Shown here: positions 1 to 41,332 of the stretch, in pieces
Numbering within the stretch: position 1 is the stretch's first letter
Layout of the letters: every line of letters starts with the position of its first letter
Source of the DNA: Rickettsiales bacterium
Lineage (GTDB): Bacteria > Pseudomonadota > Alphaproteobacteria > Rickettsiales > UBA8987
Direction of reading: 5' to 3'
Assembly: GCA_033762595.1 (NCBI GenBank)
Contig: JANRLM010000003.1
Location: 1 to 41,332 of the forward strand
Length of the DNA stretch: 41,332 nucleotides
Program-made: the position numbers and the translations under genes
Notes under the pieces: model-generated
What the model was told of the DNA's origin: nothing
The model's input: the letters and a program-made list of their open reading frames with translations, nothing else
Databases searched by the model: none

Positions 1-393
1 GATAAAATTTTCTAATTCTCCTCGCCAAATCTCCGCTTTTTTTATCGGCAATTTAATATCATTTAAGGCTGAAAAGTTAAGAGTTTCACAATTTTGTAGA
101 TTGATAGAAATTAATCTATCAAAATTATTCATATCTAAAACGGCTTCATTTAACGCCCTTTGAGATGAGACTAAACCAGTATTTCCAGCAAAAATAACTG
201 CTGAAATTTTAAGCTGATTGAGAATTTTTATTGCAGATTGTAATTCATCTTTGTTGCTTGGAATTGTTGCAAATAAAGGCTTTGCAGACTCACCCCTTTC
301 AATATTGATATATTTTTCAATAGAGTTTTCTTCCGCTGAAATTACTTTAAGCGAAGGGTTTATTTTCAAAATTTGTTCCTTAAAATTAGTCAT
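1..393 (-). CDS. FAD-binding (PCMH-type) oxidase, GlcD/GlcE-like, C-terminus cut by window edge
   Basis: An open frame runs from an ATG at 393 to the left edge of the window (131 codons, no stop). The translation contains PSNKDELQSAIKILNQLKI followed by GNTGLVSSQ and then VLDMNNFDRLISIN. This is the layout of the FAD_binding_4 domain of D-lactate, glycolate or 2-hydroxyacid dehydrogenases: a segment before the pyrophosphate loop, a G-G/N-TGLV loop, and a strand leading to the 'L.R.....' signature. The canonical loop is GGTGLVGG, so SSQ in place of GGA is a departure. The gene starts 12 bp after the selO stop on the same strand, so the two are probably cotranscribed. The substrate cannot be told from the N-terminal third alone. 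The family call is good; the specific enzyme is open. Confidence 0.65.
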   Translation of the reverse strand, partial: MTNFKEQILKINPSLKVISAEENSIEKYINIERGESAKPLFATIPSNKDELQSAIKILNQLKISAVIFAGNTGLVSSQRALNEAVLDMNNFDRLISINLQNCETLNFSALNDIKLPIKKAEIWRGELENFI

Positions 394-404
394 AAGATTT
401 ACCC

Positions 405-1868
405 CTAACTACTACACGAAATGCAAATATCCTTTGACCAATCAGGCGGTGGGGCAGCATAAACTTCAAACTCCGCTTGTTCATCAAATGGTTTTTTTAG
501 GATTTGCCTTAGTTTTTTAACCTCAGAATAATCTTCCGCGTATGTTGCTTGTCTGATTGCAGTTTCCGCAAGGTAATTTCGTAAAATAAACTTAGGGTTG
601 ATTTTCTTCATTTCTAATTCTCTTTCTTTTTCAAGCTTAGAGGGGTTTTTGTTATAATCCGCCCAGTTTTCAAGCATTATACGCTTTTTATATTTTTCTT
701 CCCACTCTATAAAATATTCTGGCTTCTTAAACATTTTATGAAGGTTGGAATTTATTTCATTGATTTTAAGCTCACATAAATGTCTAAAGAAAATTGTGTA
801 ATCAACTTCAAAATCATTAAGTAATTGCATCAAGCCTTGAATGAGTTGTAAATCCTCAGGTTTTTTCTGTTTTAACCCAAGTTTTTGACGCATAATATCA
901 ATATATTCCCTAGAGAAAATATCAGAATATAAACTCAAAATTTCCTTCGCAAGATTAAGCGGAAGCACTGGCTCTAAACCATAAGAGAGTGCAAATAAAT
1001 TCCAATGTGCAATTTGCGGTTGGTTCATATAGCTATATCGCCCAGTGTGATCAGAATGGTTTGGCACATAGCCATAATCAAAGCCATCAACAAAGCCATA
1101 AGGGCCATAATCAATACTTATGCCAAGAATGCTCATATTATCAGTATTCATAACGCCGTGAGTGAAGCCAAAAGCCTGCCATTTTGCCATTAATTTTGCG
1201 GTTTTATTCATCACTAAATAGAAAAATTTTTCATATTTATTTTGAAATGAAAGTGCATCTGGATAAAATTTTTCAATAATATAATCCGCTAAAATTCTAG
1301 TATTTTCTGGTTGCTTATTATGAGTGAAAAATTCAAAATGCCCAAACCGCACAAAACTTGGCGAAACACGCGTTACCATAGCAGCTTTTTCAACGCCTTC
1401 ACGCATAACATTTTCATCACTGCCGATTAAACATAAGGCTCTAGTAGTTGGAATTCCAAGATAATGAAGGGCTTCACTGGCTAAATATTCCCTGATAGAT
1501 GAACGCAAAACAGCTTTGCCATCACCAAATCTTGAGTAAGGGGTTTTGCCACTTCCTTTTAATTGAATTTCATATGAGGAATGATTTTTGGCGTCAATTT
1601 CACCAAGTAAATGAGCTCTGCCATCACCTAATTGTGGCACAAATGAGCCGAATTGATGTCCTGCATAAACTGAAGAAATAATTTCACTGCCACTAAATAA
1701 TTTTTGCCCGCTGAAATATTCTTTTACCTCATTTTCATTAAGGTTTAAGCCTAATTCTTCGGCAAGCTCTGTGTTGTAATCAATCAAAATGGGGTTTTCA
1801 AAGGCTTCAATTTCAGTTTTACTAAAAAAATCCTTACCTAGTTTTGAATATGTATTTATAAACTTCAT
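405..1868 (-). CDS. selO: Protein adenylyltransferase SelO (YdiU/UPF0061 pseudokinase)
   Basis: This is a 487-residue protein, the normal length for bacterial SelO (about 480). SelO has a protein-kinase fold with ATP bound in inverted orientation, and transfers AMP to Ser/Thr/Tyr of proteins involved in redox homeostasis. Visible family signatures are QLGDGRAHLLGE, then KGSGKTPYSRFGDGKAVLRS (nucleotide-binding region, about residues 103-122), IREYLASEAL, the catalytic-loop GVMNTDNMSILG (Asn/Asp metal ligands), and IDYGPYGFVDGF. The C-terminus is CISCSS; the family ends in Cys/Sec-Ser-Ser, with Sec in eukaryotes and Cys here. The ATG at 1868 lies 49 bp from the divergent M23 peptidase start. 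A FAD-linked oxidase follows 12 bp downstream, a plausible redox partner, but that link is inference. Confidence 0.95.
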   Translation of the reverse strand: MKFINTYSKLGKDFFSKTEIEAFENPILIDYNTELAEELGLNLNENEVKEYFSGQKLFSGSEIISSVYAGHQFGSFVPQLGDGRAHLLGEIDAKNHSSYEIQLKGSGKTPYSRFGDGKAVLRSSIREYLASEALHYLGIPTTRALCLIGSDENVMREGVEKAAMVTRVSPSFVRFGHFEFFTHNKQPENTRILADYIIEKFYPDALSFQNKYEKFFYLVMNKTAKLMAKWQAFGFTHGVMNTDNMSILGISIDYGPYGFVDGFDYGYVPNHSDHTGRYSYMNQPQIAHWNLFALSYGLEPVLPLNLAKEILSLYSDIFSREYIDIMRQKLGLKQKKPEDLQLIQGLMQLLNDFEVDYTIFFRHLCELKINEINSNLHKMFKKPEYFIEWEEKYKKRIMLENWADYNKNPSKLEKERELEMKKINPKFILRNYLAETAIRQATYAEDYSEVKKLRQILKKPFDEQAEFEVYAAPPPDWSKDICISCSS

Positions 1869-1917
1869 TTATATCTTATACTTTTTTTATAATATCATAC
1901 ACACAAATCTGGCAAAT

Positions 1918-3213
1918 ATGAAAATGTATTTTACTATAATATTTTTAATTTTATTTGCGTTTGATGCGAATTCTCAAACCTCAAGCAACCCAAATATCAG
2001 TAACATTAGAATTGATGGGAATTTTAACCCGGGCGGGTTGGGCGGAGAGCCAAATTTTGATGATAGAAGAAGGCCAAGTGCTAACCCAGAGAAAGCTCAG
2101 GATAAAAGTGAAATTATCAATCTTGAGAAGCAAAATGATGGCAACCAAGTAAAAATTATTCAAGCCGATAACCCCTTTGAGATTAAGCTCGGAAGCCAAA
2201 ATTCTAACCAGCCTGAAGTTATTAATGTTGATGAGAATGGTAATAGCCAAGTTAATCAAACGGAGAATTTTAAGCCGTTTAATAATTATGAATTTACTAA
2301 GGAAAACTTAGCAAAACCAGCCAATACTTACGGCACAGATAATTATAATAATCCGCAAAGTGAGTTATATCAAAGGGCTAAGAACCCTAATTTTATTGAT
2401 GCACAGCAACCCTCGCAAAAGTTTGAGGAGGTTAAGGAATCTTGCGATGACAGAAAGGAAATTTGTATAAAATATTTTATCTCGCCAGAGATTATTGTTT
2501 TTGAAGCAGCAAATAAATCGCCTACCACTAAAACAATTTCAATGATGATTTGGAATAGTAATTCTGTGCTGAAATATATGGTGAGAAGCCCAGAGAAAAT
2601 TATTTTGCGAGGTAAAGAAAATATAAAAATCGCTGAAATCTATGTTAATCAAAATGGTGAGGAAGCTAGCTTCAACTTCAATTTCAAGGCTACAGATGGG
2701 TTTATTGATGCTATTCACGATAATTCTTATGTTTATGCTTTACCGTTTGAGCCGGGCAAAACTTTTAAGATGATTCAAGGTTATGGTGGAAAGTTTTCGC
2801 ACACTGATGAAGAAAATTATTTTTCTTACGATTTCAGAATGCCAACCGGAACTCCTGTTTTCTCAGCTCGTGAAGGGGTGGTGGTGAAGGTGCGGGAATA
2901 TTACGCAGATGGTGGGCTTGATGCAAGGCTTAGGGAGAAATCTAATTTCGTTCACATTGAGCATGAAGATGGAACTATCGGAATTTACGCTCACTTGGCA
3001 AGGGGCGGTGCGAGTGTGAATATAGGTGATTATGTTCAGAAGGGGCAGATGATTGGTTTTTCGGGCAATACTGGCTATAGTGGCTCACCGCATTTGCATT
3101 TTGCGGTCGCAAAGGTGAAGAAGAACGGCAAGATGCAATCTCTACCGATAAGAATGCAAACCCAAACCGGTGTTTTTGATAGATTAAAGGAAGGCGAGTA
3201 TTTGGTTAGGTAG
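1918..3213 (+). CDS. Secreted M23-family peptidoglycan endopeptidase
   Basis: Start chosen at the ATG at 1918 (431 aa). It is followed by a short Lys, a hydrophobic stretch and ANSQ, a standard signal peptide. A longer frame from 1789 would place 43 unlikely residues before it and overlap selO. After export there is an Asn/Gln/Pro-rich low-complexity region (about residues 20-170), then a beta-rich segment, then a C-terminal LytM/M23 domain (about residues 300-420). Zinc-site features are visible: SHTDEE...YDF near the start of the domain, IYAHLARG in the middle and the hallmark HLHFAV near the end. Such proteins cleave peptidoglycan cross-links in the periplasm or act as activators of amidases. 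All metal ligands appear present, so an active enzyme is likely. Confidence 0.88.
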   Translation: MKMYFTIIFLILFAFDANSQTSSNPNISNIRIDGNFNPGGLGGEPNFDDRRRPSANPEKAQDKSEIINLEKQNDGNQVKIIQADNPFEIKLGSQNSNQPEVINVDENGNSQVNQTENFKPFNNYEFTKENLAKPANTYGTDNYNNPQSELYQRAKNPNFIDAQQPSQKFEEVKESCDDRKEICIKYFISPEIIVFEAANKSPTTKTISMMIWNSNSVLKYMVRSPEKIILRGKENIKIAEIYVNQNGEEASFNFNFKATDGFIDAIHDNSYVYALPFEPGKTFKMIQGYGGKFSHTDEENYFSYDFRMPTGTPVFSAREGVVVKVREYYADGGLDARLREKSNFVHIEHEDGTIGIYAHLARGGASVNIGDYVQKGQMIGFSGNTGYSGSPHLHFAVAKVKKNGKMQSLPIRMQTQTGVFDRLKEGEYLVR

Positions 3214-3215
3214 TT

Positions 3216-3324
3216 GGTTGATGGTTGATGGTTGATGGTCTTTGGAAAATATTCCTCCCCCTGTTTACGGGGGGAGGTTAGGTGGGGGGCTTGATTGGTT
3301 GATGGTTGATAGTTGATGGTTGAT
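3216..3324 (+). repeat. Two (GGTTGAT)n heptamer tracts flanking a GC-rich palindrome
   Basis: Three perfect GGTTGAT heptamers occupy 3216-3236. Four more (the third has A for the first G) occupy 3297-3324. Between them lies the GC-rich palindrome listed separately. The tract begins directly after the stop codon of the M23 peptidase gene and precedes the tail of the sulfotransferase gene. The same heptamer, on the opposite strand, occurs inside ubiG, and degenerate copies are found around ccoP/ccoQ. Confidence 0.85.
3254..3277. repeat. GC-rich hairpin (8-bp perfect stem), possible bidirectional terminator
   Basis: CCTCCCCC at 3254-3261 pairs perfectly with GGGGGAGG at 3270-3277 across an 8-nt loop. 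It lies between the convergent M23 peptidase and sulfotransferase genes, where a terminator would be useful, but no T-run follows. The G-rich tail (GGTTAGGTGGGGGG) beside it resembles dispersed intergenic palindromes seen in many alphaproteobacteria. It may therefore be a repeat element rather than, or as well as, a terminator. Confidence 0.6.
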
Positions 3325-3375
3325 TGGTTTGCGATAAGCTTAAATCTTCTCCCTTAACCAGTTTATGTTTTATCA

Positions 3376-4308
3376 TTAATTAAAAAAAGGGAAAATATTA
3401 TTACTTGGTTGCAAATATATTATATTTTTCATACTCTTAATTTGCTCAATATCCTGTTTATATCTTAAAGAAAGTAGATCATATTCTTGATTGGAAAATA
3501 GGCTAGGTTTATTATAGCCTTGCTTGGTTGAAAAGTTTTTGGTTAAGAAGGCTCTAACTTTATTCTTGTCTTCTTTTTTTGATAAAATGCTATTTGCTGC
3601 TATAGCTATTTTTAGGGCTTCTTCTGAGTATGAAGGATTTATTTTTTTGTCTTGTATTAAATAGAATGATTTAGGATCAATATTAAATGCTATTTTTGAT
3701 ATAATTTTTTTCTTAAAATTATCATCGCTACTAAAGCTTTCATAATCCCATACTACAAGCTCTACATTTTTTGAGCTGTCTAAAATATTTTGCAAAATGC
3801 TTAACCAGCTTAAATTTTCTAAGACTTCTTTAGAAATAAAACTCTTAAAGCTATAAGAAACTCCCATCTTAACAAGCTGTAAATAGGCAGATTCAATAAA
3901 GCTTGCATAATTTCTAATACAAAAAAATATTTTTATTTTATAATTCTTTAACTCAGTATTGATAAAATTGAGGTACTTACCAACATCATTGTAAAGATAT
4001 TTAGTTACTTTTAAGTTTAGTGAACCTGAAATTTCTTCATCAGAAATAATTATCTTATTTTTTAACAAATATTCATTTTCAAAACTTTTTAATTCCTTTC
4101 TAAGTTGGGTTGAATCTAGTTTTTGTAAATTTCCAGTTACCCCTTCAATTCTTCTTAAAATATTCCAGTTTAACTTTTTGGTATATTTAAGTCTTGAACA
4201 ATAAAATATATTTTTATTTTCTAATAATGAAATATTTTTTTCTAAAGTTTCTTGAATGAAAGTGGTAGCTGTTTTATGAGCACCTATGTGTAAATTAATT
4301 TCTTTCAT
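3376..4308 (-). CDS. Sulfotransferase-family protein (PAPS-type P-loop)
   Basis: A 310-residue protein that opens with HIGAHKTATTFIQ (residues 7-19). This is the 5'-phosphosulfate-binding loop of bacterial carbohydrate sulfotransferases (usual form H-I-G-x-x-K-T-G/A-T-T-x-x-Q). Further on, CIRNYASFIESAYLQL fits the 3'-phosphate-binding Arg...Ser motif. Members use PAPS to sulfate sugars or other acceptors; some relatives modify surface polysaccharide. Its ATG overlaps the TGA of the upstream glycosyltransferase in an ATGA junction, so the two are translationally coupled and probably act on the same surface glycan. The protein is very rich in Lys, Asn and Ile. The acceptor is unknown. Confidence 0.7.
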   Translation of the reverse strand: MKEINLHIGAHKTATTFIQETLEKNISLLENKNIFYCSRLKYTKKLNWNILRRIEGVTGNLQKLDSTQLRKELKSFENEYLLKNKIIISDEEISGSLNLKVTKYLYNDVGKYLNFINTELKNYKIKIFFCIRNYASFIESAYLQLVKMGVSYSFKSFISKEVLENLSWLSILQNILDSSKNVELVVWDYESFSSDDNFKKKIISKIAFNIDPKSFYLIQDKKINPSYSEEALKIAIAANSILSKKEDKNKVRAFLTKNFSTKQGYNKPSLFSNQEYDLLSLRYKQDIEQIKSMKNIIYLQPSNNIFPFFN

Positions 4309-6575
4309 TTCGGATTACCTAATATTGGTTTAACTAGTTTAGAATCTCTAAAAAACTTAATCGGAGACTTCATTAGCTTTCGCAATTTTCTTCTTCTAAT
4401 ACTTAACTTATTATCATCATTTGTATTGCTTACTTTATTATTTTCTGCGATATTTTTTAATATTTTCTTTTTAGAAATTGATAAAAGTTCTTCGTTTGTA
4501 ATCTGGTTTAATCTTCCCCAGAAATAAGAATTTTTTGAATTATTCAATAATAAATTAGAATATAAGTTTACTGACTTTCCATCAAAAGATATTCTTGGTA
4601 ATTTTATATCGCTATAATCGTGAGCAGCTCTATCAGAGAATTTTTTTATTACATCGACTCCACTAAAAAATGAATATTTTTCAGTAATAATCCAGTTCAA
4701 GTAATTTATTACTTTTTCTGATAAATTATCTATTTTGTATCTTTTTTTTAAGAAATCCTTGATATCATCGATTGACTTAATGCTTTTTGCTAAACCAGCT
4801 TTTGAGTAAAATGAGTTTCCTAGAGTATAAACTGGCTTGTTATGTATTGCAGATAATAACCCAACGCCTGAATTATAACATAAAGTTGCATCTGAAATAT
4901 CGATTAACTTATGGACATTAATATCATCTACAATAATAATATTTTTTCCTTTCTCATTAATTTTAAGATTTGTGAGGGGGTGATTTTTAATTAAAAATAA
5001 AATATTCTCGTTTAACTTTGCAAATTCTAATAGTTTTTTAGTAAATTCTTCATACTTTATGTAGCCATAATTATAATATGTAACTGCCATATCATTATGC
5101 AACTGAAGAGGAATAAAAATTTTCTTACCTTCAAAGCTGTGAATTTTATTTATTTTACTATTTTCATCATTAGCCTTTGGGTTTTTTTCAAGTGTTACTT
5201 CTCCTTTTTTAATTTCTTCAATATACTCTTGAATTATTTGTCTATTTTGTAAATTAGGTGAATACTTGTCTAAGTTAATATTTATGTAATCTTTATCGTT
5301 GTAAGCTACCGTGTTTGAATAATATATTGTATTTGGTAACGCCCCTCTTTCAATTACAAGAGGTTTGATTTTAAGGCTGATTCCATAATCAAAAATTTTT
5401 CTTATATCTTTATGAGATTTCATGTAGGGGTTGAATATGCTAATAAAATCTATTTTGTTTTCTTTTATAAGTTTTTTGGCTCTGTTTTCTTCGTTCTGAG
5501 AATATTTATAAATCGGCATTAATTTATATCCAAGCGATCTTAGAAAAATAAAATATTTCCAGTTATTAAAATGTTCAATTAGACAAATAATATTTTTTTC
5601 TTTATGAATAAAATCTATTGAAAGCAATTTTTCGTTATTTTCTATATATTCGTTAAGTTCTTTATAGAACTTAGATCTTTTCCAGTCATTTGATTTTACC
5701 CAAGCTAAATTATTTGGTTTATCGTGATGAAGGTGAAAAGTTGCATACCCATTTATTTCAGCGTGGAAAGAAATAAGCGAGAAAAGTTGTCTAAAGCCTT
5801 CGTAGGTTTTTAAGCTATAAAAAGAAGATTTGAGTGGACCATAAAAGTCTTTATCAATTTTTTCTGGTTTTTTCCATATATCAGAAATTATTGCATATCT
5901 AATTAAAAACTCAAAATCTTCTGAGCCGTGTCCTCTAAAATTTTCATTATAACCGCCAACTACTTCAAATAATGTTTTATGGCAGAAAAAAATATTTGAA
6001 TAAGGTGCAACAAAGTCAACAAGCTTATTTGAAAAATCTAAGGTTGCCTGAGTTTTTATTTTTATAAATTCTTGAGATTTTTTACTATTATCATTGTAAT
6101 TATTAATAATATCAGTTGATTTTTTGCTAAGATGGTAAACTGGAAAATTCAACATCATCATTCTATTATTATGTAAGTCTAATGCGTTAGCATCTTTTAC
6201 TAAGCGAGCAAATACATCCTTTTCAAAAAAACAATCTGCATCATTAAATAACACTAAATCTGTTTTTATATTTTCAAATCCTCTATTTTTTGCAATACTT
6301 GGGGAAAAAACTCCTTTATCATCTATGTAATGATATGTTATTCCCTTTTTTTTACATAAATTTTTTAATCTAATTTGATAATCGTCATTTGATCCAAAAT
6401 CTACTAATAAAATTTGAGGTTTAGGTTCATAATAATCTGCTGTAAGCTCAATTCTATCAAATAGATATTCATTGAATTCGTGGATTCTAACTGCAATTAA
6501 AAGCGTGATATCATCTACTGAATAAATTTTGCTTTTATTGTATAACTTAGAAGCTATTTCTAATAAATTATTCAT
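4305..6575 (-). CDS. Bidomain protein: GT2-type glycosyltransferase plus Kps-like capsule glycosyltransferase region
   Basis: Start placed at the ATG at 6575 (756 aa), preceded by TTGGGGTTAGTA with a G-rich Shine-Dalgarno-like stretch. A TTG 12 bp further upstream is possible. The N-terminal ~300 residues form a GT-A fold: ILLVDFGSNDD, AKNRGFENIKTDLVLFNDAD (the DAD metal-binding motif), then GGYNENFRGHGSEDFEFLIR, the acceptor-side motif of family-2 and chondroitin-polymerase-like enzymes. The C-terminal half has KKIFIPLQLHNDMAVTYY, FLIKNHPLTNL and CYNSGVGLLSAIHNKPVYTLG, the pattern of KpsC/KpsS-type capsule transferases. It is coupled to the sulfotransferase gene by an ATGA overlap. Composition is markedly more Lys/Asn-rich than nearby housekeeping genes, which suggests acquisition. 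Exact sugars are unknown. Confidence 0.72.
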   Translation of the reverse strand: MNNLLEIASKLYNKSKIYSVDDITLLIAVRIHEFNEYLFDRIELTADYYEPKPQILLVDFGSNDDYQIRLKNLCKKKGITYHYIDDKGVFSPSIAKNRGFENIKTDLVLFNDADCFFEKDVFARLVKDANALDLHNNRMMMLNFPVYHLSKKSTDIINNYNDNSKKSQEFIKIKTQATLDFSNKLVDFVAPYSNIFFCHKTLFEVVGGYNENFRGHGSEDFEFLIRYAIISDIWKKPEKIDKDFYGPLKSSFYSLKTYEGFRQLFSLISFHAEINGYATFHLHHDKPNNLAWVKSNDWKRSKFYKELNEYIENNEKLLSIDFIHKEKNIICLIEHFNNWKYFIFLRSLGYKLMPIYKYSQNEENRAKKLIKENKIDFISIFNPYMKSHKDIRKIFDYGISLKIKPLVIERGALPNTIYYSNTVAYNDKDYININLDKYSPNLQNRQIIQEYIEEIKKGEVTLEKNPKANDENSKINKIHSFEGKKIFIPLQLHNDMAVTYYNYGYIKYEEFTKKLLEFAKLNENILFLIKNHPLTNLKINEKGKNIIIVDDINVHKLIDISDATLCYNSGVGLLSAIHNKPVYTLGNSFYSKAGLAKSIKSIDDIKDFLKKRYKIDNLSEKVINYLNWIITEKYSFFSGVDVIKKFSDRAAHDYSDIKLPRISFDGKSVNLYSNLLLNNSKNSYFWGRLNQITNEELLSISKKKILKNIAENNKVSNTNDDNKLSIRRRKLRKLMKSPIKFFRDSKLVKPILGNPK

Positions 6576-6598
6576 TACTAACCCCAAAATTAAAATTT

Positions 6599-6940
6599 AT
6601 GCCGATACAAATAACAACAATTTTGCTTCTTGTCGCCTCAAATATATTCATGACTTTCGCTTGGTATGGGCATTTGAAATATAAATCTGCCCCCCTCCTA
6701 TTAGTCATTTTTATAAGCTGGGCAATAGCTTTTTTTGAATATTGCTTGCAAGTACCTGCAAATAGGCTTGGTTCTAGCGTTTTTTCAGCAGTTCAGCTCA
6801 AAACCATACAAGAAATTATTACCCTGATTGTTTTTGCGGTTTTCTCAGTTTACTATCTGGGGCAGGAAATTAAGTGGAATCACCTGCTTGGCTTTCTTTT
6901 CCTTGTTCTTGCTGGGTTTTTCATCTTCAAAAAATGGTGA
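6599..6940 (+). CDS. DUF486 small membrane protein (DMT-superfamily-like)
   Basis: A 113-residue, strongly hydrophobic protein with four likely membrane helices (about residues 5-20, 30-48, 68-86 and 93-110). The segments FMTFAWYGHLKY, AFFEYCLQVPANRLG and LKTIQEIITLIVFAVFSV are characteristic of the DUF486 family, distant relatives of EmrE/DMT transporters. Function is not established for the family. The ATG at 6599 lies 23 bp from the divergent glycosyltransferase start, so the two genes share a very short promoter region. It is followed by the SRP RNA on the same strand. Confidence 0.85.
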   Translation: MPIQITTILLLVASNIFMTFAWYGHLKYKSAPLLLVIFISWAIAFFEYCLQVPANRLGSSVFSAVQLKTIQEIITLIVFAVFSVYYLGQEIKWNHLLGFLFLVLAGFFIFKKW

Positions 6941-7002
6941 TTTGGGTGGTGAAATATATTAAAACAATTTATATTGAATAATTTACAATTTGGCTTAATT
7001 AT

Positions 7003-7100
7003 CCAGTTGGTCGTAGGTGGACGGAAAACCCGCTAACCCGGACAGATTCGAAAGAAAGCACCCGTAACGGAATTTTTTCGGGTCATCTACGGCTAACTAG
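7003..7100 (+). ncRNA. ffs: Signal recognition particle RNA (4.5S-like), divergent
   Basis: The long outer arm is AGTTGGTCGTAGGTG..AC (from 7005) pairing with GTCATCTACGGCTAACT (7082-7098). The apical part has GCTAACCCGGACAGATTCG then AAAGAAAGCACCCGTAACGG. This follows the alphaproteobacterial SRP RNA domain IV layout (CTAACCCGGTCAGGTCC, GGAA loop, GGAAGCAGCCGTAACG). The closing helix has changed by paired substitutions from UCC/GGA to UUC/GAA, and the loop from GGAA to GAAA, still a GNRA tetraloop. Length (~98 nt) is normal for a small SRP RNA. It binds Ffh to target membrane proteins. The symmetric loop and its closing pair also differ from consensus, as described in the findings. Ends are approximate. 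Confidence 0.75.
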
Positions 7101-7117
7101 TTATTTGGGCTTAGGGT

Positions 7118-7174
7118 TTGTCATTCTGAGTGTTAGCGAAGAATCTAGATCTTTCGCTTTGCTCAAGATGACAA
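7118..7174. repeat. 57-bp imperfect palindromic repeat (TGTCATTCTGAG type)
   Basis: TTGTCATTCTGAG (7118-7130) is the inverted counterpart of CTCAAGATGACAA (7162-7174) with one mismatch. The inner part contains AGCGAAGAATCTAGATCTTTCGCT, itself nearly self-complementary. Sequences of the form GTCATTCTGAG...CGAAGAATCT are dispersed palindromic intergenic repeats in several bacterial lineages. It lies between the SRP RNA and ubiG. Confidence 0.75.
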
Positions 7175-7218
7175 TATTTCAAAATCTAACCCCTTAGCCC
7201 TAACCCCCCAATCTCTCT

Positions 7219-7932
7219 ATGAAATCAATAAACCCCCAAGAAATTGAGAAATTCTCTCGTATAGCTGATGAATGGTGGAATCCCAACGGCAAATTTAAGC
7301 CTCTGCACAAATTTAACCCCACTAGGCTAGAATATATTGTTAAAGTAATCTTTGAAAAACCATCAACCATCAACCATCAACCATTAACCATATTAGATAT
7401 CGGCTGCGGTGGTGGGTTGCTTTCAGTGCCTCTTGCAAGGCTTGGGGCGAAGGTTACGGGCATTGATGCTTCTGAAAAGAATATTCAAGTTGCCTCACTT
7501 TATGCGGAGAGAGAAGAGATTGAGATTGAGTATCTCTGTACCTCTGCGGAAGAATTATCCGCCCAAAATCGCAAATTTGATGTTGTGCTTAATATGGAAG
7601 TGATTGAGCATGTGGCAGATGTAGAATCTTTTATGCAAGCTAGTTGTAACCTTGTTAAAGAGGGTGGTTTGATTTTAATCGCGACGCTAAATAGAAATTT
7701 GAAATCCCTCGCTTTTGCAAAAATCGGGGCGGAATATATCTTAAATTGGTTGCCAAAAGGAACTCACGATTGGAATAAATTCTTAAAACCTTCTGAAATT
7801 CATAATCTATTGGAAACTAATAATTGCAAGCCTCTTGAAGCAAAAGGTGTAACTTACAAGCCATTCAAAGATAAATTTGAACTCTCAGATGATTTATCTG
7901 TAAATTATATGATTCTAGCAAGGAAGGGTTAG
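7219..7932 (+). CDS. ubiG: Ubiquinone biosynthesis O-methyltransferase UbiG
   Basis: A 237-residue SAM-dependent methyltransferase that carries out both O-methylation steps of ubiquinone synthesis. The N-terminus INPQEIEKFSRIADEWWNPN...PLHKFNPTRLEYI is the UbiG-specific lead. LDIGCGGGLLSVPLARLGA is SAM motif I, VTGIDASEKNI is motif II and FDVVLNMEVIEHV is motif III. THDWNKFLKPSEI is the UbiG membrane-associated insertion. The residues PSTINHQPLT just before motif I are encoded by a (ATCAACC)n heptamer tract, so a repeat is part of the reading frame here. The stop overlaps the convergent DUF1365 stop by 4 bp. All core motifs are intact, so it should be functional. Confidence 0.96.
   Translation: MKSINPQEIEKFSRIADEWWNPNGKFKPLHKFNPTRLEYIVKVIFEKPSTINHQPLTILDIGCGGGLLSVPLARLGAKVTGIDASEKNIQVASLYAEREEIEIEYLCTSAEELSAQNRKFDVVLNMEVIEHVADVESFMQASCNLVKEGGLILIATLNRNLKSLAFAKIGAEYILNWLPKGTHDWNKFLKPSEIHNLLETNNCKPLEAKGVTYKPFKDKFELSDDLSVNYMILARKG
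7362..7389 (+). repeat. (ATCAACC)n heptamer tract inside ubiG coding sequence
   Basis: Three perfect ATCAACC units (7362-7382) are followed by ATTAACC (7383-7389). This is the same heptamer family as the GGTTGAT tracts at 3216-3324, on the other strand. It encodes part of a variable linker between the UbiG N-terminal helix and SAM motif I. Confidence 0.85.
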
Positions 7933-8714
7933 TCTTGTGCCATACTAATTTTTTCTTCAATCTGCTTGGGTTTTCTAATATATTTTATACCCTTAAAAAT
8001 TAATTTTATAGCTTGGTAGTGAATCAAAAAAATAGTTTTGAAGGTAATAAGAGGGTTTGAAATAATAGTTTTTCTAAGGTTTTTCTTATTTAGTGGAATA
8101 ATTTTTCCATTCAGAGAAGTTATAAGATTTGCTTGGCTTTCATCATTAAAATAATCAATAATTATTGAAATTTTATCATCAATAATCTTAAAGCAAAATT
8201 TATAATAGCCCTCCCTTGTAAAAAAAGGTGAGACGAAAAAAAGTTTTTTGGCAGAGATAAAATCATCAGGCTTTATTTCAGAAAAATCTTCTTTGGTGCA
8301 AATATATGAGTGCGTTTCACCGAAGGTATTATTTACCTCAGAAATAACACATTTTAATTTTTCATCTTCATCAAAACACAAGAAAAAACTCACCGGATTA
8401 AACACAAAGCCGAGAATTCTTGGGTGAGTAACTAAAATTATTTTTGGATTTTTTATCTCAATATTATTTTCGCTAAGAATTTTGATAACCCAATTTTTGA
8501 TGGGTTTTCCATCTCTTTCAGCGTGATCTTTATCATAAAAGCTTAAAAAACCAAATTTATTATATGGCAGAAAATCTTTTAGATTTTCAATTTCATCTAA
8601 AGGAATTGTTAAATAATAAACATTATAGACAAAGCTATTTACCCTAGGTGCAAACCTTTTATGCATTACCTTTGCATTGTAAATATTAAAATTATTTATC
8701 AGGTTATTTTGCAA
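7929..8714 (-). CDS. DUF1365 family protein
   Basis: About 261 residues if started at the TTG at 8714, which lies 1 bp past the obgE stop with a GAAGAA stretch upstream. An in-frame TTG at 8747 would overlap obgE. The ATG before HKRF is too late, because NIYNAKVMHKRFAPRVNSF matches the conserved family opening (L-Y-x-G-x-V-x-H-x-R). Other signatures are FGFLSFYDKDHAERDG, THPRILGFVFNPVSFF and EVNNTFGETHSY. DUF1365 genes usually sit with a FAD-dependent oxidoreductase and a cyclopropane-fatty-acid-synthase-like methyltransferase, a set linked to fatty acid modification. Here the oxidoreductase is 5 kb away (12856-14091) and no synthase is in view. Biochemical role is not established. Confidence 0.85.
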   Translation of the reverse strand: MQNNLINNFNIYNAKVMHKRFAPRVNSFVYNVYYLTIPLDEIENLKDFLPYNKFGFLSFYDKDHAERDGKPIKNWVIKILSENNIEIKNPKIILVTHPRILGFVFNPVSFFLCFDEDEKLKCVISEVNNTFGETHSYICTKEDFSEIKPDDFISAKKLFFVSPFFTREGYYKFCFKIIDDKISIIIDYFNDESQANLITSLNGKIIPLNKKNLRKTIISNPLITFKTIFLIHYQAIKLIFKGIKYIRKPKQIEEKISMAQD

Positions 8715-8715
8715 T

Positions 8716-9744
8716 TTATTCTTCAGCAACTGGTTTTTGTTCTTCAATTACAGCTTTATATTTATCAACCACTTCTAATAATTTCCTTTGAACATCAATA
8801 ACGCCTTTTCCAGTTATGCCAGATATTGCAAAAACTTTACTTCCGCATTTTCTTTGCAAAGATTTTTGCATTTTAGAAATTTCATTTTCAGGGATTGCAT
8901 CAATTTTATTTATGCAAACTACTTCCTCTTTCTCCGCAAGATTTTCACTATAATTTTTTAGTTCATTTCTAATAATTGTATAGTTTTTTAGGAAGTTTTC
9001 ATCAGTGCCATCAACTAGATGTAGGATAACTCGGCTTCTTTCAACATGTTTCAAAAAGCGATGTCCAAGACCATGACCTTCTGAAGCACCTTCTATTAAA
9101 CCCGGAATATCAGATATTACAAATTCTCTATTATCAACATAAGAAACGCCAAGTTGCGGTTTTAGCGTTGTGAAAGGATAATCAGCAATCTTTGGTTTTG
9201 CACGAGTGGTTGCTGCCAAAAAGGTTGATTTTCCAGCGTTTGGAAGCCCAACAAGCCCAACATCAGAAATTAATTTTAGCTTAAGCCAAACCCACATTTC
9301 CTGCCCTTTCCAACCCGGTGTTGCTTTTCTTGGTGCGCGATTAGTTGAAGATTTGAAATGCACATTTCCGAAACCGCCATCACCACCTTTTAGGAAAACC
9401 CCATCAAAAGATTCATCTAAAATATCCATTAGAAGGGTTTTTCCATCTTCCATAAATATTTGCGTTCCGATTGGGACATTCAAGATGATATCCTTGCCAT
9501 CTTTACCATTTTTAATATTTCCTTTGCCATGTTCGCCATTATTAGCCCTAAAATGTTGTGTGTAGCGATAATCAATAAGTGTGTTTAAGTCTTTATTAAT
9601 TTTGATGATGATATCACCGCCTCTGCCACCATCGCCACCATTGGGGCCACCAAATGGAACGTTAGCCTCTCTTCTAAAGGCAACACAACCATTTCCACCA
9701 TCACCGCTTTTTACAAATATTTTTGCTTCATCAATAAAGTGCAT
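8716..9744 (-). CDS. obgE: GTPase Obg/CgtA
   Basis: A 342-residue ribosome-associated GTPase needed for 50S maturation and stress signalling. The glycine-rich Obg fold occupies residues 1-158 (GDGGNGCVAFRRE, GGPNGGDGGRGGD, GGDGGFGNVHF). The G domain follows: G1 GLPNAGKST at about 166-174, switch I YPFTTLKPQLG, G3 DIPGLIEGASEGHGLG, G4 NKID and G5 SGITGKG. The C-terminus is short, as in many alphaproteobacteria. ATG at 9744. The usual rplU-rpmA partners are not adjacent; instead a DUF1365 gene follows with almost no gap. Confidence 0.97.
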   Translation of the reverse strand: MHFIDEAKIFVKSGDGGNGCVAFRREANVPFGGPNGGDGGRGGDIIIKINKDLNTLIDYRYTQHFRANNGEHGKGNIKNGKDGKDIILNVPIGTQIFMEDGKTLLMDILDESFDGVFLKGGDGGFGNVHFKSSTNRAPRKATPGWKGQEMWVWLKLKLISDVGLVGLPNAGKSTFLAATTRAKPKIADYPFTTLKPQLGVSYVDNREFVISDIPGLIEGASEGHGLGHRFLKHVERSRVILHLVDGTDENFLKNYTIIRNELKNYSENLAEKEEVVCINKIDAIPENEISKMQKSLQRKCGSKVFAISGITGKGVIDVQRKLLEVVDKYKAVIEEQKPVAEE

Positions 9745-9806
9745 ATGCGGAAATATTTAGTATTTGTTCGTTAGTTTTTAGGTAATAGAAAATAGAACTA
9801 TCTTAA

Positions 9807-11684
9807 TTACTCATCATTAAAAAATTTTCTTTTGGTTTTACCAAATTTATCATAAAATTCCCTATCTTCAACGGTAATGCCTTGTCCTGGAACTATAGTT
9901 GGCTTGATTAAAATAACAGTTTCAGTAAGGTTAGTCTTCTTAATTACGCTTTTGAAAGCATTGCCAAATAGAGGAATTGAGCTAATACCTGGAACGCCTT
10001 GATCAGTGTTTTCGCCTTTATCTTCAAGTAAGCCACCAATCATCATGACATCGCCACTTTTAGTGCGAAGAACTGTATCAAGCTCTTTCACTTCAACTAC
10101 TGGAATCCTAGAGTTAATTGCTGTTGAGCTATCTAGCCTATCTTTGATAAGAATTATACTTGGGTCATCAACTCTATCAGAAACTTTGGTAAGGGTAGGG
10201 CGAACATGCATTGTAATTTCATTTCTTTGCAGATCAATTGAAGGCTGGATTGTAAGAATCATACCGATTGGAACAGTTTTAATTTCACTTGAAATTGAAA
10301 CATTTCTATTATCAACGCCACCAATGCCAGAATTTGTTTGTTGATCACCAAGGGAAACAGTAAAGTAAACTTCGTTCTTAGAAAAATTTAGAACAGCAGT
10401 TTGGTTATTAAGGGTGCTTATTCTAGGGTTTGAAAGGGATCTTGTAACGCCAAAAAGCTGAAGTAAATTTACAGAGTTTTGTAGAGTATTTCCCTCATTT
10501 CCAAATAACTCAGAAGGTAAAACAGAAAACTTAAATATATCAGATGTAGCATTGCTTACATTATAATTTAAGTTTAGAGTACCTCCGTCAACAAAATTTC
10601 CCCCTGCTGTAACTAATGACCAATTTATACCTGATGAATATTCATCTTTAAGGCTTACTTCTACAACTTTAGCTTCAATTAAAACTTGGGAGGTCATTGA
10701 AATGTGAATGCTATCTAAAAATTCCTTTATAGCATCATGTTGTTTTTGATTTGCAAGAATTGTAACTATTCCTGCGTTTCTATTAGCTGAAAGAATTGAT
10801 GCACCATTTGGAGCAACCATTCCAGCCATACTCATTCCCATTCCTCCTGCACCACCCTGACCGCCTTGCATTCCACCACCCTGCATTCCACCACCCATCA
10901 TACCGCCCTGCATTCCGCCTGCTCCAGCTTGTTGTTGTATTCTTTTACCTTTTTCATCTCTTTGAACTTCTTGGCCATAAACATTGAGTATTTGGAAAAT
11001 ACCCATTTCTAAATTGCCCCAAAAATTACCATCACCGCCAGTGATAGTTAAATTGTTAGATGAACCACTATTTACTGATGCATTAGCACCGCCAGTTGCA
11101 CCACTGCCACCAACTGAAATACTTGCATTAACATTTGAGTTTGCGGTTCTGGTTATATCCAACATATTAAAACGATATGTTCTTACAAAAGGATAATCTT
11201 TAGTGATTTTTAGAACGCCATTCTCAAATTTATAGTTCAAATCAGCCATTTTTGCGATTCTTTCAATAACCTCAGAAAATGGTTTTTCGTGAGCGATAAA
11301 TATAATTTTACCATCAATATCTTGATCTATTTCAACATCAACCTCAGCTTTTCTGCATATTTCAAGCAGAACTTCTTTTAACGGAACATTTTCATTAACA
11401 GAAACAGAAACTAATTTGTTATTTTCTAATTCAAATTTCTTAGGGCTGGTTGTTAGATTTTTAATATCAGGTAACTTTAGAGTTGGCGATAATAAAGGCG
11501 GTAAATTTTTTTCTTTTTCGTTATCATTTTTAGGGCGTGTAATTTTCATATAATCTTCCCTGTCCAACTTGCGATAAGGGTCAATATAATCGCCCTTGTT
11601 TCTATCAAAATGCTTGCAAGAAGTTAAGAGGAGTGAGGCAAATAAGATATTTATTAATAATCTTTTCATCAAATTTTTTTTCAT
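9807..11684 (-). CDS. Outer-membrane secretin, MshL/PilQ-like lipoprotein
   Basis: A 625-residue secretin that would form the outer-membrane gate of a type IV pilus (MSHA-type) or type II secretion machine. The N-terminus is a lipoprotein signal with lipobox LLTSC. An STN/N0-like domain follows at about residues 95-165 (VPLKEVLLEICRKAEVDVEI). Next is a Ser/Asn/Gly-rich stretch, then a Gly/Met/Gln-rich linker made of MQGG-like repeats (about 255-290), then the secretin core (VLIEAKVVEVSLKDEYSSGI; MIGGLLEDKG; GVPGISSIPLFGNAFK). The STN-plus-secretin architecture without repeated N1-N3 domains matches MshL. Its neighbour upstream on the same strand is prepilin peptidase. Other pilus genes are not in the window. 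Confidence 0.88.
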   Translation of the reverse strand: MKKNLMKRLLINILFASLLLTSCKHFDRNKGDYIDPYRKLDREDYMKITRPKNDNEKEKNLPPLLSPTLKLPDIKNLTTSPKKFELENNKLVSVSVNENVPLKEVLLEICRKAEVDVEIDQDIDGKIIFIAHEKPFSEVIERIAKMADLNYKFENGVLKITKDYPFVRTYRFNMLDITRTANSNVNASISVGGSGATGGANASVNSGSSNNLTITGGDGNFWGNLEMGIFQILNVYGQEVQRDEKGKRIQQQAGAGGMQGGMMGGGMQGGGMQGGQGGAGGMGMSMAGMVAPNGASILSANRNAGIVTILANQKQHDAIKEFLDSIHISMTSQVLIEAKVVEVSLKDEYSSGINWSLVTAGGNFVDGGTLNLNYNVSNATSDIFKFSVLPSELFGNEGNTLQNSVNLLQLFGVTRSLSNPRISTLNNQTAVLNFSKNEVYFTVSLGDQQTNSGIGGVDNRNVSISSEIKTVPIGMILTIQPSIDLQRNEITMHVRPTLTKVSDRVDDPSIILIKDRLDSSTAINSRIPVVEVKELDTVLRTKSGDVMMIGGLLEDKGENTDQGVPGISSIPLFGNAFKSVIKKTNLTETVILIKPTIVPGQGITVEDREFYDKFGKTKRKFFNDE

Positions 11685-11737
11685 TAAAGATTAATACAGA
11701 TTAATACTTTTTTATACTGAAGTGCAATAATTATTTA

Positions 11738-12538
11738 TCAATTTAGATTTTGTATTAAAAAATAATTTAACCAATTTGTAATTTGAGGAAAAATAACACA
11801 CAATAATAATGCAAATGATAGACAAGGGCCAAAAGGAAAAATTTCAGATTTCTTAAATAATCGCCAGAAAATTGCGAGAATTAACCCTGAAAAACCAGAA
11901 AGAAATAGATAAATTGGAAGTAATTCAATTGACAAAAAAGCCCCGCTAGCAAGGAATAATTTAACATCACCTAAGCCAAGCCCCTCTCGCTTTTTCCATA
12001 AAAAAACACTCCATCTTAGCAACAAAGAAATTCCCAAATAAGTAAAGCAATTAATTGCAAAATCTGAAATTTCTAAATTATTTACATATGAATTTATTGC
12101 ACCTAGAACGAATATAAAAATATTAACCTCATCTGGGATAATATAATGTTCAAAATCAATTGCTGATAAAATGATTATTGCAAATGCGAGAAAGCCTGTA
12201 ATTAAAGCTTCAGGAATTGTTAAAAAGTAAAAAGAAATGAAAAAACTTATCGCAACTAATGCTTCAATAATAAAATAGGTAAAGCCATATTTAGTGCCGC
12301 AATACCTGCATTTTCCACGGCTTATTATATATGAAAAAATCGGGATTAAATCTAAAACTCCAAGTTTATGATTGCAAATTGTGCATTCTGATCTTTTTGA
12401 AACCCAATTTATATCTCTTGGTAATCTATAAATTAAAGCAGTTGCAAAACTGCCCATTATAGCACCAAAAATGGTTATAATGCCCAGAAATAAAAATCTC
12501 TCTTGAGTTAAAAATTCTGTAAAATAAGATATATTCAT
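11738..12538 (-). CDS. pilD: Prepilin peptidase / N-methyltransferase (PilD/GspO type)
   Basis: A 266-residue polytopic membrane enzyme that cleaves the leader of type IV prepilins and methylates the new N-terminus. Visible features are GSFATALIYRLPRD near the start and the two zinc-binding CxxC pairs CTICNHK and CRYCGTKYG, required for the methylase-containing bifunctional type. The two catalytic aspartates are in AIDFEHYIIPDEV and GLGLGDVKLF. About seven to eight membrane helices are apparent. It precedes the secretin gene by 53 bp, consistent with one operon. Its ATG at 12538-12536 abuts the fliN ATG on the opposite strand with no base between. Confidence 0.95.
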   Translation of the reverse strand: MNISYFTEFLTQERFLFLGIITIFGAIMGSFATALIYRLPRDINWVSKRSECTICNHKLGVLDLIPIFSYIISRGKCRYCGTKYGFTYFIIEALVAISFFISFYFLTIPEALITGFLAFAIIILSAIDFEHYIIPDEVNIFIFVLGAINSYVNNLEISDFAINCFTYLGISLLLRWSVFLWKKREGLGLGDVKLFLASGAFLSIELLPIYLFLSGFSGLILAIFWRLFKKSEIFPFGPCLSFALLLCVIFPQITNWLNYFLIQNLN

Positions 12539-12841
12539 ATGTCAGAAAATAATACAGAAAATCCTCAAGCTGAAAATAATTCTGAAGAAAATCTTGCTCA
12601 AAAATTGAAAGGTTTTTCAGATTTGATGCTTAATTGCCAAGTTCTTCTTGGGAAGATTAGGATTCCCGTTGCACAATTTTTAAGGCTTAGTAGGGGGAGT
12701 ATTATTGAGCTTCCTATGAAAAAAGCTGATTCCGTTTCAGTTCTCGTAAATAATAAAAAAGTTGCTGATGCAGATATTGTAATAAAAGGAGATAATATTG
12801 CAGTTGAAGTAATTAAAGCATACAAAAAACCTAGGGTTTAG
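12539..12841 (+). CDS. fliN: FliN-family (SpoA domain) protein
   Basis: A 100-residue protein. After an acidic Asn/Glu-rich N-terminus (1-20), residues 28-97 form a SpoA domain: NCQVLLGKIRIPVAQFLRLS, RGSIIELPMKKADSVSVLVN, then NKKVADADIVIKGDNIAVEV. This is the FliN/YscQ signature of the flagellar C-ring or the type III secretion sorting platform. No other flagellar gene is in the window, so it is a solitary fliN-like gene. Whether it serves a flagellum encoded elsewhere or is a relic cannot be decided here. It starts back to back with pilD. Confidence 0.88.
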   Translation: MSENNTENPQAENNSEENLAQKLKGFSDLMLNCQVLLGKIRIPVAQFLRLSRGSIIELPMKKADSVSVLVNNKKVADADIVIKGDNIAVEVIKAYKKPRV

Positions 12842-12855
12842 ATAATTTGACGACA

Positions 12856-14091
12856 CTATCTAATAATCTTCTTACAAACATTAACCGCTGAGGAATAACC
12901 ATCTTCGTGGAAGCCATATTTTAAGTATGCACCACAATAATAGCTATTGTTTTTCCCTTGTATTTCCTCAATTTTCTCTTGTGCTTGTATGGCTTTTTCA
13001 TCAAATACTGGGTGTTCAAAAATATATTCATCATAAATTTTATTTTCTGCTGGCCTAATTTTTGAGTTAAGAGTAATAATAATTGGAGTTTTAGTTTTAA
13101 GGTTTTGCAATCTGTTCATCCAGTAACTAAGCGAAACATTTTTTTCATTATCACATTTTTCTTGGCTTAGATAAACCCAGCTACTCCAAGCGTTTTTATT
13201 TTTAGGCATAAAATTTTCATCAGAATGAACGATAATTTTATTAGGTTGATATTTTATCGCACCGATTAAATTTACTTCATCTTCGCTTGGGTTTTCAAGC
13301 ATTTTAATAGCTTGATCAGAATGGCAGGCAAAAATTACTTTATCAAAAATATATTCATTATTTTGAGTATCAATAATTTTTATTTTTTCTCCACGAATAA
13401 CTTTTTTAACACCGCAAGAAATTTTTATTTTATCAGAAAAACCAGCAGTTAATTTCTTTACATATTCACGGCTTCCGCCAGTAACTGTGAACCATTGTGG
13501 TTGATCATTAATGGTTAGCAAGCCATGATTTTCAAAGAACCTAATAAAGCTTTTAGCTGGATAATCTAGCATTGCTGAAATAGGTGTACTCCAAATTGCA
13601 CCTCCCATTGCGAGTAAATAATAATCTCTAAACCATTTGCCAAGTTTGAGTTCAGAAAGGCATTCACCAAGTGATAAATTGGAGTTTAAGTAGTTTTTTG
13701 CTTTGCGATTAAACTTCAAAATATCGTAAAGCATTTTATAAAATTGCAGGCGGAAAAAATTTTTTTTCTGTGCGAAAATCGCTTTTGGCTTTGGCGTTCC
13801 ATATTCTAAAAAACCATTCGCGATAGAAACTCCAAAAGACATATCGGTTTTTTCAACCGCTACATTTAGCTCGTCAAATAATTTAGTTAGGTTAGGATAA
13901 TTTCTATAGTTGAAAACTATAAAACCAGTATCAACAGGGGTTTTTACGCTGTCAATATCAAGTTCAATAGTTCTGCTGTGGCCACCAATATAATCATTTT
14001 TTTCAAAAATAGTGATGTCATAACCATTTTTATTTAAGAGGTATCCAGCACCCAAGCCGGAAATTCCAGCCCCAATTATCGCAATTTTCAT
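12856..14091 (-). CDS. FAD-dependent oxidoreductase / amine-oxidase-like protein (COG2907 type)
   Basis: A 411-residue flavoprotein. The N-terminal Rossmann motif IGAGISGLGAGYLLNKNGYD with FEKNDYIGGHSRT binds FAD. TGFIVFNYRNYPNLTKLFDE, GGAIWSTPISAMLDYPAKSF and the C-terminal YYCGAYLKYGFHEDGYSSAV are diagnostic of the COG2907 group. These proteins commonly neighbour DUF1365 and cyclopropane-synthase-like genes and are implicated in fatty-acid or lipid modification. Here the gene follows the histidine kinase with a 4-bp gap, so it may be transcribed with the two-component pair; the DUF1365 partner is 4-5 kb away. Substrate unknown. Confidence 0.85.
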   Translation of the reverse strand: MKIAIIGAGISGLGAGYLLNKNGYDITIFEKNDYIGGHSRTIELDIDSVKTPVDTGFIVFNYRNYPNLTKLFDELNVAVEKTDMSFGVSIANGFLEYGTPKPKAIFAQKKNFFRLQFYKMLYDILKFNRKAKNYLNSNLSLGECLSELKLGKWFRDYYLLAMGGAIWSTPISAMLDYPAKSFIRFFENHGLLTINDQPQWFTVTGGSREYVKKLTAGFSDKIKISCGVKKVIRGEKIKIIDTQNNEYIFDKVIFACHSDQAIKMLENPSEDEVNLIGAIKYQPNKIIVHSDENFMPKNKNAWSSWVYLSQEKCDNEKNVSLSYWMNRLQNLKTKTPIIITLNSKIRPAENKIYDEYIFEHPVFDEKAIQAQEKIEEIQGKNNSYYCGAYLKYGFHEDGYSSAVNVCKKIIR

Positions 14092-14095
14092 ATAG

Positions 14096-15154
14096 TTAAT
14101 TTTTAGGAAGTTGAATTTTTGTAACTAGTCCATTTGGAATATTATCCGCAACAGAAATTTTGCCTTTATGCAAATTTATAACTGCTTTAACAAGGCTTAA
14201 TCCGAGGCCGTTTCCCTTAGAGGTTCTGCTGGCTTCGGTGCGGTAAAACCTATCAAATATTTTCTCTTTTTCAAAATCATTTACACCAATTCCAGTATCA
14301 GAAATTGCGATATAAATATTAGTTTTATCATGCGAAAGATTAATTCCAATAACACCATTTTCTGGTGTAAATTTTATGGAATTATCAATAATATTGGCAA
14401 GGGCTTGAAATAGCAAATCTTTATCAGCTAAAAAATTTATGCTCAGTAAATTTGAGTTTATTTTGATGCTTTTTTCTTGTGCAATAGGTTCGTAAAGTTC
14501 AATCACATCATAGATTAAATTTTCTAAATTAGTTAACTCAAAATTACTAAGTCTTTTGCCCTTTTCAATGTTACTAATTCTTAAAATTGCGTTGAAGGTT
14601 TGAAGTAAATTATCAGCTTCTTTAATTAATTTATTTGCGAGTTTTGGGTTTTCGGTGGTGAGCTTAAAATTCTCCAAATCGTTTCTAAGCCTTGCTAATG
14701 GAGTTCTTAAATCATGAGCAATATTATCAGAAACTTGCTTCACATCGCTTACAAGGTTTTCAATTGTTTCAAGCATCTCATTAAGAACAAAGGAGAGATT
14801 ACTTAAATCATCCCATTTATTATCAATAGAAATTCTGCCAGATAAATCGCCAGTTACCATAATTTTTCCGGCAGTTTTAGCGATTATATTTATTCTATTA
14901 ACAACGAAAACGCTTAAGAAAAAACTTATAACTGCAACTAAAAACATTAGGAAAATACTAACACCACCAAGGCATAAAATTTGGTTATAAATTTCTGCAC
15001 TTATCGCAACTTTATCCTCTGAAATATATTCACCTTTAGAATAACTATAGATAAAATATCCAAGAATTATAGCGGAAAGCCCCAATATTATGGTAAACAA
15101 AACCGCCATTTTGAAGCTGGAGCTGTGATAATATTTTCTATTAGAATATGGCAC
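14096..15154 (-). CDS. Sensor histidine kinase (HAMP, HisKA, HATPase)
   Basis: A 352-residue membrane kinase. It starts at a GTG (15154) 2 bp after the response-regulator stop. It has two transmembrane helices (about residues 15-36 and 60-84) separated by only ~24 residues, so the periplasmic sensor loop is tiny. A HAMP domain follows (about 84-136), then the H-box NIAHDLRTPLARLR with the phospho-acceptor His near residue 147. The ATPase N-box is NIIDNSIKFTP, with G-boxes DTGIGV and GNGLGLSLV. The very short loop suggests a signal sensed in or near the membrane. Partner is the OmpR-type regulator upstream; the FAD oxidoreductase follows. Confidence 0.94.
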   Translation of the reverse strand: MPYSNRKYYHSSSFKMAVLFTIILGLSAIILGYFIYSYSKGEYISEDKVAISAEIYNQILCLGGVSIFLMFLVAVISFFLSVFVVNRINIIAKTAGKIMVTGDLSGRISIDNKWDDLSNLSFVLNEMLETIENLVSDVKQVSDNIAHDLRTPLARLRNDLENFKLTTENPKLANKLIKEADNLLQTFNAILRISNIEKGKRLSNFELTNLENLIYDVIELYEPIAQEKSIKINSNLLSINFLADKDLLFQALANIIDNSIKFTPENGVIGINLSHDKTNIYIAISDTGIGVNDFEKEKIFDRFYRTEASRTSKGNGLGLSLVKAVINLHKGKISVADNIPNGLVTKIQLPKN

Positions 15155-15156
15155 GA

Positions 15157-15846
15157 TTAGGCGACAATTTCATCATCAATTTTGAAGCCAACGCCACGAA
15201 TAGTTTTTATTAGAGGCTTTGCAAAGCCTGCGTCTATCTTATTTCTAAGGCGGCTCATATGAACATCAATTATATTTGTTTGTGGATCAAAATTATATTC
15301 CCAAACATTTTCAAGAAGCATTGTTCTTGTAACAATTTGCCCTTTATTTTTTAGAAGATACTCAAGAAGCTTGAATTCTCTAGCTTGTAAGTCAATCGCT
15401 TTGCCAGCACGAATTACATTTCTTGAGATTAAATCAACTGATAAATCATCAAGTGTTAGATTAGTTTGCCTTTCTTTTGTGAAATTATTATTTCTTCTAT
15501 TAAGGCTTTCTACCCTTGCCAGAAGCTCATCAAAAGAGAATGGTTTTGCAAGATAATCATCGCCGCCAGCACGAAGCCCAGTAACTTTTGCATCAATATC
15601 CCCCAATGCACTAAGTATCAAAATTGGGGTGGAAACATTATTTTCTCTAAGGTTTTTGATTATAGAAAGCCCATCTAACTCAGGCAACATTCTATCAGTG
15701 ATTATAACATCATATTTATCGGATTTTCCTTTTTCAAGGCCGGTTTTGCCATTGTCGCAAATATCAATTTTGTGACCAAAGTCATTGAAGCCTTTTTTGA
15801 TAAAGCTACAGATATTTTTATCATCTTCAATTAAAAGTAACTTCAT
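15157..15846 (-). CDS. OmpR-family response regulator
   Basis: A 229-residue two-domain regulator. The receiver domain (1-120) has the acidic pair in IEDD, the phospho-acceptor Asp51 in VIITDRMLPELDG, and the conserved Lys in YLAKPFSFDELLARV. The C-terminal winged helix (about 130-225) contains LDLQAREFKLLEYLLKNKG-like sequence, RTMLLENVWEYNFDPQTNII, DVHMSRLRNKID and IKTIRGVGFKID. First gene of a unit with the kinase (2-bp gap). No direct-repeat operator was recognised upstream. Confidence 0.95.
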   Translation of the reverse strand: MKLLLIEDDKNICSFIKKGFNDFGHKIDICDNGKTGLEKGKSDKYDVIITDRMLPELDGLSIIKNLRENNVSTPILILSALGDIDAKVTGLRAGGDDYLAKPFSFDELLARVESLNRRNNNFTKERQTNLTLDDLSVDLISRNVIRAGKAIDLQAREFKLLEYLLKNKGQIVTRTMLLENVWEYNFDPQTNIIDVHMSRLRNKIDAGFAKPLIKTIRGVGFKIDDEIVA

Positions 15847-15979
15847 TTTCTGCCTATATTTAAGTTTTAATAACTTATATAATATATTGAATTTTCAGCA
15901 AATTTATTTTTTGTAATGAAAATAAGAAGATGATTATAATTATAGATTTTATAGCCTTTATGCCGATTTCCACTAAATT

Positions 15980-16079
15980 TCACCCCGCATTTATTGCGGG
16001 GTTAATGGTTGAAAGTTTTTCTAAGGCTCAAGTTAAGAGCTTGTTTTTATGGTTAACCCCGTGACAAGCACGGGGTGAC
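15980..16079. repeat. REPIN-like doublet of GC-rich palindromes
   Basis: The left arm TCACCCCGCATTTATTGCGG (15980-15999, continuing GG) and the right arm ACCCCGTGACAAGCACGGGG plus TGACA (to 16079) are each hairpins and lie in opposite orientation about a spacer of ~55 bp. The left inner flank is TTAATGGTTGAAAG and the right inner flank TTTATGGTTAACCCC. The reverse complement of the element at 23734-23832 has the same arms and the same inner flanks, while the mid-spacer differs. Located between the response regulator and the saccharopine-dehydrogenase-like gene. Confidence 0.8.
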
Positions 16080-16106
16080 AATTTTTGAATAATTAACTGA
16101 TATTGC

Positions 16107-17171
16107 TTAACTATAATAACTCCCACTCTTAGTTTTTAAGAATTCTTGAAGGTCAATTTCCTCTTGTTTTATAAAGCCTTTTTTAGCAAGTTTACCTTTT
16201 GCAACCATTTCTATCACGGAAACTATAGAGCAAGCGGTTGTCCAAGAGATTGCTCGCCATTCTTTGCCTGCAATAAATTTTGGATAATAAGCCCGCACAA
16301 ATTCATCACGATATAATTCTTTCTTCTGCGATTTATTTTTATAACCTTCAACAGAGGCGTGAACATAAACCACATCATCATTTACAGGCGGTTTGGCATT
16401 GACCAAAATTTCGCCAGCGAGTTTGCGATTTTCCTTCATTAGTAATTCGTGAAAGTAAAATTTCATCAATTTCATATGGTCGGGGTATCGCATAGTTTTA
16501 TAGTTTAGGCTTTTAACCTTGCCTTTGAAGGTTTCGCACATTGTGCCAAGGCCGCCTGAAGTTGTAAAGGCTTCTAATATTTTGCCATCAATTACGATTT
16601 TTTCTTTATCTTGCATCGCTGGAACATTTTTGATTTCGCCATCTTGAATGACTTGGCAATCATTGAGATATTCATTCACAACGCCTTCCGCTGACCAATT
16701 AAAAGCATAGCCCAAATCACCCTTTGGGGATTGCGGTAATGCACCAACACGAAGTTCTATTGAACGAATTTCAGAAAAGTTTTTAGCAAGTGATGCCCCT
16801 ACAATACCAATAAATCCAGGGGCTAGGCCACATTGCGGGGCAACTACTGAATTTGCATTTTTCGCAAGTTTTATAGCGTGATTTGTAGTTGGAACATCTT
16901 CCGTTAAATCAAAATAATGGATTTTATTTGCAACTGCAAAATCAATAACTTTCTTATTGAGATTATAAGGCAAGCAAGAAACTATCGCATCAAAGCCTTT
17001 AAGATTTTTGGCGATTTCTGATTGGTTTGAAACATCAAGGGGCTTAGTTTGAAATTGCAAATCATCTCGCTTTGCACGATCAAAGCCAGTAACTTGAAAC
17101 CCAACTTTCTTGGTAAGCTCTGCAACTAAAGTTCCAACTTTTCCTAAACCTAAAACTGCTATTTTTTTCAT
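16107..17171 (-). CDS. Saccharopine dehydrogenase family protein (Lys9-like NAD(P)-dependent)
   Basis: A 354-residue protein with an N-terminal Rossmann fold (VLGLGKVGTLVAELTKKVGF). The family pattern follows: FDAIVSCLPYNLNKKVIDFA, HYFDLTEDVP, VAPQCGLAPGFIGIVGASLA, then a C-terminal catalytic domain with YAFNWSAEGVVNEYL and FTTSGGLGTM. Saccharopine dehydrogenases interconvert saccharopine with glutamate and 2-aminoadipate semialdehyde. The length and GLAPGF/FNWS motifs fit the bacterial Lys9-like (glutamate-forming) group. Its ATG overlaps the TGA of the DUF1338 enzyme gene, whose substrate (2-oxoadipate) lies later in the same lysine route. A lysine/aminoadipate catabolic role is therefore inferred. 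Confidence 0.82.
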   Translation of the reverse strand: MKKIAVLGLGKVGTLVAELTKKVGFQVTGFDRAKRDDLQFQTKPLDVSNQSEIAKNLKGFDAIVSCLPYNLNKKVIDFAVANKIHYFDLTEDVPTTNHAIKLAKNANSVVAPQCGLAPGFIGIVGASLAKNFSEIRSIELRVGALPQSPKGDLGYAFNWSAEGVVNEYLNDCQVIQDGEIKNVPAMQDKEKIVIDGKILEAFTTSGGLGTMCETFKGKVKSLNYKTMRYPDHMKLMKFYFHELLMKENRKLAGEILVNAKPPVNDDVVYVHASVEGYKNKSQKKELYRDEFVRAYYPKFIAGKEWRAISWTTACSIVSVIEMVAKGKLAKKGFIKQEEIDLQEFLKTKSGSYYS

Positions 17172-18445
17172 ATATTTGACTCCATTTTATACAATTCATC
17201 GCTCTCAATAATTTTCTTTTCCATTAGAGATTCTAGAAGTTCTTTGGTGTATTTTGGTTTGTTTTCACCTTCAGATTTTGTGCCATATTGATTGAGGTTT
17301 GAGGCAAAAATTGCCGCTGCACTAACTGGCAGGAAATCTTCATATCTAATTGGGCTACCATCTTTCCGATAATATGCAAGCCCTGCTGATTTAAGCTCTG
17401 CGTGGTTATCAGGGATTTTTGCAAAGCATTTTGCATATTCATTTACATATTCAGAGTAATTTTCTTTCGCTAGTTTTGCAGGCATTTTTTCAGCTTCCGC
17501 AAGACATTCATCATATAATTTTCTACCTTTGGGGGTAACTGCAACGCCCCTTTGCTCAATTTCACCAAAACGAGCAGTGTGAGTTGCGATATTTGAACTG
17601 CCGTCTAGGTTTGAAAATTCAACTTGCTCATCAAGTGCTTTATAGGAAGTCTGCCTTAGTAATATCAAGGCTTTCCGTGCGGGAGGCCCTTCAATCACAT
17701 CTTTCATTCCCTTGTGATTTAGCCCACTATATTCTGTGCCAAGGCGTTTTATCATCTCTGCTTGAAGTGCATCAATATCAAGGGTATTGGGGGTTAAGTG
17801 GTTTAGATGCGGATTTGGAAAACAAGAAATATCGGCTGCAATATTCACTTTTTTTGCAATTAAATGTTTATATAAATCATAATTTTTTGCTTTGCCACGC
17901 CAGCTAAAAAGATTGATTGCCTCAGAGTAAAATTCATTTGCTTGGGTTTCTGAAAGCTCATTTTCTTTTTCAGAAATTTCTATTAATTTTACAAGATTAT
18001 CAGAAAATATTTTTCTATCTTTCAAATTTTCTTCAACAGCTTTTTGGGTTTCAGGATCAAAATAATTCGTCATTAAAAGGGAGCAAAATATTCTGTGATC
18101 CGCATTTTTCAGGGGGCGAAAAGCGGTTGAAATAACTGGTTGACTTTTCGCACCTGCATCTGCGAGATTATAAAAATTGACAGGTTGCATATCAAGGCAG
18201 TTGAAAAATCTCGCCATTAATTGCATTTCTTCTGGCTTGCCGAGCCTAATTGCACCGTGCCTCTCCGCACTTAAATTTTCAAGTTCTTCATCAGAAATTT
18301 TGAGATTATTTTCTTGTGAAATTTTTTTGTTTACATCGCGATTAGTTTCAAGGAGCTTATCATAAAGTGGAACTTCCTTCGCATACATCTCAGAAAGCCT
18401 TGCAAAAAGCTTTTTACGAAGAATGTTTTTTGAAATTTTTTGCAT
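17168..18445 (-). CDS. DUF1338 / 2-oxoadipate dioxygenase-decarboxylase (HglS/YdcJ-like)
   Basis: A 425-residue protein of the YdcJ/HglS family, Fe(II) enzymes that turn 2-oxoadipate into D-2-hydroxyglutarate during lysine breakdown. The expected metal and substrate residues are visible: ERHGAIRLG with His63 and Arg67 (the spacing seen in characterised HglS), HLNHLTPNTLDID with His213/His216, and FGEIEQRGVAVTPKG with Glu295/Glu297. GPPARKALILLRQTSYKA and RYEDFLPVSAAAIFASNL are further family blocks. It lies 1 bp after the small lipoprotein gene and overlaps the saccharopine dehydrogenase gene by 4 bp. Family assignment is firm; 2-oxoadipate as substrate is inferred from family and neighbour. 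Confidence 0.85.
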   Translation of the reverse strand: MQKISKNILRKKLFARLSEMYAKEVPLYDKLLETNRDVNKKISQENNLKISDEELENLSAERHGAIRLGKPEEMQLMARFFNCLDMQPVNFYNLADAGAKSQPVISTAFRPLKNADHRIFCSLLMTNYFDPETQKAVEENLKDRKIFSDNLVKLIEISEKENELSETQANEFYSEAINLFSWRGKAKNYDLYKHLIAKKVNIAADISCFPNPHLNHLTPNTLDIDALQAEMIKRLGTEYSGLNHKGMKDVIEGPPARKALILLRQTSYKALDEQVEFSNLDGSSNIATHTARFGEIEQRGVAVTPKGRKLYDECLAEAEKMPAKLAKENYSEYVNEYAKCFAKIPDNHAELKSAGLAYYRKDGSPIRYEDFLPVSAAAIFASNLNQYGTKSEGENKPKYTKELLESLMEKKIIESDELYKMESNI

Positions 18446-18446
18446 A

Positions 18447-18788
18447 TTATTTTGAAATATATATGTGGCTTGGTCTTTCTAACTGAGATGAAATCAATTT
18501 TGCGTCATCGGATTTTTTGTTTTCGCAAGCAAACTGATGAATTTCTTCAGAACTAAATGGATTTTTGGCATTTCCGCCTTTGTAATTTGCGAATTTCCCA
18601 TAACTTTTACAATGCTCTAAAGCCATTTCCATTGCTTCTGCTGTTAATGTTGGAACTTCATCGTAGGCGTTGTATCTTATTGAAATAAAATTTTCTGTTG
18701 CAAAATGTTTCTTGGGTAGTGAGGGTGAACAAGAAATTAAAATTAGTAATATTGGAAACAAAATACTTTTTTTATAAAATTTATTCAT
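18447..18788 (-). CDS. Small putative lipoprotein of unknown function
   Basis: A 113-residue protein with a basic N-terminus, a hydrophobic core and lipobox LILISC (Cys at about residue 20), so probably lipidated and exported. The mature part contains SIRYNAYDEVPTLTAEAMEM, then ALEHCKSYGKFANYKGGN and FACEN, with two further cysteines that could form a disulfide. I do not recognise a named family; the 'A...A..HC...G..A' arrangement is common in short bacterial envelope lipoproteins. It is the first gene of a three-gene unit (1 bp before the DUF1338 gene) and is divergent from the peroxidase gene. Confidence 0.75.
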   Translation of the reverse strand: MNKFYKKSILFPILLILISCSPSLPKKHFATENFISIRYNAYDEVPTLTAEAMEMALEHCKSYGKFANYKGGNAKNPFSSEEIHQFACENKKSDDAKLISSQLERPSHIYISK

Positions 18789-18852
18789 ATTGAAAATATT
18801 TATATGATTGATAATGTGATTATAAATTAATTAAAATTAAAATGTAAGTGGT

Positions 18853-19818
18853 ATGAAAAAATTATTTTTATCAATATTTTGTTCGCTGTGTGTTGTAACT
18901 TCCGCTTATTCGCAAGATGATACAGAAATTAAGCCAATTCCAAATAAGGTTGAATATAATAAAGAAAAAGCTGAGCTTGGTAAAAAACTCTATCATGATA
19001 CTTTACTTTCAGCTGATGGAACAATTTCTTGTGCTTCTTGCCATATGTTGCATAAAGGTGGGGTTGATAATTTGCAGGTTTCAAAGGGTATAAAAGGTCA
19101 GAAAGGTGGGATGAATTCTCCAAGTGTTTATAATTCTGCTAATAATTTTGTGCAGTTTTGGGATGGCAGAGCCAAAAACCTTGAGGAGCAAGCCTTAGGC
19201 CCTGTTGAAAACCCCGTTGAAATGGGCGATAAATGGGAAAATGTTGTAAAAAAAGTTTCTGCAAATGCAGAATATAAAAAATCTTTTGATAAAATTTACG
19301 CTGGAAAAGTTACAAAAGAAAATATCGCAAATGCAATTGCTGAGTTTGAAAAAACGCTCATCACACCAGATTCAAAATTTGATAAATTCTTGAAAGGAAA
19401 TAAAAATGCCCTTACTTTTCAAGAGAAAAGAGGCTATCAACTTTTCCAAGATTATGGTTGTACAACTTGCCATAATGGCACTTATCTTGGCGGAAATTCA
19501 TATCAAACTATGAACGAGGAATATTTCAAAGATAGAGGAAATATTACTTCAAATGATTATGGCAGGTTTAACGTTACTAAAGATGAGGCGGATAAATATT
19601 CTTTCAAAGTTCCATCGCTCAGAAATGTTGATTTAACTGCGCCTTACTTCCATGATGGTAATGTGAAAACACTAGATGAGGCAGTGAAATTAATGGGTAA
19701 ATATCAACTTGGTGTTGAATTAAAGCCTGATGAAATTAAAGCTATTTCTGCTTTCTTAAAAACTCTAACAGGCAAATATGAAGGTGTTGATTTAGATAAA
19801 GTTAAGGAAGTGAAATAG
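18853..19818 (+). CDS. ccpA: Periplasmic di-haem cytochrome c peroxidase
   Basis: A 321-residue exported protein (signal peptide ending SAYSQ) with two c-type haem motifs, CASCH near residue 60 and CTTCH near residue 200. Other landmarks are NSPSVYNSANNFVQFWDGRA and EQALGPVENPVEMG, and later FKVPSLRNVDLTAPYFHDGN, all typical of bacterial di-haem peroxidases (CcpA/MauG superfamily). It would reduce hydrogen peroxide in the periplasm with electrons from cytochrome c, which fits the cbb3 oxidase cluster nearby. Its stop overlaps the hemB GTG start by one base, linking a haem enzyme with haem synthesis. No Fnr dyad was found in its 64-bp upstream gap. Confidence 0.93.
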   Translation: MKKLFLSIFCSLCVVTSAYSQDDTEIKPIPNKVEYNKEKAELGKKLYHDTLLSADGTISCASCHMLHKGGVDNLQVSKGIKGQKGGMNSPSVYNSANNFVQFWDGRAKNLEEQALGPVENPVEMGDKWENVVKKVSANAEYKKSFDKIYAGKVTKENIANAIAEFEKTLITPDSKFDKFLKGNKNALTFQEKRGYQLFQDYGCTTCHNGTYLGGNSYQTMNEEYFKDRGNITSNDYGRFNVTKDEADKYSFKVPSLRNVDLTAPYFHDGNVKTLDEAVKLMGKYQLGVELKPDEIKAISAFLKTLTGKYEGVDLDKVKEVK

Positions 19819-20801
19819 TGTTAAAACCTAGAAGATTAAGAAGTAGCCAAGCGATTAGAAATCTTGTGCAGGAAACCAGAATTTCGGTAGATGATTTAAT
19901 TCTGCCTATTTTTACTTGCGATAAAAATTCCGCTTCTGAAAAAATTAAATCTCTGCCTGATGTTTATAGGCTTGGGTTTAAAGAGTTAAAAGCTCAAATT
20001 AAGAAAGCTGAAAGGCTTGGCGTTAACGCGGTAATTCTATTTCCATATATAGAACAAATGCATAAAGATGAAAATGCATCTCATGCATTAAGTAAAAATA
20101 ATTATCTTCTAAAATATATTGCGGAGTGCAAAAAGACTTCCCCTAAAACCCTTGTGATTGCTGATGTAGCTTTAGACCCTTATACAATTTCTGGCCATGA
20201 TGGGTTGCTCAATAAAAAAGGTGAAGTTGATAATGATTTAACTTGTGAAATCCTCGCAAAGCAGGCGGTTTTATTAGCGGAGGCAGGTGCGGATATTATT
20301 TCGCCCTCAGATATGATGGACGGCAGAGTTGCAGTAATTCGTAGAGCTTTAGATGAAAATGGCTTTTCAAATATTCCAATAATTTCATACACGGCGAAAT
20401 ATGCTTCAAACCTTTATACGCCGTTTAGAGAGGCTATAGGCAGCGATAAAAACCTCAAAAAAGCTAATAAAAAAACTTATCAAATGAACCCTGCAAATTG
20501 CAGAGAAGCAATTTTAGAGGCTCAGCTTGATTGCTTGGAAGGAGCGGATATTCTAATGGTCAAGCCAGCAATTTTTTATTTGGATATAATAAAAGAATTA
20601 AAAAATAGATTTAATATTCCAATTTTTGCTTATCAAGTTAGTGGTGAATATGCGATGCTAAAAAATTTCGCAGGCGAAAATAAAGAATTATTTGAAAATA
20701 TTCTTTTAGAATCTATTTTAAGCATCAAAAGGGCAGGTGCTAATTCCATAATTACTTATGGAGCGATTGAAATTGCTGAATATATAAAAAATAATGAATA
20801 A
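19818..20801 (+). CDS. hemB: Delta-aminolevulinic acid dehydratase (porphobilinogen synthase)
   Basis: A 327-residue enzyme that condenses two 5-aminolevulinate molecules to porphobilinogen. The GTG start at 19818 is set by overlap with the ccpA stop (TAGTG) and by AAGGAAG 9 nt upstream. The active-site lysines are in SYTAKYAS and MVKPAIFYLD. The metal region reads ADVALDPYTISGHDG: aspartates replace the zinc-binding cysteines, so this is the Mg-type, zinc-independent form usual in alphaproteobacteria. Its 3' end overlaps the Sel1-repeat gene by 8 bp. All key residues are intact. Confidence 0.97.
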   Translation: MLKPRRLRSSQAIRNLVQETRISVDDLILPIFTCDKNSASEKIKSLPDVYRLGFKELKAQIKKAERLGVNAVILFPYIEQMHKDENASHALSKNNYLLKYIAECKKTSPKTLVIADVALDPYTISGHDGLLNKKGEVDNDLTCEILAKQAVLLAEAGADIISPSDMMDGRVAVIRRALDENGFSNIPIISYTAKYASNLYTPFREAIGSDKNLKKANKKTYQMNPANCREAILEAQLDCLEGADILMVKPAIFYLDIIKELKNRFNIPIFAYQVSGEYAMLKNFAGENKELFENILLESILSIKRAGANSIITYGAIEIAEYIKNNE

Positions 20802-21972
20802 AATTTTTCAAATAATAATTTTTAGCTGTTTTTTTATTGCAGAAAATTCTTTTGCGCAGCTAAGAATTCCAAAATCTGAAAAGCAATTGGCAGACCCCCA
20901 AATGGCTGAGAATTCCGAGGTGCAGGAGTTTAATAAAAATCTAATGATTGATGAATATTCTGATTTTAAGCCAATTTCAAAAACAAGTTTTGAGGACAAG
21001 AAAACTGAGGCAATTCAAAATGATGACGCATTAAATATGTTTATTATTGGGCAGATGTATTTAGGTGGCATAAATACTGAGCAAGATTATAAGCAAGCAA
21101 AGGAGTGGTTTAAGCTATCTGCGGATTTGGGCAATTCAGATGCGATGCTTCAGCTTTCAAGATTAATGATTTTGGATAAAAATATTTCAGGGCTAGAGAT
21201 GGAGCCGGACTCAGCAAAAATTTATTTAGAAAAAGCAGTTAGAGCCAGAAATTCTAAGGCTTATATGGAAATTGGCAGGCTTTATGAAATTGGTTATTTA
21301 TATAATCACAACCCCCAAAAAGCGATTAAATTTTATCAACTAGCTGCACAAGCTGGAAATGTGAATGCTTATGCAAAATTGGCTTCCATCTTCCTTTTTG
21401 GTAGGGGTGTTGAGAAAGATTTGAAGGTCGCGGTAAATTATTTAAGGCTTCTTAAAAAAACTTCTAAAGATGAAAATATTATCAAGCAAGCCAATGATTA
21501 TCTTGCGAATATTTATTTTGATATTGCTTTAACGCTTCCAAATGGAAATACAAAATTTCAATTTTTTATGTTGGCTTGGGATCACGGAAATAAAAAGGCA
21601 GGCGATGCAATAGGTGAGATGTATTACAAAGGGGCTGGCATTGGTAAAGATTATTTGCGTGCGAAAGAATGGTTTGAAAAATCTGCCGCTTTGGAGAGTG
21701 CTTTTGCTTATGAAAAACTAGGTATGATGTATGTTGAAGCACCGGGGGATATTGAAAGGGATTACACAAAGGCAATGGATAATTTTCAAAAAGCTGCTAG
21801 GCTTGGAAGCTCAAGGGGTGCATATATGATTGGTTATTTATATGAAAATGGCTTGGGAGTTCCCAAAGATGAAAATCAAGCGACAATGTGGCGAACACGC
21901 TCTGAAACGCTTAGAAAAAGAGCAGGGGATTCCTATAATAGGAAAATTGAAGATACTACCGCGAAGTTTTAA
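20794..21972 (+). CDS. Sel1-repeat (TPR-like) exported protein
   Basis: A 392-residue protein with a signal peptide ending ENSFAQ and several Sel1-like repeats between about residues 75 and 375. Examples are FIIGQMYLGGINTEQDYKQA, AYMEIGRLYEIGYLYNHNPQ, GDAIGEMYYKGAGIGKDYLR, YEKLGMMYVEAPGDIERDY and AYMIGYLYENGLGVPKDENQ. Sel1 repeats form alpha-solenoids used as protein-protein scaffolds, often in the periplasm or envelope. The gene overlaps hemB by 8 bp, so it is translated from the same message as ccpA-hemB. Partner unknown. Confidence 0.9.
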   Translation: MNKIFQIIIFSCFFIAENSFAQLRIPKSEKQLADPQMAENSEVQEFNKNLMIDEYSDFKPISKTSFEDKKTEAIQNDDALNMFIIGQMYLGGINTEQDYKQAKEWFKLSADLGNSDAMLQLSRLMILDKNISGLEMEPDSAKIYLEKAVRARNSKAYMEIGRLYEIGYLYNHNPQKAIKFYQLAAQAGNVNAYAKLASIFLFGRGVEKDLKVAVNYLRLLKKTSKDENIIKQANDYLANIYFDIALTLPNGNTKFQFFMLAWDHGNKKAGDAIGEMYYKGAGIGKDYLRAKEWFEKSAALESAFAYEKLGMMYVEAPGDIERDYTKAMDNFQKAARLGSSRGAYMIGYLYENGLGVPKDENQATMWRTRSETLRKRAGDSYNRKIEDTTAKF

Positions 21973-22031
21973 TTAGGGGAGTTGGGGGTTTAATATCCTA
22001 GATTATTAGGGTAGGTTTTGGTTTCTCTTTA

Positions 22032-22060
22032 GTCAACCCCGAACTTGTTGCGGGGATGAC
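22032..22060. repeat. Solo REP-type palindrome
   Basis: GTCAACCCCGAACTTGTTGC followed by GGGGATGAC forms a CCCCG-AAC...GTT-CGGGG hairpin, a single-copy half of the doublet repeat described at 15980. It lies between the convergent Sel1-repeat gene and ccoG, where it may also act as a terminator or mRNA-stabilising stem. Confidence 0.7.
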
Positions 22061-22069
22061 AATCGAAGT

Positions 22070-23494
22070 TTAATATCTATCGCTAATAGAGATTGAAGTA
22101 TTTTTGTCTTGATAACCTGATTTTAATTCTGTGATTTTGAAATCAATATCTTTTCGGCTTTGAGGTTGCTTTTTGGCAGTAACAAAAACCCTAAATTCTG
22201 CAACTGAATTAGCCAAAACTTTTATTTTTGATGGCTTGATTTTAGAAGCGGATTGTATTTTTAGAGACTTATATTTCAAGCCTTCAATTTCCAATTTATA
22301 ATATTTATCATAATGAGTTTTATTGAGGATTTTTATTGTGTAAGTATTTCTTATTGAGCCATCTGAAAGTAGCACAAATAAAGGGCTTCTATCGTGAATA
22401 GTATGAATTTCGTGAAGGCTTCTATTAAGAAGTGCATATAAAATTAAGCCACAAACAAAGGATAGTAAGATTGAATAAATGATTGTTCTAGGGCGAATAA
22501 ACCTGAATTTAGGTGGTATACCTAGTTTTGCTCTCTGCATATTTCTTTCAGTGTCATATCTGATTAAACCGCGTGGTTGGTTAATCATATCCATTGTTTC
22601 GTTGCAAGCATCAACGCACAAGCCACAAGCGATGCACTCCATCTGTAAGCCTTCCCTGATATCAATTCCAGCGGGGCAGACATTAACGCACTTCATGCAG
22701 GAAATACAATGCCCCCTGCCTTCCATTGAATCGCCTTGCTTATATTTACCTCTTGGCTCGCCCCTTTGTTTATCATAAGTGATGATAAGGCTATCTTTAT
22801 CAAACATTGCAGATTGAAACCTAGCATAAGGACACATAAAATTGCAAACTTGCTCTCTTGCAAAGCCAGCCATTAGATAGGTTGAGAAAGTGAGGGCGAG
22901 TATCCACCCCCATATAGCAAAGGGAACATCAAGGTGGATAATGTGATCAAAAAGGGTGGGGGCATCATTGAAATAAAACACCCAAGCACCACCCGTCATA
23001 AGCCCAATTAACAGCCAAATTATATGGGTTAGAGTTTTCTTCCAGATTTTCTTGAAGTTGATTTTGCCATCTTGAAAAAGCTTTTGTTTATCAAGTGCCA
23101 TTCTATCGTTGCGGTTGCCTTGCACTATGCGTTCAACCCAGATGAAGAAATCCGTCCAGATAGTTTGAAAGCAGAAATAACCGCACCAAACCCGCCCAAA
23201 CATTGAGGTTACAAAGAAAAGTCCAAGTGCTGCGACGATTAAAATTCCAGTGAGTATGTAAACTTCTTGCGGCCATATCTCAAACATAAAAAAATAACCC
23301 CTGCGATTTGCCATATCTATAAGAATGGCCTGATCTGGGGCGTGTGGTCCTCTTTCCCATCTAAGCCATGGGGCGAAGTAATATACAATTAAAGCGATAA
23401 TTGTTATCACCCATTTTATTTTGCGATATCTTCCCCAAACTCTTTGGGGATAAATTTTCTTCTTTTTCTCAAAATATGTGATGGTTGATGTCAT
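22070..23494 (-). CDS. ccoG: Cytochrome oxidase accessory protein CcoG (RdxA/FixG)
   Basis: A 474-residue membrane ferredoxin required for cbb3 oxidase assembly, where it reduces copper for the CuB site. The N-terminus (KIYPQRVWGRYRKIKW) and VWCGYFCFQTIWTDFFIWVE are family-specific. FAREQVCNFMCPYARFQSAM follows, then two 4Fe-4S clusters in CISCMKCVNVCPAGIDIREG and CIACGLCVDACNETMD. There are about five membrane helices, and the C-terminal ~110 residues form the Ig-like FixG domain. It is separated from ccoP by a 379-bp non-coding stretch holding two short palindromes and a REPIN-like element, so it may have its own promoter. Confidence 0.96.
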   Translation of the reverse strand: MTSTITYFEKKKKIYPQRVWGRYRKIKWVITIIALIVYYFAPWLRWERGPHAPDQAILIDMANRRGYFFMFEIWPQEVYILTGILIVAALGLFFVTSMFGRVWCGYFCFQTIWTDFFIWVERIVQGNRNDRMALDKQKLFQDGKINFKKIWKKTLTHIIWLLIGLMTGGAWVFYFNDAPTLFDHIIHLDVPFAIWGWILALTFSTYLMAGFAREQVCNFMCPYARFQSAMFDKDSLIITYDKQRGEPRGKYKQGDSMEGRGHCISCMKCVNVCPAGIDIREGLQMECIACGLCVDACNETMDMINQPRGLIRYDTERNMQRAKLGIPPKFRFIRPRTIIYSILLSFVCGLILYALLNRSLHEIHTIHDRSPLFVLLSDGSIRNTYTIKILNKTHYDKYYKLEIEGLKYKSLKIQSASKIKPSKIKVLANSVAEFRVFVTAKKQPQSRKDIDFKITELKSGYQDKNTSISISDRY

Positions 23495-23544
23495 TTATTG
23501 GGTGTATTGATTTTGTATAAAATATACATAGTGTTTTTGGAGTG

Positions 23545-23626
23545 TCTGCAAAAATGCAGAGATTTTCAAGTTCAATTTAATATTTGTATTCAGTATATTA
23601 TATCAAATTCTCTGCAAAAATGCAGA
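23545..23626. promoter_or_regulatory. Twin 16-bp palindromes TCTGCA-AAAA-TGCAGA
   Basis: Two identical sequences TCTGCAAAAATGCAGA lie at 23545-23560 and 23611-23626, with centres exactly 66 bp apart, in the gap upstream of ccoG. The first is centred 58 nt from the ccoG ATG. Identical paired dyads upstream of a gene suggest an operator pair. A small hairpin repeat is the alternative. No known regulator motif was recognised. The rest of the 379-bp gap holds the REPIN-like element and AT-rich sequence without a credible gene. Confidence 0.5.
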
Positions 23627-23733
23627 TAACTTAAAAGTTGAATAAATTTTATTTTTGTGGCTAATCTATAATTTTTTCTGCTGAAAAAGGCAGTGTTCAT
23701 TAATCATAGATTTTAACATCCTAAACACCAATT

Positions 23734-23832
23734 GTCACCCCGCATTTATTGCGGGGTAAACCATAAAGTAACCACAAAACTTAGTTTTAGAAGAGCTTTC
23801 AACCATTAACCCCGCAATAAATGCGGGGTGAC
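23734..23832. repeat. REPIN-like doublet of GC-rich palindromes, second copy (inverted)
   Basis: GTCACCCCGCATTTATTGCG plus GGG at the left and CCCCGCAATAAATGCGGGGT plus GAC at the right are inverted copies of one palindrome, separated by ~55 bp. In reverse complement this matches the 15980-16079 element: same left arm, TTAATGGTTGAAAG, TTCTAA, and TTTATGGTT near the right arm. It lies between ccoP and ccoG. Confidence 0.82.
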
Positions 23833-23854
23833 ATTCAGCGAAAAACTAACTACA

Positions 23855-23875
23855 ATCAACTATCAAACATAAACT
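23855..23875. repeat. Degenerate (ATCAACC)n heptamer tract
   Basis: ATCAACT-ATCAAAC-ATAAACT at 23855-23875 is three degenerate units of the heptamer seen at 3216-3324 and in ubiG. It abuts the REPIN-like element and runs into the ccoP stop codon. Confidence 0.5.
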
Positions 23876-24761
23876 ATTTTCCACCACCTAGTGAGTGAAC
23901 ATAAATAGTTAGAAGCTTAATTTGGCTTTCGGTGAGTCTTCCCTCCCATTTTGGCATTTTACCCATTTTAGCATTATAAATATATTGCGGAAGCTCTTCC
24001 TTAGGATTTTTTATTTTGAGCCATATCGCATCAGAGATATTTGGAGCGCCAAAATCGGCATTGCCTTCACCTTTATTGCCATGACAGGAAGCACAATTAT
24101 ACTCAAAAATTTCAGCACCTTGAGCAAGATATTCAGCTTTCTTATTTTTATTCATTTTAGAAAGTGAAAGGACATAATTTGCAACTTTTTCAATATCTTC
24201 CCTTGCAAGAACGCCATCTTTACCAAAGGCAGGCATTGCGGAATCTCTAGTTTCTCCATCATTAGACATTCTAACGCCATGTTTTATTGTGTGAGAAATT
24301 GCATCAAATGAACCACCCCAAAGCCAATCATCATCATTTAAGTTAGGATAGTTCAATGCACCTGCTCCACCAGTTTGGTGGCAGGTTGCACAATTATCTT
24401 TGAAGATAATTTCACCAGCATTTTTAGCAAATTGAAATAATTCATCAGATTTCCTGATTTCTTCTAAAGATAGTTCTTCAACTTTTGATAAATATTTCTT
24501 TTTTCTATCAGTTATTTCTTTTTGTTCGTCAGCTAGTTTTTTATATTGCGTCCAGCCAAAGGTTCCAATTGTAGCATCTTTGATAGTTGGCCAAGATGGA
24601 TAAACTATCCAATAGCCAACACCCCAAACTATTGTAACTATAAATACAATCAACCACCAACGAGGCATTGGGTTATTAAGCTCCTTTAAGCCGTCCCACT
24701 CATGACCTGTGGTTTCAACACCAGAATGTTTATCAATTTCTTTTTTCTTATCGTTATTCAT
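23874..24761 (-). CDS. ccoP: cbb3-type cytochrome c oxidase subunit III (di-haem) CcoP
   Basis: A 295-residue membrane-anchored di-haem cytochrome c that passes electrons to the cbb3 oxidase core. The N-terminus has THE FAMILY block GHEWDGLKELNNPMPRWW followed by one transmembrane helix (about 34-55). Two class I cytochrome domains follow, with CATCH (about residue 124) and CASCH (about residue 220), and axial-Met regions AMPAFG and GKMPKWEGRLTE. The ATG overlaps the ccoQ TGA (ATGA). It is the last gene of the TauE-ccoN-ccoO-ccoQ-ccoP unit. Confidence 0.97.
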   Translation of the reverse strand: MNNDKKKEIDKHSGVETTGHEWDGLKELNNPMPRWWLIVFIVTIVWGVGYWIVYPSWPTIKDATIGTFGWTQYKKLADEQKEITDRKKKYLSKVEELSLEEIRKSDELFQFAKNAGEIIFKDNCATCHQTGGAGALNYPNLNDDDWLWGGSFDAISHTIKHGVRMSNDGETRDSAMPAFGKDGVLAREDIEKVANYVLSLSKMNKNKKAEYLAQGAEIFEYNCASCHGNKGEGNADFGAPNISDAIWLKIKNPKEELPQYIYNAKMGKMPKWEGRLTESQIKLLTIYVHSLGGGK

Positions 24762-24904
24762 TTATCCTCCATAGGAAGTTTAGCAATTTCTTCAAATTTC
24801 TTCTTATTTTTAGGCCTGAAAGCATAAAAAACCGCAATCGCAAAAATTATGACAAAAAATATCAAAGAGAAAATTTTATAATTTATAATTTCTTGTTCGG
24901 ACAT
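24758..24904 (-). CDS. ccoQ: cbb3 oxidase small subunit CcoQ
   Basis: A 48-codon gene read directly from the minus strand: it starts MSEQEIINYKIFSLIFF, has one membrane helix (about residues 9-29), then FRPKNKKKFEEIAKLPMEDK. The pattern of a short helix followed by an R-P-x-x-K basic stretch and a polar tail is typical of CcoQ/FixQ. It lies between ccoO and ccoP, as expected, and its TGA overlaps the ccoP ATG. CcoQ stabilises the cbb3 complex. Confidence 0.9.
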   Translation of the reverse strand: MSEQEIINYKIFSLIFFVIIFAIAVFYAFRPKNKKKFEEIAKLPMEDK

Positions 24905-24911
24905 ATCTGTT

Positions 24912-24927
24912 AGTTAATGGTTTATGG
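24912..24927. repeat. Short degenerate heptamer tract between ccoO and ccoQ
   Basis: AGTTAAT-GGTTTAT-GG is two degenerate units of the GGTTGAT family in the 42-bp ccoO-ccoQ gap. The assignment is weak because of short length. Confidence 0.35.
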
Positions 24928-24946
24928 TGCTTTACTATCAACAAAA

Positions 24947-25666
24947 TTACTCCCCTTTCTTATAATTTTTCAAATCTGCGAATGTGCCGAGTGCTTGAAG
25001 GTAAGCAACTAATGCGTCAAACTCAGAAACTAAATTAGGGTTACCATCAAAATCACGAACATTTATATTTGTGCCATAACCGCTAGTTAAACTTGAAGCG
25101 TCAGCCTCAGCGGAAGCCTGCTTGATTGCATCATTATAAGCATTTTCAATCATTTCATCGCTATACGGAACGCCAAGAAGTTTTAGGGCTTTCATTTGCT
25201 TGCCAACTTCGGATAAATCAACGCCTCTATCATGCATAAAAGCATAAGCTGGCATTATAGATTCAGGCACTAAATCACGAGGGTTTGTGAGGTGTTCAAC
25301 TTGCCACTCATCAGAATATTTACCGCCAACACGAGCTAGGTCTGGCCCTGTTCTTTTTGAACCCCATTGGAATGGGTGATCATATTTACTTTCACTTGCT
25401 AGGGAATAATGGCCGTATCTTTCAACTTCATCACGAATTGGGCGGATTTGCTGGCTGTGGCAGTTGTAACAACCTTCACGGATATAGATATTATAACCTG
25501 CAAGCTCAAGCGGAGTGTAAGGGCGAACGCCTTCCACCTTTTCGTGAGTTACCTCAAGGCGGAATAATGGAACAATTTCAACCAAGCCGCCAATTGATAC
25601 TACTATCACTATAAAAATGAGAAGTAGAATTGAGTTTTTCTCTAATTTTTCGTGTTTTGAAAGCAT
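24947..25666 (-). CDS. ccoO: cbb3-type cytochrome c oxidase subunit II (mono-haem) CcoO
   Basis: A 239-residue mono-haem subunit. One N-terminal membrane helix (about 13-33) is followed by [20 protein letters not shown] with the CYNCH haem-binding motif, [35 protein letters not shown], and SIMPAYAF supplying the axial Met. The C-terminal [12 protein letters not shown] is conserved. It relays electrons from CcoP to CcoN. Located 71 bp after ccoN; that gap contains a half REP palindrome. Confidence 0.97.
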
Positions 25667-25693
25667 TTTTTCTTATTTGTTTTGTTATTATTT

Positions 25694-25726
25694 CCAACCA
25701 TTACCCCGCAACAAGTGCTGGGTGAC
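25694..25726. repeat. Half REPIN element (single REP palindrome with inner flank) between ccoN and ccoO
   Basis: CCAACCATTACCCCGCAACA followed by AGTGCTGGGTGAC has the palindrome (one mismatch, CTGGG for CGGGG) and the adjoining CAACCATTA, which is the inner flank of the doublets at 15980 and 23734. It lies within the cco operon, where its stem may influence message processing. Confidence 0.65.
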
Positions 25727-25737
25727 AAGTTGTTATT

Positions 25738-27147
25738 TTAATCTCTAACCTCAAGCTCTTTGCTAGTTATGGTTTTATAGACATTGTAAACCATAATTAG
25801 CATACCAGCGATATAGAGTAACCCACCTAAAGCTCTGATTATATAATAAGGGTGCATTGCCATAACGGTTTCAACGAAAGAATATTCAAGCAAGCCATAT
25901 TCGTTATAGCTTCGCCACATCAAGCCCTGCATAATGCCCGCAACCCACATTGCTGTGATGTAAAGAACGATACCAATTGTCGCAACCCAAAGGTGAGTGT
26001 TGACTAATTTATCAGAATATAGGCCTTTCTTATTCCACAAAACTGGCACAAGATGATATAATGCACCCATTGTGATAAACCCAACCCAACCTAGTGCGCC
26101 GCTGTGAACATGCCCGATTGTCCAATCTGTGTAGTGAGAAAGTGCATTAACCGCTTTGATGGACATTAAAGGCCCTTCAAAAGTGCTCATTCCATAAAAT
26201 GCGAGGGAGATAATCATAAATCTCAAAACGGCATCTTCACGAAGTTTATTCCAAGCACCTGAGAGAGTCATAACGCCGTTAATCATACCGCCCCAAGAAG
26301 GCATCCAGAGGATAATTGAGAATGTCATTCCCAATGTTTGCGCCCAATCTGGCAGAGATGTATAAAGCAAATGGTGAGGCCCTGCCCAAATATAAATAAA
26401 TATTAAAGACCAAAAATGCACAATTGATAATCTATAAGAATAAACTGGCCTTTCAGCACGCTTAGGAACGAAATAATACATAATGCCTAAGAAGCCCGCA
26501 GTTAAGAAAAAGCCAACTGCATTATGACCATACCACCATTGAATAAGAGCAGATTGCACGCCACCCCAAACCGGCACAGATTTAATTGATGTTACTGAAA
26601 GCGGAATTGTTAATGCGTTAATTATGTGAAGAACTGCAACCGTTACAATGAAGGCTAAATAAAACCAGTTTGCTACATAGATGTGTGGCTCTTTGCGGTT
26701 CTTGAGTGTCATCAAGAAAACAATTAAATAAGCAACCCAAACAACGCATAACCATAAATCTGCATACCATTCTGGTTCTGCATATTCTTTACCTTGCGTT
26801 ACGCCGAATAAATAGCCTAAACCTGCCATTAATATGAATGCTTGATAGCCCCAGAAGGTAAATTCTGCCCATTTATCCCCCCAAAGCCTAGCTTTTGATG
26901 TTCTTTGCACCACAAAATAACTGGTGGCAAAAAGTGCATTTCCGCCGAAAGCGAATATCACCGCTGATGTGTGAAGTGGCCTAAGCCTGCCGAATGTAAG
27001 ATATTCTGCAAAATTAAGCTCAGGAAATGCCATTTGAAGTGCAATAATCAAGCCAACTAAAAAGCCTGCAACACCCCAAAATATTGTAGCGATAGTAAAT
27101 TTTTTAACGATATCGTAATTATAAAAAGTTTCTTTCTGTGAAATCAT
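25738..27147 (-). CDS. ccoN: cbb3-type cytochrome c oxidase subunit I CcoN
   Basis: A 469-residue catalytic subunit of the high-affinity terminal oxidase, with about twelve membrane helices. The CuB and haem ligands are in place: [18 protein letters not shown] (low-spin haem His), [18 protein letters not shown] (CuB His), [17 protein letters not shown] (paired His) and [16 protein letters not shown] (high-spin and low-spin haem His). AGGT precedes the ATG by about 8 nt. It starts 7 bp after the TauE/SafE-like gene. It reduces O2 to water under microaerobic conditions. Confidence 0.98.
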
Positions 27148-27154
27148 TTTTTAC

Positions 27155-27895
27155 CTATTTTTCAAAATGGTTCATAATAATAAAAATCAAAAACACGCAA
27201 TTGACAAACATCAAATATGGTGAATATTTTTTTATATCTGTTCTAAATTTTTTAACAAAAAAGCCGATTCCGTAATTGCTTAAAGTCAAGGGAATGAAAG
27301 TTCCCACCCCAAAAGCAAATAGAGAGAGTGCACCTGTGATAAAATCACCACTTGAAGCTGAAGCTATAAAAGCTGCATATAAAAAAGCACAAGGCAGAAA
27401 ACCCATCAAAACCCCAAAAATGAAGGAGTTATTGTGAGTTTCCTTAGATAAAATTTTACTAGAGATTTTATCTATGAAATTTGTGAATTTATTAAATGAA
27501 AATAATCTTTGAATAGAAAATATATTAAAGGCTGAAATTATCATAATTATAATTGCGAGCGATAATATTATAACTCTAGCGATTTCAAAATATTGTTCAG
27601 ATATTACTGAAACTGAAACCCAGCCAACAATTCCTCCGATAAGCGAGTAAGTTAAGATTCTGCCGAAATGGTATGAGAGTAGTAAGCTGTTATAAAATCT
27701 TTTTATTTCAGAAAATTCTTTTGATGATTTATCGAAGGAAAGTTTTTTAACCGATAACGCAAAAGTAAAAGGGCTACACATCATTGAGCAATGGCTGAAA
27801 CCTCCAATCAAACCAGCAATAAACATTGCAAATAAAATCCCACCTTCAAGGCTGTATGAAGGCAAACAAAATAGATTTAATGAATGGTTATGCAT
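27155..27895 (-). CDS. TauE/SafE-like membrane protein (COG2836), probable cbb3 oxidase assembly factor
   Basis: A 246-residue protein with six or so membrane helices. The N-terminal helix carries GGFSHCSMMCSPFTFAL, the H-C-x-x-M-C motif of the COG2836 group (annotated 'sulfite exporter TauE/SafE' or UreH-like). A second block, FGVLMGFLPCAFLYAAFIAS, repeats the half-domain with a conserved Cys. The N-terminus is His-rich (MHNHS). COG2836 genes are frequently beside ccoN or copper genes, and the Cys/Met/His motif suits copper handling. It is the first gene of the cco unit, 7 bp before ccoN. Assembly role is inference. Confidence 0.82.
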   Translation of the reverse strand: MHNHSLNLFCLPSYSLEGGILFAMFIAGLIGGFSHCSMMCSPFTFALSVKKLSFDKSSKEFSEIKRFYNSLLLSYHFGRILTYSLIGGIVGWVSVSVISEQYFEIARVIILSLAIIIMIISAFNIFSIQRLFSFNKFTNFIDKISSKILSKETHNNSFIFGVLMGFLPCAFLYAAFIASASSGDFITGALSLFAFGVGTFIPLTLSNYGIGFFVKKFRTDIKKYSPYLMFVNCVFLIFIIMNHFEK

Positions 27896-27932
27896 TTAGT
27901 AAAGTTTTACAATACTTGCTAGAGCTGCTTAA

Positions 27933-27946
27933 CTAATAATAATCAA
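27933..27946 (-). promoter_or_regulatory. Weak Fnr-like site upstream of the cco operon
   Basis: CTAATAATAATCAA matches 8 of the 10 specified bases of TTGAT-N4-ATCAA. It is centred 44.5 nt from the TauE/SafE start codon, with TGTAAA at 27911-27906 as a poor -10. It is plausible only because cbb3 operons are classic Fnr/FixK targets. Confidence 0.3.
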
Positions 27947-27970
27947 CCCCGCAACAAGTGCGGGGTGACA
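27943..27970. repeat. Solo REP palindrome upstream of cco operon
   Basis: TCAACCCCGCAACAAGTGCG then GGGTGACA forms a CCCCGCA...TGCGGGG-type hairpin of the same family as the solo copy at 22032. It lies between ompW and the TauE/SafE-like gene, partly overlapping the weak Fnr-like site. Confidence 0.7.
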
Positions 27971-28000
27971 TTCGTAATGGTGGAGAAAGATATTATAAAA

Positions 28001-28642
28001 CTAAAATTTATAAGTTACACCAACGCCGAATACCCATGGGTCAAGGTCAACATCACCTCTAATAGCACCATTATTGATTGATACATCAGTGTTGAGATAA
28101 ATTTTCTTAACATCAAGGTTTAAGCCCCAATGCTCATCATACATAAAATCTGAACCCATTTGTAGGGCATATCCAAAGCCATCTTCATATTCAACTCTAT
28201 CAAGGCCAGCACCTTTCTCAACATCATAGAAGAAGGTATAATTAACACCTGCACCAACATATGGTTTAATTGTTTCGCAGATATCAAGGTGATATTGTGC
28301 TGTTAAAGTAGGAGGCAAAACATTAACTTTTCCTAAATCAACATAAGAACCAAGCGAAGAACCTTTTGCAGACATTTCGTGTTCAGTAGTTGCAAGGATT
28401 AATTCAAATGCAAAATTTCTATTTACGAAATAAGTTATATCTAACTCTGGAACTGTATCTGGTTCAGCATTAGCAGCACCGCCAATAGAAAGTGTTGAAT
28501 CAGCATCGCCAGCATTAACTTGAATTGTTCTCAACCTAACTTGCCAAGGGTTGGAATAATCATTGCTAGTTTTTTCACCAGCAAAAGCCGAAGCGGAAAT
28601 TAAAGAGGAGGAAATTAGCAGAGTAGATAAAAGTTTTTTCAT
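28001..28642 (-). CDS. ompW: OmpW-family outer membrane protein
   Basis: A 213-residue protein with a signal peptide (cleavage near SAFAG) and the OmpW eight-stranded barrel pattern: NPWQVRLRTIQVNAGDAD, ELDITYFVNRNFAFELILAT, KVNVLPPTLTAQYHLD, IKPYVGAGVNYTFFYD, EHWGLNLDVKKIYLNTDVSI and the C-terminal WVFGVGVTYKF ending in Phe. OmpW proteins are small-molecule channels or stress-related barrels. A perfect Fnr dyad lies 60.5 nt upstream of its start, matching the known Fnr control of ompW in enterobacteria. It is a single-gene unit. Confidence 0.93.
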   Translation of the reverse strand: MKKLLSTLLISSSLISASAFAGEKTSNDYSNPWQVRLRTIQVNAGDADSTLSIGGAANAEPDTVPELDITYFVNRNFAFELILATTEHEMSAKGSSLGSYVDLGKVNVLPPTLTAQYHLDICETIKPYVGAGVNYTFFYDVEKGAGLDRVEYEDGFGYALQMGSDFMYDEHWGLNLDVKKIYLNTDVSINNGAIRGDVDLDPWVFGVGVTYKF

Positions 28643-28695
28643 ATTATTAAAGATTAGTTGCGAGTTACAACTAACTCATTTCAAGCGGGGTTTAA

Positions 28696-28709
28696 TTGAT
28701 AAAAATCAA
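28696..28709 (-). promoter_or_regulatory. Fnr-type dyad upstream of ompW
   Basis: TTGATAAAAATCAA is an exact TTGAT-N4-ATCAA palindrome, centred 60.5 nt from the ompW ATG. It overlaps the stop-codon region of the PAS-sensor gene. At the class II -10 position (28673-28668) the sequence is TAGTTG, a poor hexamer. The distance to the start codon is identical to that of the usp site. Confidence 0.8.
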
Positions 28710-29914
28710 GAGAATGCTTGTTTTTTTGAAACTTGATTTACAAGAATATTAATATCGTAATCAACAGATTTATTAAGTGTTTCTATAATTTTTAGATTAG
28801 AGGAGATTTCTTTTTGAAGATTATCTAAATCAGACATTAATTCTAATAAACCTATTTTTTCTCCAACAACTCTGGAGCTTTCAACCTTCCCCATAACTTT
28901 AGTAACCTGCAAGCCAGAAGATAACATTTTTATATTAGAATAATCAGATTGAAATTTTTTTAGTAATCTTGAAACTTGGGAAAGGCTTGCAATTGCTTGT
29001 TCAAAGTAAGATTTTTCAATTTTTTCAAGTAGCTCAACTTCTATAATTTTTGAATTATCTTTTTCAGTTTCTGTTCTAAAAACTTGTAAAATTTCTTTCT
29101 GCACTAAAGTTGTAGAAACTAAGAATAACGCGTTATTTATTGAGTTAAAGACCTCTTGTGCGGAATCAAGAAATGAAATTATGCCCTTTTTAATTTCATT
29201 TGTAATTGAGTTATAATTATTCGCAATTACTGCAATGGTCTTACCTTCATCACCTAATTGTGCTGATTTTACTTGAAGGTTGAGCGGAATATAAGCCCCT
29301 CTTTGATACATCGTAAAAACATTTTTTGAATTTGAAAGTAAAGAGTTTGCAGATTTTATAACTTCTTCAAACCTAATAATTGCATCATCATTTGGAATGT
29401 TTAAGTTTGTATTGCGAGATTTAGTTTCAGCCGCAAGTGCTATAGCCATAAAATCTTCATAGCAAGAAAAACCAAACTCTTTAAGTTTGACTAATAAAAT
29501 ATTAGCAGATTTTTCAGGTGATAATTTTTCTGAAAATTCAATCTCAAGTAAATTTTTATATTCAGTTTTTATAATATCAAAAATCGCACTGCTTGGCTTT
29601 AGCCTAACAGAGAGGAAACCACCATCAACTGGTGTTACAATTGCAAAAACCCAGTAAAATTTGCCATCTTTTGCTTTGTTTTTTACATAAGCACCAATGG
29701 GCTTACCAGATTTTATGGTTTTCCAAAGTAACCAAAAAACCGCTTTTGGCATATCTTGGTGGCGAATAATATTGTGAGGTTTTTTAATTAATTCTGCCCA
29801 TGAATATTGGCTAATACGCTGAAAAACATCATTTCCTGAGAGGATAATCCCTCGTTCATCAGTTCTTGAAAAAAATAATTCGTCAAAAGAAAATGGAGCT
29901 TCAAGATTATTCAT
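28706..29914 (-). CDS. Soluble Aer-like PAS sensor with degenerate chemoreceptor-type helical domain
   Basis: A 402-residue protein without membrane segments. Residues about 10-120 form a PAS domain of the Aer/energy-taxis type: FFSRTDERGIILSGNDVFQR, PHNIIRHQDMPKAVFWLLW, then GAYVKNKAKDGKFYWVFA. This class often binds FAD or haem. The rest is a long alpha-helical region. Within it, PLNLQVKSAQLGDEGKTIAV aligns with the chemoreceptor signalling tip (N-A-A-I-E-A-A-R-A-G-E-x-G-x-G-F-A-V-V-A), but most consensus residues are lost. GKVESSRV occurs later. It shares a divergent Fnr-controlled promoter with the fnr-like gene and has a consensus TATAAT. A redox or oxygen sensor is likely; output partner unknown. 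Confidence 0.8.
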   Translation of the reverse strand: MNNLEAPFSFDELFFSRTDERGIILSGNDVFQRISQYSWAELIKKPHNIIRHQDMPKAVFWLLWKTIKSGKPIGAYVKNKAKDGKFYWVFAIVTPVDGGFLSVRLKPSSAIFDIIKTEYKNLLEIEFSEKLSPEKSANILLVKLKEFGFSCYEDFMAIALAAETKSRNTNLNIPNDDAIIRFEEVIKSANSLLSNSKNVFTMYQRGAYIPLNLQVKSAQLGDEGKTIAVIANNYNSITNEIKKGIISFLDSAQEVFNSINNALFLVSTTLVQKEILQVFRTETEKDNSKIIEVELLEKIEKSYFEQAIASLSQVSRLLKKFQSDYSNIKMLSSGLQVTKVMGKVESSRVVGEKIGLLELMSDLDNLQKEISSNLKIIETLNKSVDYDINILVNQVSKKQAFS

Positions 29915-29941
29915 TTTTATAAATTTAGGTAAAAACTTTGT

Positions 29942-29947
29942 ATTATA
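29942..29947 (-). promoter_or_regulatory. -10 hexamer of the PAS-sensor promoter
   Basis: Read on the minus strand, 29947-29942 is TATAAT, a perfect sigma-70 -10. It sits exactly at -12 to -7 if the Fnr dyad at 29970-29983 is centred at -41.5. Predicted start of transcription is near 29935. Confidence 0.75.
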
Positions 29948-29969
29948 ATGTTTTTGAGTTGATTATTAA

Positions 29970-29983
29970 TTGACCAAAATCAA
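29970..29983. promoter_or_regulatory. Fnr-type dyad in the divergent PAS-sensor/fnr promoter
   Basis: TTGACCAAAATCAA matches TTGAT-N4-ATCAA with one change (T to C). It is centred 62.5 nt from the PAS-sensor ATG and 45.5 nt from the fnr-like ATG. For the plus-strand gene, TAATAT at 30006-30011 occupies the class II -10 position, implying a leader of only about four bases. Confidence 0.78.
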
Positions 29984-30021
29984 GAATTTGATATTTATTC
30001 GTTAATAATATTATTATTGTT

Positions 30022-30723
30022 ATGAACTTATTTGATAATGATTTATTTTCTGAAATTTCTTCCGATACAAAATTAAAATTTGAAAAGGCGGCAATTACGA
30101 AAGCTTGTAAAAAGGGTGAAATCATTTTTTTGCAAGAAGAAGATGCAAAATATTTTTATATAGTGAAATCTGGTTGGATTAAGCTATTTAGGGAAACTAT
30201 AGATGGTGAAGAAGCAATTGTTGATGTTGTAACGGAAGGCCATATTTTTGGAAACCACTCTGCGTTTGATGAGCTAAAATATTCTTATAGTGCTGAAGCG
30301 GTTGAAAATGCAATTTTATATCAAATTCCAATTAGTTTAATAATTGATAATGTTTCATTGGATCAAAAATTTGCACTGAATTTTATTAAATTAATTTCAA
30401 CCAAGCAAAAGAAAAATAGAAGGGAGATTGAGCATTTAACGGTGCAAACCGCTCCACAAAGAATAGGTTGTTTTTTGCTAAGGCTTTGTAATAAAAAAGA
30501 TAATAAAAATGTTAAATTATTCCTGCCTTATGATAAATCTTTAATTGCCTCTAGGCTTGGAATGAAAGCGGAAACTTTCTCAAGGGCATTAACTAAGTTA
30601 AAAGAGGAAACTGGTATAATTATCAATGGCCCTTCAGTTATTATCCCCGATGTTTCAAGGCTTTCAACATATACTTGTAATGCTTGCTCTGATATTTACC
30701 CTTGCGAAGATGTTAAAGTTTAA
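30022..30723 (+). CDS. Crp/Fnr-family transcriptional regulator with C-terminal Cys motif
   Basis: A 233-residue regulator. The cNMP-binding-like beta roll (about 20-120) includes KKGEIIFLQEEDAKYFYIVK and VVTEGHIFGNHSAFDE. A dimerisation helix follows, then a winged helix-turn-helix with KSLIASRLGMKAETFSRALT, whose E-x-x-S-R recognition helix predicts TTGAT half-sites. The N-terminal four-cysteine cluster region of classical FNR is absent. Instead the last 15 residues read CNACSDIYPCEDVKV with Cys219, Cys222 and Cys228. A Fnr-type dyad lies 45.5 nt upstream, so it may regulate itself. It is best called Fnr/FixK/DNR-like. Its effector (oxygen, NO or redox state) is not settled by sequence. Confidence 0.9.
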   Translation: MNLFDNDLFSEISSDTKLKFEKAAITKACKKGEIIFLQEEDAKYFYIVKSGWIKLFRETIDGEEAIVDVVTEGHIFGNHSAFDELKYSYSAEAVENAILYQIPISLIIDNVSLDQKFALNFIKLISTKQKKNRREIEHLTVQTAPQRIGCFLLRLCNKKDNKNVKLFLPYDKSLIASRLGMKAETFSRALTKLKEETGIIINGPSVIIPDVSRLSTYTCNACSDIYPCEDVKV

Positions 30724-30732
30724 GAACATTGC

Positions 30733-31560
30733 CTAATGCTTAAGCATTACTGGAATATTAGCATTTGCTAGGATAAATTTTGTTGCACCGCCTAAAACAA
30801 TTTGCCTCATTTTGCTGTGAGTATAAGCCCCCATAACGATAAGATTTGCATTTCTTTTTTCAGCTTCGCTAAGAATTTCATCACCAACGCAACGATGAAC
30901 TTTTGCAATATTTTTATGAATTGCAGTTATGTTATAGGTTGCTAAATAATCAAGCAAATCTTTAACTGATGACATATCTTTTTGTGATTCATCAATGGTT
31001 AAAATTACGATCTCTTTTGCTTTCTCTAAAAATGGAATTGCAGTTTTTACAGCCCCTGAAGCTCTAAAGCTTCCATCCCAAGCTATAATAATTCTTTCCA
31101 TTCCAGAATAAACTTGGTTTTCGGGCATTAAAATAACAGGTCTACTAGTTTCAAAAAGGGCAGTTGCAACTACATTTTCAAAATCAATGCTGAATCTATC
31201 TATATCTTTATAGCACATAATAATATCAGTAAATTTGCCCCAATAAGCTACTATTTCTTTAGGATTGCCAATCTCTGAGCTAAATTTTAATTTACTAAAA
31301 TTATGCTTATCAAAACTTTCTTTTATTTTATTTTGTGCAAGTTTTATATCTCTTTGAACGCTCTCTAAATATTTAGCATAAAGCCCCATAGTGCCTTCGC
31401 CTAAGTAATTTGAGATGGAGGGAACATCAGCCTCAGGGCAGAGCGTTAAGCATTTTGCGTTAAGGGAAAATTCCTCAGCTAAAGAATCAGCAAAAAATAA
31501 ACTATCTAATTCCTGCTTCTCGCCAGCATATAAAACTGAAAGATTTTTTGGATTAGGCAT
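30733..31560 (-). CDS. Universal stress protein (tandem UspA type)
   Basis: A 275-residue protein whose C-terminal half is a clear Usp domain: IIAWDGSFRASGAVKTAIPF at about residues 150-170, then NLIVMGAYTHSKMRQIVLGG and PVMLKH. The ATP-binding motif G-x2-G-x9-G is degenerate (GAYTHS for GAYGHS). The N-terminal half has weaker similarity and fits the two-domain type common in alphaproteobacteria. A perfect Fnr dyad and a well-placed TACTAT -10 lie upstream, so expression under low oxygen is predicted. It is convergent with the fnr-like gene, 9 bp apart. Confidence 0.92.
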   Translation of the reverse strand: MPNPKNLSVLYAGEKQELDSLFFADSLAEEFSLNAKCLTLCPEADVPSISNYLGEGTMGLYAKYLESVQRDIKLAQNKIKESFDKHNFSKLKFSSEIGNPKEIVAYWGKFTDIIMCYKDIDRFSIDFENVVATALFETSRPVILMPENQVYSGMERIIIAWDGSFRASGAVKTAIPFLEKAKEIVILTIDESQKDMSSVKDLLDYLATYNITAIHKNIAKVHRCVGDEILSEAEKRNANLIVMGAYTHSKMRQIVLGGATKFILANANIPVMLKH

Positions 31561-31585
31561 AGATAATAGATTTTGATTTGGAATA

Positions 31586-31591
31586 ATAGTA
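31586..31591 (-). promoter_or_regulatory. -10 hexamer of the usp promoter
   Basis: Minus-strand 31591-31586 reads TACTAT, one mismatch from TATAAT in the fourth position pair and located at -12 to -7 relative to a dyad centred at -41.5. Predicted start of transcription is near 31579. Confidence 0.65.
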
Positions 31592-31613
31592 AATCAAAAC
31601 CTAAAAAATATAA

Positions 31614-31627
31614 TTGATTTTAATCAA
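31614..31627 (-). promoter_or_regulatory. Fnr-type dyad upstream of usp
   Basis: TTGATTTTAATCAA is an exact TTGAT-N4-ATCAA palindrome centred 60.5 nt from the usp ATG. It lies between usp and the stop of pdhB (31663), both on the minus strand. Confidence 0.82.
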
Positions 31628-31662
31628 TAGTGTGGGGGTTATTTTTCCAATCAAAACTTGGT

Positions 31663-32664
31663 TTATTTACCCCTAAAGCAAGTTTTTTTAGCCGCTTTTA
31701 TTATGTCTGCTACTTGCGGTAGGGCGAGTTTTTCAAGGTTGGCAGCGTAGGGTAGGGGAACATCAACCCCGCATACTCTTTCAACTGGTGCGTCTAGATA
31801 GTCAAATGCTTCTTCCATAATGGTTGAAGAAATTTCACTCGCAACGCCTGCAAAAGGCCAGCCTTCCTCAACGGAAACAAGGCGAGAGGTTTTCTTAACT
31901 GAGTTTATAATAGTTTCTTTATCTAGTGGGCGGATTGTTCTTAAATCTATAACTTCCGCAGAAATACCATCTTTTGCAAGTTCTTCAGCAGCTAGAAGTG
32001 CATTATCAACTTGCAGAGAAAACGCTGTGATTGTAACATCTGAGCCTTTTCTAACAATAGCTGCCTTGCCAATTTCAACAACAAAATCGCCTGAGTTGAA
32101 TATTTCTTCCTCTGGAATGTCATAAGATTTTCCATAGGAAATTTCATTTTCCAAGAAAATTACAGGGTTAGGGTTTCTAATTGCTGCTTTGAGCAAACCC
32201 TTTGCAGAAGCCGAATCCCAAGGGGCAAGCACAATAAGCCCAGGGCAGTGGGCATACCAAGAGGCATAACACTGACTGTGTTGCGCACCCACACGAGCGG
32301 CTGCGCCATTAGGCCCTCTAAATACAATCGGGCAACGAACTTGACCGCCACTCATATAATTTGTTTTTGCTGCTGAATTGATAATTTGATCAATCGCTTG
32401 CATTCCAAAATTCCAAGTCATAAACTCCACAACTGGCTTTAAGCCTGCCATTGCAGAGCCAACTGCTATACCTGCAAAGCCGTGTTCAGTAATTGGGGTA
32501 TCAATAACTCTTTTTTCACCAAATTCTTGAAGTAAACCTTCTGTAACCTTGTAAGCGCCTTGATATTCGGCAACTTCCTCACCCATAACATAAACATCTT
32601 TATCGCGACGCATTTCTTCAGCCATTGCATCTCTTAAAGCTACTCTAACGGTTTGTTTTGGCAT
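31663..32664 (-). CDS. pdhB: Pyruvate dehydrogenase E1 component, beta subunit
   Basis: A 333-residue transketolase-like subunit. [40 protein letters not shown] and [20 protein letters not shown] are strongly conserved. [20 protein letters not shown] and [20 protein letters not shown] follow, and [18 protein letters not shown] lies at the end. It pairs with E1 alpha to decarboxylate pyruvate with thiamine diphosphate. The usual pdhA is not next to it: the upstream neighbours are the ornithine-lipid genes. The N-terminal lipoyl domain seen in some alphaproteobacterial PdhB proteins is lacking, as in Rickettsia. Confidence 0.95.
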
Positions 32665-32727
32665 AGTTTTATTTGTTAAATTTTAGTGATATTTATAATA
32701 TTTAATAAGAAAATGAAAGATAAAAAT

Positions 32728-33513
32728 TTAAGAAGAAAACCCCTCATTTATTACATTTTCGCAATGTTTGCTGAGTTCTTTGCGACAACCAAAATCAGAA
32801 AATTTAACACCTTGGTGATAAATCAGCTTAACTTCTGCACCCTTAACGCCAAGCAAATTCCAGAAATGTGGAAGGAATTTCATATCACCATACCAAGCAA
32901 TTTTATCAAGGTTTTTAGCATCTGCTGGCATTCCATCAATTTTAGTATAAACGATTGAAATTGGCTGAACGCATATATTTTTATCATCATCACGGGTGCT
33001 GGTTTCCTCATCTAAATTGGGTTCTGCAACGCTAAAAAGTGAGGTTTTGAATGGCAAAACCTTAGTGCCATCATTCGTTGTGCCTTCTGGGAAAAGAACA
33101 ATGCTATCACCTGATTTTATAATATCTTGAATGGTTTCCTTCTGTTCAAGCGATCGCAAAGCATCTCTTTGAATATAAACTGGTAAAGAAAGATTAACCA
33201 AAACATTGATAATCGGCCATTTTGAAACTTCAATTTTTGGCGTATATCTAGCAGAAATTTTTGAGCCAAGCACTATAATATCTAAGTAAGATGTATGGTT
33301 GGAAACATATAGAACTGAATCATCTGGCAGGTTTTCAAAGCCCTGTTCGTGAACTTTAACGCCAAATATTTTTAGAACAAAATTAAAATAAAACTTTAGA
33401 AGTTTTTCGTGAGTTGGAACTGAAATTCTATAAGTAAAACCTCCAATAAGAAGGCATAAAATTGTAAAAGAAACAAATAAAATAAATTTTATTGAAGCTC
33501 TGAAATTATGCAT
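32728..33513 (-). CDS. olsA: PlsC-family acyltransferase, probable lyso-ornithine-lipid O-acyltransferase OlsA
   Basis: Start placed at the ATG at 33513 (261 aa), 13 bp after the olsB-like stop and before a membrane helix (IKFILFVSFTILCLLIGGF). A longer frame to 33615 would run well into olsB. The acyltransferase motifs are NHTSYLDI (H-x4-D), IQRDALRSLEQ and LFPEGTTNDGT. The protein would add the second acyl chain to a lysolipid at the inner membrane. Adjacent placement after an OlsB-like N-acyltransferase is the classic olsBA arrangement, so ornithine-lipid synthesis is favoured over the general PlsC function. The specificity call is inference. Confidence 0.8.
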   Translation of the reverse strand: MHNFRASIKFILFVSFTILCLLIGGFTYRISVPTHEKLLKFYFNFVLKIFGVKVHEQGFENLPDDSVLYVSNHTSYLDIIVLGSKISARYTPKIEVSKWPIINVLVNLSLPVYIQRDALRSLEQKETIQDIIKSGDSIVLFPEGTTNDGTKVLPFKTSLFSVAEPNLDEETSTRDDDKNICVQPISIVYTKIDGMPADAKNLDKIAWYGDMKFLPHFWNLLGVKGAEVKLIYHQGVKFSDFGCRKELSKHCENVINEGFSS

Positions 33514-33526
33514 TTGTAAAAATAAA

Positions 33527-34339
33527 TTACTTAACAAAATGTTCTGAATATCTCTTAACAATTTTTTGCGTATCCATAATGGTGCAAACATCAGTGGTTT
33601 CGCAGATTTTATCAATTACAGCACCTTCACCAATCATACAGCCAGTTCTAATATAACCTTTAATGAGTGATGGCAGATTAGATAAAGCCTTCTTTTTATC
33701 AATATTTTCAAGTGGGAGGACATTAATATCCGCCCTAAATTTTGGTAGTGCGATAGGGCAAATCTCATCTGGTGCTTTGTGAAAATGCATTAAATATGAA
33801 ATTGATTCCTCGTGTAGTTTTGCATCAATTCCGTTAAAACTTGCACAGCCAAAGAGGTAATTAATTTTATGAAACACAATAAAAGCACCAATTCCTCGCC
33901 ATAAAAGCTGAATTGCTTTACCATCGCGATATTTTGGGTGAATGCAAGAACGGCCAAGCTCAAGCAAATTATATTTTGAATTTTTTAGTTTTGAAATATC
34001 AAATTCACCCTCAGTATAAAATTTGGAAGGGGTTTTAGTTTCATTTCTTCTAAGCAGGCGATAAGTGCCAACAACCTTGATATCTGAGGGGTTTTCATCA
34101 TCAACTACAAGCAAATGCTCGCATTCTTTATCAAACTCATCTTGATCAATTTTACCAGAGGGCGTGGAAATATTTTTAGGCTCTTCAAAGAAAACAAATT
34201 GCCTTAGAATCTGAGATTTAACAAGCTCTTCATTGGTTTCAGCGAGTTTTAGGTGAAGCGAGCCGATTCTGCAATCAGATAAATCAGGAAAAACCGATGT
34301 ATTAAGAGGCATTTTTAGCAAATTAGTTCTATTTTGCAT
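33527..34339 (-). CDS. olsB: GNAT-type ornithine-acyl-ACP N-acyltransferase OlsB-like
   Basis: A 270-residue protein of the OlsB/COG3176 group. LAETNEELVKSQILRQFVFF is the N-terminal block. CEHLLVVDDENPSDIKVVGT and YRLLRRNET follow, then LLELGRSCIHPKYRDGKAIQ and LLWRGIGAFIVFHKINYLFG, the acyl-ACP-binding core. LPSLIKGYIRTGCMIGEGAV is near the C-terminus. The enzyme transfers a 3-hydroxyacyl group to the alpha-amino group of ornithine, the first step of ornithine-lipid synthesis. The acyltransferase gene follows by 13 bp. Ornithine lipids replace phospholipids under phosphate limitation in many bacteria. Confidence 0.86.
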   Translation of the reverse strand: MQNRTNLLKMPLNTSVFPDLSDCRIGSLHLKLAETNEELVKSQILRQFVFFEEPKNISTPSGKIDQDEFDKECEHLLVVDDENPSDIKVVGTYRLLRRNETKTPSKFYTEGEFDISKLKNSKYNLLELGRSCIHPKYRDGKAIQLLWRGIGAFIVFHKINYLFGCASFNGIDAKLHEESISYLMHFHKAPDEICPIALPKFRADINVLPLENIDKKKALSNLPSLIKGYIRTGCMIGEGAVIDKICETTDVCTIMDTQKIVKRYSEHFVK

Positions 34340-34460
34340 TAGATTATTTTAAGCCTTAAATCAACTAATGATTTTAATGCAATAAAATTTCACTAATTTA
34401 TTGACAAAAGCATTGCAAATAAACTATTTAGTGCGTGATTAATTTTCTATCTAAGAATTT

Positions 34461-34535
34461 GGCTCGGTAGCTCAGTGGTAGAGCAGGAGGATCATAATCT
34501 CTTGGTCGGGGGTTCAAATCCCTCCCGAGTCACCA
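34461..34535 (+). tRNA. tRNA with CAU anticodon (Met, or Ile2 if lysidine-modified)
   Basis: A 75-nt cloverleaf with encoded CCA. Acceptor GGCTCGG pairs with CCGAGTC, D-arm GCTC...GAGC, anticodon stem GGAGG/TCTCT with loop ATCATAA (CAU at 34494-34496), variable TGGTC, T-arm GGGGG TTCAAAT CCCTC. The first pair G1-C72 shows it is not an initiator tRNA of the usual C1xA72 type. The elongator Met versus Ile(k2C) identity is not settled. Its 3' end is 2 bp from the convergent greA stop. Confidence 0.93.
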
Positions 34536-34537
34536 AT

Positions 34538-35011
34538 TTACTTATAACTCACTTTAGTGATTTCATATTTTCTTTTGCCGCCGGGGGTTTGGATTGTTAC
34601 AATATCTCCTTCTTCCTTGCCAATTAAGCCGTGTGCGATAGGTGAGGTAACGGAAATTTTATGATTTGTAATATCGGCTTCATACTCACTAACTATTTGA
34701 TATTTCTTTTTTTCTTCAGTTTCATCATCAATTAATTCAACAATTGCACCAAAAACAATTCTCTCACCAGAAAGTTTAGAAACATCAATAATTTCAGCAT
34801 TTGCGATGATGTTTTCAAGCTCTTGAATTCTGCCCTCTATAAAGCTTTGCTTCTCTTTTGCGGCGTGGTATTCAGCGTTTTCCTTCAAATCTCCGTGAGA
34901 TCTCGCCTCGGCAATTGCTTCAATAATTGCTGGCCTATCTTCAAATTTCATCTTTTTATGCTCTTGCTCTAGCTTTTCATATCCTTGTTTGGTGATTGCA
35001 ATTTTAGACAT
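34538..35011 (-). CDS. greA: Transcription elongation factor GreA
   Basis: A 157-residue protein of standard length. The N-terminal coiled-coil carries the acidic tip RSHGDLKENAEYHAAKEKQS with the two acidic residues (D and E) that stimulate RNA cleavage in backtracked RNA polymerase. The C-terminal FKBP-like domain ends with SPIAHGLIGKEEGDIVTIQT and PGGKRKYEITKV. ATG at 35011. It is a single-gene unit, divergent from engB. Confidence 0.97.
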   Translation of the reverse strand: MSKIAITKQGYEKLEQEHKKMKFEDRPAIIEAIAEARSHGDLKENAEYHAAKEKQSFIEGRIQELENIIANAEIIDVSKLSGERIVFGAIVELIDDETEEKKKYQIVSEYEADITNHKISVTSPIAHGLIGKEEGDIVTIQTPGGKRKYEITKVSYK

Positions 35012-35079
35012 AGATATTATGTGTTTGTTTTTAAGCGATGTAGTCTATATAATTGAAATCTTATTACAACTAATTTTTA

Positions 35080-35691
35080 ATGAAAAATATAAATCGCAAA
35101 ATTAGAAATTGGAGCAATGCCGAGTTCAAAATAGGTGCAAATTCTATTGAGGCAATTCCAGCTACAAGCCTTAATGAAATTGCTTTTGCTGGTAGATCTA
35201 ATGTTGGAAAATCATCTCTAATTAATTCTCTCACCACAAGAAATTCTTTAACTAGGGTTTCAAAAACGCCCGGTTGCACCAAGCAATTAAACTTTTTTTT
35301 GCTAGAAGAAAAAATTTATTTGGTGGATATGCCGGGTTATGGTTTTGCTCAAATTAGTAAAAAAGAGCAATTAAACTGGGGAAAACTTATCAAAGATTAT
35401 CTTTGTGGTAGGCCATATTTGAAAAGGGTTTATATTTTAATTGATGCTAGAATTGGCTTCAAACCTGTTGATTTTGAGATTATGAAATTGCTTGATACAA
35501 GTGCGGTTAGTTATCAAATAGTGTTCACTAAGGCTGATAAAATTAGCAAATTAGATGAAGAAAAACTTCAAAAATCCTTTGAGGCAATTGGTAAAAAACA
35601 CCCAGCCTTGCACCCAAATTATATTATTACAAGCTCAGTAAATGAAGCTGGAATTGATAATCTCAGGCAAGAGATTGAGGAGTTTATTTAA
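35080..35691 (+). CDS. engB: Ribosome biogenesis GTPase EngB (YsxC/YihA)
   Basis: A 203-residue TrmE-Era-EngA-EngB-like GTPase involved in 50S assembly. Motifs: EIAFAGRSNVGKSSLINSLT (G1), TPGCTKQLNFF (G2), VDMPGYGFAQISKKEQLNWG (G3), FTKADKI (G4) and ITSSVNEAGID (G5). ATG at 35080, 68 bp from the divergent greA start. Its last 8 bp overlap the convergent lpxK tail. Confidence 0.96.
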   Translation: MKNINRKIRNWSNAEFKIGANSIEAIPATSLNEIAFAGRSNVGKSSLINSLTTRNSLTRVSKTPGCTKQLNFFLLEEKIYLVDMPGYGFAQISKKEQLNWGKLIKDYLCGRPYLKRVYILIDARIGFKPVDFEIMKLLDTSAVSYQIVFTKADKISKLDEEKLQKSFEAIGKKHPALHPNYIITSSVNEAGIDNLRQEIEEFI

Positions 35692-36703
35692 CTAACTCAT
35701 TTATTTTAGCCAAAAGATTTTGAGAAGAAATATTAATCCGCATTTTTGTATAATCTGTAATTTTTTTCATTTCATCAGAGAGTTTTATATAATCTTTTTC
35801 GGTAGTGATTAGTTGAGATTTTTCAGCTTCCGCAAGGGTTTTGAGGTGATTAAAATCATCTTGATAATATTTATGGTGATCAGGAAAAATAACTTTTTCA
35901 ACCACTGAAAGCCCAATATTTTCAAGTGTTTTGAAAAATTTTTCAGGGTTGCCTATACCTGCAAAGGCGGTGTATGCTATCTCTTTATTATGGTTAGAAG
36001 TAATTTCAATATATGCATTGTGAAACTCAAGCTTTTTGCGAGATAATTTTTCAATTCTTTTTGGTAAATCTTCTGAATGTTCACCAATAATTAAAATATC
36101 ATTTACATCTTTTAAGCAGAAATCCAGCCTATCACGCAAAGGGCCTGCGGGCATAACCATACCATTTCCAATGGCATAATTTCCATCAAAAACGCAGAGA
36201 GAAAAATCTTTTATAATTCTTTCATCGTGCAAGCCATCATCTAAAATAAGAATTTCATAACCAAGTGATTCCGCGTATTCACAAGCTTGCAGGCGGTTTT
36301 TGCACATTATGCAATCGCCAGTTTGAGATAGTAAATAAGCCTCATCACCTACTTCACTTGGTTTATGGTTTTTATTATCAACTAAAACTGCACCATATAA
36401 AATGCCTTTGTAACCCGTGTTTATGAAAGCAATTTTCTTGCTTGGGTTATTCAATTTTAGAAAATTATAAATTGCGATTGCGGTTGGTGTTTTGCCTGCT
36501 CCACCTGCTATTGCGTTGCCGATGCAAATTATTTTTGCATTAAAGTTTTTAGGATTTTTACATTTTGGAATTAATCTTTTTACTAAAAAATAAATCAGTG
36601 AAAATGGAAGTAGTAATTGAGCAATATCATTTTTCTCACGCCAAAAGCTCGGTGCTTTTGAGGGTAAAATATTTTCAGATATAAATTTAAGAAATTTATT
36701 CAT
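35684..36703 (-). CDS. lpxK: Tetraacyldisaccharide 4'-kinase LpxK
   Basis: About 339 residues from the ATG at 36703; a TTG at 36721 would extend it by six residues. The GAGGGA sequence upstream of the ATG and its 8-bp overlap with the waaA stop favour the ATG. APSFWREKNDIAQLLLPFSL is the N-terminal membrane segment. ICIGNAIAGGAGKTPTAIAI is the P-loop, with VGDEAYLLSQTGDCIM and ILDDGLHDERI following (family usually DDGFQH, so LHD is a variant). It phosphorylates the lipid A precursor at the 4' position. It is coupled to waaA and the DUF374 gene in a lipid A/Kdo unit. Confidence 0.94.
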   Translation of the reverse strand: MNKFLKFISENILPSKAPSFWREKNDIAQLLLPFSLIYFLVKRLIPKCKNPKNFNAKIICIGNAIAGGAGKTPTAIAIYNFLKLNNPSKKIAFINTGYKGILYGAVLVDNKNHKPSEVGDEAYLLSQTGDCIMCKNRLQACEYAESLGYEILILDDGLHDERIIKDFSLCVFDGNYAIGNGMVMPAGPLRDRLDFCLKDVNDILIIGEHSEDLPKRIEKLSRKKLEFHNAYIEITSNHNKEIAYTAFAGIGNPEKFFKTLENIGLSVVEKVIFPDHHKYYQDDFNHLKTLAEAEKSQLITTEKDYIKLSDEMKKITDYTKMRINISSQNLLAKINELVK

Positions 36704-37961
36704 TTCTAATAAATCCCTCAATATGATTTAGGTAATTTGCTAGAATGCCTTTTTTGCTCTCAACATATTCAAATGCTAGGTTGGCAGCTTGTTTTTGCAA
36801 GTTATAATCAGCGATTAAATTTTTAACATTCTGAAAAATTGCTTCACTATCTTTAACTAAAATTACAGCTTTTTTGATTTTCATTTCAGTATAAACTTCT
36901 TGAAAATTAAAATAATTTTTTCCTGAAATAATTGCGCAGCCTAGTCTTGCAGCTTCAAGCGGGTTTTGCCCACCATGAGTAATTAATGAGCCACCCATAA
37001 AAACAATATTTGCAACGCGATAAAAAACCCCAACCTCACCAATAGTATCTGCAAGATAAATATCCGTTTCAGGTTTTATTTTTTGATTTTTACTTCTAGT
37101 AGCAAATTTTAGATTTGAATTTGAGATAAGTTTTTCAATATCTCTGGCTCTTTTTGGATGTCTTGGCATTATTATTGTTAGAATATCTGGATAAACTTCC
37201 TGCAATTTTTTGTGGGCTTCAATAATAATTTCCTCCTCACCAATATGGGTGCTGGCACAAAGCCAGATATTTCTATTACCTATTTGAAGGATCAGATTTC
37301 CAAGCGCTTCAGGGTTGCTTGGCAGGGTGGGGGCTTCATATTTCAAATTACCTGCTATAATTGTTTTTGGTGAGCCAATATCGTTATATTTGAATTTATC
37401 ATCTTCAGTTTGCACTAAACAGAGAGAAAAATTTGAGATTATTTTTTCAGCAAATTCAAGATTGTTTTTCCATTTTCTAAAAGATTCATCAGACATTCTG
37501 CCATTTATAAGTAGTAATTCACAATTAGATTTTTTAGTTTCAATTATAAGGTTTGGCCATAATTCTGATTCCACCCAAATTGCAAGATTCGGTTGCCAAT
37601 GGCTTAAAAAGCGGTGAACGGAATCATATGTATCAACTGGAATAAATTGATGGATTACATTGTTAGGAAGTCTTGAAGCCATTAATTTTGAAGAAGTTAG
37701 CGTGCCGGTTGTCATCAAAATATTAATGTGCGGAAATTTTTTTGAAATTTCAGATATTAACGGCACAACACTAACTGATTCTCCAACGCTTGCTGCGTGA
37801 AACCAAATTAAAAAACCCTCTTTTCTATCAGCGGAGGCGTAACCTAACCTTTCATAAAATCTCTCAGAGTCTTCCTTGCCCTTAAATAGCCTGTAATTTA
37901 GGTATAACCTAACTAAGAATGAAAAATATCTAGTGATAAATCTGTATAATTTTAATAGCAT
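36696..37961 (-). CDS. waaA: 3-deoxy-D-manno-octulosonic acid (Kdo) transferase
   Basis: A 421-residue GT-B enzyme that attaches Kdo to lipid IVA. The N-terminal membrane helix is followed by LIWFHAASVGESVSVVPLIS, LMTTGTLTSSKLMASRLPNN, PVDTYDSVHRFLSHWQPNLA and WVESELWPNLI. The C-terminal domain has WLCASTHIGEEEIIIEAHKK, IIMPRHPKRA, ADTIGEVGVFYRVANIVFMG and GGQNPLEAARLGCAIISG. Its ATG overlaps the DUF374 stop by one base (TAATG), and it overlaps lpxK at its end by 8 bp. Confidence 0.97.
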   Translation of the reverse strand: MLLKLYRFITRYFSFLVRLYLNYRLFKGKEDSERFYERLGYASADRKEGFLIWFHAASVGESVSVVPLISEISKKFPHINILMTTGTLTSSKLMASRLPNNVIHQFIPVDTYDSVHRFLSHWQPNLAIWVESELWPNLIIETKKSNCELLLINGRMSDESFRKWKNNLEFAEKIISNFSLCLVQTEDDKFKYNDIGSPKTIIAGNLKYEAPTLPSNPEALGNLILQIGNRNIWLCASTHIGEEEIIIEAHKKLQEVYPDILTIIMPRHPKRARDIEKLISNSNLKFATRSKNQKIKPETDIYLADTIGEVGVFYRVANIVFMGGSLITHGGQNPLEAARLGCAIISGKNYFNFQEVYTEMKIKKAVILVKDSEAIFQNVKNLIADYNLQKQAANLAFEYVESKKGILANYLNHIEGFIRNE

Positions 37962-38653
37962 TATTTTTTATAAACTAAATCTGATTCATCAGTTATTTGG
38001 TTAAGTGTTTCTTCAACTTTATTAGTAAATTCAATTTCATTCTGATAAATATTTTTATCATAAATAATTTCATCACCGAATATAATAGTAATTTTTGAAA
38101 AGGGCAGGGGGAAAATAAAATTATCCCAAGTCTTAAATCTGATGGCATTTGAGCAAGAAAAACTCATTGGTAAAATAACCGCATCTGCTCGAGAAGCCAC
38201 AGCAAAAAAATTACTTTTTACTTTTCTAGCTGGCCCTTTGGGTCCATCAGGTGTTATAGCTATATTATTTCCGTTAGATAATTCTTTTAAGGTTGCTTTT
38301 AGAACATAAGCCCCACCACGATTTTTGGCGGTTTTATCTTCACTTGCCAGCCTATTTGTTGAGCCTCTGATTGCACCAAATCCAAATTTTGCGATGATTC
38401 TTGCGATAATTTCCCCATCATTATGGCGAGAAATAATTGCAGAAAATTTTTTATTTCCAGTATCCATAAAAGCGAGTGGAAATAGCCTGCCGTGCCAAGT
38501 GCAAACAATACAAGGCTTTTTACTTTTTAGAAAATTATTGTAAGCAGAAATATTTTTGAATTCTATTCTTGAGGTTTTGAAGCAAACCCAAGCTATAAAA
38601 GCAATTATGCTAGCGATTATTTCAAACAAAAAAATTCTAAAAAAATTTCTCAT
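37961..38653 (-). CDS. DUF374 lysophospholipid acyltransferase-family protein
   Basis: A 230-residue protein with an N-terminal helix (FLFEIIASIIAFIAWVCF), then CIVCTWHGRLFPLAFMD, AIISRHNDGEIIARIIAKFG, AIRGSTNRLASEDKTAKNRG and IAITPDGPKGPARKVKSNFF. These are DUF374 hallmarks, related to the LpxL/PlsC acyltransferases (the H-x4-D is replaced by HNDGE). DUF374 genes regularly lie beside waaA and lpxK in alphaproteobacteria, so a role in lipid A or Kdo-lipid modification is inferred. It leads the DUF374-waaA-lpxK unit. Confidence 0.9.
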   Translation of the reverse strand: MRNFFRIFLFEIIASIIAFIAWVCFKTSRIEFKNISAYNNFLKSKKPCIVCTWHGRLFPLAFMDTGNKKFSAIISRHNDGEIIARIIAKFGFGAIRGSTNRLASEDKTAKNRGGAYVLKATLKELSNGNNIAITPDGPKGPARKVKSNFFAVASRADAVILPMSFSCSNAIRFKTWDNFIFPLPFSKITIIFGDEIIYDKNIYQNEIEFTNKVEETLNQITDESDLVYKK

Positions 38654-38691
38654 TAAAGTATGTTTGGTTTTTAATATTTAAATTTGAAAAA

Positions 38692-39076
38692 GGGATAATC
38701 TATAAGCCGAGTTCTGTTCAGGCGTAAGCCTTCTGCAACCATTCATCTGGAGGTAAAATCACTTTTACCCTCTAGCAACTTACCCGAATATTAGTGAGTT
38801 TCCTCAAAATTTCAGAAAATAATTTGACTTGAAGCCAAGCCCTAATATCCCTACTTAGTTTTGCTTCTGGTGAGGTTTTGCGTGCCTTGTTTGTTGGCAA
38901 ACAAGCGGTAGGCTCTTACCCTGCCTTTTCACCCTTACCTTAAATTGCTTTAAGGCGGTTTGTTTTCTGTGCCACTTTCTCTAAGGTTACCCCTGCTAGT
39001 AATTACCTAGCACCATTTTCTGTGAAGCCCGGACTTTCCTCTCAAGTTTAACCCCAAGCGGTTGCTCGATTATCCC
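38692..39076 (-). ncRNA. rnpB: RNase P RNA
   Basis: Read on the minus strand, the 5' end GGGATAATCGAGC pairs with the 3' end GATTATCCC (P1). The universally conserved GAGGAAAGTCCGGGC (39042-39028 region) is followed by the 3' ACAGAACTCGGCTTATAG (P4 partner) near 38700-38717. Length (~385 nt) and layout fit a bacterial type A RNA of alphaproteobacterial style. It processes tRNA 5' ends. It lies 44 bp after the FAH-family gene; exact ends are approximate. Confidence 0.95.
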
Positions 39077-39120
39077 AAGCAAATTTGTTAAACCAACAAT
39101 GCAAATATTCAAGTGATATT

Positions 39121-39999
39121 TTAGGCTTCGCTTTTTACGATGTTTTTTAATCTGCCGATTGATTCTATTTCAATAATAATCTCATCATTATTTTTCATAA
39201 AAACTTTTGGATCTCTTGCAAAGCCAACGCCTGCTGGTGTTCCAGTAAGAATTACATCACCAACATTTAGGGTCATAACTTTGCTGAGTTCCGCAATTAG
39301 AAAACCCAAATCATAAATCATATCCGTGGTGTTGCCATCTTGCATTAGATTTCCATTAAGGTAGGAGCGAACTTTAAGACCTTTGGCTTTTGCAGGCAAT
39401 TCATCTTTTGTAATAATATAACCACCAAGTGAACCAGATTTATCAAAGTTTTTACCGAGCGTCCATTGTGGGGTTCGCTTCTGAAAATCACGCACTGAGC
39501 CATCATTAGCAAGAGTATAGCCGAGGATATAATCTTCCGCATTAGCCTCATTAATATGCCTACCTTGTTTGCCGATAACAATTGCAAGCTCAGCCTCATA
39601 ATCATATTTATCAGAAACTTTTGGCAGGATTAAATTTTCACCATCTGCAACAAAGGATGAATTGAGGCGAATGAAGAAAACTGGGTGTTTGGGAACTTCC
39701 TGAAAGCCTTCTTTTGCGTGTTCAAGATAATTCAAGCCAACGCAAATTACTTTAGAATTTTGCGATAAAGGAAGTGCGAAACTCGCTTTATCTAGGGGCG
39801 TTAAATCTTTTTTATCAAGTTTTTTGAGATTATTTTCAACTTCAGAAAAATTTTCAGAAACATAGCCTAAAAAATCAGAAAAATTTTTGAGTGGTGCATC
39901 AAGATTGCTAATTACTTTTGAATATTCAGCATAACCATTCTCATTTGCAACTGCATATATTGAAGTGTTTTCAGACGTTTTTAAGTTAAATAATTTCAT
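39121..39999 (-). CDS. Fumarylacetoacetate hydrolase (FAH) family protein
   Basis: A 292-residue protein with the FAH fold: [40 protein letters not shown] (metal-binding Glu residues), [13 protein letters not shown] (metal-binding Asp region), [20 protein letters not shown] and [15 protein letters not shown]. Members hydrolyse or decarboxylate beta-diketo or 2-keto acids, including acylpyruvate hydrolases and ureidoglycolate-lyase-like enzymes. Its ATG overlaps the folD TGA, so it is translated with trpB-folD. The substrate cannot be stated. Confidence 0.93.
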
Positions 40000-40856
40000 A
40001 TAATTTTATTCACATTCTTAAATGCTTGCAGTGTATTATTCAGCAAGCAAGCGATTGTCATTGGCCCAACGCCGCCCGGAACAGGGGTAATTGCACTTGC
40101 AATAGGTGAAACATCTGCAAAATCTACATCGCCAACTAGCTTATTTTCAACTCTATTAATCCCTACATCAATAACAACTGCACCTTGTTTAACCCAGTTT
40201 TTCTTAACAAGCAGAGGCTTACCAACTGCAACAACTAGAATATCTGCGGTTTTGCAAACTTCTTCAATGTTTTTTGTTTTGGAATGGCATATTGTAACGG
40301 TGCAACCTTCATTAATTAACAAGTGAGACATAGGCTTGCCAACGATATTACTTCTGCCAATTACCACTGCATTTTTGCCAGAAATATTTTCACCTAAAAC
40401 ATCTTTTATTAACATAAGAGAGCCAAGCGGAGTGCATGGTATAAGAGCTTTTTTATTTCCAGTTACAAGCAACCCACGATTAATAACATTAAAACCATCA
40501 ACATCTTTTTCAGCGGAAATGCTTGAGATAACTGCGTCTTCAGAGATATGTTTTGGTAGTGGAAGCTGGACTAAAATTCCATTTACTTCAGGGTTTTTGT
40601 TTAGTTCATCAATTTTAGAAATTAGCGTTTTTTCGTCAATGTTATCAGGATATTTGAATTCAAAGCTTTGCATTCCAACTTCTAAAGTTTGTTTTGCTTT
40701 GTTGCGAACATAAACTTGGCTTGCAGGGTCTTCACCCACTAAAATCACCGCTAAACCAGGGGTTTTGTTGGTTTTTTTCTTTAATTCTTCTACTTCAGAT
40801 TTAATTTTTTCTCTGAGGTTTTCTGCAAATTTCTTTCCATCAATTATTTTTGTCAT
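39996..40856 (-). CDS. folD: Bifunctional methylenetetrahydrofolate dehydrogenase / cyclohydrolase FolD
   Basis: A 286-residue enzyme interconverting methylene-, methenyl- and formyl-tetrahydrofolate. Motifs: [30 protein letters not shown] (catalytic Lys), [46 protein letters not shown] (NADP binding) and [22 protein letters not shown] overlaps the trpB TGA, and its own TGA overlaps the FAH-family ATG. Confidence 0.98.
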
Positions 40857-41332
40857 AATCTTTCCATAATAGTAAAAATATCTTTATCACCCCTACCGCA
40901 TAGATTCATTATAATAAGCTCAGAGGAATGATTTTTTGCCTCACGGATTATATATCCCATTGCGTGAGAAGGCTCTAAAGCAGGGATTATACCTTCTGTT
41001 TTAGCAAGGGTTTGGAAGCCTTTTAGGGCATCTTCATCAGTTGCACTTTGATAATCAACCCTGCCAATATCGTGTAAATATGAGTGTTCTGGGCCAATAC
41101 CTGGGTAATCAAGCCCTGCTGAAATTGAGTGAGATTCTAAAATCTGCCCTTTATCATCTTGTAGATAATATGTTTTATTGCCGTGCAGAACCCCAACTGA
41201 GCCCTTAGCAATAGATGCGGCGGTTTCTTGGGTGTCAACACCCTTACCAGCGGCCTCAACGGCGGTCATCTTAACATTTTCATCATTGATAAAATTATAG
41301 AAAAGCCCTAAAGCGTTTGAGCCACCGCCAAT
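40853..41332 (-). CDS. trpB: Tryptophan synthase beta chain, N-terminus cut by window edge
   Basis: The frame is open from the right edge (41332) to the stop at 40853, giving the C-terminal 159 residues. The first residues [15 protein letters not shown] contain the PLP-phosphate-binding GGGSNA loop. [53 protein letters not shown] and [14 protein letters not shown] are all TrpB blocks. The enzyme condenses indole with serine. It is coupled to folD by an ATGA overlap. The catalytic Lys lies outside the window. Confidence 0.96.

Follow-up and report, generated by a model that had tools for sequence, protein, structure and literature searches.

The gene pair at 3376-6575 of the window, by which the whole analysed stretch of 41,332 nucleotides from a Rickettsiales genome is meant, probably (at a probability of roughly 0.6) represents the serotype-specific part of a group-2-type capsule dependent on an ABC transporter, comprising a polymerase and a sulfotransferase. 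The polymerase role, the donor sugars, the glycan as sulfate acceptor and the joint translation of both genes are all proposed here. The evidence comprises the domains and motifs of both proteins, the capsule and PAPS genes found elsewhere in the same genome, and the relatives of each protein in other bacteria and on plasmids.

The gene pair and the bidomain glycosyltransferase

Both open reading frames of the original prediction are present, and their four-base overlap reads ATGA (Table 1). The glycosyltransferase gene has an alternative TTG start at 6587, giving 4305-6587 and 760 amino acids; the ATG at 6575 is the more likely start, while residue numbers are given here in the 760-residue frame. 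The pair is flanked by genes for SelO, an M23 peptidase, a DUF486/DMT protein and a UbiG-like methyltransferase and by the SRP RNA, and stands alone, as these neighbours are unrelated to it. The flanks are of the housekeeping kind and the capsule cluster is not found at this locus; the genome's own capsule genes are located on different contigs (C92 and C124) and, consequently, no cluster links the pair to them. Promoter and terminator scans gave results no better than shuffles.

Table 1. Positions of the features of the gene pair and its surroundings in the window
Feature	Positions	Strand	Remarks
Bidomain glycosyltransferase gene	4305-6575	-	756 aa from ATG at 6575; proposed capsule polymerase
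N-half, GT2/GT-A domain (PF10111)	5655-6506	-	PF10111 E 4.6e-60, residues 28-311
C-half, KpsS/KpsC-like GT-B domain (PF05159)	4674-5594	-	PF05159 E 2e-15, residues 472-631
E413, predicted general base, counterpart of KpsC Glu66	5349-5351	-	invariant; aligns with KpsS E117
QXXXD motif Q495-D499; D499 predicted catalytic nucleophile	5091-5105	-	invariant in relatives; aligns with KpsS Q240/D244
HP motif H536, P537, with K534	4977-4982	-	invariant; aligns with KpsS H282/P283
Predicted PAPS-dependent sulfotransferase gene	3376-4308	-	310 aa; start overlaps glycosyltransferase stop
Predicted 5'-phosphosulfate binding loop KTATT, residues 12-16	4261-4275	-	conserved in 58 relatives; before model's first helix
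Predicted 3'-phosphate binding R132 ... S140	3889-3915	-	R132 58/58, S140 54/58; neither used for selection
GTTGATG heptamer tandem repeats	3209-3337	.	3' edge of pair; outside the unit, genome-wide
Palindromic GC-rich element	3254-3277		downstream of sulfotransferase gene
Small SRP RNA	7005-7101	+	above Rfam gathering score
RNase P RNA	38687-39077	-	above Rfam gathering score

The claimed fusion of a GT2 domain with a KpsC/KpsS-like domain is borne out by profile searches of both halves, giving PF10111 and PF05159, respectively. Besides its profile match, the N-half possesses the DxD motif of the GT2 enzymes (D116/D118) and the stretch GHGSEDFE at residues 219-226, including the ED motif SEDFE (222-226), all invariant among the relatives of the bidomain enzyme. 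The AlphaFold model of the whole protein reaches a pLDDT of only 56 overall and is too weak in the C-half. The N-half of this low-confidence model resembles polymerising GT-A enzymes, namely LARGE1, K4 chondroitin polymerase and heparosan synthase; in the fold comparison of the C-half, KpsC is not among the matches listed, which for so weak a model is not counter-evidence.

The C-half, which the original prediction related to capsule glycosyltransferases, indeed matches KpsS over residues 332-638 (hhalign, 97.1%, E 6.9e-11) and KpsC (profile comparison, 96.0%, E 4.3e-9). The QXXXD nucleophile motif and the general-base role of Glu66 were defined in KpsC (PMC10148158), and these residues were mapped onto D499 and E413 through the KpsS alignment. 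As seen by its sequence, the C-half thus keeps the nucleophile, the general base and the KxHP motif of the retaining β-Kdo transferases of the KpsC/KpsS group, and Kdo transfer is its predicted activity. The same fold could also have come to use another donor, such as a CMP-nonulosonic acid or a nucleotide hexose, so that the C-half would no longer be a Kdo transferase. Divergence within the KpsC/KpsS group is large (PMC10148158) and the identity to KpsS and KpsC is low here, 18-29% in profile alignments; however, as D499, E413 and the K/HP residues are all retained, a change of donor is considered possible but rather unlikely.

The presence of two transferase modules in one chain also bears on the role of the whole enzyme. 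Instead of polymerising the capsule, it could act as a transition transferase adding one or a few residues to the Kdo primer, or form a side branch, with the polymerase encoded elsewhere. ABC-transporter capsules do include cases with transition transferases (PMC11666461), and a glycosyltransferase survey covering PF10111 gives two other matches to this family in the genome. Those two proteins are, by sequence, an ordinary GT2 enzyme and a polyprenol-phosphate-sugar-synthase-like protein; moreover, two glycosyltransferase modules for different donor classes in one chain are the layout of a known bifunctional capsule enzyme, KrkA of E. coli K13, which transfers Kdo and ribose (PMC12887879). A non-polymerase role therefore seems unlikely, and the bidomain enzyme is taken as the candidate polymerase below.

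The predicted sulfotransferase

The 310-residue protein has no match in Pfam, including Sulfotransfer_1 and Sulfotransfer_3, or in NCBIfam. A tblastn scan of genomes returned 182 relatives, of which 79 loci were kept and 58 aligned, and the AlphaFold model obtained from this 58-sequence alignment has a pLDDT of 89.8. When the model is compared by VIA-align, the first 33 rows are all PAPS sulfotransferases, led by the heparan sulfate 3-O-sulfotransferase 5 (Z 12.9, 215 residues, rmsd 3.8) and including NDST (Z 12.2), and the first unrelated row is an adenylate kinase (Z 8.0). In addition, the alignment profile matches SULT1A with an E of 8.7e-5. Foldseek against the PDB gave no match for the model at E <= 0.001 and is not significant alone; the assignment is thus based on VIA-align, the profile match and the motifs. 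Searching the PDB by sequence with single queries yielded no useful match.

Regarding the motifs, the predicted 5'-phosphosulfate loop is accompanied by the arginine and serine expected to bind the 3'-phosphate (Table 1). HKTAT was part of the search pattern, so the conservation of the loop is partly due to selection; meanwhile, R132, E91 and W168 lie outside the pattern and are invariant in all 58 relatives. As modelled, the second gene encodes a PAPS-type sulfotransferase, in line with the original prediction, its activity being predicted. Each of the two Pfam models matches one relative among the 58 and NCBIfam matches none, showing that the family is poorly covered, and the missing Pfam match is ascribed, given the modelled fold, to the limited reach of those models.

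Several of the closest relatives are encoded in capsule-export loci, as in Croceicoccus, where the gene lies directly upstream of KpsM/KpsT, and on plasmids of Limimaricola and Leisingera, while about 70 of the 79 loci lack recognisable capsule genes of the export or stealth type next to them. This variety of settings leaves room for another acceptor, whether LPS or an O-antigen, a glycoprotein or some small molecule; a shared operon would then be all that the overlap of the two genes reflects. LPS sulfation is known from S. meliloti, and one relative in a Rickettsiales MAG overlaps a flippase-like gene near genes of the pseudaminic-acid type. However, the model comes closest to sulfotransferases that act on a polysaccharide, heparan sulfate, and the gene overlaps that of a capsule-type glycosyltransferase, and these features, together with the relatives in capsule-export loci, make an acceptor other than the capsule glycan improbable. 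The sulfation of this glycan is accordingly a proposal drawn from the gene pair and the modelled fold.

In the MAG just mentioned (L115, 3037-3915), the genes near the relative resemble, by eye, those of pseudaminic-acid synthesis and a polysialyltransferase. The relative of Pseudooceanicola atlanticus (L042, 7053-8879) lies inside a 608-residue reading frame with an extra N-terminal region. Most weak CysNC matches in the sulfotransferase loci were disregarded, having the length of EF-Tu.

Capsule and PAPS genes of the genome

The genome, of 1.67 Mb and 97% complete, encodes CysD, CysH and a CysNC with an APS kinase domain; the PAPS synthesis on which the original prediction depended is present, since CysD and CysNC together enable the genome to make PAPS. 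The capsule pathway expected for a surface-glycan pair is found as well. Contig C124 carries KpsC, KpsS, a KpsD-like export protein and, with its gene beside that of the KpsD-like protein, a UDP-glucose dehydrogenase (Ugd, by sequence), and contig C92 carries KpsM and KpsT, so that these proteins make up a scattered group-2-type capsule system. KpsC occurs in 10 of the 217 genomes sampled from Rickettsiales, two of them (G001 and G006) in the family of this genome. The putative polymerase, or a relative of it, is accompanied by KpsC, KpsS, KpsM, KpsT and export genes in this genome, on the Citrobacter plasmid described below and in a genome of another Rickettsiales family (G157), where a KpsM-T-E-C-S cluster lies about 57 kb from the fusion relative.

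In the proposed pathway, KpsS and KpsC of contig C124 would make the Kdo-glycolipid primer, which the bidomain enzyme would extend as the capsule polymerase. Its GT2 half would add a sugar from a nucleotide-sugar donor, and its KpsC/KpsS-like half would transfer Kdo, or an ulosonic acid related to it, from a CMP donor in a double displacement with D499 as the nucleophile and E413 as the base. With PAPS supplied by CysD and CysNC, the sulfotransferase would move the sulfate to a hydroxyl or amino group of the capsule glycan in the cytoplasm, and the sulfated glycan would then be exported by KpsM/KpsT and the KpsD-like protein.

Relatives, origin and comparison with known systems

The domain fusion, originally thought to be possibly new, is already present elsewhere and that idea is rejected. 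Full-length two-domain relatives, 33-38% identical, are found in the rkp-3 region of S. meliloti, on a Citrobacter plasmid, on Shinella plasmids and on phage-like contigs, and the fusion also occurs in another Rickettsiales family. A six-frame protein search of plasmids placed the relatives on S. meliloti pSymB and on the Citrobacter and Shinella plasmids at about 37-38% identity, and four IMG/VR contigs carry the fusion at 35-37%. A scan of the genome collection with the single bidomain protein as the query found no relatives, and the annotated phage collection held no relative of either protein. The S. meliloti copy is located in the KpsM/KpsT/RkpR region of pSymB, the rkp-3 capsule region; the Citrobacter locus has an ABC permease and ATPase, an acetyltransferase, and capsule synthesis and export genes; and a Shinella plasmid copy has cysD-cysN close by, next to capsule genes. 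Among the fusion-relative loci found, a sulfotransferase gene adjoining the fusion gene is seen only in this genome.

Bidomain polymerases of this kind would seem to travel with temperate phages, as the relatives suggest, and could switch the capsule of the host. The two relatives in the other Rickettsiales family are those of G157 and G038, and the G157 protein is 27% identical to the window protein, which is closer to the Citrobacter protein (37%) than to this relative from its own order. These identities suggest that the two Rickettsiales families acquired the fusion separately. As a side observation, three of the four IMG/VR contigs (L130, L132 and L133) have tail fibre genes or an endolysin nearby, and GH108 endolysin-like remnants lie near the S. 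meliloti copy (L028, 6317-7397).

The pair itself was probably gained horizontally, as its distribution is patchy and its GC low: a full-length fusion relative and a sulfotransferase relative each occur in 3 of the 217 genomes of the order, this genome included in both counts. The claim of horizontal acquisition stands in this form, with a gain that is likely not recent. As previously noted, the proteins are rich in Lys, Asn and Ile, which make up 33% of their residues where the mean is 24% (z about 2), and no other gene in the window has a GC as low as these two (0.245 and 0.257; z -2.9 and -2.6); however, the neighbouring DUF1365 gene is similar in both respects (35% and 0.269), and in synonymous codon use the pair does not stand out from the other genes. 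The repeats at one edge, taken earlier as a hint of acquisition, give no sign of mobility. The GTTGATG heptamers are also present at 7358-7385 of the window and on further contigs of the genome, with 20 exact 15-mer matches as compared with 1 for the reversed control, and are no marker of the gene pair because they recur genome-wide. A recent-transfer genomic island was therefore rejected, as codon use is ordinary, the repeats are dispersed and low GC alone remains. In the related genera the genes flanking the pair are not neighbours, so that a synteny test for insertion is uninformative.

The same heptamers occur in frame in the coding regions of CysNC, CysD and CysH (L001 and L012), encoding peptides such as STINHQP, and CysH has a longer apparent in-frame insert including one heptamer peptide. 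Another peptide of this insert, PPVYGGRQGGG, could be read from a GC-rich palindrome like that downstream of the sulfotransferase gene, and the element may thus be dispersed.

Few bacterial capsules are known to be sulfated, and knowledge of the sulfotransferases involved is poor; the pair offers a compact two-gene test case. Its second gene draws attention to a family of sulfotransferases that escapes the current models of Pfam and NCBIfam and whose relatives occur in many alphaproteobacteria. The pair also leads to the prediction of a capsule in a lineage of Rickettsiales, which are known mainly as intracellular bacteria. More broadly, and only tentatively, some Rickettsiales may carry a Kdo-containing sulfated ABC-transporter capsule, whose serotype-deciding enzyme would come from a pool of bidomain polymerases that plasmids and temperate phages carry between alphaproteobacteria and enterobacteria.

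Comparing the pair with known systems, the closest are the S. meliloti rkp-3 enzyme and the homologue on Citrobacter freundii plasmid pRHBSTW-00985_4, which have the same domains in the same order, align over 86-88% of the length and are about 37% identical. Unlike the gene studied here, both have acetyltransferases annotated nearby and no sulfotransferase annotated adjacent, and the S. meliloti enzyme differs by its C-terminal TPR repeats. With KpsS and KpsC, the C-half shares the PF05159 profile match, the QXXXD motif, the general-base Glu and the K/HP residues; it differs in being fused to a GT2 domain, with separate KpsS and KpsC genes in the same genome. Kdo in E. coli capsules goes along with predicted GT99/GT107-like domains (PMC13171606). 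As in KrkA, a retaining Kdo-type module and a second transferase are joined in one polypeptide, the module of KrkA being of the WbbB/KpsC fold type and the enzyme making the capsule repeat (PMC12887879). However, KrkA has a GT140 Kdo module at the N-terminus followed by a ribosyltransferase, whereas the present enzyme begins with its GT2 domain, and the sequence of its Kdo-type half matches KpsS/KpsC.

The sulfotransferase, in turn, resembles the heparan sulfate 3-O-sulfotransferases and the NDST domain in its modelled fold over residues 1-300 and in its PAPS-binding motifs, but is only 10-16% identical to heparan sulfate sulfotransferases, bacterial, presumably cytoplasmic, and without a Pfam or NCBIfam model. 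A sulfated ABC-transporter capsule has been described in Vibrio sp. KMM 8419 (PMC11641403), where PAPS genes and sulfotransferases likewise accompany the capsule genes, although they are gathered there in one large cluster, with glycosyltransferases of other families.

Follow-up and report, generated by a model that had tools for sequence, protein, structure and literature searches.

The ubiG gene of a bacterium of the order Rickettsiales contains four tandem heptamers that are probably one coding member of a family of ATHAACN quartets scattered across the genome, a sequence tolerated within proteins rather than an on/off switch. The tract lies in a stretch of 41,332 nt, hereafter the window, which comprises positions 1–41,332 of the forward strand of contig JANRLM010000003.1 (Rickettsiales bacterium, UBA8987; assembly GCA_033762595.1). 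The host genome, labelled G000, consists of 1.67 Mb in 124 contigs. Tandem Repeats Finder assigned a period of 7 to positions 7358–7391, with 4.9 copies and a 96% match, and the letters there read AACC(ATCAACC)3ATTAACC plus two more bases of the period. Three perfect units and one degenerate unit are in frame, as the first-pass annotation had described, and their peptide, PSTINHQPLT, is immediately N-terminal to ILDIGCGGG. The open reading frame (ORF) scored 286.9 bits against the UbiG profile (cut-off 102.95), and it is the sole ubiG copy found in G000, since the remaining matches of a UbiG search of that genome were weak (E 4.9e-5 and 7.8e-4). Within the window ATCAACC occurs 21 times against 4.5 expected, a count reached by none of 100 shuffles, and the G000 genome has 25 exact copies of its 14-mer against 1 for a reversed control. 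These two controls rule out a chance origin of the heptamer.

Table 1. Coordinates of the repeats, genes and RNA discussed for the window.
Feature	Position	Strand	Details
ubiG, intact, 237 aa	7219..7932	+	NCBIfam TIGR01983; AlphaFold2 model
ubiG heptamer quartet, ATCAACC x3 + ATTAACC	7362..7389	+	Encodes (PS)TINHQPLT
Intergenic arm, 4 units, ATCAACC x3 + AACTACC	3209..3236	-	Sequence
Second intergenic arm, 4 units: ATCAACC, ATCAACT, ATCAACC, ATCAACC	3297..3324	-	Same strand as first
CCCCCTGTTTACGGGGGG palindrome, between the two intergenic arms	3257..3274		Another dispersed family
Hairpin element just upstream of ubiG, ~109 bp	7104..7212		Fold z -4.6
Small bacterial SRP RNA, lying between ubiG and the ORF at 6599-6940	7005-7101		Rfam RF00169, 47.3 bits
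Perfect 15-bp tandem duplication (TGCATTCCACCACCC x2)	10867-10896		Inside secretin-like ORF 9807-11684

The heptamer had also been noted between genes, and both intergenic tracts (3216–3236 and 3297–3324, minus strand) are indeed present. The first-pass annotation proposed a genome-wide listing of ATCAACC tracts; this gave 39 clusters in G000 and revealed that the ubiG tract, which it had called a simple tandem repeat, belongs to a dispersed family marked by a four-unit preference, sharp edges and inverted pairs. The clusters comprise 80 places that match the 14-mer with no more than one mismatch, and the stretches around all 39, two of them from the window itself, were examined. Among 60 arms of at least two units, 32 have four units (28 bp, the commonest size), 8 have five, 6 have three and 14 have two, the last figure including five TTCAACC-ATTAACC matches that belong to another palindromic repeat. 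The difference between four units and three is significant (32 vs 6; binomial P ~1e-5). In the 46 arms of at least three units, which hold 186 units, positions 3 and 7 account for 114 of 139 departures from ATCAACC, with only C, A and T, and never G, at position 3; free variation being so confined, the unit can be written ATHAACN. The edges of the arms are sharp. On the left, 39 of the 46 arms have C at −2 but just 18 have A at −3, and on the right A occupies +1 in 35 of 46 and T occupies +2 in 13. The element is roughly CN(ATHAACN)4A, about 31 bp in length, and occurs either alone or as two inverted arms.

All 11 inverted pairs with arms within 60 bp have the minus arm followed by the plus arm, and none has the opposite order; two further neighbouring arm pairs, including that at 3209–3324 of the window, have both arms on one strand. 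Whole inverted-pair hairpins measure 59–95 bp. Ten pairs were folded, of which nine gave z values between −5.0 and −8.1 and one gave −2.4; the ubiG tract by itself has no such fold (z −1.1). The order of variant units is often unlike between the two arms of one pair.

Because the copies share a unit, sharp edges and a preferred size, they appear to have spread by copying rather than to have originated locally, and, as judged from one assembly per species, they may be mobile. It is unlikely that they are ordinary microsatellites, in which polymerase-favoured heptamers would arise locally by replication slippage and resemble one another through local composition. Such an origin would accord with accounts in which heptamers are the commonest long repeat unit in many bacteria and slippage is the proposed cause (MacGregor, 2015, PMC4679880; Rehm et al., 2015, PMC4692102), and long pure arrays of similar type do exist in other genomes (G752, G784, and 34 units in G068). 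However, a single heptamer family recurs here at 39 clusters, and a monotone slippage distribution is not expected to produce a peak at four with so few threes. The restriction of variation to positions 3 and 7, the sharp edges and the uniform order of the inverted pairs argue in the same direction.

ORFs contain 18 of the 39 clusters. The carriers are UbiG, CysN and CysD (both with N-terminal tracts, which may lie before the true start), PDH-E2, SucB, PurM, an acyltransferase, TruB, TrmD, TilS, IleRS (two clusters), a TrxB-like reductase, PyrF, DnaE, a glycosyltransferase, a NifS-like cysteine desulfurase and CysH. In all 18 coding clusters ATCAACC is on the sense strand. The (ATCAACC)n repeat translates as INHQPST in all three frames, and for perfect repeats the sense orientation is forced because the complement has TGA in every frame. 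The codon phases of 17 coding tracts that were tested are distributed as 8, 5 and 4, and a complete hairpin is read in frame in the reductase and glycosyltransferase ORFs. Insertion is evident in PyrF and TrmD, the two carriers compared with solved structures, and not in ubiG: at the tract PyrF is longer by 10 residues (30 nt net) and TrmD by 6 (18 nt net), while the UbiG loop is within the normal range. Relative to 11 relatives, the extra residues at the TrmD tract number 6 (nine relatives), 5 (one) or 3 (one). These unequal net lengths imply that not all coding copies are clean insertions of 30–31 bp. The IleRS ORF, of 1393 aa (L184:271-4452, G000:C90), was also observed to contain an in-frame DUF559 at residues 253–358 (PF04480, E 2.6e-40) and several palindrome-derived stretches in frame (TPPPVYGGRQGGG, APTLTLPRKRE).

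The first-pass annotation regarded the ubiG tract as a potential slip site, at which the gain or loss of units could turn off or alter the gene, and which as a phase-variation switch would act reversibly. Its arithmetic is correct, since a 7-bp unit shifts the frame and one unit gained or lost would truncate the protein, the downstream alternative frames stopping after 1 and 24 codons. Heptanucleotide tracts have, moreover, been reported or proposed in phase variation of Haemophilus influenzae (PMC2651432). Such a switch, possible in principle, is nevertheless very improbable here, and no sign in its support was found. The H. influenzae tracts, as given in that source, mostly have 13–38 units (one has 1–7), against three perfect units and one degenerate unit in ubiG. 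The 17 other coding clusters are mostly in housekeeping genes, and the reading frames of all carriers, UbiG, DnaE, IleRS, TrmD, TruB and the E2 proteins among them, are open. Arm sizes peak at four, and a family-mate of G000, G004, keeps the four-unit length in its own UbiG loop with another heptamer. For comparable repeats, Rehm et al. (PMC4692102) likewise thought phase variation unlikely.

In the AlphaFold2 model of UbiG (mean pLDDT 91.9) the tract spans the coil between a helix (residues 27–46) and a strand (residues 57–62). An alignment of 110 loci indicated that the loop ahead of the first SAM-domain strand is variable in length, and that the G000 loop, which has 6 residues more than that of Escherichia coli UbiG, is not above many others. 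Its length lies inside the alphaproteobacterial range, so comparison with relatives did not bear out the suggestion that the linker is a plain insertion. In G004, whose UbiG is 54% identical to that of G000, the same loop is encoded in the same codon phase and at the same length by ACCGACC x3 + ACTGACT, giving PTTDHRPLT, and ACCGACC is itself dispersed in the G004 genome, which has 15 exact copies of its 14-mer against 1 for the control. UBA6187 (L057), which has been termed an Athabascaceae MAG of a deep Rickettsiales clade (PMC9352585), has a GGGANTN-type quartet with an inverted partner in frame in its UbiG loop, and the DNA of this loop is identical in G052. The same UbiG loop thus holds a different heptamer family in each of three lineages. 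In G002, G003 and G005, the remaining family members with UbiG, the loop is ordinary. The consensus loop, PLxGLxILDIG, has a Pro-Leu whose retention as QPLT in G000 and RPLT in G004 would explain the degenerate fourth unit. The annotation had named conservation of the linker and its codons in relatives lacking the heptamer elsewhere as evidence against its reading; no such case was seen among the aligned loci, where the only other loop tracts seen are those of G004 and UBA6187/G052, both with dispersed heptamers genome-wide.

These observations suggest how a dispersed quartet family could have come to be read in ubiG. The family has probably spread through intergenic DNA, singly or as inverted pairs, and has entered protein genes in the one orientation that is stop-free in every frame. 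Coding copies survive in loops, linkers and N-termini, where their net length preserves the frame. In UbiG the tract sits in a naturally variable loop before SAM motif I as an INHQPST-like spacer, with a presumably neutral effect on the enzyme. Coding repeats in many conserved enzymes, together with the UbiG loop and its three heptamer families, would offer a natural series for the gain of protein linkers from selfish or slippage-born DNA, found in the same order as the coding palindromes of Rickettsia.

Of 343 genomes of the order, 24 contain the exact ATCAACC 14-mer, and only G000 and G004 have more than one copy. A general quartet, AYHRACN x4, matched 21 of the 343 genomes, although the reversed-pattern control was also nonzero (G316, 75; G061, 18; G312, 14; G000, 8) and its matches outnumber the forward matches in several genomes. 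Among the matches listed, the quartet is present at two or more separate places in ten genomes (G000, G004, G052, G024, G258, G301, G305, G312, G324 and G001). Outside G000, arrays of at least four units in the order have exactly four in 29 of 36 cases, four being the floor of the search pattern. Across the class, 5 of 385 genomes match, G000 and four others; in two genomes of the class outside the order, G752 and G784, the matches listed consist of one long array each. A separate genome search matched three other genomes, with other heptamers, and viral contigs contain at least 120 stretches with AYCRACC x3. G316, with 75 matches to the reversed control and 1 to the forward pattern, probably has a heptamer family of its own. 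At one locus of G068 (L353), 34 ACTGACT units form a lone array, a genuine long microsatellite that contrasts with the quartets.

A broader and more speculative proposal, to which we attach only a small probability, is that deep-branching Rickettsiales harbor a class of miniature mobile elements built from heptamer quartets (A-Y-H-R-A-C-N), the heptamer differing from lineage to lineage. An unrecognised copying process, with a register of seven bases built into it, would insert them at new sites, protein genes included; copying of this kind would suit a short-template polymerase. The process itself, and not G-quadruplex formation, would then determine why there are four units.

Literature searches, made partly on titles and the beginnings of abstracts, did not find the ATHAACN family in print or any papers linking Rickettsiales and heptanucleotide repeats. 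The family is intermediate between three kinds of described repeat, and the closest of these are the four-unit heptamers GGGAATC and GGGGA(C/T)T that Rehm et al. (2015; PMC4692102) described in Xanthomonas, with a similar family in Nostoc. As those authors present them, these repeats share with ATHAACN a 7-bp unit with two free positions (GGGANTN in their case), a four-unit preference, a chromosome-wide distribution, convergent inverted pairs and many metabolic genes nearby, with no mobile-element link in either set. The share in ORFs differs, being 18 of 39 clusters here, in frame through conserved enzymes, compared with the 7–11% given for the Xanthomonas and Nostoc repeats. Rehm et al. tied the four-unit preference to G-quadruplexes. 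The ATHAACN unit has no three-G tract and is unable to form the G-quadruplex of those repeats; with no arm containing CCC and only a minority keeping GG in four units, the G-quadruplex explanation for four units cannot be general, and the present family separates that preference from it. It is highly improbable, too, that the heptamers form a functional array in which the units act as binding sites or RNA structures (for a regulator, a G-quadruplex or the control of translation) and have coding copies as by-products. In favour of such an array, five of the seven unit positions are conserved, the intergenic pairs fold strongly, and TAACTGA repeats were proposed by MacGregor to regulate translation (PMC4679880). 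Against it, copies are located within ORFs, at the ends of genes and in intergenic DNA alike, the ubiG copy lacks a fold of its own, and a G-quadruplex element was rejected with CCC in 0 of 40 arms of at least four units and GG in at least four units in 12 of 40.

The TAACTGA direct repeats of Beggiatoaceae (MacGregor, 2015; PMC4679880) are likewise dispersed heptamers, some of which are read through ORFs in a stop-free orientation, but the heptamer is different and, in the account given there, the ORF copies are mainly near the ends. The resemblance to Rickettsia palindromic elements (RPEs) that the first-pass annotation had pointed out is apt, in that a repeat is read in frame inside conserved protein genes. 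Both kinds of element occur in Rickettsiales and form a hairpin when both arms are present. RPEs, compared here by description, are palindromes of 105–146 bp (Ogata et al.; reviewed in PMC2229807), whereas the ubiG copy is a single heptamer arm of 28–31 bp and the ATHAACN hairpins are below RPE size.

REP/RAYT elements are short dispersed palindromic units of 20–40 bp in intergenic DNA. The ATHAACN elements are also short dispersed units, but a mobility of the REP/RAYT type was rejected, as no Y1 (RAYT-type) transposase (PF01797) was present in G000 or G004; it was found in 5 of 14 control genomes.

The window holds other repeats besides. The palindrome between the two intergenic arms occurs at 58 places in the genome with up to three mismatches, compared with 0 for its control, and some of its copies seem to be read in frame, in IleRS and CysH. 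In the hairpin element upstream of ubiG, which is RPE-like in size, GGGCTTA / CTAACCC-like heptamer arms flank a TGTCATTCTGAG...AGATGACA palindrome. At 15982–16079 and 23798–23832, TTCAACCATTAACC adjoins CCCCGTGACAAGCACGGGG / CCCCGCAATAAATGCGGGG palindromes, which constitute a further dispersed family, and the 14-mer recurs on other contigs as well.
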